NCBI GenBank assembly: GCA_021732415.1 | Contig: JAKFVC010000011.1 | Span: 1 to 49,162, forward strand | Direction of reading: 5' to 3' | DNA: 49,162 bases | Origin: Planctomycetaceae bacterium | Lineage (GTDB): Bacteria > Planctomycetota > Planctomycetia > Planctomycetales > Planctomycetaceae | Part shown: piece by piece, positions 1 to 49,162 of the stretch | How positions within the stretch are numbered: the stretch's first letter is position 1 | How the letters are laid out: each line of letters opens with the position of its first letter | Notes under the pieces: generated by a model | The model's input: the letters and a program-made list of their open reading frames with translations, nothing else | Database searches by the model: none | Told to the model about the DNA's origin: nothing | Program-made: the position numbers and the translations under genes

Positions 1-1
1 A

Positions 2-190
2 GTGGTCACCAAGCGGCCTCTCCCGAAAAAACTGCCGCAGCTATCCGAGATCATGCAGTTGCTGTCGCAACTGGGGGGCTACAACAACCGAGCCACTGAA
101 GCCCCAGCAGGACCTCAACCGATTTGGGTCGGGCTTCGAAGAATGACCGACTTCGCAACTGCCTGGATTGCTTTCGGTCCAGAAAATTGA
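2..190 (+). CDS. C-terminal end of an IS4-family (Tn5-like) transposase, partial
   Basis: The open frame enters from the left edge and stops at 188-190, so only the last 62 or so residues are present. The segment LSQLGGYNNR followed by PIWVGLRRMTDFATAW resembles the conserved C-terminus of Tn5-like IS4 transposases, where a 'LGG' stretch and a 'W-x-GL-R-L-x-D' stretch follow the catalytic YREK region. The catalytic residues themselves lie outside the window, so activity cannot be judged. GTG at position 2 is only the first in-frame start codon visible, not a believable true start. No terminal inverted repeat can be identified with confidence in the 107 bases before the next gene. The neighbour at 298 is on the opposite strand and converges on it. 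Confidence 0.72.
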   Translation: MVTKRPLPKKLPQLSEIMQLLSQLGGYNNRATEAPAGPQPIWVGLRRMTDFATAWIAFGPEN

Positions 191-297
191 ATTCGTTGTG
201 TATAAGTGACAGGCTCCTCAACCACCGGCTACTCTCTGCAATCCCTCCGGGATAAGGACTTCAATGGATCACTCGCCCCAGTCCGCCATGACCATGC

Positions 298-1713
298 TTA
301 CTCTTTAGGCTCGGCCCCCACCTCCGCCTCGCGGTCCTCAATCCTTAACTGTTCCATCCGCCGATAAAGCCGCGCCCGGTTGATGCCCAACAGTTCTGCC
401 GCCTTCGTCTTGTTGTAGCGGCTTCGCTCCAGCGCCAACTGAATCGCGTTTGTTTCCACCCTGGTCAACATCTCGTCCAAGGGCAGCGGGCGAATTGCAT
501 TCGGGGGCGGTGTGTCTTGAGCCTGCAGGGCCGTCCGAAAGCGAAAGGGCAAGTCGGCCAGCTTCACGGTGATGTCTGTTGCGACTGACGAAGCCTCCTG
601 AATCACACGTCGCAGCTCATCCAGGTTCCCCGGCCAGTTGTAGCGAGAAAAGACCGGCCAGACATCTGCTGCAAAACCCGTCAATTGCTTGGGATGTCGG
701 CGATTGTGCTCTTCGAGAAAGTGCTGCGCCAACAGAGGCAAGTCGTCCTCACGTTCGGCGAGCGGCGGCAGTTCGATCGTCAATGTTGTCAACCGAGACT
801 CTAGGTCCGCTCGCAGAACTCCGGCTGCAACTGCGGCAGATAGCGGCCGCTTACCCGCTGAGATAATCCGCAACCCGGGGTTGTCTACGGACTGCGTGTT
901 TCTCAACGCAGTCGCCAGTTTCTCCTGCAGATCACGCGGCAGCAGTTCTACCTCAGACAGATAGACCGTACCAGGCTGAGGTCTCACCCCCGGGGCGACC
1001 CCAGCCAGATGAACTTCAATCAAGCGGCTGAGCACACGGTCCATTTCTTCGGCGTCGAGTTGTTCGCATTCCAAGGGCACAAACCAGCCGGCTTTCAGGG
1101 CCCCGCCGTAATGAATGACACGGGCGAGATGTTCCTTGCCGGTGCCTGACAAGCCGACCAGGCACACTTGGATCGTCGTCCGAATGGCCAGTTCCAACTG
1201 GGTCAGCACCTTGTTCATCGCCGGGCTGCGAGTCACCAGGGTTTCTTCCCCGAATCGGCTACGCAACTGCCCGCGAATGGCAGCCAGTTCGGCGTGCAGT
1301 TGCAAGACCGGTGAGATCGGCGGGGCCGGGGGTAATGCCTTCAGCGGCGTGACGACACCCAGCACGGCGGCGACCTTCTCTTGAGGCCCGCGCAACGGAA
1401 AGAAATGGATCAAGCGGGGCAGGGCAGCGCCATGCTTCGGAGTCAGGTAGGCCGGGAGTTGTAATTCCTGACCACGCCAGACTTCCGGGGGAGGACAGAT
1501 AGCTCCCGTGACCGCCTCTAGATTGGAGCTGGCCGCCGTCGTGGCGTACTGACACGTCTGCCCCACGATGTCAGCCGCCGACCAACCCGTCAATCGCTCG
1601 CAACCGGCGTTGAAATAGACCACGCTCTGGTCGGCCGCGATCACGAATACGGGAATCGAAGTTTGCCCTACCCACCGCTCAAACTGACTGCGTTTGCGAG
1701 GGCTGGGAGGCAT
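298..1713 (-). CDS. PAS / AAA+ / Fis-HTH transcriptional regulator, NtrC-like but without the GAFTGA loop
   Basis: 471 residues. A PAS-like sensor domain lies at about 12-125 (VFVIAADQSVVYFN, LTGWSAADIVGQ), an AAA+ domain at about 160-390, and a Fis-type helix-turn-helix at the C-terminus (NKTKAAELLGINRARLYRRM, about 434-453). Walker A is GLSGTGKE at 187-194. Walker B reads TVYLSE at 249-254, so the usual Asp of LFLDE is Ser. Between FVPLECEQL and Walker B, where true sigma-54 activators carry the GAFTGA loop, there is a shortened unrelated stretch. The C-terminal half of the AAA+ domain (ESRLTTLTIELPPLAEREDDLPLLA, NWPGNLDELRRV, given in pieces) is well conserved. I infer a DNA-binding regulator derived from the NtrC family that probably neither activates sigma-54 polymerase nor hydrolyses ATP normally. 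No partner kinase is adjacent. The start is the ATG at 1713. Confidence 0.88.
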   Translation of the reverse strand: MPPSPRKRSQFERWVGQTSIPVFVIAADQSVVYFNAGCERLTGWSAADIVGQTCQYATTAASSNLEAVTGAICPPPEVWRGQELQLPAYLTPKHGAALPRLIHFFPLRGPQEKVAAVLGVVTPLKALPPAPPISPVLQLHAELAAIRGQLRSRFGEETLVTRSPAMNKVLTQLELAIRTTIQVCLVGLSGTGKEHLARVIHYGGALKAGWFVPLECEQLDAEEMDRVLSRLIEVHLAGVAPGVRPQPGTVYLSEVELLPRDLQEKLATALRNTQSVDNPGLRIISAGKRPLSAAVAAGVLRADLESRLTTLTIELPPLAEREDDLPLLAQHFLEEHNRRHPKQLTGFAADVWPVFSRYNWPGNLDELRRVIQEASSVATDITVKLADLPFRFRTALQAQDTPPPNAIRPLPLDEMLTRVETNAIQLALERSRYNKTKAAELLGINRARLYRRMEQLRIEDREAEVGAEPKE

Positions 1714-1731
1714 CTGGAGACCCCGTGGAAA

Positions 1732-1866
1732 AATGACTAATGTCTAAATCCTAATGACTAAATGTCGAATGACCAGATCGCGATGTGGAAGCAAACCCAA
1801 TCTGAGCCGCCCCGTCATTCCCGTCTGGCCATCCTTTTAGTCATTCGGATTTAGACATTAGTCATT
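1732..1866. repeat. Inverted repeat, 20-bp perfect arms
   Basis: Arms 1732-1751 and 1847-1866 are exact reverse complements (arm begins AATGACTAATGTC). A weaker second pair of TAATGACTAAA-type sequence lies just inside. It fills the gap between the small membrane protein gene (ending 1871) and the regulator start at 1713, both leftward. The A+T-rich arms are unlike the G+C-rich palindromes elsewhere in the window. It could form a hairpin in the read-through transcript. Confidence 0.85.
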
Positions 1867-1870
1867 ACGT

Positions 1871-2044
1871 TTAGCGTCCCAGGAGCCAGTTATAGCGGCC
1901 GCATTCTATTGCCAGGAAGATAATTCCAGTGGTCAATGCTGCCATGGAAATGAACAGCATCGCGACGTACACATCTGGATCCGCGGCCTGGCCCTTCGCC
2001 TTCTTGGCGCCACCCTTCGCGCTAGTTGAGCTTCGTCGTGACAT
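1871..2044 (-). CDS. Small single-span membrane protein, 57 residues, overlapping the gene before it
   Basis: Translation from the ATG at 2042-2044 gives 57 residues: a basic, Ser/Lys/Gly-rich N-terminus (MSRRSSTSAKGGAKKAKGQ), then one hydrophobic span at about 27-46 (VAMLFISMAALTTGIIFLAI) and a short tail ending NWLLGR. The start lies 23 bases inside the end of the upstream coiled-coil gene and is preceded by a good ribosome binding site (AAGGGAGA) with close spacing, so translational coupling is likely. It is the last gene of a three-gene leftward operon of membrane-anchored proteins. I do not recognise a named family. The overlap, the strong ribosome binding site and the clean transmembrane segment argue that it is real rather than a chance frame. 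Confidence 0.78.
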   Translation of the reverse strand: MSRRSSTSAKGGAKKAKGQAADPDVYVAMLFISMAALTTGIIFLAIECGRYNWLLGR

Positions 2045-2876
2045 TGTCTCCCTTTTCTACCAGACCACTCTTTTCATACAGTTCACACACGGCGGCATCG
2101 GCTGTGATCCCCATGATGCGGGCCTTACCGAGAAACTTCGGCTTCTCGCCACCGCGATAGACAAACAAAATGTTACCCATCGACAGACCGTCATTTTCGC
2201 CGATCGAAATCTCGATCAACAAATCACCGCCGTTTTTCTGCTTCTTCGTATCCATGACTACGCCGTCCACCTTCGGGGGCGGGTTCTTGGCCTTCTGAAA
2301 GTCTTCGATTTCCAGCGGCAGACCGCGTGAGTTCAACACGTCGCGATACTGCTGATTAACGGCCAGCAACGTCTTGTTCTGACCCGCCAGGCGTTCGATC
2401 TTGGTGTCCTGTTCGAAGATCTTGTCCTCGAGAGCCGCCTTGGCCTTGTACTGCTCATCACGATCGGCCAGAGCCGCCTTCAGCTTCTCACGCACGATCT
2501 TGACTTCGTTTTGACGGGCATTCGAATCGTCCACCAGATCGGTGTTGATCTGCGATTTCTGCTGGGCTTCTTCCGACAACCGCTTGTTTTCGGCCGTCAG
2601 GAGGGTGTTCTGCTGGCCGAGCTGCGATGCCTTGGCAGTCGCCTCACGAGCTTTCTCCTGCTCGGCCTTTAAATCGGCATTGAACTTGTCGGCAGCCGCC
2701 TTCGATTCCTGGTCGAGCTTGGCATAGTCCGCGTTCTTGGCGTCCAGTTGCTTCTGGACGGCTTCGGTCTTGGCTTTCCAGTTGGTCTGATAGGTACTGA
2801 CGGCCGCGGCAAACGCCATCAGGCAGACGCTGAGCACCAGTTGCAATACGACCAGAATCTTACCGATATAGGACAT
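2022..2876 (-). CDS. Membrane-anchored coiled-coil protein, function unknown
   Basis: 284 residues from the ATG at 2876, chosen over the in-frame ATG at 2906 because an AGGGGAACGGG ribosome binding site sits just before it and the product then begins with a transmembrane anchor (about residues 5-28, IGKILVVLQLVLSVCLMAFA). Residues of about 30-185 are Lys/Glu/Ala/Gln-rich with heptad-like spacing, typical of a long coiled coil. About 85 C-terminal residues look folded (DGVVMDTKKQKNGGDLLIEI, GLSMGNILFVYRG), reminiscent of a small beta domain. The topology suggests a short cytoplasmic start, one span and an extracytoplasmic coiled coil. It follows a gene of the same architecture (starting 3927) and overlaps the next small gene by 23 bases. 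The shared N-terminal pattern (ISKILAVF / IGKILVVL) suggests the two large proteins are distant paralogues that may assemble together. No enzymatic motif is visible. Confidence 0.85.
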   Translation of the reverse strand: MSYIGKILVVLQLVLSVCLMAFAAAVSTYQTNWKAKTEAVQKQLDAKNADYAKLDQESKAAADKFNADLKAEQEKAREATAKASQLGQQNTLLTAENKRLSEEAQQKSQINTDLVDDSNARQNEVKIVREKLKAALADRDEQYKAKAALEDKIFEQDTKIERLAGQNKTLLAVNQQYRDVLNSRGLPLEIEDFQKAKNPPPKVDGVVMDTKKQKNGGDLLIEISIGENDGLSMGNILFVYRGGEKPKFLGKARIMGITADAAVCELYEKSGLVEKGDNVTTKLN

Positions 2877-3033
2877 TGTCCCGTTCCCCTGCTGACAGTA
2901 GGCCAATCCCTGCCTCGAGTGTGTAATCAGGCCATCCGTGCGCCCTGCTGATCATGTCTAATGTACCATCGAATTCGTCCAGTCTGACAGCCCAGTCACT
3001 GAGTTGCCAGCGTCTGAATCAACGCACCCCAGC

Positions 3034-3927
3034 CTATTCTGATTCCTTCTTTTCTGGTTCAGGAGTCTCCGGCTCTGCAGGCTTTTCCGTCGCGGGCTTT
3101 TCCGCGGCTGGTTTCTCTTCGGCTGGTTTCTCTTCGGCCGGTTTTTCTTCTGCGGGTTTCTCAGGGTCCGCTTTCTCTTCTGCTGCTGGCTTCTCTTCTG
3201 GGGCTGGCTTTGCTGCCCCCTTGGGCTGTTCACCGCCAGCGGGCTTTGCACCTAGCTCATCGCCGTAGCCGCCGACAGTTGCACCGTCGTCTATCAACAA
3301 TGCTCGCCGCGTCTGGGCTCGCTCAAGATTGGCTTTCGCCTGATAGACCAGAGCCTTCAGACGCCCCAGTTCTTCGGTCGCCACTTCACGCTGCGCCTTC
3401 AGCTCTTCCAGCTGGTTCTTGATCAGAATGTATTCTTGCGCCCGGAGCTTCAACACAGCGAGATCGTCGGTCTGTTTTTTCGACTCCATCGTGAAGTTTT
3501 GCGAGAGCTGATTCATCTGCTCCATCAGTTCCGCAAACTGCTTGTCGAGATCCGCTTCACGGCGCTTCATCGCATCCAGGTCGACATCAATCAAGACCTT
3601 GGCCTCGGCGATCCGACTCTTGTTCCTAGCGATCTCAGTGTCCAGCACTGTCTGCTGGGCACGTTCTGTTTCCAGCAACTTCTTTTGAGCGCTCACGATG
3701 GCGGCGGGAAGAATCGGCCCGCCACCCATATCCGAGCCGTCGGTCCGCTTTTTCGCGGTCCACGGAGCCTGCGGATTGGCACGCTCGAAGGACACTTCAC
3801 TCAGCTCTTTCGATTTCTGCACCCAATTGGGACCGCCGGCCGAGACGTTGGCCATGATGATCGCCATGAACGCCACACTGGCGATCGTGACGAAAACGGC
3901 GAGAATCTTGCTGATCAAAGTGGTCAT
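3034..3927 (-). CDS. Membrane-anchored coiled-coil protein with Pro/Glu/Lys-rich tail
   Basis: 297 residues from the ATG at 3927, preceded by CCGGAG at good spacing; an in-frame ATG at 3984 would add 19 residues ahead of the anchor and lacks support. The N-terminus is a transmembrane anchor (about 3-28, TLISKILAVFVTIASVAFMA). A long coiled coil covers about 75-220. The C-terminal 65 residues are low complexity, made of PAEEKPAEEK-type repeats, and are probably disordered. The anchor and coiled-coil plan matches the next gene (2022-2876), so the pair looks like an old duplication. It is the first gene of the operon, with about 610 bases of repeat-rich sequence upstream that separate it from the divergent STAS gene. 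Function is unknown; a role in envelope organisation would be inference only. Confidence 0.85.
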   Translation of the reverse strand: MTTLISKILAVFVTIASVAFMAIIMANVSAGGPNWVQKSKELSEVSFERANPQAPWTAKKRTDGSDMGGGPILPAAIVSAQKKLLETERAQQTVLDTEIARNKSRIAEAKVLIDVDLDAMKRREADLDKQFAELMEQMNQLSQNFTMESKKQTDDLAVLKLRAQEYILIKNQLEELKAQREVATEELGRLKALVYQAKANLERAQTRRALLIDDGATVGGYGDELGAKPAGGEQPKGAAKPAPEEKPAAEEKADPEKPAEEKPAEEKPAEEKPAAEKPATEKPAEPETPEPEKKESE

Positions 3928-4255
3928 TAAACAACTCCGGAAGCCCCGGACCGAAAAAGTCGGCACAGTTTGCCATGAGGTCAAACCGTACTGTCACGTA
4001 CGTTGAAGCTGGATCGGCGATTTGAGCATTCCTGCCGCAAGCAAGTTTCCGCCTAGCACATATCGAGAACAATATGCACGCCAAGCATCGCCGGTAGGAC
4101 CTGCACGATTGGTGGAATCCATTCCGGGTTGCGGCGGACGAAAGGACTTCCATCCGCAGTAGATACGTCTCTTATTATAGGGGTCCCAAAAAACGGGTGT
4201 CAATCGGCGAGATCGCATTCGGCGCAGAGTCGGCAAGTTTTACCAGCACCGCACC

Positions 4256-4488
4256 GTGGGACGGGTCTCCAGGCCCGTCCGTCCAGCAGCACTGCCAGAG
4301 CAACCGTTGTAACCGAACGACTGGTCCGTATTTCAACGCTCCAAAACTTGGCATTTCTTCGTGCCCTTCGTGACCTTCTGTTCAAAACCGATTGAGATTG
4401 GAACAGAAGGTCACAAAGGACACGAAGGTGTTCAAGCCATTAAGACGGCAAATACGCGGGGACGGACGGGCCTGGAGACCCGTCCCAC
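4256..4488. repeat. Nested palindromes: outer GGACGGG-element pair around a second hairpin family
   Basis: Outer arms 4256-4284 and 4460-4488 are exact 29-base inverted copies of an element with core GGACGGGTCTCCAGGCCCG, which is itself a 7-base stem-loop. Inside lies a different palindrome, 4357-4383 against 4401-4427 (arm begins CTTCGTGCCCTTCGTGACC), with two mismatches in 27. The composite fills the gap between divergent genes starting at 3927 and 4628, so it lies upstream of both rather than at their ends. The rest of 3928-4627 holds no convincing coding sequence. Confidence 0.88.
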
Positions 4489-4612
4489 GATGCGACACAA
4501 TCTCTTTAAAAACAGAGGTTACAGCGCATTCCAAGCGTGTCTATGGCATTCGCAGTCGGTCTGCTAACATCTCGAACCGTTTCAGGACAGCTGCGTCTTG
4601 CTGATCACGGCC

Positions 4613-4618
4613 AGGGAG
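4613..4618 (+). promoter_or_regulatory. Ribosome binding site that sets the STAS gene start
   Basis: AGGGAG lies 9 bases before the GTG at 4628. No comparable site precedes the upstream TTG at 4598. Confidence 0.6.
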
Positions 4619-4627
4619 TTTATCCAG

Positions 4628-5089
4628 GTGGACTCATTAGAATCCCCTTTTCACTTCGAGCGACACGAGAACCATGGCGTGGTCTCGTTCAACCCCCTGA
4701 TCAACGAAGGTCAATGGGGCACGGTCATGGAGGTCGGTCACGAAATCCTGGCGCTGATGGAATCTCTGCCCGGCCAGGCACTGATCGTCGACCTGTCGCG
4801 ACTCAAGTACATCGGCAGCCCGCAAGTGGCCCTGATGGTCCGGCTGTGGAAGTCGCTGAAACGCTTTCAAGGACGGATGTCGGTGGAGTGCCCACCCGGC
4901 ACAGTGCGTGATTCCCTGCAGACAGCAGGCCTACGCTCCTTGTGGCAGATCGTCGAAACCCGCGAACTGGCATTAGCAGCGGTCGGTGTGGAAGTGGAAA
5001 AAATCTCTCCCACCAGCTACTCCCCCTGGAACTGGTTTCGAGTCAGCTCCAACTGGCTGTTACCCCGCGGAACCAATCGCGCCGGCTAA
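4628..5089 (+). CDS. STAS-domain protein (anti-sigma-factor-antagonist type)
   Basis: 153 residues from the GTG at 4628. The core IVDLSRLKYIGSPQVALMVR matches the STAS pattern 'DLSxLxxIDSxGL-x-L'. The Ser in IGSP stands near the position phosphorylated in SpoIIAA-type antagonists, although the usual Asp-Ser-Ser is changed. The segment RFQGRMSVECPPGTVRDSLQ fits the later strand-helix of the fold. Such proteins usually bind an anti-sigma factor or a serine kinase in a partner switch. No kinase, phosphatase or sigma factor is adjacent, so the partner is unknown. The 2-hydroxyacid dehydrogenase follows 82 bases later on the same strand. Confidence 0.75.
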   Translation: MDSLESPFHFERHENHGVVSFNPLINEGQWGTVMEVGHEILALMESLPGQALIVDLSRLKYIGSPQVALMVRLWKSLKRFQGRMSVECPPGTVRDSLQTAGLRSLWQIVETRELALAAVGVEVEKISPTSYSPWNWFRVSSNWLLPRGTNRAG

Positions 5090-5171
5090 GCCGATAGACG
5101 AGGGGTCGAGACGCTCGCTAAATTACTCTCCGTGTTTGCCTCCTTAGAAATCCCTGTGCCCCGAGAGTTCT

Positions 5172-6155
5172 ATGTCCAAAGTGCTGATTGCTCCCGCTGC
5201 GTTCTTCCGCGTCCCGGGCCCGTATGTCAGGTTGTTGCAGGAGGCGGGCCTCGAAGTTGTCTACCCGCCCGCGGCCGATCCGCGGACTGAAGCCGACACG
5301 TTGTCCTGCCTGCAGGGGGTCTCGGCCATCATCGCCGGGGGCGAGTTTCTCAACGAGAAATTGCTAGGCCAGCTTCCCGATCTGCGGGTCATCGCCCGTG
5401 CGGGAGTCGGCTACGACCGCGTCGACATTCCGGCCGCCACCAAGCGCAACATTGCCGTCACGATTACTCCGAATGCCAATCACGAAAGCGTGGCCGAACA
5501 TGCGCTGGGCCTGTTGCTGGCCCTCTCCCGCAACATCGTCGGGCATCATCAGGATGTTTTGGACGGAGACTGGTCACGTCGCCCCATGGTTCCCTTGCGA
5601 GGCATGACGCTGGGACTGGTGGGACTCGGTCGAATCGGGCGCAGCGTGGCCGCCCGAGCCCAAGCGTTTCGGCTCCGCGTGATTGCTCATGATCAGTTTG
5701 TCGACCCGGAACTGGCGAAGCGGTTGAACGTGGAACTGGTCGATTTGCCGACTCTGCTGGCCCAGTCGGACTATGTCAGCCTGCACGCCCCCATGACGGA
5801 ATCGACCAGCGGCCTCATCAACCGCAAGACCTTGGCGCAGATGAAGCCGGGCAGCTTCCTCATCAATACCTCCCGGGGCGGCCTGGTGGTCGAAGAGGAC
5901 CTGGCCGCCGCATTGCAGTCTGGTCATCTGGCCGGAGCGGCTCTGGACGTGTTCGACGTCGAACCGACACCAGTCTCCAACCCACTGTTAAAATCGCCCA
6001 ATCTGATCCTGACGCCCCATCTGGCGAGCGGCGATTATCAATCGATGGAGGACATGGGAACCGAATCAGCCACCAATATCATCGCCCTCTACCAGGGCGG
6101 CTGGCCGGAAGGCGCGGTCGTCAACGCACAGATCCGCCCGACGTTCCGCTGGTAG
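5172..6155 (+). CDS. D-isomer-specific 2-hydroxyacid dehydrogenase (phosphoglycerate dehydrogenase-like, short form)
   Basis: 327 residues. The NAD-binding motif GLGRIG is at 151-156, within MTLGLVGLGRIGRSVAARA. The family signature RAGVGYDRVDIPAATKRNI is at about 76-94. The catalytic triad can be placed: Arg235 in NTSRGG, Glu264 in DVFDVEP and His283 in TPHLAS. The family reduces 2-keto acids to D-2-hydroxy acids, or the reverse, with NAD(P)H. There is no C-terminal ACT domain, so this is not the long, serine-regulated SerA form. The substrate could be 3-phosphoglycerate, glyoxylate or hydroxypyruvate and cannot be fixed from sequence. The protein is cytosolic. The Shine-Dalgarno before ATG 5172 is weak (GAGAG). 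Confidence 0.93.
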   Translation: MSKVLIAPAAFFRVPGPYVRLLQEAGLEVVYPPAADPRTEADTLSCLQGVSAIIAGGEFLNEKLLGQLPDLRVIARAGVGYDRVDIPAATKRNIAVTITPNANHESVAEHALGLLLALSRNIVGHHQDVLDGDWSRRPMVPLRGMTLGLVGLGRIGRSVAARAQAFRLRVIAHDQFVDPELAKRLNVELVDLPTLLAQSDYVSLHAPMTESTSGLINRKTLAQMKPGSFLINTSRGGLVVEEDLAAALQSGHLAGAALDVFDVEPTPVSNPLLKSPNLILTPHLASGDYQSMEDMGTESATNIIALYQGGWPEGAVVNAQIRPTFRW

Positions 6156-6163
6156 CTGTATTC

Positions 6164-6178
6164 GTGGGACGGGTCTCC
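6164..6178 (+). repeat. Truncated copy of the GGACGGG element
   Basis: GTGGGACGGGTCTCC matches the first half of the element at 4256 exactly and then diverges, as if one half were deleted or replaced. It begins 9 bases after the dehydrogenase stop. Confidence 0.7.
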
Positions 6179-6367
6179 ACGAGATCTGATCCATCCGTTG
6201 GATCAAAATCGGCGTAAGGTATAATGCCGGCCGTAGGATAACTGCGGCCGCAAGTTGATCCAGGACTTGTGGTTTCGACGCAAGTTCTGCTTTAATCTGG
6301 TTTTACATCGCGGATTTTGTCGGCCCGTCGCGACGAGTTCGAAACACGCAATTTGCAGGAATATGGC

Positions 6368-8449
6368 ATGATGTGGAAGTTGAACGCCCCGCGTTTCGGA
6401 TTCGCCAATGGTCTGGCCTGGTGCTTAATCTGCAGCCTGCTCCTGTCGGGCCTCGCCGGGTGTGATTCGGGAGGCAGCCGTCGGGCTCGGGCCGCTCGGG
6501 CTCCCGGGAGCGCCATCGATCCCGACGAACTGGTCGGCCGCTGGAAGCTGTCCTTTGTCGAGTTTCCCGTCGAGCGCGATTTCTGCCTGCTGGAGATCAC
6601 TCACTCGAACAAGAAGTTTGACGTCAAGATCCCCAGTGATGAAAAACATCCCGGCGAAGTCAAAATCAAGTCGTCCGAGATCAAGGACGATGGTCAGGTC
6701 AGCCTGGTCCTCGATCTGGGCCCCATGCAATGGAGCTTCCAGGGCCGCCTTGATGGCGAGACCGTATGGGGCACTCTGATGATCCCGAAGTACCAAATCA
6801 CCCCTGCCAAGTTGGATCGGACCGAGCTGACCGAAATTGATCATGCCCAGGAGCCCGTTCAGATTGCCAGTGTGCAGGATTTCTTAGGTGCGGTGAATGC
6901 GTCCGACAAGTTCGTCGCGCTGAATGAATTCGTCAAAAAGAAGGAGTCGTACCGCAGCCCGGTCTTGTTCCAGGGCTATGCCAATCTTGCGAAGTACTTC
7001 AAGGCCGAGAAATTGACTTTGGCCGAGATCAAAACAGCGATTGCGGAATACCGTGCGGCCATCGAAGTCTGGGGGCCGCGACTGGCTCCCAAAGTGGACC
7101 TGGATGTCGGCAAGGCCTTGGGCGAACAGGAACTCGAACCCGCACTGGCGAAAGAACTGCTGACCGCGGCCGAGAAACAAATCGGGGCCGACTCACCGCT
7201 GGATTGGAAGTCGGACCTGGCCGAGTCCTGGATCCAGCTCGGGGAACACGAACGCGGTTTGAAGTTGCTCAAGCCCATGCAGGAACTCGACCCGACCAAT
7301 CCATTCATCCAGATGGTGTATGCGGCCGGTAAAGAGAAAGCCAAGGAAACGGATGAAGCACTGCGCGTCTATGCCGGACTGGCAATGTTGCCGCAATTCG
7401 AACGCATGCTGTCCTCTCAGAAAAGCGGGCCCTCCCTAGTCCTGCCCAGCGAAGCCGCGGCCCGGATCTGGAAGGAAAAGCATGACGGCAAGACCGCGGG
7501 ATTCGATGCCTTCTTGCAAGAGGCCTACGAAAACCAGATGAAACTGTACGTTCCCAAGCGGACGATCGCGAAGGACCTGCCCGATCGCCAGGTCATCCTG
7601 ATGGAAGTCTTCACTGGTTCCACCTGCGATCCCTGCGTCCCCGTTGATATCTGTGCCGAAGCCCTGCACCGCGCGTTTTCGCCGAAAGAACTGATCGTCA
7701 TCAAGTATCACGAGCACGCCCCGCTCGCTGACCCGCTGGCCAACGAGCCGGGCATGGAACGCTTCGGTTTCTATGACGGCAAGGGGACGCCGATGATGAT
7801 GGTCAACGGCCAGCCTGTGCCGCAGGTCGGCGGCAATATCATGATGGCCGGTGCCCAGATCAAGCGGCTGCAGGGCGGCATCGAACGTGAGCTCACGAAA
7901 ACCAGCCCAGTCGGTGTGAAACTGGCGGTGACCCGCGAGGGTGATGAGATCAAGATCACGACGTCCGTCTCGGGCATCAAGACGACCGACAACGACCCTC
8001 GGCTGTTTCTGGTACTGCTCGAAAACGACATCCAGTTCGCGGCTCAGAATGGAATTCGAATCCACAACTGCGTGGCACGGACCATGCCCGGTGGTGTCGG
8101 TGGGATCAAGCTGAAACCCGGTCCGGAAGTCGAACACAAGGTGACCGTATCACTGACCCAAGTCCGCGCCGAGCAAGCTGCCCATCTGAAGCAGTTCGAA
8201 GATCAGGCCGGTCGCGAGTTCCCCTCCAAGCCGATCGAATTGAAGAAGCTGCAGGTGGTGGCATTCGTGCAAAACCACATCACCCAGAGCTACATGCAGG
8301 CCAAGCTGGTCGATGTCCCCGACGCCCCCGAGTCCGCCGAACCAGCGAAAGAGCCAGCGAAAGAGCCAGCGAAAGAGCCAGCGAAAGAGCCAGCGAAAGA
8401 GCCAGCGAAAGAGCCAGCGAAAGAGCCAGCGAAAGAGCCAGCGAAGTAG
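6368..8449 (+). CDS. Lipoprotein with CxxC thioredoxin-like segment and EPAK repeat tail
   Basis: 693 residues from the ATG at 6368, chosen because AGGA lies 7 bases upstream and because the product then begins with a lipoprotein signal (hydrophobic LAWCLICSLLLSGLAGC, Cys at 32). After the anchor comes a beta-rich region (about 45-160, DELVGRWKLSFVEFP, like a small barrel), then a helical, TPR-like region (about 170-380). A thioredoxin-like segment starts near 410: VILMEVFTGSTCDPC with Cys420-x-x-Cys423, then MERFGFYDGKGTPMMMVNG, which carries the cis-proline position (TP). A C-terminal domain follows. The end is nine exact Glu-Pro-Ala-Lys units. I infer an extracytoplasmic protein, possibly a thiol redox factor. 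The composite architecture matches no family I can name. Confidence 0.85.
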   Translation: MMWKLNAPRFGFANGLAWCLICSLLLSGLAGCDSGGSRRARAARAPGSAIDPDELVGRWKLSFVEFPVERDFCLLEITHSNKKFDVKIPSDEKHPGEVKIKSSEIKDDGQVSLVLDLGPMQWSFQGRLDGETVWGTLMIPKYQITPAKLDRTELTEIDHAQEPVQIASVQDFLGAVNASDKFVALNEFVKKKESYRSPVLFQGYANLAKYFKAEKLTLAEIKTAIAEYRAAIEVWGPRLAPKVDLDVGKALGEQELEPALAKELLTAAEKQIGADSPLDWKSDLAESWIQLGEHERGLKLLKPMQELDPTNPFIQMVYAAGKEKAKETDEALRVYAGLAMLPQFERMLSSQKSGPSLVLPSEAAARIWKEKHDGKTAGFDAFLQEAYENQMKLYVPKRTIAKDLPDRQVILMEVFTGSTCDPCVPVDICAEALHRAFSPKELIVIKYHEHAPLADPLANEPGMERFGFYDGKGTPMMMVNGQPVPQVGGNIMMAGAQIKRLQGGIERELTKTSPVGVKLAVTREGDEIKITTSVSGIKTTDNDPRLFLVLLENDIQFAAQNGIRIHNCVARTMPGGVGGIKLKPGPEVEHKVTVSLTQVRAEQAAHLKQFEDQAGREFPSKPIELKKLQVVAFVQNHITQSYMQAKLVDVPDAPESAEPAKEPAKEPAKEPAKEPAKEPAKEPAKEPAKEPAK
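8339..8446 (+). repeat. 12-bp minisatellite, nine units, coding for (EPAK)9
   Basis: Nine tandem units of GAGCCAGCGAAA run to the stop codon of the lipoprotein gene; the first and last differ by one base each. Such near-perfect identity at DNA level suggests recent expansion by slippage, so the copy number may vary between strains. Confidence 0.95.
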
Positions 8450-8479
8450 TTGTCCGCAGTTTATTGCGGGTTACGCATC

Positions 8480-8507
8480 GTGGGACGGGTCTCCAGGCCC
8501 GTCCGTC
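8480..8507 (+). repeat. GGACGGG element, single copy
   Basis: This matches the 4256 element for 28 bases in the same orientation. It lies 31 bases after the lipoprotein stop, just before a different, longer palindrome. Confidence 0.85.
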
Positions 8508-8566
8508 AAATTCAATCAGGTGAGCCAGGGTCTGCCGCGCTCGGGGGAGGGCGTACGATTGCCGCC

Positions 8567-8785
8567 TGTAGCCTGACTCTCCAGAGTCGGGACTCCCGAG
8601 GAGGTACTCCGACTCGGCCACAAGTTCCCAGGCAAAACACACCCTGTTCACCAACTCGCCTGGTCCGACCACCTGACTCTCCACAGCCGGCCGAATTGGG
8701 CCGCATCTGGCGTCCAACCCTTTCAACTGGTGTCCGAGTCGGAGTACCTCCTCGGAGGGTCCCGACTCTGGAGAGTCAGGCTACA
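8567..8785. repeat. Long inverted repeat, about 51-bp arms
   Basis: Arms 8567-8617 and 8734-8785 are nearly perfect reverse complements, differing only by a small indel near the middle. The outer sequence, TGTAGCCTGACTCTCCAGAG, is shared with the palindromes at 35014 and 49029. The 116-base interior has no clear gene. The element lies between two rightward genes (8449 and 8915). The rest of 8450-8914 holds no coding sequence. Confidence 0.9.
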
Positions 8786-8914
8786 GTGTTTCTGCCCGCC
8801 CCTGCGCCGTCCATAAATTCTTGCAAACCCCGATTGACCGAATTTCTAAGTTCTGGCACACTCCTCACCGGGTAGGTCGGCAATTCAGGGGGGCCCATAC
8901 TTCAGGGAGGAAGT

Positions 8915-10126
8915 ATGCGGATAGCATTAATTCATAACTGGACTTCCAGCAGCGACGTCAGCGATCGCGTGTGGAGTGCGCTCTGTCGCACCTGGCCACA
9001 AGCCGATCGCTTCACTTCCGATCCCTGGCAATCCACCGAGACAACTCATTGGCTGGCCGCGGCTCCGCGCCGTGTCCAACTGATGGGCCTCAGCACCGGG
9101 CGACACGAACAACTCTTGTCGCGACTGACGCGTGACCACGCGACGAACACAGCCTTGTTGGGAGGCTATGATCTGATCGTGAGCACCAGTCCGGCCGCAG
9201 CACGCCTGGTCTCGAGTTCGTCGGACGCGGTACACGGTTGCTTCATCGGTACCGAAGCCGCATTCCAGCCAGCTCAGACAGCGTTCGCACCACCGCTCGC
9301 GAAGGCCACCCCGTCCGAACTGGCGCCCGCTCAGGGACGCCCGCGGCTGTGGGCTCAGCACGAGACCGAACAGTTCCCGATTGACGCCGAAGTCACTCAC
9401 TATCTGGCCACGACGCACGCGGTCGCCGCGCAGTACCATTTCGAACTGGCGGGCAAACCGCATGTGACCCTCTATCCGTCGATCGATACCACGTTCTTCC
9501 GCCCCGGCCCGGAAGCCCATCAGAACTTCTATCTGATGGTCTGCCACCCCGGAATCGCCACGGATGTCAGCCTGGTCATTGAAGCCTGCGAAAAGACCCG
9601 TCGCGAACTCGTCATCCTGGGCGGCGACAGCCTGCGTCAGGAGATCGGTCCCGTCAGCGGCACGGTCCGCTGGGAAACCCTTCCGGACGATACAACCCTC
9701 CGCAGCTACTATCGTCGCTGCCGAGCATTGATCTCCGTCGCTCCAACCGGTTTTGATCCGTCGTTGGTAGAGGCTCAAGCCTGCGGAACCCCGGTGATTG
9801 CCTACCACGGCTCAGCGACCGACGAACTGGTCCTGGACGCCGAACGGTCGGGTCTCGGAACAGGCCTGTTCTTCCACACGATGAGCTCCAATAGCCTGGT
9901 CTCGGCCCTGCACGAACTGGAACGTCGACCGCAGAATATCTCCGCGGTCCTCAGTCTGGCTCAAGCGGAAAAGTTCTCACCGGCCCATTTCGAACACGGC
10001 CTGTTGAACCATGTCAGCCGCTGGCTCAGCAACCGAGCCGCCCAACTGGCCATCGCCGCGACAGCAACCTTGCCGATCACAACACCACTGGACTCCCCGA
10101 TCGTTCCCAGACGTCGCGCGGCATAG
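8915..10126 (+). CDS. Glycosyltransferase, GT4-like (GT-B fold)
   Basis: 403 residues, ATG preceded by AGGGAGGA. The N-terminal half begins MRIALIHNW and contains GGYDLIVSTSPAAARLV. The nucleotide-sugar half has VTLYPSIDTTFFRPG (about 184-198), ELVILGGDSLRQEI, and the donor-binding signature GFDPSLVEAQACGTPVIAY (about 279-297), whose Glu286 corresponds to the conserved acidic residue of retaining GT4 enzymes. It resembles mannosyl- or rhamnosyltransferases of the WbaZ kind that act in surface polysaccharide assembly, but donor and acceptor cannot be read from sequence. There is no signal peptide, so it should act on the cytoplasmic face. No other glycan gene is adjacent. A hairpin terminator follows. 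Confidence 0.88.
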   Translation: MRIALIHNWTSSSDVSDRVWSALCRTWPQADRFTSDPWQSTETTHWLAAAPRRVQLMGLSTGRHEQLLSRLTRDHATNTALLGGYDLIVSTSPAAARLVSSSSDAVHGCFIGTEAAFQPAQTAFAPPLAKATPSELAPAQGRPRLWAQHETEQFPIDAEVTHYLATTHAVAAQYHFELAGKPHVTLYPSIDTTFFRPGPEAHQNFYLMVCHPGIATDVSLVIEACEKTRRELVILGGDSLRQEIGPVSGTVRWETLPDDTTLRSYYRRCRALISVAPTGFDPSLVEAQACGTPVIAYHGSATDELVLDAERSGLGTGLFFHTMSSNSLVSALHELERRPQNISAVLSLAQAEKFSPAHFEHGLLNHVSRWLSNRAAQLAIAATATLPITTPLDSPIVPRRRAA

Positions 10127-10154
10127 TCAGTCATCAACAACATCACCAGTTCTC

Positions 10155-10187
10155 AGCCGGGTTGTCTTCAAGCAACCCGGCTGTTTT
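10155..10187 (+). terminator. Rho-independent terminator of the glycosyltransferase gene
   Basis: Stem AGCCGGGTTG (10155-10164) pairs exactly with CAACCCGGCT (10173-10182) across an 8-base loop, followed by GTTTTC. It begins 29 bases after the stop. Confidence 0.85.
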
Positions 10188-10238
10188 CATGATTAGCTTG
10201 TCAAAGAGCTTGTACTATCGCGGCCGAGTGGGTGAAGG

Positions 10239-11030
10239 CTACTCTCTCGCAAAGTGATGCAAAAAGATCCCCGCCGCGATCGCCACATTCAGCGAATCAA
10301 CTCCATCCGCCATCTTAATTGTCAATTGTCTATCGCACTGCGCCACAAACTCCGGCGGCAGCCCATAACCCTCGCAACCTAACGCCAAGGCAAAGCGAGA
10401 CGTTCTCTCCGCTGTGATCAACCGCTCGGCCTGAGGGTTCAGCACGGTCGCCGCCGTCTCCACACCAGCCCGTTTCAATGTGGCCAACATTGCCGGCCAA
10501 TCATCCGTCTGAATCACCGGCAACCGAAACACGGTCCCCATCGAAACCCGTAGCACTCGCCGCGAATACGGGTCCGTCCCCTCATGACCGACGATGACTC
10601 CATTGACCCCAAACGCGGCACTGATCCGCAGGATCGTCCCGAGGTTCTCCGGGTCCTTAATGTCGGGACACAGCACCAAGGTTAAGGGTTCATCGAACGA
10701 CGGCCACAACGATTCGAACGTCGGATTGACCGGACGTCGGCCACAAGCCAGGACCCCGCGGTGAAACTGAAACCCGATCAACTGATCAACATCGCCAGCC
10801 CGCACAACATAAACCGGAACATCCGCTGGTACTCGAGGCAACAGCCGTTCGACATGCGATTCCGCAGCCAGAATCGACAGAGTCTCAAAGCGGCTATCGA
10901 GCAACCGTTCAACCAGCTTCTCCCCCTCAGCAATAAAGATCTGCTGCCAGCGCGTCTGGTTCGTCTGCTTGAGGTTCCGATAAACATCAAGCCGCGAGTC
11001 ATCCAGATCTGAGATGGAAAAGATGGGCAT
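10239..11030 (-). CDS. TrmH/SpoU-family RNA 2'-O-methyltransferase
   Basis: 263 residues. All three SPOUT motifs are present: motif 1 ENLGTILRISAAFGVNGVI (Asn129, Arg135), motif 2 LGCEGYGLP (217-225) and motif 3 KMADGVDSLNVAIAAGI (about 239-255). Together they form the trefoil knot that binds S-adenosylmethionine. The N-terminal segment (IFIAEGEKLVERLL) matches the substrate-binding domain of RlmB/TsnR-like members. The enzyme methylates ribose 2'-OH in rRNA or tRNA; the target nucleotide is not predictable. It is cytosolic. It is co-oriented with the PLP enzyme upstream but separated by 416 bases containing a large palindrome, so a separate promoter is likely. Confidence 0.92.
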   Translation of the reverse strand: MPIFSISDLDDSRLDVYRNLKQTNQTRWQQIFIAEGEKLVERLLDSRFETLSILAAESHVERLLPRVPADVPVYVVRAGDVDQLIGFQFHRGVLACGRRPVNPTFESLWPSFDEPLTLVLCPDIKDPENLGTILRISAAFGVNGVIVGHEGTDPYSRRVLRVSMGTVFRLPVIQTDDWPAMLATLKRAGVETAATVLNPQAERLITAERTSRFALALGCEGYGLPPEFVAQCDRQLTIKMADGVDSLNVAIAAGIFLHHFARE

Positions 11031-11139
11031 AGGAAAACGCTAAGGGACGGGTACGATATGATGAGATGGTTTGGATTTCCAAAGTTCGGTTTAGTCTGCA
11101 TCTTTTAATAGCAGTAAACGACCGCTGATTGAATGAATT

Positions 11140-11360
11140 CCCCGAAGGGGATATGCATCATAGCCCAGGGTTGCCCGCTCCTGCGGGCTACCCTGGGTAT
11201 CGAATCAACATCGAATTCTACCCTGAAAGGGTTGCGTCTTATGCCTTGAGATCCAACCGAAGACGGAACCCTTTCAAGGTACGACAACATCTTGGGATAC
11301 GCACCCAGGGTAGCTCGCTGAAGCGGGCAACCCTGGGCTAGATGCACAACCCCGTTGGGG
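11140..11360. repeat. Large nested palindrome, arms about 58 bp
   Basis: Outer arms 11140-11198 and 11303-11360 pair over most of their length, including AGCCCAGGGTTGCCCGCT and CTACCCTGGGT; they carry small embedded hairpins such as CCCCGAAGGGG. Inside is a second pair, 11220-11233 against 11267-11280 (ACCCTGAAAGGGTT). It occupies most of the gap between the leftward PLP enzyme (stop 11447) and the methyltransferase (start 11030). No coding sequence is credible in 11031-11446. Confidence 0.88.
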
Positions 11361-11446
11361 TATTTATTTAAAACAACACAATTCGTGCCTTCGCCATCCG
11401 GCTTACCTAGTTCTCACTTATTAGTTACATCCGACCACATGTCGAA

Positions 11447-12622
11447 TTACAACACATTCAACGCCGTCTGCAGCTCACGCTTCAAATCCGCCAGATCCTC
11501 CAACCCCACCGACAACCGCACCAACCCATCATTGATCCCCAAGCTCGCCCGCTCAGCCGCAGACATAAACTTGTGCGACGTCCCCGTCGGATATGACACC
11601 GTCGTCCGAGCATCCGCCAGCGTGGGCGAGAACGGAATCTCTTCCAGGGCTTTAAACAACTTCGCCACAGACTCACGACCGCCAGGCAATTCAAAGGACA
11701 ACATCCCGCCAAACCCCGCGGGTAACAGTCGAGTCGCCGCGGCATGCGTGGTATGTTCCGGCAAACTCGGATAAAAGACCCGTGCCACTTGCGGCAGAGT
11801 CCGCAGGTAATTCGCCAGCTCCTGCGCCGTTTGCGAGACCCGCGCCATACGCAGCGGCAGGGTCCTCAATCCGCGTGAAGCCAGCCAGCATTCCATGGGA
11901 TTGCTGTTCATCCCGAACAGGGCCATCATCTGCCGCACCTTGCGAATCGCCGAGTAGTTACCCGCGACAACTCCCAGCATCACGTCGCCATGCCCATTGA
12001 GATACTTCGACGCACTATGAAAGACCAGCTTCGCTCCCAGCTCTATCGGCCGCTGCAAGACGGGCGTCGCAAACGTGCTGTCAACCAGCAATGGGACCTC
12101 ACCGAGAGCCGCCACCAGAGCCGGGATGTCAGCCACTTCCATCAACGGATTCGAGATGTTTTCGACAATCGCCAGCTTGGTCCGCGGTGTCACCGCTTGT
12201 CCGAATGCTGCCGGATCAAGAGCATCGACGAACGTGACCTCCACCCCAAATTGCGACTGCAGCTGGTTCAACATCTGCCCCGTGCGGCCGTATAACACTT
12301 TCGCCGCGATGACATGGTCGCCCGTCTTCACATGAGCCAGCAGGACAGCCGTCATCGCCCCCATGCCCGACGCACAGGCCACCGCCGCTTCCGCCCCTTC
12401 GAGCCGCGCGACGTCCGCCGCGAAGGCTTCATGATTGGGATTACTGTCGCGCGTGTAGATGTACCCCGCGACGCGGCCACTGGCGATGTCGTCGAGCTGC
12501 TCGAGCCCATCGACATCGAAGGCGGTCGTCATATAGATGGGCGGATTGCTCGTCTGCGTCGCGAACTTGGGAACCCAACCACCACGAGCGCAAATCGTTT
12601 CACCAGAGAATTCCGTGTCCAT
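11447..12622 (-). CDS. Cys/Met-metabolism PLP-dependent enzyme (cystathionine gamma-synthase / gamma-lyase type)
   Basis: 391 residues, the usual family length. Recognisable elements are YTRDSNPNHEAFAADVARLE (about 56-75, PLP-phosphate and substrate contacts), ASGMGAMTAVL (about 84-94), DSTFATPVLQRP (Asp181, pyridine-nitrogen contact) and SASKYLNGHGDVMLG, whose Lys206 is the Schiff-base lysine. The C-terminal half has SLGINDGLVRLSVGLEDLAD, the family's carboxylate-binding end. The fold is shared by cystathionine gamma-synthase, O-acetylhomoserine sulfhydrylase, cystathionine gamma-lyase and methionine gamma-lyase, and I cannot choose between them. No other sulfur-amino-acid gene is nearby. 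The protein is cytosolic and normally tetrameric. Confidence 0.93.
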   Translation of the reverse strand: MDTEFSGETICARGGWVPKFATQTSNPPIYMTTAFDVDGLEQLDDIASGRVAGYIYTRDSNPNHEAFAADVARLEGAEAAVACASGMGAMTAVLLAHVKTGDHVIAAKVLYGRTGQMLNQLQSQFGVEVTFVDALDPAAFGQAVTPRTKLAIVENISNPLMEVADIPALVAALGEVPLLVDSTFATPVLQRPIELGAKLVFHSASKYLNGHGDVMLGVVAGNYSAIRKVRQMMALFGMNSNPMECWLASRGLRTLPLRMARVSQTAQELANYLRTLPQVARVFYPSLPEHTTHAAATRLLPAGFGGMLSFELPGGRESVAKLFKALEEIPFSPTLADARTTVSYPTGTSHKFMSAAERASLGINDGLVRLSVGLEDLADLKRELQTALNVL

Positions 12623-12668
12623 TGGAGGCCTTATTTCTGTTGCAAGAAACGCTCTATAAACATTGATC

Positions 12669-12860
12669 AGGCGAGCCGGGCGGCGTAAGCCCCCGGATTC
12701 TTCGTTCCTACTGTTTTCACGCTATTTTGGGGAACGAAGAAATTGAAACACAGAGGCACAGAGAACACAGAGTGTTGGCAATTCCTCTGTGTTCTCTGTG
12801 CCTCTGTGTTTCCAAAACTGAATTGAAAGAATCCAGGGGCCTACGCCGCCCGGCTCGCCT
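12669..12860. repeat. Two nested palindromes of unrelated sequence (34-bp outer, 28-bp inner arms)
   Basis: Outer arms 12669-12702 and 12827-12860 (beginning AGGCGAGCCGGGCGGCGTA) match as inverted copies with two mismatches in 34. Inner arms 12745-12772 and 12785-12812 (GAAACACAGAGGCACAGAG) match exactly over 28 bases with a 12-base loop. The element lies between the histidine kinase stop (12892) and the PLP enzyme start (12622), both leftward. Confidence 0.93.
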
Positions 12861-12891
12861 GGATAATTGTTTTTGCATCGTCAGTCTGATC

Positions 12892-13617
12892 TCAAATTGG
12901 TTGGGCCGCCGCAGGCAACAAAATCGTAAACCGCGTCCCCTTACCAACCGCACTTTGACATGTAATCCGACCTCCATGTGCCTCAACGATCTTCTTCACT
13001 GTCGGCAGTCCCAAACCACTCCCATGATGCTTGGTCGAGAAGAACACCTGGAACATCTTCCCCATGGTCCGTTCATCCATACCGCAGCCATTGTCGATCA
13101 AATCCAACCGCACAAAACCATCGCTTAAAGATGTCTGCAGCTCCAGCAACCCCCCTTGCGGCATCGCCTGCTGGGCATTGAGTGCCAGGTTCAACAGCAC
13201 CTGCCGAAACAGGATCCGGTCCAACTGCACGGGAACCAGATTGGCCGCCAGATGAGGACTGATCTCGACCTTCTGGGCCTCTGCAGTCGGGCGAAAATAA
13301 TCGATGAATTCGGAGACCACCGCATTAAAATCTTCCGGCTCCGAATTGAGCTCACCCGCACGGGCAAACTGCAGGAAGTCGTCGAGGATATTTTGCAGAC
13401 TCTTGCACGAACGCTGGACCGTCTCAATCTTTGACAACATCCGCCGTTCGCGCGGAGACTCCACCTCGCCCAGATCCTCCACGAGCAACTCGAGGTTCAT
13501 CGCGATCGTGGAGAGCGGGTTCTTAATCTCATGAGCCAGACCGCCGGCCAGCGAGGCGATTTCGGCGTATTGCGCCAGAAGTCGTTGTCGCTCGTCGTCA
13601 GAAAACGGTTCGCTCAT
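12892..13617 (-). CDS. Soluble sensor histidine kinase (HisKA + HATPase_c only)
   Basis: 241 residues, with no transmembrane segment and no sensor domain. The H box is AGGLAHEIKNPLSTI with phospho-acceptor His29, the N box NLALNAQQAMP (Asn147), G1 DNGCGM at 175-180, the F box FFSTK and G2 GSGLGLPTVKKIVEAHGG from 199. The kinase core is complete and resembles the transmitter of NtrB-like kinases. A minimal, sensor-less kinase must receive its signal from a partner protein. No response regulator is adjacent; the degenerate NtrC-like protein at 298-1713 has no receiver domain and is not an obvious partner. It follows pnp on the same strand, but a terminator and a palindrome intervene. Confidence 0.92.
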   Translation of the reverse strand: MSEPFSDDERQRLLAQYAEIASLAGGLAHEIKNPLSTIAMNLELLVEDLGEVESPRERRMLSKIETVQRSCKSLQNILDDFLQFARAGELNSEPEDFNAVVSEFIDYFRPTAEAQKVEISPHLAANLVPVQLDRILFRQVLLNLALNAQQAMPQGGLLELQTSLSDGFVRLDLIDNGCGMDERTMGKMFQVFFSTKHHGSGLGLPTVKKIVEAHGGRITCQSAVGKGTRFTILLPAAAQPI

Positions 13618-13701
13618 TTTCGTTGTCCTGGGCTACGTGCAAGCGCTTAACTCCGGACTCGGAGTGATCGTAAATACAAACCTATCAGAAATAAAAGAAT
13701 A

Positions 13702-13792
13702 ATCTCACGCAAAGGCGCCAAGGCGCCAAGTTACGTTGCTCAACCGGGTAAAAACATGCTCTTCTTGGCGCCTTGGCGCCTTTGCGTGAGAT
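13702..13792. repeat. Perfect inverted repeat, 29-bp arms
   Basis: Arms 13702-13730 and 13764-13792 are exact reverse complements (ATCTCACGCAAAGGCGCCAA...). The arm itself contains the short repeat AAGGCGCC twice. It lies between the pnp terminator and the kinase start. Confidence 0.93.
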
Positions 13793-13819
13793 ATTCCGAA
13801 TTCATCAACTACGGACAAA

Positions 13820-13849
13820 CAGCCCGGCTGTTCAATAACAACCGGGCTG
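13820..13849 (-). terminator. Hairpin terminator after pnp
   Basis: CAGCCCGG (13820-13827) pairs with CCGGGCTG (13842-13849), and TGTT/AACA extends the stem across one mismatch with a 4-base loop. On the minus strand it comes 35 bases after the pnp stop and is followed by a short T stretch (TTTG). Confidence 0.75.
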
Positions 13850-13884
13850 CGGAATTCGAAATAACTGTCGCCAATTTTTGAAAA

Positions 13885-15999
13885 TTACTTGGCGGCTTCC
13901 GCGGCTTCGGCCTGTTCGATCAACACGGCCTTGCGAGACAGCTTCACGCGGTTCTGTTCATCCACAGCGATGACCTTCACCGTCAGCTTGTCGCCCTCTT
14001 TGCAGATCTCGCCGACCGACTTCACGAAGCCGTCCGACAGTTCACTAATGTGACACAAGCCGTCCTTGCCCGGGGCGATTTCAATGAAGGCACCGAAGTC
14101 CTTCACCGAGCTCACGCGACCGGTGTAGATCTTGCCAACCTTGATCTCTTCGGTCATGGCTTCGATACGGCCCAAAGCGTCTTCGGCTCCGGCCTTCTCG
14201 CTGCAGGCGATCGTCACGGTGCCATCGTCCTTGATGTCGATGGTCGTGCCGGTTTCTTCCTGAATCGCGCGGATCGTCTTGCCGCCCGGACCAATCAACA
14301 GACCAATCTTTTGCGGATCGATCTTGGTCATCAACAAACGAGGAGCGGTCTCGGCGATGTCAGACCGCGGACGGCGGATGGCCGACAGCATCGTCTTGAG
14401 CAAGTCGATCCGGGCCGTACGGGCCTGGACCAGCGTCTCACGAATGATCTGCTCGCTGATACCGTCGATCTTCAGATCGAGCTGAATACCGGTCACACCC
14501 TTTTGCGTACCGGCCACCTTGAAGTCCATATCACCGTAGTGATCTTCATCACCAATGATGTCGGTCAACAAGACGAACTTGTCTTCCACCTTCACCAGGC
14601 CGATGGAGATACCAGCGACCGGCTGCGAAATCGGCACACCGGCATCCATCAAGCCCAAAGTGGCACTGCAGACCGAAGCCATCGAGCTGCTGCCGTTGGA
14701 TTCCATGATGTCGGAGATGACACGGATGGTGTACGGGAACTTGTCGCCGGGGGGCACGATCGAGGCCACTGACCGTTCGGCCAAAGCACCGTGACCGAGT
14801 TCACGACGTCCCGGTCCACGAATCGGACGGCATTCACCGACCGAGTAGGACGGGAAGTAATAGTCGAGCATGAACCGCTTCGAATACTCTTCGAACAGGC
14901 CATCGACGCGTTGTTCGTCGCGCGGCGTACCCAGGGTGATCGTACACAACGACTGTGTTTCGCCACGGGTAAACAGAGCCGAACCATGCACGCGGGGCAG
15001 CACACCGACGGAGCAGCTGACCGCACGCAGATCGGCCAGACCACGACCGTCAGGACGGGTTCCGGTGAGGATCAACTCGCGGATGGCCTTGTAAGCGACA
15101 TTGTCGAAAGCGACCGAGAACTCCTGGGGAGTACCACCGTTGCCGGCGACATCCGCACCTTCGGGGAAGTACTTGGCCTTGGCTTCGGCCTTCAACGCGG
15201 CGACCTTGTCGTTACGTTCGTGCTTGACCTTGATGGCCTTCGCTTCACGCACCTGGGCGTAAAATTCTTCACGCAGCGGGGCGTCGAACGGGTTGCTGGC
15301 CTTGGGGATGAAGGGGGTCTTCGGACGATTGGCCTGAGCCAGGAACTCATCCTGCATTTCGCACAGAATTATGATCTGCGAGTGGGCATACATAATCGCG
15401 TCGGCCATCTCGTCTTCGGGCATCTGGGCCGCGAAGCCTTCGATCATCAACACCGAAGTCTTGGTACCGGCGACAACCAGATCCAGAACGCTCTCTTCAA
15501 TCTGCGCCTGGGTGGGCATCAAGACCCACTCATCGTTCACGCGACCGACGCGGACGGCGGCAATCGGGCCCTGGAACGGAACGGGCGACAGGCCAAGGGC
15601 GGCGCTGGCACCGATGATCGACAACACGTCGGGATCGTTTTCGCCGTCGCTGGCGAGCACGTTCGACATGATCTGAAGTTCTTCAATGTAGCCCTCGGGG
15701 AAGAGGGGACGAATCGGACGGTCTGTCAAACGGGCGGTCAAAACTTCCTTCAGAGTGGGGCGACCTTCACGCTTCAGAAAACCACCGGGGAACTTACCGG
15801 CCGCAGCCGAACGTTCGCGGTAATCGACGGTCAGCGGGAAAAAGTCCTGGCCCGGTTTCGCCGGACCATTCTGAGCCGCCACGAAGACGACTGTTTCGCC
15901 ATATTGCACCAGGACGGACCCTGCCGCCTGCTTCGCCATTTCGCCCGTCGTCAGACTGAGCTTCCGGCCGCCAAATTCACGTTCTACGGTAACTTTCAC
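13885..15999 (-). CDS. pnp: Polyribonucleotide nucleotidyltransferase (PNPase)
   Basis: 704 residues, the standard length. Two RNase PH-like halves are joined by a helical linker: the first starts near residue 10 (GGRKLSLTTGEMAKQAAGSV; FPLTVDYRERSAAAGKFPGG) and the second near 305 (RPDGRGLADLRAVSCSVGVL; RGETQSLCTITLG; SMASVCSATLGLMDAGVPI). A KH domain (about 560-620, KIGLLIGPGGKTIRAIQEE) and an S1 domain (about 628-690, YTGRVSSVKDFGAFIEI) complete it. It degrades RNA 3' to 5' with phosphate and can add tails; it works as a trimer, alone or with RNase E-type partners. The start is GTG at 15999, preceded by GCAGGG. The upstream neighbour is rpsO, the ancient rpsO-pnp order. Confidence 0.98.
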   Translation of the reverse strand: MKVTVEREFGGRKLSLTTGEMAKQAAGSVLVQYGETVVFVAAQNGPAKPGQDFFPLTVDYRERSAAAGKFPGGFLKREGRPTLKEVLTARLTDRPIRPLFPEGYIEELQIMSNVLASDGENDPDVLSIIGASAALGLSPVPFQGPIAAVRVGRVNDEWVLMPTQAQIEESVLDLVVAGTKTSVLMIEGFAAQMPEDEMADAIMYAHSQIIILCEMQDEFLAQANRPKTPFIPKASNPFDAPLREEFYAQVREAKAIKVKHERNDKVAALKAEAKAKYFPEGADVAGNGGTPQEFSVAFDNVAYKAIRELILTGTRPDGRGLADLRAVSCSVGVLPRVHGSALFTRGETQSLCTITLGTPRDEQRVDGLFEEYSKRFMLDYYFPSYSVGECRPIRGPGRRELGHGALAERSVASIVPPGDKFPYTIRVISDIMESNGSSSMASVCSATLGLMDAGVPISQPVAGISIGLVKVEDKFVLLTDIIGDEDHYGDMDFKVAGTQKGVTGIQLDLKIDGISEQIIRETLVQARTARIDLLKTMLSAIRRPRSDIAETAPRLLMTKIDPQKIGLLIGPGGKTIRAIQEETGTTIDIKDDGTVTIACSEKAGAEDALGRIEAMTEEIKVGKIYTGRVSSVKDFGAFIEIAPGKDGLCHISELSDGFVKSVGEICKEGDKLTVKVIAVDEQNRVKLSRKAVLIEQAEAAEAAK

Positions 16000-16559
16000 T
16001 GTTTTTACCCTGCTTCCTACTACTTATTTCTTTTCCGATACAACAACATTTTCCACATGACAACAATTGGCGATGTGAGTTTCTTCTTCAGAAGACCGAG
16101 AATGTACGCTCAGTTGCGTCGCCCCGCGGGCCAGCGGCCCAGGCGGAACAACTGAAGACATACGATTGGCCCATGAACCCCCAGCGGAAACGTCCTTCAA
16201 GGACGGCCGGAATTTTCGAGACACCCGCGCCGTCAGCCGGGGAGTATCTCGCAAAATTCGGGGTCTGGATTTCAATACAGATTCAACTGGCTGGAAATGA
16301 GTCTGCCCGTCACCGAGATTGGTGACAGCGCAACGTGCAACGCATTCCCGTCCCTGGGATTTCCACAGGCCAGCGAGTGGTTTGCCACGTTGATGAGAAC
16401 AGCTCAGGCTCGGAGCGGAGAGTTCTTTCAATCTGAAAAAGACTCTACGAAGCAACCTGATACTCTCTGTGGACATCACCATGCCACTGCCACCACCAAA
16501 GACCGGTGGGGCGCGGCCGAGATCTTCCGGCCGCACTGATACAAACACTGGCACCGGAA
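16000..16559. other. rpsO-pnp intergenic region, no gene supported
   Basis: 560 bases between rpsO and pnp. A 176-residue frame on the minus strand (16024-16554) lacks recognisable domains and has the Arg/Ser/Pro-rich look of a chance frame. A strong stem, GCGGCCG (16513-16519) with CGGCCGC (16528-16534), lies 26 bases after the rpsO stop. It lacks a T-run and could be an attenuator or an RNA-processing site, since rpsO-pnp mRNA is processed here in other bacteria. Confidence 0.5.
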
Positions 16560-16829
16560 CTACTTACGCAGTTCGAGGCGTTTCAACATGTCGAGGTAGC
16601 TCTTGTGATCGGTCGCCCGCAGGAAGTCCAGCAACCGGCGACGACGACTGACCAGCATCAGCAAACCACGGCGGCCGGCATGATCTTTCAAGTGCGACTT
16701 CAAATGCTCCGTCAGTTGCGAAATTCGGTGTGACAAAACCGCAATTTGCACCTGAGCTGACCCGGTATCGGCTTCATTCTGCCGAAAATCCCCAATCAGC
16801 GACGTCTTCTTCTCTTTCGTAATCGACAT
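16560..16829 (-). CDS. rpsO: 30S ribosomal protein S15
   Basis: 89 residues from the ATG at 16829, preceded by GGAGAAAG; an in-frame upstream ATG at 16862 would add an unneeded 11-residue extension. The signature DTGSAQVQIAVLSHRISQLT, then HLKSHLKDHAGRRGLLMLVS and RRRRLLDFL, is characteristic. S15 binds the central domain of 16S rRNA at the three-way junction and forms bridge B4 with the large subunit. It is followed by pnp on the same strand. Confidence 0.98.
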   Translation of the reverse strand: MSITKEKKTSLIGDFRQNEADTGSAQVQIAVLSHRISQLTEHLKSHLKDHAGRRGLLMLVSRRRRLLDFLRATDHKSYLDMLKRLELRK

Positions 16830-16908
16830 GAACGACTTTCTCCACAGCCGCACCGGCTGCATTACTTTTACTCTTCGGACGAGTTGGACTGGTTTACGTC
16901 AGCGTGAA

Positions 16909-16962
16909 TTCTTTGAACTCTTCGACTTCTTTGAACTCTTCGACTTCTTTGAATTCTTTGCG
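16909..16962. repeat. 18-bp tandem repeat, two exact units and one degenerate unit
   Basis: TTCTTTGAACTCTTCGAC occurs at 16909-16926 and 16927-16944, followed by a partial match. Related TTTGAATTCTTTG sequences recur near 17309 and 17396. The repeats lie upstream of rpsO. Apart from these and the palindrome at 17541, nothing recognisable lies in 16830-17633. Confidence 0.75.
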
Positions 16963-17540
16963 ACGTGTCGGCGATGGTTGCTCGATCGCCAACTCAGCCA
17001 AAAACCCCGACTAGCGAGTAAAATCAATTCCCATCCAGGGACTCGCACATCTCAGCACGGAAACCTATCCCGCACCTAGCGATACCTGTATTTCATTGCA
17101 ACACTGTAACAAAAGATGCCGAAAATTCAATTCCGCGTGGTGTTCCGGAGATCATCACACGCTCCGAAATCGACATAAACACCTCTCGCATAATGCGATA
17201 CGCTCGTTTCAGTGAAGGCCACACTGTGTTCGAAGTCGTCAATCATGAAGTGCCTTTCATCGGCAGTCGCTAGTTCGGCTATTGAGCAGACCGTTCGAAT
17301 TCTCTCGCGACTTCTTTGACCTCTTTGAATTCTTTGGTCCCTTCGCAGTAGGACGGCCGAGGCCACCATTCAACGGACACTCAATTGTCGCGCACTCTTT
17401 GAATTCTTTGACCCCTTTGAAAAAACGGCCCTTCTTTCGATAGTCCGTCACTCCGAATGGGGCAACAACTCAGAGGCCGCAACATCTCAAACGCGATTCC
17501 CGCATGCGCACTTCGACTTCTTTGCTCCCCAACTTCGTCA

Positions 17541-17613
17541 GTAGGATGGGCACTCTTGCCCCTCTCCCCCATTCAACTCGGCAATTCCAACGGGCAGAGA
17601 GTGCCCATTCTAC
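17541..17613. repeat. Inverted repeat (GTAGGATGGGCACTCTTGCC type)
   Basis: Arms 17541-17561 and 17592-17613 pair as inverted copies with one substitution and one inserted base. The element lies 21 bases past the end of the DUF1559 gene, whose stop is at 17634. Confidence 0.8.
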
Positions 17614-17633
17614 AGGCCTCCACAGACCTTCTA

Positions 17634-18536
17634 TCAAAAACTTTGCTCACTATTCGATTCATCAGCCCGCATCGTCAGCTTTTGTAACACATTCAAATCG
17701 ATGTCGGTTCTCAACGGCCGTACCGCGCCGTCCATGATCAAGACATGTGAGATCCCCTGATGAGCACTCCCATACCCTGAAACATTCAGCTCTTTCGCAT
17801 TCAATGCCTGGTCCGATGTCCCCAGGATCCGGGCAAACGGCGACTTCGCGGTGGGAAATACACCGCTCCAAGTCGTCATCCGATCAAGCCTCTCGCTCGT
17901 AGATCTTTCTCCAACTCCCAGGGTATTAGCAGTTCCGTCTCTGACGTCCCGCATGGATAACGCACGGTTGTGGGAGAAAACTCCGTCGCCGACACACCTC
18001 TTCCCAGGCTGCATCTTCTCGCACTGGCCGAAGTCACTCGTTCCGAACGATCCGACATAGTTTGCAGTCCCGACCTGCGCGATGGCCTTCCCGTCGGCAC
18101 CCTTAATCGTCCAGCCCCTTCTGGTGAACGGATCTGACGGGCACCGCAGAACGGACAACGATCTGCTGACGATGGATCTGTTCGCCTTGTCAGACACACT
18201 GCTCAAAAAGTCGATCTCGTTGTACAAGGCACTTTCGTCCAACTGCGGTAGCAGATGCGACAGCCAGCCCCAGCCCGTCACTCCCAGAACGTTTGCCCGA
18301 TTGGGATTCAAATCGCATCCAATCCAACCCGGCGGAAATACCAGGAAGCTGGAGTGATAGTTGTGTAAAGCCATTCCGATTTGCTTGAGATTGTTTTTGC
18401 ACAGATTACGATGCTCAACCTCCCGCGATCGCAAAATGGCGATCAGGACCACGAAACCCAACAATAACACGCCTCCCCCGACAGCCAATTGCTCCACCAG
18501 CGTGAATCCCGAACGGCGTATCCTATGTGACTGCAT
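17634..18536 (-). CDS. DUF1559 pilin-like protein (downstream copy)
   Basis: 300 residues. The N-terminus has the type IV pilin-like motif RRSGFTLVEQLAV followed by a hydrophobic helix (about 17-35), expected to be cleaved by a prepilin peptidase and N-methylated. The DUF1559 body follows (NLKQIGMALHNYHSSFLVFP, LRCPSDPFTRRG, ANYVGSFGTSDFG, RMTTWSGVFPTA). The C-terminal motif GSAHQGISHVLIMDGAVRPL corresponds to the family's 'H-x-G-G-x-N-x-x-x-x-D-G-S-V'. These proteins are hugely expanded in Planctomycetota; their function is not settled. AGGA lies 7 bases before the ATG. It follows a close paralogue by 47 bases, evidently a tandem duplication. The helix VGGGVLLLGFVVLIAIL differs from the usual 'VVIAIIAILIALLLPAVQ'. 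Confidence 0.93.
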   Translation of the reverse strand: MQSHRIRRSGFTLVEQLAVGGGVLLLGFVVLIAILRSREVEHRNLCKNNLKQIGMALHNYHSSFLVFPPGWIGCDLNPNRANVLGVTGWGWLSHLLPQLDESALYNEIDFLSSVSDKANRSIVSRSLSVLRCPSDPFTRRGWTIKGADGKAIAQVGTANYVGSFGTSDFGQCEKMQPGKRCVGDGVFSHNRALSMRDVRDGTANTLGVGERSTSERLDRMTTWSGVFPTAKSPFARILGTSDQALNAKELNVSGYGSAHQGISHVLIMDGAVRPLRTDIDLNVLQKLTMRADESNSEQSF

Positions 18537-18583
18537 GGCGGATTCCTGAAGTGACTGACTGTCTCGCGACTAACGCGTTATTT

Positions 18584-19480
18584 CTATTCCGAAATCTCTT
18601 CCCCGCCGGCCCGCGTCGTCAATGCCTGGAACACTTTCAAATCGGTGTCCGTGTTCAACGCACGGATAGAACCGTCCATGTTGATAAAATAGACCAGTCC
18701 CTTATGAGCACTGCCATAACTCGACACGTTTTTCTCTTTCGCGTCTAGCGCCTGGTCCGAGGTCCCCAGGATGCGCGCGAAGGGCGACTTCGCCTTGGGA
18801 AAGACTCCGCTCCAGGTCGTCATCCGATCCAGTTTTGCCCCCATGGACCGCTCGCCAATTCCTAAAGTATTGGAAAGTCCATCTTTAATATCGCGCATCC
18901 GAAGGAATGAGTTGTGATAATACAGCCCGTCACCCTCGCAGGTTTCTCCGGGCTTCATTTTCTCACACTTCCCGAAGTCGCCCGTTCCAAACGACCCCAC
19001 ATAGTTGGCGGTCCCCACCTGGGCGACGTCTTTGCCATCGGCGTCCTTCAGCATCCACGTCTTTTTGTTAAATGGATCCGAGGGGCAACGCAGCGTCGCA
19101 AACGCCTTGCTGACCACGGCGGCATTCTGTTTGTCGGTCACACTGATCGTATGATTGATCTCGTTGAAGAGAGGAGCCTCATCCAAATAGGGTGCCAGCC
19201 GCATCTGCATCCCCCAGCCATTCAGCCCGAACACATTGGGCTGCTTCGGACTGTCATCCCCCCCAACCCAGCCCGGCGGTAATGCCCCCTGCGAGTCGTG
19301 GTAGTTGTGCAGCGCCAGCCCAATGATCTTGAGATGGTTCATGCATTGGGTTCGATTGGCGGCCTCCCGAGTTTGGAGGATGGCGTCAAAGATCTGCGTC
19401 CCCAATAACGAAACGGCGGCGTTAACGGCCAGCAATTCCACCAGCGTGAATCCGGATCGGCGAGTCTGAGGTGACCTCAT
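18584..19480 (-). CDS. DUF1559 pilin-like protein (upstream copy)
   Basis: 298 residues from the ATG at 19480, preceded by AAGGA; the in-frame start at 19528 would place 16 residues ahead of the pilin motif and is unlikely. The prepilin-like motif is RRSGFTLVELLAV, the body is close to that of its neighbour (MNHLKIIGLALHNYHDSQG, LRCPSDPFNKKTWML, GTANYVGSFGTGDFGKCEKM, RMTTWSGVFPKAKSPFARIL), and the end is YGSAHKGLVYFINMDGSIRA. The hydrophobic part (NAAVSLLGTQIFDAILQTRE) is weaker than usual because a polar TQ interrupts it. Expected location: the outer face of the inner membrane, or a pseudopilus-like structure. The upstream gap to the divergent efflux gene is 738 bases and repeat-rich. Confidence 0.93.
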   Translation of the reverse strand: MRSPQTRRSGFTLVELLAVNAAVSLLGTQIFDAILQTREAANRTQCMNHLKIIGLALHNYHDSQGALPPGWVGGDDSPKQPNVFGLNGWGMQMRLAPYLDEAPLFNEINHTISVTDKQNAAVVSKAFATLRCPSDPFNKKTWMLKDADGKDVAQVGTANYVGSFGTGDFGKCEKMKPGETCEGDGLYYHNSFLRMRDIKDGLSNTLGIGERSMGAKLDRMTTWSGVFPKAKSPFARILGTSDQALDAKEKNVSSYGSAHKGLVYFINMDGSIRALNTDTDLKVFQALTTRAGGEEISE

Positions 19481-19651
19481 GGCGAATTCCTTAATTTGCG
19501 AACTGATTCCCCGCGACAAACACGTCACCGCTGCCGGCCCGCCACAGCGTCAACGGTGAGTGTACCTTATCGCCAGTTCACTTCAATCGCCGTTCGGTTT
19601 ATAACCGCAGGATAGGCTATCGGTGTCTTGTCATCGTTTGATTTTTGGGCT

Positions 19652-19729
19652 GGGTGCCACTGACTCTGCCGGTGCTGGGAGTCTATCAATCCGTTATCCA
19701 GCAAAGCACTGGCACAGCCAGTGGCACCC
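19652..19729. repeat. Inverted repeat, GGGTGCCACTGxCTxTGCC type, copy 1
   Basis: Arms 19652-19676 and 19705-19729 are inverted copies with two mismatches in 25. Each arm also contains its own internal palindrome (GCCACTGGC/GCCAGTGGC). Confidence 0.85.
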
Positions 19730-19846
19730 AAAGTCCTGACATTAGTGATGAATCAGGCCGTATTGAAGCAACCAGCACTGGGTCCAAAGACACAGTCCCG
19801 ACATCCAACAATCAATACGGCACGAGTTCCTCAATATGCTCTCCTC

Positions 19847-19925
19847 GGGTGCCACTGGCTATGCCAGTGCCGGGCGTCTATCGACTGGATGTCCGGAAAA
19901 GCACTGGCATAGCCAGTGGCATCCC
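19847..19925. repeat. Inverted repeat, GGGTGCCACTGGCTATGCC type, copy 2
   Basis: Arms 19847-19870 and 19901-19925 repeat the structure of copy 1, including the partly conserved loop (GTCTATC). The two copies are in direct orientation, 195 bases apart. No gene is supported in 19481-20218; both copies lie upstream of two divergent genes. Confidence 0.85.
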
Positions 19926-20218
19926 AATTCCTGGCGGTGACAGGACACGAGCCTATCATTCCCCAAAAACATGACCGGCTGGAAGCCTATCGTACGGCGA
20001 TAACCTTCACTCACGAATGCTTAATACCCACTCGGAAGCTGGGTAAGGATTGCGGCAATTGCAGAAGAATCGCCGTGAATGACGATGTTGTTAGCACACT
20101 GGCAGGCGCTGCCTCGACAGAGGTCGCACATTGGCCAGCGTTCACTCCGAGAGACTCGGCAGGGATGCTAATACGTGTTTGATACCGGGGATGCTGATCC
20201 CCCTTCGGAGATCATTCC

Positions 20219-21901
20219 ATGGATGGAATATCCCGCGATCCGGCGCACGAGGACTGCGCGCCGACCGCCAAGATGTCTCGCACAGGCGAACTGATCGCTC
20301 AACCCACGCGCCGGTCGCAATGGACCCGCCGCGCATTCATGGCCTCCCTGGCGGTCTCGGCTGCCGGCTGCACGACGGGGGTCCGGGGCTACATCAACAA
20401 CGGCTTCAAGGTCGGCGTCAATTTTGGCCGCCCACCCACCGCTGCCGCCGCGAACTGGATCGACGCAAACGATGCACGTGTCCGCAGTGAGTACGGTGAT
20501 GACAGTCACTGGTGGAATGTCTTCAACGATCCAGTCCTCAACAATCTGGTCACCACCTGCTATGAGCAAAACTTGTCGCTGAAGCAGGCGGGGCTCCGCG
20601 TGCTCGAAGCGCGTTATCAATTGGGATTTGCCAAGGGGACCTTGTTCCCCCAACAGCAGGACTTCGTCGGCGGCTACTCGCGACGTACCGTGAGCCTGTC
20701 GAATCCCAACGCGTTTGCGACTCCGACACGTCACTTCTCCATCTACAGCCTGGGCTTCAATCTGGCCTGGGAACTCGATTTCTGGGGTCGCTTCCGACGC
20801 GCCATCGAATCCGCGGATGATAACCTGGATGCATCGATTGAAGCCTACGACGCCATTCTGGTCACGTTGGTCAGCGACATTGCCTCCAACTATGTGGCCT
20901 ACCGGACCCACGAACAAGAGTTAGTGTATATTCGCACTAACGTCGGGATTCAGCAGGAGACCTACGACATCGCCCTGGCACGCTTCAATGGCGGCCAGGC
21001 GACCGAGCTGGACGTCGATCAAGCCCAGAGCAATCTGTCGCAAACGCGGTCTGAGATCGCTGTTCGCGAGATCAACATGCGGACCGCCGCCAACCAATTG
21101 TGCATTCTGATGGGTATTCCCACGGAAGACCTGACTCCCCTCCTGGGACTGGGGCCCATTCCCACTGCGCCCAAAGAGGTGGCGTTGGGTGTTCCAGCAG
21201 ATCTGGTACGTCGCCGGCCGGATGTGCGGCAGGCAGAACGGGTTGCCGCCGCTCAGTGTGCTCAGATTGGAATCGCTGAAGCCGACTTTTACCCCGCGAT
21301 TTCGATCCTCGGGTCGGTTGGCTATTCGTCCCGCAACTTCCAGGACATGTTCTCGCAATTGGCCTTTAACGGTTCGATTGGACCGCAATTCCAATGGAAG
21401 ATCCTGAACTACAACCGCATTAAGAACAACGTCGGCTTCCAGAATGCCAAGTTCGAGGAATTCGTGGCCGGATATCAGAACGCCGTGCTGCAGGCTCATG
21501 TGGAAGTGGAAAACGGGCTGGTGCAGTTCCTCTGGCAACAACGACGTGCGGCCGATCTGGGGGAAAGCGTGGACGCCGCCCAAAAGGCCGTCAAGGTCGC
21601 GGTCACTCTGTATAAAGCAGGGGCCACCGATTTTAACCGCGTGGCTTTACTGCAGCAGAACCTCGTGCAGCAACAGATCCTGCTGGCGCTCTCACTAGGA
21701 GACATCGCGCAGGGACTGATCCAGGTCTACAAGGCACTCGGCGGCGGCTGGCAACTGCGGATGGATTACGAAGCGCCCGGCGCGGCTCAACTGGGCGAAT
21801 ACCCCATGGCCCCACCCGCCATCCCGCTAGGCGAACCGGTGCCGGCTCCAGAAGTACCAGGTGAAGCGCCACCCGCGCCGCCTCCCGCAAACAACGAGTA
21901 A
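20219..21901 (+). CDS. Outer-membrane efflux lipoprotein, NodT/TolC type
   Basis: 560 residues. The ATG at 20219 is preceded by GGAG. The signal is unusual: a twin-arginine-like TRRAFMAS (Arg37, Arg38) runs straight into a lipobox (VSAAGC, Cys51). The two outer-membrane efflux repeats follow: WWNVFNDPVLNNLV and LAWELDFWGRFRRAIESA in the first, and VPADLVRRRPDVRQAERVAA with AEADFYPAISILGSVGY in the second. All are hallmarks of the NodT family. The C-terminus is Pro/Glu/Ala-rich. Such trimers form the outer-membrane duct of tripartite RND pumps. The matching pump genes (22584-30566) converge on it, with 682 bases between the two stop codons that hold the small Cys-rich gene, so the whole set forms one locus in two transcription units. 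Confidence 0.93.
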   Translation: MDGISRDPAHEDCAPTAKMSRTGELIAQPTRRSQWTRRAFMASLAVSAAGCTTGVRGYINNGFKVGVNFGRPPTAAAANWIDANDARVRSEYGDDSHWWNVFNDPVLNNLVTTCYEQNLSLKQAGLRVLEARYQLGFAKGTLFPQQQDFVGGYSRRTVSLSNPNAFATPTRHFSIYSLGFNLAWELDFWGRFRRAIESADDNLDASIEAYDAILVTLVSDIASNYVAYRTHEQELVYIRTNVGIQQETYDIALARFNGGQATELDVDQAQSNLSQTRSEIAVREINMRTAANQLCILMGIPTEDLTPLLGLGPIPTAPKEVALGVPADLVRRRPDVRQAERVAAAQCAQIGIAEADFYPAISILGSVGYSSRNFQDMFSQLAFNGSIGPQFQWKILNYNRIKNNVGFQNAKFEEFVAGYQNAVLQAHVEVENGLVQFLWQQRRAADLGESVDAAQKAVKVAVTLYKAGATDFNRVALLQQNLVQQQILLALSLGDIAQGLIQVYKALGGGWQLRMDYEAPGAAQLGEYPMAPPAIPLGEPVPAPEVPGEAPPAPPPANNE

Positions 21902-21953
21902 CCCTGCCGGCCTCGAGCAGGCTCACTCTGCAGTGAGAGATAGGAACAAGACA

Positions 21954-22271
21954 ATGTGGCAACGCAATTGGATATGGATCGCGGTGGTGCTCATCTCACT
22001 ACCAACGGTCACGTTAAAAGCTCGAGCGCAATCGTATTCGAGACCCTCGACCGGACCGCGAACCTGGTGTACGACGGGTCTCCATTGTAACGATTCGTGG
22101 AAGTGCCTGGGGGACGACTATTGCAAGAAGTCGACGCCATTCACGCCGTGCTATTCACCGCGGACTTGCTGTGACGACTACAGCAAGAAGATCGCGCCGT
22201 GCGCGCCCAGCGTTCAACGCGGCTGCTGCGACGATTATTGCAAGAAGACGTGCCCGGTCAGATTGTGGTAA
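21954..22271 (+). CDS. Small secreted cysteine-rich protein with CCDDYCKK repeats
   Basis: 105 residues from the ATG at 21954, with AGGAA upstream. The N-terminus is a signal peptide (WIWIAVVLISLPTVTLKARA, cleavage likely before QS). The mature part has about 13 Cys residues arranged in three related units: LGDDYCKKSTPF, CCDDYSKKIAPC and CCDDYCKKTCPV. I do not recognise a named domain. The spacing of Cys and Asp suggests a disulfide-rich or metal-binding surface protein. It starts 53 bases after the outer-membrane efflux gene on the same strand, so the two are probably cotranscribed and it may serve the pump, for example as an extracytoplasmic metal binder; that is inference. In-frame starts further upstream (21861) overlap the efflux gene and lack support. 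Confidence 0.75.
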   Translation: MWQRNWIWIAVVLISLPTVTLKARAQSYSRPSTGPRTWCTTGLHCNDSWKCLGDDYCKKSTPFTPCYSPRTCCDDYSKKIAPCAPSVQRGCCDDYCKKTCPVRLW

Positions 22272-22438
22272 CCAGCCAAGGATCGGTCGTGTTGAGTTGC
22301 CGCCGCCAACATGGCCTCAGTCAACGATGATCCCATCCGTGTTTAATCGGTGTTAATCCGTGGCTAAAATGCATTCTTCAGGGTTTTGCACGTCACTCGC
22401 TCCAACGAGCATCCGCTTCCCAACTGCAGGAATTACGA

Positions 22439-22565
22439 AGAGTTTTTGGAACACTGATCTTCGCTAATCCACACTAATCCGGAAGATTTCCGGTTTGGAT
22501 CCCGACCTGATTTCCTCTGTTCTGATCAGTGTTGATTAGCGAAGATCAGTGTTCCAAAAAACTCT
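22439..22565. repeat. Inverted repeat with about 31-bp arms between convergent genes
   Basis: Left arm 22439-22469 (AGAGTTTTTGGAACACTGAT...) and right arm 22534-22565 pair throughout except for one extra A. The interior holds ACTAATCC and GTGTTGATTAG echoes of the arm. A separate motif, GTGTTTAATCGGTGTTAATC near 22338, looks like another dispersed repeat. No gene is visible in 22272-22583. The position could serve both converging genes as a terminator. Confidence 0.85.
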
Positions 22566-22583
22566 TTGTATTGGTCCCTTGGC

Positions 22584-25500
22584 TTAATGGCCTTCTTGCG
22601 GCGGCATCTTCTCTAATTCGGCCACGTCTGGTGTTCCGATGGTTGGCGTTTTGGTGACTCCCAGCCAGGCGATCACATAATAAAACACGGGCGTTAAAAA
22701 GATCCCGAAGATCGTGACGCCCAACATGCCGCTGAAGACGGCCGTCCCCAGCGTGCGTCGCATCTCGGCACCGGCCCCTTGGGCGATCACGAGCGGTACG
22801 ACGCCCAGGATGAAGGCGAACGATGTCATCAGGATCGGCCGCAGGCGCAGACGGCAGGCATCGATCGTCGCCGTCAATCGAGTAGCACCTTCATCCTGCC
22901 GTTGCTTGGCGAATTCCACGATGAGGATGGCGTTCTTACTCGCCAGTCCGACCAGCACAACCAGGCCGATCTGGGTGAAGATATTCACGTCCATCTCGGC
23001 ATACTTGACCCCGATGACCGAACAGAGCAGGCACATGGGCACCACCAGGATCACGGCCAGCGGCAGGCTCCAGCTTTCATATTGTGCCGCCAGGACCAGG
23101 AACACGAACACCACGGCGAGAGCAAACACATACATGGCCGTGTTACCCGCCTGCAGTTGCATATAGGTCAGCTCGGTCCAGTCGGACCCCATCGAACGGG
23201 GCAGGTTCTTGTCGACTAACTGTTGCATGACGCGAATGGCGTCGCCGGAGCTCGCCCCCGGTGCCAGGTTGCCGGTCAACGCCGTCGCCGAATACATGTT
23301 ATAGCGGGCCAGCATCAACGGGCCGCTGCTGTCCTTGGCAATGATCAGCGTCGACAGCGGAATCATCTGCTTCGATTTGTTCGCCACCTTCAGCTGCAGG
23401 ATGTCTTCCACCCGGGCCCGATAGCGGGCGTCGGCCATGACATTCACCTGCCACGACCGGCCAAAATCGTTGAAGTTGTTGACGTAGTAGGAACCCAGAT
23501 AGACCTGCAACGTGTTAAAGACATCGCTCAACGGCACTCCCACCGCCAGGCATTTCGTCCGGTCCACTTCCAGATGCAACCAGGGAGTGTTGGCTCGTGA
23601 GCTATTGAATACGCCCTGTAATTCAGGCGTTTTATTGGCATCATCCACGATCTGATCGCTGATCCGCTGCAGGTCATTCAGGCCGAGGTTCCCGCGATCC
23701 TCGATCATGATCTTGAAGCCGCCGGTGGTTCCGAGGCCGTCGATGGGCGGGGCTCCAAATACAGTCACCGACGCATCCCGGACAGAGTCGCGACATTTCT
23801 GCCGCAAGATATCGGCAATCCCATTCGCCGACAGCGAGGGACCATGTCGCTCATGGAATTCCTTGAGCATCACATACATCGAACCCAGGTTGGGAGCATT
23901 CGCATTGAGGATCAGCGACTGCCCCGAAATCCCTACGGTATGAGCGACCCCTTCGGTCTCGCGGGCGAGCGATTCAATCTGCTTCATCACCTGTTGCGTC
24001 CGCTGCACCGACGCCGAGTCGGGCAACTGCACGTTCAACATCAGATAGGCTTTATCCTGCTGCGGAACGAAGCCGGTCGCCACATGGGTGAACTCGTAGT
24101 AGGTCAGGTACAGCAACCCGCCGTAAACCAGCAACGCGATCGCACTTGTCCGCAACATCATCTTGATGATGCCCACGTACCAATCGGTTCCAATCTGGAA
24201 ACTCTTGTTAAACAGCTTGAAGAACCAGCCCAGGGTCATATCCAACAACCACGTCAGTGGGTCACGTTTCGATCCATGCGGCTTGAGGAGCAGGGCCGCC
24301 AACGCGGGGCTGAGCGTGATCGAATTAAACGCCGAGATCAGTGTCGACACGGCAATCGTGATCGCAAACTGACGGAAGAATTCACCCGTGATGCCGGTGA
24401 TGAAGGCACAGGGGACGAACACCGCACACAGCACGAGGGCAATCGCGATCACGGGACCGGTGACCTCGTCCATCGCCTTGCGGGCTGCGTCTCGCGGAGA
24501 GAGTCCTTCGTGCAGCCAACGCTCCACGTTTTCGACCACCACGATGGCATCATCGACGACAATACCAATCGCCAACACCAGGCCGAACAGGGAGAGGTTA
24601 TTTAATGAGAACCCGACGGCCGACATGACCGCAAATGTACCGACAATCGCCACCGGCACTGCGATCAATGGGATCAGGGTCGCGCGCCAGTTCTGCAGGA
24701 ACACCAAGACCACGATGCCCACCAGGATGATCGCATCACGCAGGGTCTTAAAGACCTCCATGATCGATTCCTTGATGAACGGCGTGGTGTCATAGACGAT
24801 CTCGTAATCGAGTCCCTCTGGAAAACGCTTCTTGAGCTCTTCCATCTTGTCATAGACGCCCTTCGCCGTCTGGATCGCATTCGAACCGGGCAGTTGATAG
24901 ATGGAGAGGGCCACTGACGGCTGGCCGTCCATCGTGCAGGATTGGTCGTACTGCTGTGAACCCAGTTCAATCCGGGCGACATCCCGCAGCCTCACGATGC
25001 TCGACGCATTCCCCTGCTTACCGCTGTCGGTCGCCTTGAGGATGATGTCACCAAACTGGTCGACATCAATCAGCCGGCCGAGCGTATTGATCGTCAATTG
25101 AAACTGCTGGCCCGGGTTGACCGGCTCCTGACCAATTTGACCGGCTGCCACCTGCAGGTTCTGTTCGCTGATCGCATTGACGACGTCACTCACCCCCAGC
25201 GACAGTGACGCCATCTTGGTGGGATCCAACCAGGCCCGCATGCTGTAATCACGCTCACCGAGGTACGACACATTGGCCACCCCTTCCAGACGGCCGAGTT
25301 CATCCTTGATCTGAATCGTGGCGTAATTGCTGAGGTAGATGTCGTCGTACCGTTTATCGGGAGAAACCAGATTGACGATCATCATCGTACTGGGGGACAT
25401 CTTCTTCACATTGATGCCCTGCCGCTGGACAAGGCTGGGAATCACGGGGGTCGCCAGCTGGACGCGATTCTGCACCAGCACCTGAGCCATGTCGGAATCC

Positions 25501-25796
25501 ATGCCCAGTTTGAAGGTGACGGTCAGCGTATAGACACCGTCGTTCGTGGCTTGAGACGACATGTAGACCATGTTCTCGACGCCACTGACTTGTTGTTCGA
25601 TAGGCGCGGCAACGGTGTCGCGCACCGTTTGCGCATTGGCCCCCGGATAGAAGGCGGTGACCAGCACCGTGGGAGGGGTCACATCAGGATACTGAGCGAT
25701 GGGCAACGTAAACGCCGCGACAGCACCGGCGAGCGTGACCACGATCGACAGGACCGAAGCGAAGATCGGGCGATCAATAAAGAAGTGAGAGATCAC
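22584..25796 (-). CDS. RND multidrug efflux pump subunit, HAE1/AcrB family (second pump)
   Basis: 1070 residues. It begins MISHFFIDRPIFASVLSIVV, the first inner-membrane helix. The periplasmic porter domains include PIEQQVSGVENMVYMSSQ. The transmembrane helix GIVVDDAIVVVENVERWL carries the proton-relay pair Asp415-Asp416, and LASKNAILIVEFAK supplies the partner Lys, so the pump should be active. Twelve helices and two large periplasmic loops give the standard length. It exports hydrophobic or amphiphilic compounds using the proton gradient. It is the third gene of the leftward operon, 107 bases after a closely related pump gene. Confidence 0.96.
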   Translation of the reverse strand: MISHFFIDRPIFASVLSIVVTLAGAVAAFTLPIAQYPDVTPPTVLVTAFYPGANAQTVRDTVAAPIEQQVSGVENMVYMSSQATNDGVYTLTVTFKLGMDSDMAQVLVQNRVQLATPVIPSLVQRQGINVKKMSPSTMMIVNLVSPDKRYDDIYLSNYATIQIKDELGRLEGVANVSYLGERDYSMRAWLDPTKMASLSLGVSDVVNAISEQNLQVAAGQIGQEPVNPGQQFQLTINTLGRLIDVDQFGDIILKATDSGKQGNASSIVRLRDVARIELGSQQYDQSCTMDGQPSVALSIYQLPGSNAIQTAKGVYDKMEELKKRFPEGLDYEIVYDTTPFIKESIMEVFKTLRDAIILVGIVVLVFLQNWRATLIPLIAVPVAIVGTFAVMSAVGFSLNNLSLFGLVLAIGIVVDDAIVVVENVERWLHEGLSPRDAARKAMDEVTGPVIAIALVLCAVFVPCAFITGITGEFFRQFAITIAVSTLISAFNSITLSPALAALLLKPHGSKRDPLTWLLDMTLGWFFKLFNKSFQIGTDWYVGIIKMMLRTSAIALLVYGGLLYLTYYEFTHVATGFVPQQDKAYLMLNVQLPDSASVQRTQQVMKQIESLARETEGVAHTVGISGQSLILNANAPNLGSMYVMLKEFHERHGPSLSANGIADILRQKCRDSVRDASVTVFGAPPIDGLGTTGGFKIMIEDRGNLGLNDLQRISDQIVDDANKTPELQGVFNSSRANTPWLHLEVDRTKCLAVGVPLSDVFNTLQVYLGSYYVNNFNDFGRSWQVNVMADARYRARVEDILQLKVANKSKQMIPLSTLIIAKDSSGPLMLARYNMYSATALTGNLAPGASSGDAIRVMQQLVDKNLPRSMGSDWTELTYMQLQAGNTAMYVFALAVVFVFLVLAAQYESWSLPLAVILVVPMCLLCSVIGVKYAEMDVNIFTQIGLVVLVGLASKNAILIVEFAKQRQDEGATRLTATIDACRLRLRPILMTSFAFILGVVPLVIAQGAGAEMRRTLGTAVFSGMLGVTIFGIFLTPVFYYVIAWLGVTKTPTIGTPDVAELEKMPPQEGH

Positions 25797-25903
25797 GACG
25801 TTTCCTCTATATCCACGTACCTTACGACGTAACTCTTACTCCCCTCGCCCTGGTACTCCGGGGAGAGGGGGTCATTGTCGGGAACTCTACTTTGAGATCC
25901 CCT

Positions 25904-28900
25904 TCACTTCAGGTGCTTCAGCCTCATTCTTCGATGCCGTTGCACGAGTGACGCGGTCCCGATGCCTAATGCCAGTCCCCCCACTAATGCCCAATGCAAA
26001 TGCGGGAATCCGATCTTGTAGGCCAGATATCCCATCAACAGTCCGGCACTGCCACCGAAGACCAGCGATATACATAACTGGGTATATTGTGGGCGGAAGA
26101 TCGACATCTCGCCGATGGATTCAATCACATAGAAGAACACTGGCGTCAGGAAGATGCCGAACAGCGTCACGCCCAACATCCCGCTGAACACGGCCGTCCC
26201 CAACGACCAGCGCATCTCGGCCCCGGCTCCTTCTGCGACGACCATCGGAACGACGCCCAGGATAAACGCGAACGAGGTCATCAGGATCGGCCGCAAACGC
26301 AAGCCGCACGCTTGCACGGTCGCGTCGAAACAGGACTGACCTTCTTCATGCAGTTGCTTCGCAAATTCCACAATCAAGATCGCGTTCTTACACGCCAGGC
26401 CGACCAATACTACGAAACCAATCTGCACGAAAATGTCCATCGCCAGATGCCGCAGGGCGACACCGACGATCGAACATAGTAAGCACATGGGCACTACAAG
26501 GATCACCGCCAGCGGCAGAGTCCAACTCTCATACTGGGCCGCCAGTACCAGGAACACAAACACCACAGCGGCAGCGAACACGAACATCGCCGTATTACCG
26601 GCCTTGATCTGCATGTAGGTCAGTTCGGTCCATTCGGTCTTCATCGAACGAGGCAGATTCTTCTCGGCCAGATCATTCAGAATCGAGATGGCCTGACCCG
26701 AGCTGAGATACAGCGGATGGGCCACACCGTTGATCGCCGCGGCGGGGTACAGGTTGTAACGTGTAATCATGACAGGCCCGCCGATATCCTTGATGCGGAC
26801 CAGCGTTCCCACCGGCACCATCTGGCCTTTGTCGTTGCGAACCTGCAGTAAGTTGATGGCCTCGGCCCGATCGCGGAAATTCAAATCCGCCTGCACATTG
26901 ACCTGCCAGTAGCGGCCGAACTGATTGAAGTTATTGGCAAATGTGGATCCCAGGTACGTCTGCAGCGTATTGTTGAGATCGTCAATCGACACCCCCAGAG
27001 CCTTGGCTTTAGACCGATCAATATCCATGTGTAATTGAGGAGTGTTCGACCGGAACATCGTCGAGACCCCCAGCAGTCCTTTGACCTTCAAGGCTTCACG
27101 GATCAGCGCATCCGAACCCTCTTGCAACGGCTGCAAACCCAGCGAACCACGGTCTTCGACGAGCAGCTTGAAACCGCTCGCGAGGCCAATACCCGGTACA
27201 GGAGCCGCACCGAAGACCATCACCGTCGCATCTTTGACTTGCTCACCATATTGCTTGCGCAAGCTGGCCATGATCGCGTCGGCTCGTAATTCATGACTCT
27301 TGCGTTCGTTGAACGGCTTTAAGATGACGAACATCGAACCAAAGTTCGAACTGTTCGAAGAAAGCAACACGGACAAACCAGAAATGGCGTTCGTATGAGC
27401 CACTCCCGGGGTCTTGGCGGCAATCTGTTCGATCTGCCGCATCGCAGACCGGGTCCGCTGCACCGAGGCCGAATCGGGCAGCTGCACACTGACCAGCAGC
27501 CACCCCTGATCCTGCTGCGGCACGAATCCCGTTGGTACCTTGTTGAACATGAAATAGGTAACACCCAGCAATCCGCCATACATCAACAGCACGAGCACAG
27601 CCAGCCGCAACGACCAGCCGACGATCCACGTGTAGACCCAGGTCCCTTTCTCAAAACTCCAATTGAAGAGGCGGAAGAACCAACCCAGAGTGAACTCCAG
27701 CAGCCGGGCCAAGAGATCCTTCTTCGCCCCGTGCGGCTGTAACAAAATCACGGCGAGGGCCGGGCTGAGGGTCAATGAATTCAATGCCGAAAAGACTGTC
27801 GACACGGCAATCGTGACGGCAAACTGGCGGAAGAACTGGCCCGTGATCCCCGAGATGAACGCACAGGGAATAAACACGGCACACAGCACCAGGGCGACGG
27901 CAATGACCGGGCCGGTGACCTCGTCCATCGCTTTTCGTGCGGCCTCGCGCGGGGCGAGCCCCTGCGCCAGCCACCGTTCGACGTTCTCGACCACGACAAT
28001 TGCATCATCGACCACGATGCCAATCGCCAGAACCAGGCCGAACAATGAAATATTGTTCAAACTGAAACCGACGACAGCCATTACGGCGAAGGTCCCCACA
28101 ATCGCAACCGGGACCGCAATGAGGGGAATCAATGTCGCTCGCCAGCTTTGCAGAAATACCAGCACCACGATCGCGACCAGCACAATCGCTTCGAGCAACG
28201 TCTTCACGACGTCTTTAACGGACTCTTCGATGAACGGCGTCGTGTCGTAGTAAATGCCGTAATCCAGATCTTCCGGGAACCGCTTCTTTAACTGGTCCAT
28301 CTTCGCCCGCACGCGGTTGGCGACATCCAGCGCATTGGTCCCGGGAAGCTGATAGACGGCGAGACCGACGGTGGGCTTGCCATCCGTCGTCGCAAATTGC
28401 GAATACTGCTGCGATCCCAGTTCAATCCGCGCGACGTCGCGCAAGCGAACGAACTGCGGTGCGATGGAATTGGCACCCGGCGGAATGATTTTGATAATGA
28501 TCTCGCCGAACTGGTCCGGTTCGCTCAAACGTCCCAGGACATCGATCGGAGTCTGAAATCCAGGGGCCAAGCCATTAGGACTTTGTGCCACCTGCCCCGG
28601 TGCCGCCGCGAGACTTTGGTTCTGAATCGCCTGCGTCACTTCCATCGCGCTGATGCCGCGCGCCGCCAGACGTTGCGGATCCAGCCAGACGCGAATGCTG
28701 TAATCGCGCTGGCCCAGATAGTTAATGTCACCCACGCCCTCCAGACGAAACAGTTCGTCTTTGACATTGATGGTCGCGTAGTTGCTCATGTAGAGGTCGT
28801 CGTAACGACCATTCGGCGAGAAGAAGTTCACCAGCAACAGAATATTGGGCGACTTCTTCTTAATTGTCAGTCCCTGCTTCTGTACCGAATCTGGCAACTG

Positions 28901-29251
28901 GGGCAGGGCCAGCGAAACCCGATTCTGCACCATCACCAGGGCCGTATTGAGATCGGTCCCCAGATCGAACGTGACAATCAGCGTGTAGGAGCCATCGTTG
29001 CCGCACTGCGAGGACATGTAGAGCATGTTCTCGACGCCATTGACCTGCTGCTCGATCGGGGCCGCAATCGTATCGGCGACCACCTGCGCACTGGCTCCCG
29101 GGTACGTACACGACACCTGCACGGTCGGCGGTGCGATCGGCGGATACTGCGCGATCGGCAACGAGATCAGTGCCAGCGCTCCAGCCAGCACGATCACGAT
29201 CGACAGCACCGAAGCAAAAATCGGCCGGTCAATAAAGAAGCGAGAGATCAC
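25904..29251 (-). CDS. RND multidrug efflux pump subunit, HAE1/AcrB family, with C-terminal extension (first pump)
   Basis: 1115 residues, colinear with the next gene over its first 1040 or so. The proton relay is intact (GIVVDDAIVVVENVERWL with Asp415-Asp416; LACKNAILIVEFAK). Porter-domain hallmarks include PIEQQVNGVENMLYMSSQ and GFVPQQDQGWLLVSVQLPD. The last 75 or so residues are extra: after the usual final helix come two more hydrophobic stretches (LCISLVFGGSAGLLMGYLAY and WALVGGLALGIGTASLV) and a basic tail (RHRRMRLKHLK), absent from the second pump. It lies 76 bases after the membrane-fusion gene. Two active-looking paralogues served by one adaptor suggest either a heterotrimer, as in MdtBC, or two pumps sharing an adaptor. 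Confidence 0.96.
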   Translation of the reverse strand: MISRFFIDRPIFASVLSIVIVLAGALALISLPIAQYPPIAPPTVQVSCTYPGASAQVVADTIAAPIEQQVNGVENMLYMSSQCGNDGSYTLIVTFDLGTDLNTALVMVQNRVSLALPQLPDSVQKQGLTIKKKSPNILLLVNFFSPNGRYDDLYMSNYATINVKDELFRLEGVGDINYLGQRDYSIRVWLDPQRLAARGISAMEVTQAIQNQSLAAAPGQVAQSPNGLAPGFQTPIDVLGRLSEPDQFGEIIIKIIPPGANSIAPQFVRLRDVARIELGSQQYSQFATTDGKPTVGLAVYQLPGTNALDVANRVRAKMDQLKKRFPEDLDYGIYYDTTPFIEESVKDVVKTLLEAIVLVAIVVLVFLQSWRATLIPLIAVPVAIVGTFAVMAVVGFSLNNISLFGLVLAIGIVVDDAIVVVENVERWLAQGLAPREAARKAMDEVTGPVIAVALVLCAVFIPCAFISGITGQFFRQFAVTIAVSTVFSALNSLTLSPALAVILLQPHGAKKDLLARLLEFTLGWFFRLFNWSFEKGTWVYTWIVGWSLRLAVLVLLMYGGLLGVTYFMFNKVPTGFVPQQDQGWLLVSVQLPDSASVQRTRSAMRQIEQIAAKTPGVAHTNAISGLSVLLSSNSSNFGSMFVILKPFNERKSHELRADAIMASLRKQYGEQVKDATVMVFGAAPVPGIGLASGFKLLVEDRGSLGLQPLQEGSDALIREALKVKGLLGVSTMFRSNTPQLHMDIDRSKAKALGVSIDDLNNTLQTYLGSTFANNFNQFGRYWQVNVQADLNFRDRAEAINLLQVRNDKGQMVPVGTLVRIKDIGGPVMITRYNLYPAAAINGVAHPLYLSSGQAISILNDLAEKNLPRSMKTEWTELTYMQIKAGNTAMFVFAAAVVFVFLVLAAQYESWTLPLAVILVVPMCLLCSIVGVALRHLAMDIFVQIGFVVLVGLACKNAILIVEFAKQLHEEGQSCFDATVQACGLRLRPILMTSFAFILGVVPMVVAEGAGAEMRWSLGTAVFSGMLGVTLFGIFLTPVFFYVIESIGEMSIFRPQYTQLCISLVFGGSAGLLMGYLAYKIGFPHLHWALVGGLALGIGTASLVQRHRRMRLKHLK

Positions 29252-29327
29252 AACTAACCCTTTGGGTGTCGTAGCAGAAGTCGCCCAGAGTTCTGGCCGC
29301 AGTGGTAAAAGGCCCCGACGCGCACGG

Positions 29328-30566
29328 TCACTTGCTCGCGGGAGCGGCTTTCGGCGCTGCGGCTGGTTCTGGTTTTTTCTCGCCCTCGGACGGAACGGCG
29401 GTCGGCATCGAAACGGATTCCGGTACCACCTTCATCAGCGGCCTCACCAACTGCAGCCCGCTGATGATCACCGCTTCATGCGGCTGCAATCCTTCTTGAA
29501 TCACCCGCAAGCCATCTGCCTGCAAGGCCCCAGTCTTGACCCGGCGGTATTGGACGACATTCTTATCATCCACCACCAGCAGATACTTCTGCCCCTGATC
29601 TGTGGACAAGGCCTTATCGATGACCAGCAACCCCTGATGCGGTTTGCCAATGGGGAGTCGAATCCGCACGAACATCCCGGGACGCAGCAGGCGTCGGCCC
29701 GACTTCGTGATCGGGTTCTCAAACACGCCGCGCAACGTCAGCGTGCCCGTACCACTCGTCAATTGGTTGTCAGCAAAATCCACGTACCCCGTGTAGGTGA
29801 ACTTCCCCTCTTCATCCGCCAGCCCCATCATCACGGGAACCTGTTTGGTTCGCAAAGCATCCTTGGTTTCAGGTAGTAGCTGCCGGACGATGTGCAGGAT
29901 CGTATTTTCATCGACTTCGAAGTAGGCATACATCGGGTCCAGCACCACCAGCGTCGTCAATTGCGTCTGGTCCTGGGTCGCCAGATTCCCCAGAGTGAGC
30001 ATATAACGGCTGACCTGACCGTCGACCGGGGCCTTGATCTGGGTGAACTCCAGATTCAGATTGTGGCTTTCCATCGCCGCTGTCGTGGCCGCCAACTGGG
30101 CCACCGCCTGTTCTTCGCCCGCCTGATTCTTATCGAGCTCCTCCTGGCTGATCGCGCCTGGATTCCGCTTGAAGACATCCTTTCCGCGAGCATTGACGAT
30201 CTTAGCCAGCTTCAAACTGGCTTCAGACAGTTTCACGTCGGCCGACGCCCTGTCCAACTGCGCCTGATAGGGACGCGGATCGATCTCGAACAGCAGATCA
30301 TCCTTCTTGACTTCGGCACCTTCGATAAAAGGCATCTTGGTCAAATAGCCGGTCACTCGCGGCCGGATTTCCACGGCATTCTTCGAGTCTGTCCGTCCCG
30401 TGAAGTCGGCGTAGTCCGTCACTTCACGTTCCACGGGCAAACTGACAGTGACTTTCGGCGGCGGGGCTTCGACCGGCGGCGGGGCAGGGCGGGCACATCC
30501 CGCAAACAGCGACAGGCCAGCCAGGCAGCCGCACAGCAGGTATCGTGCGAAAGAGGAACGTCTCAT
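29328..30566 (-). CDS. RND efflux membrane-fusion (adaptor) lipoprotein, AcrA/MexA type
   Basis: 412 residues. The N-terminus is a lipoprotein signal with the lipobox LFAGC (Cys24), then a Pro-rich linker. The first half of the lipoyl-like domain is RPRVTGYLTKMPFIEGAEVKKDDLLFEIDPR (seen in pieces from about 65). A helical hairpin (AQLDRASADVKLSEASLKLA onward, about 100-165) follows, then the second lipoyl half (IKAPVDGQVSRYMLTLGNLA), a beta-barrel (LRGVFENPITKSGRRLLRPG) and the membrane-proximal part (VKTGALQADGLRVIQEGLQP). The tail is Pro/Ala/Lys-rich. It bridges the RND pump and the outer-membrane duct in the periplasm. It is the first gene of the leftward efflux operon; no local repressor gene is visible. 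Confidence 0.95.
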   Translation of the reverse strand: MRRSSFARYLLCGCLAGLSLFAGCARPAPPPVEAPPPKVTVSLPVEREVTDYADFTGRTDSKNAVEIRPRVTGYLTKMPFIEGAEVKKDDLLFEIDPRPYQAQLDRASADVKLSEASLKLAKIVNARGKDVFKRNPGAISQEELDKNQAGEEQAVAQLAATTAAMESHNLNLEFTQIKAPVDGQVSRYMLTLGNLATQDQTQLTTLVVLDPMYAYFEVDENTILHIVRQLLPETKDALRTKQVPVMMGLADEEGKFTYTGYVDFADNQLTSGTGTLTLRGVFENPITKSGRRLLRPGMFVRIRLPIGKPHQGLLVIDKALSTDQGQKYLLVVDDKNVVQYRRVKTGALQADGLRVIQEGLQPHEAVIISGLQLVRPLMKVVPESVSMPTAVPSEGEKKPEPAAAPKAAPASK

Positions 30567-30855
30567 GGAACAGTATCCCAGACGGTAGAAGAGGAATCGC
30601 GTGGAAACCGGCTGGCCCCGCCAGGGTCACGACGTCAGAAATCGGACTCGGAACTGACCGCAGACACACTTGGTCGCCCGCGGCGGCTAACGGATCATGG
30701 GGAGTTTTCACAATCGACAGGGAGCACACCATTTTTCATGACGCGTCACAGGTGCCTGAATGGGAGAACTTTACGCCGAGCGCTGGCCCACTATAAGATC
30801 GCTCATCCACGATGTCCAGAGGCGGCGCGATAGCTCCTGTAGCCTGAGTCAGAGT

Positions 30856-30984
30856 TGGGAGGGCGAGGCTCCTGCCGAGCCTAAAGCGAGCTTTAGCTCG
30901 GAGTCCGCCGGAGGCTGGATTTAATGCCTCCGGCGGACTCCGACCTGCGGTCGCTTTAGGCTCGGCGGGAGCCTCGCCCTCCCA
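30856..30984. repeat. Two nested palindromes (34-bp outer, 17-bp inner arms)
   Basis: Outer arms 30856-30889 and 30951-30984 (TGGGAGGGCGAGGCTCC...) differ at one position in 34. Inner arms 30899-30915 and 30926-30942 (CGGAGTCCGCCGGAGGC) are exact. The element lies between the divergent efflux operon (start 30566) and the LssY_C gene (start 31052). The remaining sequence of 30567-31051 shows nothing recognisable. Confidence 0.92.
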
Positions 30985-31051
30985 TCAGTTACGTCCTGCG
31001 CGCAACTCCAGAACAAACCACCCATTCTCTCTTATCCAGAACGTCTTCAAA

Positions 31052-31813
31052 ATGCCGCCCTCCAACACTCAGAGTGCACCATCGGAACGCTGGAGACATA
31101 AATGGGGAGTCATCCATCGGTCTCGCGTCGCGCTGATCAACACGTTGCTGGTCTATCTGTTGATCGCCTACGGTGTCCTGCCGCTGGTCTGGCGAGGGTA
31201 CGCCCATTACCACCCGGCCCTCGACCATTCCCCGACAGTGTGTCAAACCCGCAACGGTCACCCGGGCGATCCGCTAAACATTGCCGCGATCGGCAGAGAA
31301 GAAGATCTGGTGCAGGCGCTGGTGAAATCGGACTGGCTGCCTGCCGATGCACTTTCATTGAAGAGCTCCCTCAAGATTGCCGGCGCCAGTGTCCTGCGTC
31401 GACCATATAAGGAGGCACCCGTAAGCAGCCTGTACCTCAAGGGGCACAAGCAAGATCTGGCGTTTGAGCAGCCCGTCGGCAACAACCCCAGCAAACGGCA
31501 CCACGTCCGCTTCTGGAAGAGCGAGAAAGTCGACCGCTCGGGCAATCCGCTGTGGATCGGCGCCGTGACCTACGACAAACGGATCGGCTTCAGTCACGCC
31601 ACAGGCCAGATCACGCATCACATCGATTCGGACGTCGACGCCGAACGCGACAAACTTCTCGGCGATCTGGAACGGAGCGGTTCGATCGAGCAGATCTACT
31701 GGAAAGCCCAATTTCAAACTCACCCGACCGGCCACAACGGCGGCGGCGACTTGTGGAAGACCGACCAACGACTGCCAATTGTCCTGCTGCGGCGATCAGC
31801 CGGAACGCATTAG
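31052..31813 (+). CDS. LssY_C-domain membrane-anchored protein
   Basis: 253 residues. One transmembrane helix at about 27-46 (ALINTLLVYLLIAYGVLPLVW) is followed by a soluble domain with the string PLNIAAIGREEDLVQALVKS, then LKIAGASVLRRPYKEAPVSS, LYLKGHKQDLAFEQPVGNNP, RHHVRFWKSEKVD and LWIGAVTYDKRIGFS. These match the C-terminal domain of LssY, a protein encoded with type I secretion genes in Legionella; in other bacteria the domain is often fused to PAP2 phosphatases or stands alone, as here. Its biochemical role is not known to me. The domain probably faces the periplasm. No clear ribosome binding site precedes the ATG. Confidence 0.85.
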   Translation: MPPSNTQSAPSERWRHKWGVIHRSRVALINTLLVYLLIAYGVLPLVWRGYAHYHPALDHSPTVCQTRNGHPGDPLNIAAIGREEDLVQALVKSDWLPADALSLKSSLKIAGASVLRRPYKEAPVSSLYLKGHKQDLAFEQPVGNNPSKRHHVRFWKSEKVDRSGNPLWIGAVTYDKRIGFSHATGQITHHIDSDVDAERDKLLGDLERSGSIEQIYWKAQFQTHPTGHNGGGDLWKTDQRLPIVLLRRSAGTH

Positions 31814-31898
31814 CGTCCACGTAGGATGGCCGCCCCGGCCGTCGAATTCTTTGCGGTCCAGAGCAGGGAAATTCCTGATCGCCCAAAGAGGATTTTTG

Positions 31899-31980
31899 CC
31901 ACAGAATGACACGGAAGAAACACAGACGTCAGAGGAAATCTTGCTTCCCAGTTCTGTGTTTCTTCTGTGTCATTCTGTGG
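31899..31980. repeat. Inverted repeat, 28-bp arms, between convergent genes
   Basis: Arms 31899-31926 (CCACAGAATGACACGGAAG...) and 31953-31980 differ at one position. The element lies between the LssY_C gene (stop 31813) and the leftward TPR-like gene (stop 32042). A short GTAGGATGGCCGCCCCGGCC stem-like sequence near 31821 is probably another dispersed element. Confidence 0.9.
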
Positions 31981-32041
31981 CCCAAAACTGTTCTTAATTG
32001 CTGCGAGTCTGCTCCGCGCCTGACTCGCAATCAACTGAGGA

Positions 32042-32743
32042 CTAATTCAACCGCACATCAAACGCCAACACCGCCGCCCGAGCCTCATTCAAGCGTGCGC
32101 GTGATGCCGCCTCGTGCTGCAGTTGTGAATGGCCGATCTCCGCGAAGAGCAACGCCGAGCGTCGAAACAACTTCTTCGCTCGCAGCCAGTCGCCGTCAAT
32201 TTCCAGCAACTGACCGAGATGCCAGAGATCGAGCGCCACATGGAAATCATCCCCCTGTTGACGATGCAGCTTCAGGGCATACCACAACCGTTCCTTGGCC
32301 TCGGACAGTTCCCCCAGCAGGCCCGCAATCAGGCCGAGATTCGCCCAATCCGCTGCGGCACCCAGTGCATTTCCTGCCGCCAATTCCGCCAGTAGCGACT
32401 TCCATAACAGGCTCTCCGCCACGGCCCAGCGACCCGCCTGCAAGGCGTCACACGCCAGGTTGCCCAACGAGGTCGCCGAGATCCTCCCGGACATCCCGTC
32501 GCGTTCAGAAGTCGCGGCCAACAGTTGAAAGTAGGCGGCCGTTTCATGGTCACCCGCGGCACGATGCGCACAGGCCAGGTCGTTCGCCGAGGCAATGAAC
32601 GCCTGCCGGTCTCCGGAACTTTCGGCCGCCGCCAACTCGCCCGCTAACAGCGAGGACAACTCGCGACAACGGCCAGTATGAAACAAATTGCAGCTCGCCG
32701 ATGACGAGCGTAGCGCATCGGCAGATAGATTCTCGGCAGGCAT
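32042..32743 (-). CDS. TPR-like helical repeat protein
   Basis: 233 residues, almost entirely helical. Repeating patterns such as ASANDLACAHRAAGDHETAA, SLGNLACDALQAGRWAVAES, DWANLGLIAGLLGELSEAKE and DLWHLGQLLEIDGDWLRAKK fit four to five tetratricopeptide-type units spaced 38-42 residues apart. There is no signal peptide or membrane segment, so it is probably cytosolic and mediates protein contacts. GAGGG lies about 11 bases before the ATG. A 516-base gap separates it from the co-oriented MOSC gene, so it is likely transcribed alone. Confidence 0.78.
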   Translation of the reverse strand: MPAENLSADALRSSSASCNLFHTGRCRELSSLLAGELAAAESSGDRQAFIASANDLACAHRAAGDHETAAYFQLLAATSERDGMSGRISATSLGNLACDALQAGRWAVAESLLWKSLLAELAAGNALGAAADWANLGLIAGLLGELSEAKERLWYALKLHRQQGDDFHVALDLWHLGQLLEIDGDWLRAKKLFRRSALLFAEIGHSQLQHEAASRARLNEARAAVLAFDVRLN

Positions 32744-33259
32744 CGAACCCAGCCCTCTCAGTCAACCCTGTCAATGGGGTCCGCGCCGACGGTCGGCGCG
32801 CGACATCACCGGGCTGTTGAGAGAGCGTTTGTGGTCACCTGAAATCGCCTGGACGATTCGGTACCACCAAACTCAGGGAGAGATTTTTAACAAGCCTGAG
32901 TTCCCACCACGCGCTGAGAGACGCGTGACGGCAATGTTCGCAATGAACATGTCCGATTTATCCCAATTTAACGATTTTAACATTTATGTCAAGCGAAATG
33001 TCAAGAAGTATCGCATGGCGTCGTAGGACGGGTCTCCAGGCCCGTCCGAGTGCCGTAACATTCTGCTCCAAAAACCTTCATCTCCCGCGAACTTCGCAGA
33101 GCGCCGACTTGCCTTCACCAAAAGCGTGGGAGTAAAGAGACGTCGCTCTTTAAACTGCATCCTGGCGCTGCGCGAAGATCGCGAGGATTCTTGGATTGTG
33201 TTGCCAACTGTTACAGGCTCGGATGGGCCAGGAGACCCGTCGTACAATGACAAGATCGA
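32744..33259. other. Intergenic region with a degenerate GGACGGG-element pair
   Basis: No gene is supported. Inverted copies of the GGACGGG element lie at 33023-33050 and 33218-33245 (three mismatches in 28), enclosing about 167 bases of unrecognised sequence. 32744-33022 is somewhat A+T-richer toward its right end and otherwise featureless to me. Confidence 0.7.
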
Positions 33260-33748
33260 TTACGGCTTCGCCACCCACTTCACGGCGTCCCCCAGCGTAA
33301 CTTCAGCTCCCTCCAGAACCCGTGCGGTGATCCCTCCATGCCCGCGCATGGCCTGGTAACCACCGGGCCCTAGAACTTCTTCCATCCGGGAACAAGGGTG
33401 GCAATACCCCGTTCCTTCCAGCAACACCTTGCCGATCCGAAATTGCTGGTCCTTCAACGCCGAAATGTTGATTCCCGAGATCGCGAGATTGCGCCGGATG
33501 AGTTCTGGCGCGATAGTATCTCGCCCCAAGATGGAGGCCACGACCGCCAGATGCTCCCACTGGATCAGCGTGACTTGCCGCTTCGAGCGACCACTCCGCG
33601 CGTGGTGATCTTCTGCCAGTCCGATACCTGCTTCGATGAGCGTGCTCGAGAGAGATTGAACCGGAGCTCGCCGGGCCGGGCTAGCCCCGATCCATTCGAC
33701 GCGGCCGATTTGCGGGTGAATGGCGAGCAACTCGGCGATAGTTTGCAT
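33260..33748 (-). CDS. MOSC-domain protein
   Basis: 162 residues. The family pattern is visible as GLAEDHHARSGRSKRQVTLIQ, then LIRRNLAISGINISAL, GKVLLEGTGYCHPCSRME and GGITARVLEGAEVTLGD. The Cys residues of YCHPC lie where MOSC proteins carry their conserved Cys. MOSC domains occur in molybdenum-cofactor sulfurases and in YiiM/YcbX-type proteins that handle molybdopterin or reduce N-hydroxylated bases. This is a stand-alone, YiiM-like short form. No molybdenum gene is nearby, so the substrate is open. It is co-oriented with the opp-like permeases, 156 bases downstream, with a small palindrome between. Confidence 0.88.
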   Translation of the reverse strand: MQTIAELLAIHPQIGRVEWIGASPARRAPVQSLSSTLIEAGIGLAEDHHARSGRSKRQVTLIQWEHLAVVASILGRDTIAPELIRRNLAISGINISALKDQQFRIGKVLLEGTGYCHPCSRMEEVLGPGGYQAMRGHGGITARVLEGAEVTLGDAVKWVAKP

Positions 33749-33782
33749 GGGGTGACCCAGAAAAACAGGTGAGCCCGGTGCC

Positions 33783-33899
33783 GTGTGAGAGTGCCAGGGT
33801 ATGAGCGTGTGAGTGTGGAATGAATCGAAGCGGGCAAAGTAAAGAGTGCCTCTCCGCCAAGTCTCTCCCCGTGACTCTCACACCCTCTTACTCTCACAC
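33783..33899. repeat. Imperfect inverted repeat, 26-bp arms
   Basis: Arms 33783-33808 (GTGTGAGAGTGCCAGGGTAT...) and 33874-33899 pair with about five mismatches. The element lies between the oppC-like gene and the MOSC gene. Confidence 0.7.
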
Positions 33900-33904
33900 T
33901 TCTT

Positions 33905-34999
33905 TCACCGCCCCGCCTCTTTCAAGCGCGGATCGGTCGCCTCCTGCAAACCTTCCCCAATCAAGTTGTACGCCAGCACGGCCAGGAAAATCGCCATGCC
34001 CGGGAACAAAATCAACCACCACATCTGCAGGTTGGTTCTGCCCGAATTGAGCAACGTTCCCCAACTGGGATTCGGCGGCGGCGGTCCCACACCCAGGAAG
34101 CTCAGGCCGCTTTCGATAAGGATGGCGGACGCAATGCCAAACGTGATGGGCACCAGGATCGGCGCCAGAGCGTTCGGCAAAATGTAACGGTACATGATCC
34201 GGATCTCACCGACGCCGATGGCTCGGGCGGCAGTGACGAATTCGCTCTCCCGCAGTTTCAGGAATTCTGCGCGAGTCAGCCGCGCGATGGAGGTCCAACT
34301 GGTGATACCGATGATGACCATCATGTGCCAGATGGTGGTCTTCTCCAGAATGGCGATCATCGCGAGGATCAGGATCAATGTCGGGATACACATCACGACT
34401 TCGGTGATGCGGCTGGTCAGCATATCGACCCACCCGCCGAAGTAGCCCCCCAGTGCTCCCACCGTGATGCCGATCAGTCCCGCGAGGCCCATCGAAACAA
34501 ACCCCACCAGCAGAGCGACGGTGGTGCCGTGGACCAGTTGAGCGAACACGTCCCAGCCTTGCTGATCGGTGCCCATCAGATTGTGCTTATCGGGGACCCC
34601 TTCCATGCCGAACTTGTTTTCGGGCTGGCCGGGCCATTCGTCCTTCTTGATGCGGCGGAAGGGATCTTGATAAACCAGCGGCCAGACGGCCCAGCTTTCA
34701 GGGTCCTTCTTCTTGAGATTCTTGGGATAGACCTGACGGAACTTGTCTTTCAGGAAAATCCCCGGTTCCCAGCGTGGATTGAAGTAGGCCAGGCAGGGGA
34801 AATAGATCTGGCCCTTATACTTGCACACGATCGGCCGAGTCCCTGCAATCATCGGGGCACACAGGGCGACGCCCGACAGGAAGACGATGTAGATCAACGC
34901 AATCAGCGCGAGGCGACGCTTGCGGAACTGGCGCCATACTTCGGACCAGTAGCCACGTGGTGGTGAGACCACTGGGGTCGAGTCGCTCGCAGCCGTCAT
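33905..34999 (-). CDS. Peptide/nickel-type ABC transporter permease (OppC/DppC family)
   Basis: 364 residues, preceded by GGAG. The first helix is about 30-50 (RLALIALIYIVFLSGVALCAP). A long loop of about 100 residues before the second helix contains DKHNLMGTDQQGWDVFAQLVHG, the usual OppC signature ('GTDxxGRDxxSRxxxG'). The permease core follows with the EAA loop RAIGVGEIRIMYRYILPNAL, which contacts the ATPase. The end has SWGTLLNSGRTNLQMWWLIL and FNLIGEGL-like AYNLIGEGLQEATDPR. It is the partner of the OppB-type gene upstream, from which it is separated by a perfect 24-bp-armed palindrome. No substrate-binding protein or ATPase gene lies in the window. Confidence 0.94.
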   Translation of the reverse strand: MTAASDSTPVVSPPRGYWSEVWRQFRKRRLALIALIYIVFLSGVALCAPMIAGTRPIVCKYKGQIYFPCLAYFNPRWEPGIFLKDKFRQVYPKNLKKKDPESWAVWPLVYQDPFRRIKKDEWPGQPENKFGMEGVPDKHNLMGTDQQGWDVFAQLVHGTTVALLVGFVSMGLAGLIGITVGALGGYFGGWVDMLTSRITEVVMCIPTLILILAMIAILEKTTIWHMMVIIGITSWTSIARLTRAEFLKLRESEFVTAARAIGVGEIRIMYRYILPNALAPILVPITFGIASAILIESGLSFLGVGPPPPNPSWGTLLNSGRTNLQMWWLILFPGMAIFLAVLAYNLIGEGLQEATDPRLKEAGR

Positions 35000-35013
35000 C
35001 AGCGATTCTCCTC

Positions 35014-35082
35014 TGTAGCCCGACTCTCTGAGTCGGGTGCTTCGCGTCTCAATACACTCCCGACTCAGAGAGTCGGGCTACA
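35014..35082. repeat. Perfect inverted repeat (24-bp arms) inside an operon
   Basis: Arms 35014-35037 and 35059-35082 are exact reverse complements beginning TGTAGCCCGACTCTC. Each arm itself nearly folds (CCCGACTC/GAGTCGGG). It belongs to the same family as 8567 and 49029. It lies between the oppB-like stop (35130) and the oppC-like start (34999). Confidence 0.95.
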
Positions 35083-35129
35083 GCTCGGCCGGAGCCTCGC
35101 ATTACCGTCAGCCCGATACCGCAGAGTCC

Positions 35130-36113
35130 TCAACTGTAACTCACCCGCGGATCAACCAACGCATACAACACATCCGCCAGCAGTTGTCCCGCCAACGTCA
35201 ACAACGAAAAAATCAGCGTCAGGCCCATGATGACCGGATAGTCTCGGGTCCCGATTGATTCAAAAAACAAGCGGCCCATGCCCGGCCACGTAAAGATCTG
35301 TTCGAGGATCACCGAACCGCTGAGCAAGGTCGGCAACGTCAGCCCCAGTTGGGTGACCATCGGGATCATCGTATTGCGGAACGAGTGGACGACGATGACC
35401 TTCAGAGGGTGGACCCCTTTGGCTCGCGCCGTGCGAATGTAATCCTGCCGCACGACTTCCATCATATTGGCTCGGATAAACCGGGAATAATACGCCAGAC
35501 CGCCGTACGTGTAGCACGTGACCGGCAGAACCATGTGATAGGCGATATCACCCACCCGACCCCACCACGACAGCGATTCGTAGTTATCGCTGACGATTCC
35601 CCGCAGCGGCAACCACTCCAGACGTTGATAAAAAACATACAACAAACCGAGTGCCGCCACGAACGACGGGAGCGAATAGAGCATATACAGCAGCGTGCTG
35701 ACAACTCGTTCGTCCGGCTTGTTGGCCCGTACGACCGAATAGAGCCCCAACGGGCCAGACAAGACGTACCCCAGGAACAGAGACGTCAGCGACAGCAGCA
35801 GGGTGGGGCCCGCCCGTTCGCGAATCAGGGCCCAGACTGGCTTCTTGTGAGTAAACGAGCGGCCCAGGTCGAGTGTGGTCGTCAGCTTCCCGAGCCACTG
35901 GGCATATCCAATCGGCCAGGGTTTATCCAGTCCGTAGGAGACCCGCATGCGTTGATAGTCCGCCGGGTCAACCTTGCGACTGGGATCCTGCTCCGCCTGC
36001 AGTGCCACGACGGGATCGCCAGGCATCTGGCGGATCAGAGCGTAAATCAGAAACGTGATAAACAGCAGCGTGACCGCTCCGATGAGCATGCGTCGAACGA
36101 GATAATCAAACAT
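35130..36113 (-). CDS. Peptide/nickel-type ABC transporter permease (OppB/DppB family)
   Basis: 327 residues. It begins MFDYLVRRMLIGAVTLLFIT, the typical first helix, followed by QMPGDPVVAL ('MPGDP' motif) and YGLDKPWPIGYAQWLG. The EAA loop is RTARAKGVHPLKVIVVHSFR (about 226-245) and the C-terminus IFTWPGMGRLFFESIGTRDYPVIMG is strongly conserved in the family. With the OppC-type protein it forms the membrane channel for oligopeptide or nickel uptake. The ATPases and binding protein are not adjacent, so this is a split system or an orphan permease pair. Confidence 0.95.
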   Translation of the reverse strand: MFDYLVRRMLIGAVTLLFITFLIYALIRQMPGDPVVALQAEQDPSRKVDPADYQRMRVSYGLDKPWPIGYAQWLGKLTTTLDLGRSFTHKKPVWALIRERAGPTLLLSLTSLFLGYVLSGPLGLYSVVRANKPDERVVSTLLYMLYSLPSFVAALGLLYVFYQRLEWLPLRGIVSDNYESLSWWGRVGDIAYHMVLPVTCYTYGGLAYYSRFIRANMMEVVRQDYIRTARAKGVHPLKVIVVHSFRNTMIPMVTQLGLTLPTLLSGSVILEQIFTWPGMGRLFFESIGTRDYPVIMGLTLIFSLLTLAGQLLADVLYALVDPRVSYS

Positions 36114-36373
36114 AACGGTGCATCGCTCCGTAGACCCCAGTCAATGTCGAGCTGGCAAGTCGGTTGTAATGCGAGACGCCGTTGAACTCAATTGTGAAAG
36201 CAGGAAAGACTGCGGCGGGATGGTAATCCAGGCAGCGGCAAACACTGAGGATTTTCGGCGGGATCGACCAGCACCGGATGATACACGGAAACGCGCAGCG
36301 GGGAAATTCCGGTTTTGGGGCCGGTCTGCGGCGTCTGCGGCGAATGCAGCCTCCCATACGTCCCATTAGTCCT

Positions 36374-36421
36374 ATAAGTCCCATCCGTCCCATCAAAATT
36401 CATGGGACAAATAGGACTTAT
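36374..36421. repeat. Short inverted repeat, 20-bp arms
   Basis: Arms 36374-36393 and 36402-36421 pair with three mismatches around an 8-base loop. On the minus strand it follows the metallophosphoesterase stop (36443) by 21 bases and could act in termination, although no clear T-run follows. No coding sequence is credible in 36114-36442. Confidence 0.75.
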
Positions 36422-36442
36422 GGCGAATGAAACCGTAGAGGT

Positions 36443-37453
36443 TTATTCAGCCTTCTTATCCGTGTCTTTCTTCTTCTTTTCCTCTTCCCGTTTCTTACGA
36501 GCCTCTTCGATCTGTTCGCGCTGAATCTTCTGGGCTTCCTCCATCTTGACATCAAAATCAAGATCCGATTTCAGATCGAGATCCACGACCCCATCCAGCA
36601 GGACGTTCGCAATCACCGGTCCCTCGTCGGTCATGGTCACCCAGGCGAACTGGTCGAATTCGCCGAATTCCTTGCCGCGCATTTTGCTGGCGCCGCCGGT
36701 CGTGGCGAGTTGAATGTAGTCGTTGCCATCCCGTTTTACCGTCACGTATTTGTGTTCGTGCCCACAGAACGCGGTCCATTTGCGACCTTCCAGGACTTTT
36801 TCGAGGTCGTTCCAGCCGGTATCGGCGCCCTTGCCGTCGGCCCCATAGCGCCACAGCGGTTTGTGCAAGAAGGCGAACGTCCAGCGGACCTTGGGATTTT
36901 CCTGGACGACTTTGCGGAAGTACTCGATCTGATCCGGCCCCAGTTTTTCCATCTTGGAACCGGGGGTCGCTTCGCTGTTGACCGCCAGGAACAACGTGTC
37001 GTGATAGACGAAGTGGTAATATTGCCGTCCCAGGCGCTGTTCCCAATCCTTCAGCATCGACACGTTCGAGATGTCGTGGTTGCCCGGAACATAAAAGAAG
37101 GGCATTTTCAAGTCTTTCACGTAGCCTTGAAACTCGGCCCATTCCCCCTGCATCCGCTCGGGTTTGTCGGTGTAGCCTTCGATCAAGTCGCCGACCGAAA
37201 CGACGAATTCCGGCTGCATCAAATTGAGTTTGCGGACCGCCTTCTCGAAGACCATCTTGCGATGCCCGCCGGTACGGTCGGTAACGATCGCAAATTGAAA
37301 ATTCTTCGGCTGATTATTCAGATTGAGGTGCGTCCACGGATTGGTCGCCTGCTGTTCAATCTTCAGCAACGAAGGCAGCACGTCCGAATTGGCCAGCAAA
37401 ACGGTGCCAAACAGTGCTACCAGCGTCAACAACACCAACATCGGCCGCTTCAT
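36443..37453 (-). CDS. Exported calcineurin-like metallophosphoesterase
   Basis: 336 residues from the ATG at 37453, preceded by GGGGAG at 7 bases; the upstream ATG at 37468 is less well supported. The signal-like helix (about 4-21, PMLVLLTLVALFGTVLLA) suggests a periplasmic or membrane-anchored enzyme. Metal-site motifs are TDRTGG (Asp59; the usual second His of 'DxH' is replaced), SVGDLIEG (Asp89), PGNHD (124-127), FLHKPLW (His197) and CGHEHKY (231-234). The fold hydrolyses phosphomono- or diesters with a dinuclear metal centre; the substrate is unknown. The last 40 residues are highly charged (EEARKKREEEKKKKD), probably helical or disordered. The changed first motif is worth noting but does not exclude activity. 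Confidence 0.9.
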   Translation of the reverse strand: MKRPMLVLLTLVALFGTVLLANSDVLPSLLKIEQQATNPWTHLNLNNQPKNFQFAIVTDRTGGHRKMVFEKAVRKLNLMQPEFVVSVGDLIEGYTDKPERMQGEWAEFQGYVKDLKMPFFYVPGNHDISNVSMLKDWEQRLGRQYYHFVYHDTLFLAVNSEATPGSKMEKLGPDQIEYFRKVVQENPKVRWTFAFLHKPLWRYGADGKGADTGWNDLEKVLEGRKWTAFCGHEHKYVTVKRDGNDYIQLATTGGASKMRGKEFGEFDQFAWVTMTDEGPVIANVLLDGVVDLDLKSDLDFDVKMEEAQKIQREQIEEARKKREEEKKKKDTDKKAE

Positions 37454-37576
37454 GAGTGGGCTCCCCATTTCCAGATGTGCATCAGATGGAGGGGATCTTA
37501 TGAGTTATCTGCGAGAAACTGAAGAGTAATTCCGTTAAGGATTCGTGTGCAGGCTCGGAGCGGCCGCCGGCGACCA

Positions 37577-39307
37577 TCAACCTGGGAGGGACTTGTCCGG
37601 ACCAACGCTGACCGGCTTGGCGGGCTCCTTGGCTACCAGGCGCAGGCCAGTGTTGTGATGGGATTTTTTCTGCAATTGCTCAATATCCACCAGCTCGAAA
37701 CGAACGGTGCCCAAGGCATTGCGCTCGTAAACCAGCTGCGCCAGGTTCTCGCAAGAGGTATGGTCGATTAACAACACATTGCGGGTCACATGCAAGAAAA
37801 CATGCTGAGCCTGGGGAGGGATCGCGGCCAGTTCTCGCGAAACGGCCAGTGTGTTGAAGCAGACAATCGGGTGACCGAAAATCAGATGATAGTCAGTGTC
37901 ATTTAACGCGCGCTCGACGATCGGATTCCTGAACTGGTTTTTGATCCCGCTGGGCAGCGCTCGCAAGAGCTGCCAGATAGTTTTGTGCCATTCTGGAACG
38001 CGTTGGGCTGCAATATTTGCCAGAGCCACATTCATCAGCAGTTTGCTGAGCATTCCCAGGCCGATACCCCACAACAGGTCAATTGCCAGTGATCCGGCAA
38101 TGGTCACGGTAAAGGGAATCAATTGTTCGCGACCGATATGCGCAATGTGCCGCCAGACCTTGGGTTGACACAATTTCCATCCCGTATAGATCAGGATGGC
38201 CGCGAGCGCACTGAGCGGAATCAAGTTGATCAGGTCTTTGGCGACAAACAAAAAGATGATCAGAAAAATAGCGTTGTAGAAGTTGGCCCACAGGGTGCGA
38301 CCACCCCCCACGATGCAGACCGTACTCTTCACACCACCGGGGATGATGGTCAGACCGCCCACGATGCTGGAACAGATGTTGGCAATGCCCATCGCCAGAA
38401 GTGTCCGATTGGGATCTGATTTGCGATGGAAGGGGTCGAGTTTGTCGACGGCCATGATCGTTGCCAGCGATTCAATGCCGTCGATCAGCGTCAGCGTGAT
38501 CACCACCGTGATCGCCGTCCACCACAGTGAGCGATCGGCGATGAGTCCGCTGAAGTCTGGAAATGAGAATCCATGGAATGGGTTGTCCGGAAGCTTGATA
38601 AGATACTTCGCATCCAGTTGCAGGATCTGTCCCAGGATGACTCCGACGACCACGACCAGCAACGGTGGAGGGATCATCTGCAGCCAGCGTATCTTGATTG
38701 AGCGTAGCAGGAATATCAGGCTGAGGCAGAACAAGCCCACTGCGAAGACGCTCCCCACGGCATGCGAAGGGGCCTGGGTACAGGCTTCGTAGAGAATCTC
38801 GTGGAACTCGTGAGCATGAACCTGAAAGCCCATGAAGGCGCCGAGCTGCTTGGCGATAATCAGCATGCCGATGGCCACCAACATGCCCTCGACGACCGCT
38901 GCAGGAAACAGCGAGCTAAACCGCGCGGCTTTAAGCAGGCTGAGCACAATCTGGATGACACCTGCAAAACAGATCACAGCCAGCAGAAAGTGGTAGCCGT
39001 GCTCCCTGCTTCCATGTCCCAAGGTGACCATCGCCGCGAGCAGGATGGGGGCAAGGCCCGCAGCCGGACCGCTGATGGTGACGTAGGATCCACCGAGGAA
39101 TGGCATCAGCAATCCAGCGATGATGGCTGAGATCAACCCCGTAATCGGCGGCGCACCCGAGGCGACGGCGATACCGATGGAGAGAGGCAGGGACACCAAC
39201 GATACCAGCAAGCCTGCGACGACGTCATGTCGCCAATGCTGCAGGCCGTTCCAGCCATTTTTCGGCTTTTCGATTTTGTCCGTTGCGCTGGCGGTAGGCT
39301 GATCCAC
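37577..39307 (-). CDS. SulP-family anion transporter with C-terminal STAS domain
   Basis: 576 residues from GTG at 39307, preceded by AGGAG. The N-terminal membrane part (about 25-420) has the SulP pattern: HDVVAGLLVSLVSLPLSIGI near the start, GGSYVTISGPAAGLAPILLA near 72-91, and TLIDGIESLATIMAVDKLDP near 273-292. A C-terminal STAS-like domain is seen at about 475-550 (VFLHVTRNVLLIDHTSCENL). Members exchange or import sulfate, bicarbonate or other anions; the substrate cannot be read from sequence. No carbonic anhydrase or sulfur gene is adjacent. The gene stands alone, with the metallophosphoesterase starting 124 bases downstream on the same strand. Confidence 0.94.
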   Translation of the reverse strand: MDQPTASATDKIEKPKNGWNGLQHWRHDVVAGLLVSLVSLPLSIGIAVASGAPPITGLISAIIAGLLMPFLGGSYVTISGPAAGLAPILLAAMVTLGHGSREHGYHFLLAVICFAGVIQIVLSLLKAARFSSLFPAAVVEGMLVAIGMLIIAKQLGAFMGFQVHAHEFHEILYEACTQAPSHAVGSVFAVGLFCLSLIFLLRSIKIRWLQMIPPPLLVVVVGVILGQILQLDAKYLIKLPDNPFHGFSFPDFSGLIADRSLWWTAITVVITLTLIDGIESLATIMAVDKLDPFHRKSDPNRTLLAMGIANICSSIVGGLTIIPGGVKSTVCIVGGGRTLWANFYNAIFLIIFLFVAKDLINLIPLSALAAILIYTGWKLCQPKVWRHIAHIGREQLIPFTVTIAGSLAIDLLWGIGLGMLSKLLMNVALANIAAQRVPEWHKTIWQLLRALPSGIKNQFRNPIVERALNDTDYHLIFGHPIVCFNTLAVSRELAAIPPQAQHVFLHVTRNVLLIDHTSCENLAQLVYERNALGTVRFELVDIEQLQKKSHHNTGLRLVAKEPAKPVSVGPDKSLPG

Positions 39308-39899
39308 GGGGGTTCACTCCTGGGCAGGATGGAAAACCGGCTCGTAAGGTGTGGAACGAGGTGTACGCGGTATTCTCCTGGCAAATGTCAATCAGCCACA
39401 AATGCTGGTCGACGATTCACCGTGAGAACTGGTGCGGACTAGAATCCGTCAATCGGCGCAGAACCTTGAGTTGAACATAAGTGAAGTCGCGTGAAAGAAA
39501 AGACTCCACGTTCCTGCCACTCAATTTGCAGTCTGCTCTCGCAAACAGGCCGCACTCACGAAGATGCTCCGGACGAATACAATGAGCCTCACGGTCTGTT
39601 CCACAACTCCGTGAAATCCAACTCGACAAACAAAACCACCTCGCATGGTGGGGATACGGCAATACCAAATAAAGGGCTCTCGCCGAGCAAACTGTGACTT
39701 TCAGAAGAGACTGCTGTGGGGTTTGCACTAGCGTGGGCGCCTCTCGGCGGAAGCCCTTGTTGGCTATTGGAATGTACTCTCACACCCCAATTGCCGCTTC
39801 CACTGGACTCTATAGTAGCGTTCAGCAACCGACTCAGAACAGAGTTTCGTTAATTGTTCGTTAGGAACCATAAGCCACGGAGTCGTATGGAGTTTCGAA
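39308..39899. other. Intergenic region upstream of the SulP gene, nothing recognised
   Basis: 592 bases between the uvrA stop and the SulP start, both on the minus strand. Frames of up to 103 residues exist but have no recognisable features, and no inverted repeat like those elsewhere was found. It should contain the SulP promoter, which I cannot place. Confidence 0.5.
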
Positions 39900-42800
39900 T
39901 TACGCTACTCGTGTCGCAAGTTCCTCAAAGAACGCCTTTAAGGCGGGGGTGATTTGTTCTATCGCGTCAAAGCGAATGCCCAGCATTTCTTGACCTTTGC
40001 GACCGACTGTGATCTCGCGTTCGCTGCCGAACTCAGCGATGCGTCCCAAGGCGACTTGACCCGCCGGTATGGTACAGTTGAGATCGATTCCTGCGCGACG
40101 CTTGGTGTTGAGAGTCACCCACCCGTTCTCCGCTCCGGTGGGCCGCACTGCCACGGTTTGCTGACCCGTCCAATCGACAGTGGCCCCCGGCGCTGCGGCC
40201 AGCAGAGAATCGACCAGACCTTCCAGGACGGCCGGATCCCAGGCGACACGCTGCCCGGTTGGAAATCCCTTGCGAGACAGATGCCACTTCTTCCCCAAGA
40301 CCTTCCACGGCATCAGATCTTCCAGATTGCCGGATGTCTGGCCGAGATATTTCTGAAACGCCTGTTGGGCCTCCTTCAAAAACTTCTTGAAACCGGCCGT
40401 ATCGATTTCCCGCTCGTAATGGAGCATGATCGACACTTCCTGCCAGGGGCCCTTGCGGTTGGCCACCTTCACCCGATCGCCACGGTTATAAACCTGGATC
40501 TCATCCAGTTCGTTGAAGTCTTTCAACTGCAGTTGCGCGGCCAGAAGCTCCTGTTTGAACGTCCCGCGCGGTACGTGGAAATTCAGCTTCAACAGCCATT
40601 CTTCGCCGGTCAATGCGTGCAGGAACCAGCCCTCTTTGGCACTCTTCGCTGCCACTTCGACGATGCTGCGCGAATTCCAATTCGTCGGTGCAAAATTGCC
40701 AGATGCCTCCAAGGTATCAACCACGGTGGAGAGAATGGCCGCCTCCCAGCGGGCCGCCTTGCCGTTATGGCCGATCCGCTGATTCAGATGCCAGTTACGC
40801 CCATCGGTCTCCCATGGCATCTTGGCGCTCTCGCCGACTTGCTTCAGATCAACGTCACCCGCGCGCTTGGCGGCCGCCTGTTTGCGGTCGAAGATCTCAC
40901 GCTCACCCCGTTTGCCGTCGGCGAGAATCGGCCCCAGCATTTCACCCGTGTAAGAGCGTTTGCGGGACGCATTTGCCGTCGCGCTCTTGGTACCCTTCGC
41001 CTTGCCTGTACCGGAAGACGTTTCTCCTGCCGAGTACGCGACCAGATCCTCGGGAGTCCCCTCCACAACAATCCAGCCACCTCCGTGCCCCGCTTCCGGC
41101 CCCATGTCCACAATCCAGTCAGCGGTCTTGATCACATCGAGATTGTGTTCGATGACGACCACCGTATTCCCCAGCGCGACCAGACTGTCGAGCACCTTCA
41201 GCAACTTGCGAATATCGTCGAAGTGCAGGCCCGTCGTCGGTTCATCCAGGATGTAAAGCGTCTTGCCCGTCTGCGGCCGAGCCAGCTCCGCGGCCAGCTT
41301 CACACGTTGCGCTTCTCCCCCCGAGAGAGTCGGAGCCGACTGCCCAAGCGTGAGATAATCCAACCCAATCGCACACAACGTGGCGAGCGGTGCGCGGATC
41401 TTCGGAATATTGTCGAAGAGTTCCAGCGCCTGCCCGATCGACATGTTGAGCACATCGGCAATCGACCGGCCGCGGTAGGTCACCGCCAGCGTTTCGGCGT
41501 TGTAGCGCCGGCCTTTGCAGACTTCGCACTCGACCCAGACATCGGGCAGAAAATGCATTTCGATGCACTTCTGGCCGTTCCCTTCGCAGCCTTCGCAACG
41601 TCCCCCCGCCCGGTTGAAACTGAACCGCGCCGGACGATATCCCCGGACCTTGGCTTCGGGCAGATGAGCAAACAACTCGCGGATCTGATCGAAAACGCCG
41701 GTGTAAGTGGCGGGATTCGAGGCGGGAGTACTGCCCAGCGGTTGCTGATCAACCTGGATGATCTTGTTGACTTGCTCCAAGCCCACAATTTCTTCAAACG
41801 GTCCCGCTTGTTCCTGGGCTCGATGAAGTCGTCGAGCTACCGCTTTGGCCAGGGTTTCTTCAATGAGCGAACTCTTGCCGGATCCCGAGACTCCAGTAAT
41901 CACCGTAAAGGTTCCCAGCGGAATGCGCAGGTCGACATCACGCAGATTGTGCATGCGGGCGCCGAGCAATTCCAGCCAGCCACCGCCGGGCGTCTGCTGC
42001 ATCGTGGGCGTGTCGAGCAACCGCCCCTCTTTGCGTTTCGCCGTGGATTTCGACGTCATCCGCCGCGGTTCGGGGATGGGAATTTCCTCACGGCCCGACA
42101 GATACTTGCCAGTTAGCGAAGCATCCATCTTCATCAGTTGCTTGGGAGTCCCCGACCCCACCACATTGCCGCCGAACCGGCCGGCACCTGGTCCGAAGTC
42201 ATACAGACGGTCGGCTTCAGCAATGACCTCGCGATCGTGTTCGACCAGGATCAGCGTATTGCCAAGTTCCTTCAGTTGCTTCAACGACTGTAGCAATCGG
42301 GCGTTGTCTCGAGGATGCAGGCCGATGGTCGGTTCATCCAGCACATACAGCACCCCAGTCAACGCACGGCCGATCTGCCCGGCAAGTCGAATTCGCTGAC
42401 TCTCACCACCCGACAGCGTGGGCAGAGGGCGGGACAACGTGAGGTATTCCAAACCCACATCGACCAGGAACGACAGACGTCCGACGACTTCCTGCAGCAA
42501 ATCTCCGGCGACCCGCTTGTCGGCGGCTTTGAACTTCAGACCCTTGAAGAAGAGGTGACTTTCACCCAGCGGCAGTTCGCTCAGTTCTTGCAGCGTGCGG
42601 CCGTTGAACCGCACGGCTCCCGCATCGTCTCGCAGACGGCTGCCGTGGCACGTTGTGCAGGCCACTTCGCCCTGCAGATCACTCAGCCGTTGCCGATAGA
42701 CGAACGAGACGCGGGAGGCCTCTTCCAGGGCAGGATACAGTCCCTTGTACTGGAACTTGATCTGGCTGTTGGCGGCAATCGGAATCCATTTTTCTCCCGT

Positions 42801-45800
42801 GCCGTAGAAAATGATCCGCTGCTGCGGTGCCGACAGCTTGGAAAACGGCGTGTCGACCGTAAAGTGATGCAGATCGGCAATCGCCTTCAGCATCTTAAAC
42901 AGCATCGAACCCCGTTCGATCTTCGGCAACGTATCGATCGCCCCATCCAGAATGGATTTGCGAGGATCGGCAATGATGTGGGCCAGGTCCGTCCCCAGTT
43001 GCATTCCCAGCCCCTCACACGCGGGGCACCAGCCCAGCGGCGAATTGAACGAGAAGTGATGGGGAGTCAGTTCCTCAAAGCTGCGACCGCACTGTTCGCA
43101 GGCAAAATGCAGGCTGAAGCGATCCTCACGCCACTGCGTTTCCGGCTGGTCTTCCTGAATATGAGCCACCCGCAAGACACCCTGGCCCAGATCCAACGCC
43201 GATTCCACAGAATCCGCCAACCGTCCCCGCTGCCGAGCATCCAGCGTCACGCGATCGACGACAATATCGACGATGTGCTTCCGCCGCCGATCCATCTCGG
43301 GGACGTCTTCCAGACGATAGGTTTCCCCATTGATCCGAACACGCGAGTAGCCCTGTTCCTTCAGCCGCTGCCAGAGTTGATCGTACGACGCGCCAACTGC
43401 GACTTCCTGCGGAGCCAGCAACAGCAATTTAGTTCCCGCCGGCCAAGCCAGCAACTTGTCGATCACTTCGTCGGTGGTTTGCGTCTGGACCGGAATATCA
43501 CACGCCGGACAGTACGGCTGCCCCAGCCGGGCGAACAGAATACGCAAATAATCGTGAATCTCGGTCACCGTGCCCACGGTCGACCGCGGCGAATGTCCGA
43601 CCGTCTTTTGTTCAATCGCGATGGCCGGTGAAAGTCCACTAATATGTTCGAGCTTCGGCTTGGGCATTTGTCCGAGGAACTGCCGCGCGTAGGATGACAG
43701 CGATTCGACATAGCGACGCTGTCCCTCGGCATACAGCGTATCCATCGCCAGGGAACTCTTACCGCTTCCACTCGGACCGCAGAAGACGTTCATCTCACCG
43801 CGCGGGATCTCGATATTGATATGTTGCAGATTGTGCTGGGCTGCACCTCGCACAACGATCTTGCCGGGATCCAGTTCCAGACGATCCTTCGGTGCCGCGA
43901 GGACGTCGGCTTTCCGTTTCGATTTGCCGGGCCAAAAGATTTCTGCCAAGGCCCGCCCGGTATAAGAATCGGGATTCCGAGCAATATCCTCGGGCGTACC
44001 GGTCGCGACAACCAGGCCGCCCCCTGAGCCCCCTTCCGGACCCATGTCGATGACCCAGTCGGCCGTCTTGATGACATCCAGGTTGTGCTCGACAACCAGG
44101 ACCGTGTTCCCATCATTCACAAACCCGTGCAACACTTCCAGCAATTTCTTAATGTCGACAAAGTGCAGTCCGGTCGTCGGTTCATCCAACAGATAGATCG
44201 TGCCGCCTGTCGAGCGTTTTCCCAGCTCACGAGCGAGTTTAATCCGCTGGGCTTCACCGCCCGACAATGTCGGCGATGGCTGTCCAAGCTTGAGATAGTC
44301 GAGTCCCACTGCCACCAGAGTCTGCAGCAGATGATGGATCTTAGGGACGTTCTCAAAGTGCTGGATCGCCTGCTGGATGTCCATATCCAGGACTTCCGCG
44401 ATATTCTTCCCCTTAAAGCGGACATCGAGTGTTTCGTGATTAAATCGTTGGCCTTCGCAGACCGGGCACGTCACCCAGATGTCGGCGAGAAAATCCATTT
44501 CGAGCTTGTTGGAGCCGTGGCCTTCACAAGCTTCACAACGCCCACCCGCGACGTTGAAACTAAAACGTCCGGGTTCGTAGGCACGCAGTTGCGAGTCAGG
44601 CAGCGAGGCATACAGATCACGGATCAAATCGAACAGCTTAACGTAGGTCGCCGGGTTTGACCGTGGCGTACGACCAATCGGCGACTGGTCGATGTCAATG
44701 GCCTTGTCGAGGTAAATCAGCCCCTCAACTTTAGAATGCAGTCCCGGTTGTCCCAAGCCCTTATTGAGGTCTCGATTGAGCGTCTCCCATAGGATATCGT
44801 TCACTAGAGAACTCTTGCCCGAACCGCTGACTCCAGTCACGCAAATAAACATTCCCAGCGGGAATTCGACATCAACATTCCGCAGGTTGTTGTGACGCGC
44901 TCCGAGGATCTTGAGAGAGTTGTCACCCCGTGGACGTCGTTCGGCCGGAACAGCGATCTGATCTTTGCCCGAGAGGAAACGGCCAGTCGCGCTGCGGGGC
45001 GCCCGCTTGATGTCTTCCAGCTTCCCTTCCGCGACCACTTCACCGCCGCGAACACCGGGACCCGGGCCGAAGTCGATGACGTGGTCGGCCGCGCGGATCG
45101 TCTCTTCATCATGCTCGACGACGATCACCGTGTTGCCGAGATCACGCAGATCAAGGAGGCTTTGCAGGAGCCGCGTGTTGTCGCGCGGATGGAGGCCGAT
45201 CGACGGTTCATCGAGAATATAGACGACGCCTACCAGGCCGCATCCAATCTGTCCGGCGAGTCGAATGCGCTGCGTTTCGCCGCCGGACAATGTCGGTGCC
45301 GTTCGATCGAGAGTCAGGTAATTCAGTCCGCAACGGAGCAGAAATCCCAGGCGTCCGCGGATTTCTTTGAGGATCTCTTCAGCGATGAAGAGCCCGGTGG
45401 CATCAAGATTGAGCGATTGAAAGAACTCGGCGGCTTCGGCGATGCTGAGGGCGCAGACTTCAGTCAGGCTGAGGCTGTGCTTGCGTTCGGCTGACACGAC
45501 CACCGGTGCGGTCTTTTTGGTCCCGCGCCGTTTTGAATTGGTGGCCGACTGACTGATGGTGCCGTAGGGGGCGGTGATCTTCGACCATTCGGGGTTGCCG
45601 GTGGTGACGCGGACGCTGCGGGCTTGTCGGTTGAGGCGCGTCCCTTCGCAGGCACGACAATGGACAACTTGCATGTATTTTTCAAGTTGCCGTCGCCGCA
45701 TCGGGTTCTTGGCTTTGCGGTAGGCATCCATCAACTCGGGAAAATAGCCCTCGTACTTCGCGCCGTGCTTCCAGGTGCCGCCGGAATGCTTCCAGGAATA

Positions 45801-46982
45801 TGTGACGTGGCGGTCGCCCATGCCGTACAGAAACTGCTTGCGGGCGGCCTCGGGAAGTTCATTCCACGGCGTCGTCAGCAGCGTGTCGGGGTCCAGGCCA
45901 TGATCGGCTTCGAGGGCTTTGGCGACTCCCACGTAAATATGCTTCTTCCAGCGGCCCAGACTGCGGATAGGGCCCAGCAAGATGATCGCCCCTTGCTGCA
46001 GTGATTTGGTTTCATCGGGAATCAGCAGCGATTGGTCGAAATCGTGCCGAATGCCCAAACCTTGGCAGTCGGTACACATGCCCTGCGGGCTGTTGAAGCT
46101 GAAGAGCTGCGGGCTGGGTGGTTCGTAGCTGATGCCGCAATGGGTGCAGGCATAGTGCGTGCTGTAGAGAGTTTCCGTGGTGGTCGGGGCAGGAGGTTGC
46201 TCAACGGAGTTCTTCTTGCCGCGGCCTTTGGCGGGTGCTTCGGTCGGAGCAGTGGCGTCTCCTTCCTGGCTGATGATGACACTGCCGCCTGACAGTCGGA
46301 CCGCGTTTTCAATGGCTTCAGCGAGACGCGTGCGGCTGCCGGAGCCAGCTGACAGGCGGTCGACGACGACCTCAATGTTATGCCGCATCTGTCGATCGAG
46401 CTGCAGATTTTCCGTCAGATGGACGATCTCGCCGTTGACGCGGGCTCGCAAAAACCCTTGCTTCAACAGATCTTCGAAGAGGTCGCGGTATTCGCCCTTC
46501 TGCCGGGACACGACCGGGGAGAGCACCATGAACCGCTGACCAGGGGGCAGCCGCGCGAGACTGTCCAGGATTTGATCGACAGTCTGCGCTGTGATCGGGC
46601 GATCACACTTCGGGCAACAGCCCTGGCCGACTCGGGCGAAGAGGACGCGCAAGTAATCGTAGATTTCGGTGATCGTGCCGACAGTGCTGCGCGGATTGCG
46701 GCCGCTCGATTTCTGCTGGATCGAAATCGACGGGGCCAGGCCGGTGATCGAATCGACTTCGGGCTTGGGCATCTGGCCGAGGAACTGCCGGGCGTAGCTC
46801 GACAGTGATTCGACGTACCGCCGCTGCCCTTCAGCATAGAGCGTGTCAAATGCCAGGGAACTCTTGCCGGAGCCGCTGACGCCGGTCATCACAATGAGTT
46901 TGTTGCGAGGCAGCGTGAGGCTGACATCTCGCAGGTTGTGTTCGCGCGCACCGCGAATCACGATATCGGACAACTGAGACAT
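39900..46982 (-). CDS. uvrA: Double-length excinuclease subunit: two UvrA units in tandem plus a duplicated C-terminal domain
   Basis: 2360 residues; a normal UvrA has about 940 and two ATPase sites, whereas this has four. Unit 1 (about 1-1015): Walker A GVSGSGKS at 34-41 and 717-724, signature LSGGE at 565 and 906, Walker [13 protein letters not shown] near 588 and [10 protein letters not shown] near 931, Cys pairs CTHC 279/CTDC 303 and CEAC 816/CPVC 839. Unit 2 (about 1035-2020): Walker A GPSGSGKS at 1069-1076 and GVSGSGKS at 1697-1704, LSGGE at 1523 and 1886, [10 protein letters not shown] near 1548 and LDEPTTGLH near 1912, Cys pairs 1295/1319 and 1796/1819. All four sites look intact. Unit 1 has an extra insert near 453-505. 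Residues 2055-2360 form two copies of an added domain ([24 protein letters not shown]). UvrA finds bulky DNA lesions and loads UvrB; normally it is a dimer, so this chain could be a covalent dimer. Confidence 0.95.
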
Positions 46983-47127
46983 AGTCGGCTCGTGGATGAA
47001 CCCGGAGCATCGGTCGAACTTGATTCATCAAGCCTGACGGACGTCGCGGTCGGTTGGCACAGGGACGAGCAGAATTTTAGACACCGACTGACCCAGCGAC
47101 CACTGAGCACGCGTAGGAAAGGGATTC

Positions 47128-47445
47128 GTAGGACGGGTCCCAGGCCCGTCCGAGCCCCGTGGCGGACGCTGCCAGCGTCCGTGTACCCGCCGCGCTCAAT
47201 GAAAAGACTTCCTACAAACTCAACTGCCAGCGGAATCGAAAATCGTTCCTTCGTGTCCTTTGTGATCTTCTGTTTCAAATCTTTTTAACAGAAGGCCACA
47301 AAGGACACGAAGAAGTTGGAAGTTTCCAAGCGTTAGTTGGAAGACTTCTCTTATCGACTAGATAAGTCTTGGTCCAAGGAAGAATTCGCCGACGCTGGCA
47401 GCGTCGGCCACGTGGTGGACGGACGGGCCTGGAGACCCGTCCCAC
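47128..47445. repeat. Triple-nested palindromes upstream of uvrA
   Basis: Outer pair: GGACGGG elements 47128-47154 and 47417-47445 in inverted orientation. Next inside, a GCTGCCAGCGTC motif near 47169 faces GACGCTGGCAGCGTC near 47391. Innermost: arms 47249-47274 and 47287-47312 (CTTCGTGTCCTTTGTGATC...), two mismatches in 26, the same family as 4357 and 48174. The arrangement repeats that at 4256-4488. No gene is supported in 46983-47458. Confidence 0.88.
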
Positions 47446-47458
47446 GATACGCTTCAGG

Positions 47459-47968
47459 CTACAGCCCTGCGCCGAATTCATCGACAGGTGGCTTGGGTTC
47501 CGGAGCGGGTTCAATCGGCGTCATGGGTTCGGGAACGATCACCACGGCTTCGATGATGGTCGTCTCGACAATCTCCACGACCTCGACCGATTCCACTGGA
47601 GCCGCTTCGGATTCCACTTTCGCGGCGAGGTCTTCCTGGAAGGATTCGAACGAGCGTCGTTCGGGTTTTGGCCGCTTGGGGCGCGCGGGGCGGCGATCGT
47701 TTTCGGGCGCACCTTCCGGTGGCGGAGGGGGCATGCGGCGCGGGCGGTCGCGAATGACCAGGTCTTCTTCAGTCAGCGGGATTTCGATTTTGTCGAATTT
47801 GAAGGGAGCCTTTTTGATCTCCGGCTGAATCAGCATCCAGACGGGAGGATCTGTGCAGTTGCAGGTCTGTGAGACCACATCGCCCAGCCGTAAGACGGTA
47901 CGGCCGCACTGCGGGCAGAGAAATGTCCGCCGGATTTCCAGGTCGTTACGTAATCCAGGGCCCTTCAC
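47459..47968 (-). CDS. Zinc-ribbon-like protein with Pro-rich acidic tail, function unknown
   Basis: 169 residues from GTG at 47968, chosen because GGAG lies 9 bases upstream; GTG at 48001 is an alternative adding 11 residues. Residues of about 15-40 (RRTFLCPQCGRTVLRLGD, then CNC) resemble a small zinc ribbon. The rest is low complexity: basic/Pro-rich (RPRRMPPPPPEG, RPARPKRPKPERR), then acidic/Val-rich (VESVEVVEIVETTIIEAVV), then Pro/Glu-rich. No signal peptide or membrane segment is present. I do not recognise the family; the ribbon suggests nucleic-acid or protein contact. It stands next to uvrA on the same strand, but 476 bases with nested palindromes separate them. Confidence 0.7.
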   Translation of the reverse strand: MKGPGLRNDLEIRRTFLCPQCGRTVLRLGDVVSQTCNCTDPPVWMLIQPEIKKAPFKFDKIEIPLTEEDLVIRDRPRRMPPPPPEGAPENDRRPARPKRPKPERRSFESFQEDLAAKVESEAAPVESVEVVEIVETTIIEAVVIVPEPMTPIEPAPEPKPPVDEFGAGL

Positions 47969-48173
47969 GGCAGCTCTCTCCAGTGAGTTTTCTCGATGCA
48001 CGACGCACTGCGACTGTTGCGTTCGTGCAACGAAGTCGTAGCGTTGGTGGATTCGGTCGGTGATTCTGGCAGGTCGAGACCGGGGCTGAAAAGCTCATCT
48101 CCCGGGAATCGGACCTTCTATGCTACACTCCGTCCCGGGACAAAAGTAGGGAAAGTTGACCTGAGTTCCTATT

Positions 48174-48240
48174 CTTTGTGCCCTTTGTGACCTTCTGTTC
48201 AAAACTCTGATTGGAACAGAAGGTCACAAAGGACACGAAG
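48174..48240. repeat. Inverted repeat, 27-bp arms (CTTTGTGCCCTTTGTGACC family)
   Basis: Arms 48174-48200 and 48214-48240 pair with two mismatches. Same family as 4357-4427 and 47249-47312. It lies between the divergent zinc-ribbon and dedA-type genes. The rest of 47969-48323 shows no gene. Confidence 0.9.
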
Positions 48241-48323
48241 GTTTTGAATGGGTGTCGATGGTGTCGACCTACGTTGTCTCGGGACTGGTTTGAAGAAATA
48301 CATTTCGAGAAAGACTCTCGCTC

Positions 48324-48980
48324 ATGGACTGGTTGAAGCAAGTGATTGATCTGGTTTTGCACCTGGAGGAACATCTGGGGGAAATGATTAATTTCTTTGG
48401 CCCGTGGACGTATGTGGTGCTGTTCGCCATCATTTTCGCCGAAACGGGGCTCGTCGTGACGCCGTTTTTGCCTGGTGATTCGCTGCTATTTGCCTTGGGG
48501 GCCCTCGCCGCGACCCAGAAATTGGATCTGTTCTGGATGCTGGCTCTCTTGTCGATCGCCGCTGTTCTGGGCGATACGGTCAACTATTGGTTTGGATCGA
48601 AGCTGGGGCCGAAGATTTTTCGGGGTGAGAAGGTTCGGTTCCTCAACAAGAAGAATCTGGATTACACGCACGAGTTCTTTGAACGTTACGGTGGCAAGAC
48701 GATCATTATTGCCCGCTTCATGCCGATCGTGCGGACGTTTGCTCCGTTTGTGGCCGGGATGGGCCGGATGAGTTATGGCCGCTTTATGGCTTACAATGTG
48801 ATCGGCGGGCTGGTGTGGATTTTCCTGTTTTTGATCGGTGGCTATACCTTTGGAAATATTCCGGTGGTGAAGAAGAATTTTACTCTGGTGATCCTGGGAA
48901 TTATTGCCGTTTCGGTGATCCCGCCGGCGATTGAAGTGATCCGTGAATACCGGAAATCATTGGCCGCGCGGCAGGTGTGA
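48324..48980 (+). CDS. DedA-family inner-membrane protein
   Basis: 218 residues with about five hydrophobic segments. The DedA hallmarks are FAETGLVVTPFLPGDSLLFA (about 38-57), then GDTVNYWFGSKLG, and the second re-entrant motif FERYGGKTIIIARFMPIVRT (about 118-137) with FAPFVAGMGRMSY. The acidic residue in 'FAET' and the Arg residues of 'ARFMPIVR' are the functionally important positions of the family. DedA proteins act as proton-coupled lipid-carrier flippases or scramblases, for example recycling undecaprenyl phosphate, and affect membrane-potential and drug sensitivity. The substrate of this member is not determinable. It is divergent from the zinc-ribbon gene. Confidence 0.94.
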   Translation: MDWLKQVIDLVLHLEEHLGEMINFFGPWTYVVLFAIIFAETGLVVTPFLPGDSLLFALGALAATQKLDLFWMLALLSIAAVLGDTVNYWFGSKLGPKIFRGEKVRFLNKKNLDYTHEFFERYGGKTIIIARFMPIVRTFAPFVAGMGRMSYGRFMAYNVIGGLVWIFLFLIGGYTFGNIPVVKKNFTLVILGIIAVSVIPPAIEVIREYRKSLAARQV

Positions 48981-48991
48981 TAATCTGAGTC

Positions 48992-49020
48992 GTGGGACGG
49001 GTCTCCAGGCCCGTCCGTCC
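48992..49020 (+). repeat. GGACGGG element, single full copy
   Basis: Identical over 29 bases to the 4256 copy. It lies 11 bases after the DedA stop codon. Confidence 0.9.
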
Positions 49021-49028
49021 CGCATCTC

Positions 49029-49160
49029 GTAGCTTGACTCTCCAGAGTCGAGCGAACCGCGCGAATCAACGACTCACAAATCTGTGTCGACGAGCGCAGG
49101 AACGTCTTCATTGCTTCGCGAGTCGCCCGGAATTCGCTCGACTCTGGAGAGTCAAGCTAC
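49029..49160. repeat. Perfect inverted repeat, 28-bp arms, at the right edge
   Basis: Arms 49029-49056 and 49133-49160 (GTAGCTTGACTCTCCAGAG...) are exact reverse complements. Same family as 8567 and 35014. As at 8480-8785, it follows directly after a GGACGGG element. Confidence 0.93.
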
Positions 49161-49162
49161 TG

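Follow-up and report, generated by a model that had tools for sequence, protein, structure and literature searches.

The window analyzed here is 49,162 bp long and constitutes the entire contig C49 of a Planctomycetaceae genome (G000; 9.87 Mb in 350 contigs). Between positions 47128 and 47445, three inverted repeats lie one inside another, with the following features.

47128..47152, + strand, left outer REP (A1 subtype, GTAG foot plus hairpin); sequence; inverted-repeat arm (pairs I3/I4); the sister species G003 has a counterpart at this position
47420..47450, - strand, right outer REP (A2 subtype, GTGG foot); arm shared with the RAYT element of contig C40
47155..47179, + strand, left arm of the middle GCTGCCAGCGTC pair; inverted-repeat search
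47391..47415, - strand, right arm of the middle GCTGCCAGCGTC pair; inverted-repeat search
47249..47312, no strand, inner CTTCGTG hairpin; inverted-repeat search

All three layers were found by inverted-repeat search in the order given by the preliminary description (outer, middle, inner). The outer arms, which differ in subtype and foot, pair over 47119-47139/47434-47454 (81%) and 47140-47152/47420-47432 (100%), the middle arms match at 92%, and the arms of the inner hairpin (47249-47279/47282-47312) match at 87%. The + strand of 47128-47445 is predicted to fold as a single nested hairpin of -104.6 kcal/mol (z -15.2 against 100 shuffles). The inner hairpin lies 69 and 78 bp from the middle arms, a fairly even spacing, and the middle family, which has a median loop of 26 bp (range 7-615, 19 surveyed elements), has a loop of 211 bp here.

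The same nesting had been claimed at 4256-4488, where the outermost and innermost layers are present but the middle GCTGCC pair is absent.

4250..4284, + strand, left outer REP (A2) of the second locus; inverted repeat, exact 22-mer
4460..4494, - strand, right outer REP (A2) of the second locus; inverted repeat, exact 22-mer
4357..4427, no strand, CTTCGTG hairpin within the second outer pair; inverted repeat

These outer arms match at 97% and surround the hairpin arms (4357-4386/4398-4427) unevenly, at distances of 72 and 32 bp. The window contains five further sites of interest.

33016..33252, no strand, third outer pair, with 83% complementarity between its arms, enclosing CGCGAACTTCGC-type arms; a related nest in G003 carries an extra element
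8483..8504, + strand, single outer REP, beside and not around another nest (8566-8786); sequence match
48995..49016, + strand, outer REP whose partner, if any, lies past the contig end; sequence match
11161..11340, no strand, nest of two fixed layers, whose arms match the ends of the IS200-like element L196 on C27
30856..30984, no strand, TGGGAGGGCGAGG nest of two fixed layers; no transposase was found to match it; missing from the aligned site in G003

The TGGGAGGGCGAGG unit falls in the family with the most members in the survey described below (68 elements in the lumped family 0), and no matching Y1 gene was found among the 11 examined. Several abundant families consist of compact hairpins with an 8-9 nt repeat in their arms (CACAGAGG, CGCAAAGG, and CTTCGTG types), seen in the window at 12745-12812, 13702-13792, 31893-31986, and 48174-48240; they bound none of those 11 Y1 genes. 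Positions 39900-46982 (- strand) hold one 2360-aa open frame with matches to two UvrA interaction and two UvrA DNA-binding domains, suggesting a double-length UvrA-like protein.

The outer pair is a REP doublet: two REP hairpins of the RAYT type face outward on either side of variable DNA. At 3 mismatches or fewer, the outer repeat occurs in 584 copies in G000, 116 in G003, 9 in G002, 5 in G017, and 1 each in G029 and G033, with 0 copies in the remaining 53 of 59 genomes, same-genus G001 among them. The consensus over 84 outer ends, GTATCGTGGGACGGGTCTCCAGGCCCGTCCGTCCC, has a sharp inner boundary and an outer side that tapers over ~5 bases. At the unpaired foot, the one-base variant GTGG dominates over GTAG (96 and 13 of 111, together 109). 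As in GTAG-type REPs, the repeat is a 20- to 40-bp extragenic palindrome of high copy number, and as in REPINs, it forms inverted doublets (42 of 43 adjacent outer pairs within 600 bp face outward). The spacer is not uniform within the family as a REPIN's would be, ranging from 54 to 345 bp over 42 pairs, and the interiors outside their hairpins are mostly unrelated, with exceptions. The target-site duplication of classical MITEs was not seen, with no excess of direct flank matches at 9 offsets in 42 outer pairs. A recognized second family lies inside 33 of the 48 A-type pairs whose sequence was examined, most commonly CTTCGTG (14), and 10 of the 19 CTTCGTG hairpins sit within an A pair.

These boundaries bear on one proposed origin, namely, that template switching at a replicating hairpin lengthens the palindrome outward. 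The long predicted fold could indeed stall replication. Template switching would, however, copy unique neighboring bases into the arm, whereas the arms belong to dispersed families with fixed ends, the outer arms stop at the fixed family boundary, and the same families recur in different combinations. This origin, raised in the preliminary description, is unsupported, and we regard it as extremely improbable.

Inverted repeats were surveyed over 1.31 Mb, comprising contigs C1, C2, C4-C7, and C9 whole, most of C3, C8, and C10, and the window. Of 20 stretches mostly picked because they held matches, those on C1-C9 sit in near-whole contigs, and the others were excluded from the survey. The 419 raw inverted repeats (arms of at least 18 nt, span of at most 700), some of which were runs of N on C3 and were removed later, compare with 16 in one Markov shuffle and are therefore not due to chance. 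Once resolved, they gave 357 elements, grouped in 89 families; a home-made hexamer gene caller places 340 of the elements in intergenic DNA. Nests are of two kinds, fixed units, in which two given layers recur at constant spacing (the CGCCCCCGTTGGG unit, for instance, with 6 copies and 31-35 bp on either side) and variable nests, which involve the GGACGGG family and others and have loops of 40 to >400 bp.

Nesting is genome-wide and non-random. With outer loops of 40-465 bp and intergenic regions of at most 2500 bp, 21 other palindromes lie inside outer pairs (3236 bp) and 8 lie outside them in the same intergenic regions (13243 bp; expected inside share, 0.20; p=1.2e-9); 19 of the 33 outer pairs are filled. 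A stricter outer match (27 pairs) gave 19 inside and 0 within 250 bp outside, much of which is coding. All variable-loop families together gave 37 inside and 9 outside (p 1.6e-16), and the held-out contigs C11 and C12 yielded only 3 pairs with 1 inner element (p 0.14-0.21). A genome survey of nesting against random adjacency had been proposed in the preliminary description, and nesting is the commoner. A pair-based estimate (of 106 same-region pairs, 67 nested where 26.4 were expected; asymmetry with a median of 0.16) was set aside because fixed two-layer units of single elements account for many of its nests; 15 inner members had already been taken out, but family 0 within family 0 stayed.

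Both kinds of element might simply share a safe pocket, landing where they are harmless, with short intergenic space making the nesting seem special. The intergenic position of 340 of the 357 elements agrees with this, as do orthologous gaps that often hold different palindromes in each species. The enrichment inside nevertheless persists when the comparison is confined to the same intergenic regions (21 versus 8 at an expected share of 0.20), although the outside space includes promoters and terminators, so part of the effect could be a safe pocket. As the explanation of nesting, it seems quite improbable.

The symmetric centring noted in the preliminary description was not confirmed as a rule. 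The nest at 47128 is fairly even, but that at 4256 is not, and the asymmetry, |L-R|/(L+R), of the 21 inner elements in outer pairs has a median of 0.46, indistinguishable from uniform (KS p 0.57). A recurring three-layer unit of even spacing supplies 3 of the 21. The CAGGYGAGCC family gave 0.50 (p 0.44, n=9), 7 nests of families 1, 3, and 7 were more central (0.07, p 0.03), and all 37 nested elements pooled gave 0.41 (p 0.09).

Histories of individual nests were read mostly from one genome pair, G000 and G003 (87% complete, about 1050 contigs), which align mostly at 79-94% over long stretches; orthologue alignments of at least 250 bp and at least 76% were kept. Fifteen outer pairs have both flanks aligned; L049 13048, L050 13152, and window 33024, which lack two-flank synteny, were excluded, and window 47128 was counted apart. 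Nine of the 15 are absent in G003 (L034 11655, L034 14117, L043 1310, L047 13898, L049 1831, L049 15182, window 4257, L033 15203, and the L033 pair near 11030). In five of the nine an inner palindrome sits between the arms, and in each case its family is missing from the G003 site. Four pairs, along with their inner palindrome, are found in both species (L043 3457, L033 17795, L047 758, and L050 17352), and two are shared with another interior (L043 6326 and L047 16429). The three L033 loci were scored by eye. Script and eye disagreed at two loci: L043 3457 was re-read, and L047 16429, which has an extra base in a G003 arm, was called present by eye. In three shared pairs, the per-column alignment values are 0.76-0.89 outside and 0.33, 0.75, and 0.50 in the interiors (0.49 for random 80-mers); the interiors of L043 3457 and L033 17795 are well aligned. 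None of the 15 comparable loci has the outer pair and same spacer without the inner hairpin or the inner hairpin without the outer pair. Comparing homologous loci, which the preliminary description suggested doing in related strains to order the insertions, revealed in this sister species whole absence, retained nests, and different interiors but no intermediate stage. This pattern could in part be loss in G003; the direction of change appears best supported at L033 15203, which is absent in both G003 and G002.

Orthologous gaps often carry different palindrome families in each species, as if replacing one another, as at window 4243-4608, 11056-11449, and 47118-47454 (G003 and G002 counterparts L151, L155, L152, L154, L159, and L153). 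A reversed order occurs in G002 at L245, about 5810-6300, where the CCACGGATGAACACGG hairpin family is outermost and a TGGGAGGGCGAGG unit lies inside.

The outer pair seems to travel with whatever sits between its ends, so the nests appear to have been copied whole and not assembled through a series of precise insertions. Four composites on contig C4 have full-length relatives nearby. The interior of L043 1310, which G003 lacks, is related over its full length (85%) to that of L043 3457, which G003 shares, and most of L043 6326 is related in inverted orientation, the trio lying within about 5.3 kb. L034 14117, whose G003 site is empty, matches L033 17795 and L033 15203 (136 bp, inverted, 81%), and L033 15203 in turn matches a G003 composite (211 bp, 85%). 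In four copies the interior is missing at the G003 site: L043 1310, L034 14117, and L033 15203 are wholly absent there, and L043 6326 replaces another interior. Hops may be local. The copied interiors diverge by 15-19% and the arms are nearly identical, which implies that the arms are under selection or homogenized. Most interiors share no spacer with other interiors despite such arms, which simple recent unit copying does not predict.

Two G003 loci show that insertion into a hairpin tip is one real route to a new layer. In one, an element with 18-bp terminal repeats sits in the loop of an outer-family REP, with a duplication of 8-10 bp, depending on the ends drawn; it looks like a duplication-making transposon of another kind. 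In the other, a palindrome occupies the tip of a GACTC..GAGTC REP. Both hairpins are whole in G000. Together with the 211-bp middle loop at 47128 (26 bp being usual), these cases fit sequential insertion, in which later palindromes home to the loop or tip of existing hairpins and each layer is younger than the one enclosing it. Against it stand the uniform positions inside outer pairs and the missing intermediate at the 15 comparable loci, from which tip insertion is apparently not the general route, and we consider sequential insertion unlikely to explain the nests as a whole. The targeting of hairpin loops and tips proposed in the preliminary description is thus borne out in two instances but not generally. 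A search of G000 for split outer repeats (one mismatch per half) found 0 beside 106 intact; this is weak evidence because the search missed both known G003 split cases. Another 29 D-pattern split matches in G000 (14 shown) look like neighboring D repeats mistaken for halves and were set aside.

Elsewhere in the genome, a candidate transposase gene lies between the same arms. The RAYT (REP-associated tyrosine transposase) gene for P0001 on C40 is enclosed by 36-nt, 100% identical REP arms (L191 1931-1966 and 2723-2758) in the order arm, gene, arm, the arrangement of a REPtron. A second RAYT on C9 is 65% identical to it and has the sister REP arms GTGGGACGGGTCTCCGACCCGTC. Inverted repeats of at least 20 nt bound 15 of 20 RAYT-relative loci (the C40 locus included), compared with 3 of 400 random 670-bp G000 stretches. 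P0001 scores below curated cut-offs (NF047646, 59.7 of 80 bits; Y1_Tnp, 21.2 of 23), which leaves its activity in doubt; with NF047646, a different G000 protein, L198, reaches 106. The only close named RAYT relative is 51% identical and comes from a Pirellulaceae MAG. In the 87% complete G003 assembly, RAYT matches are more distant only (38-43%), despite the 116 outer repeats. No match to a decayed RAYT gene was found among 52 interiors, which are therefore not plain internal deletions.

Flanking repeats were sought at 11 of the 13 Y1 matches in G000, excluding the second C1 copy and a doubtful C5 match. All but the C1 gene (10 of 11) are bounded by inverted repeats of at least 20 nt, and six (L190 and L193-L197) have two-layer ends whose arms match fixed units by eye. 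Similar ends occur elsewhere in the sequence searched, in counts that include the elements themselves. With NF033573 (IS200/IS605 transposase), L193, L194, L195, and L196 score >55 bits, and L197 (49.4) and L190 (44) fall below the cut-off. From these sequence matches, the best reading of several fixed concentric nests is that they are the double-palindromic ends of IS200-like elements that lack a transposase gene. The 270-aa Y1-like protein at L190 1641-2453 (- strand) has an HIH motif C-terminal to the Y1-profile stretch (residues 53-126), as though its domain were permuted or doubled.

We favor, at a probability of about 0.6, the reading that cargo-carrying REP doublets copied as units gave rise to the nested palindromes, with IS200-like ends behind several fixed nests. 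A RAYT, a relative of the single-strand HUH/Y1 transposases, would recognize both REPs and copy the intervening DNA of any kind. Any palindrome lying between the REPs would move with them, and distant loci would inherit their nested order by copying. Further layers would be added when an element occasionally inserts into a spacer or hairpin tip and perhaps when interiors are exchanged. Several fixed-spacing nests would have a separate cause, both layers being the double-palindromic ends of gene-less IS200-like elements. A further, tentative possibility is that REP doublets are hairpin-bounded single-strand composite transposons, in which one RAYT moves any DNA between outward REPs, resident doublets serve as docking sites with exchanged interiors, and nests form a fossil record of cargo exchange; the interior-exchange reading draws on the loci where the outer pair was kept and the inner part changed, which are few in number.

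As G000 also shows, nesting of palindromes does not call for a special symmetric mechanism. REP spread is still called poorly understood (PMC8266576). G000 offers hundreds of outer repeats with distinguishable cargo and a RAYT gene between the same arms, and its sister species has sites that can be read as empty, filled, or re-filled; by comparing more strains, unit copying could be distinguished from tip insertion and from exchange of interiors. The titles and abstract openings of literature on nested or concentric palindromes and on REPIN/RAYT spacers, from which subscription journals are mostly absent, contain no earlier report of REP doublets around nested palindromes.

Several known systems resemble these nests in part. 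REPINs and BIMEs with their RAYT (TnpA-REP) in Pseudomonas and Escherichia coli are likewise inverted, high-copy, extragenic REP doublets with a matching REP-bounded RAYT gene (PMC3116915; PMC6006769). The Pseudomonas GI doublet has 71 bp between its two 16-mers (PMC3116915; PMC6006769); unlike those of the Pseudomonas and E. coli REPINs, the spacers here are long, very variable (54-345 bp, 42 pairs), and often occupied by other palindrome families. By description, the Y1 genes here also recall TIRtrons (PMC3733652) and the class 3 TnpA of Planctomycetes (PMC6006769), in which Y1 genes lie between inverted repeats, some double-palindromic, or between atypical structures that are likewise found in high copy. 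The two G003 insertions inside REPs recall insertion sequences that target REPs (PMC1525189), from which they differ in that the inserts are short, palindromic, and gene-less. Palindromes of different families are nested in GTAG-15 of A. variabilis, GTAG-23 of T. roseum, and CGTC-1 of H. neapolitanus as well (PMC3733652); there the REP dimer is innermost, whereas here the REP doublet is outermost, around several families.
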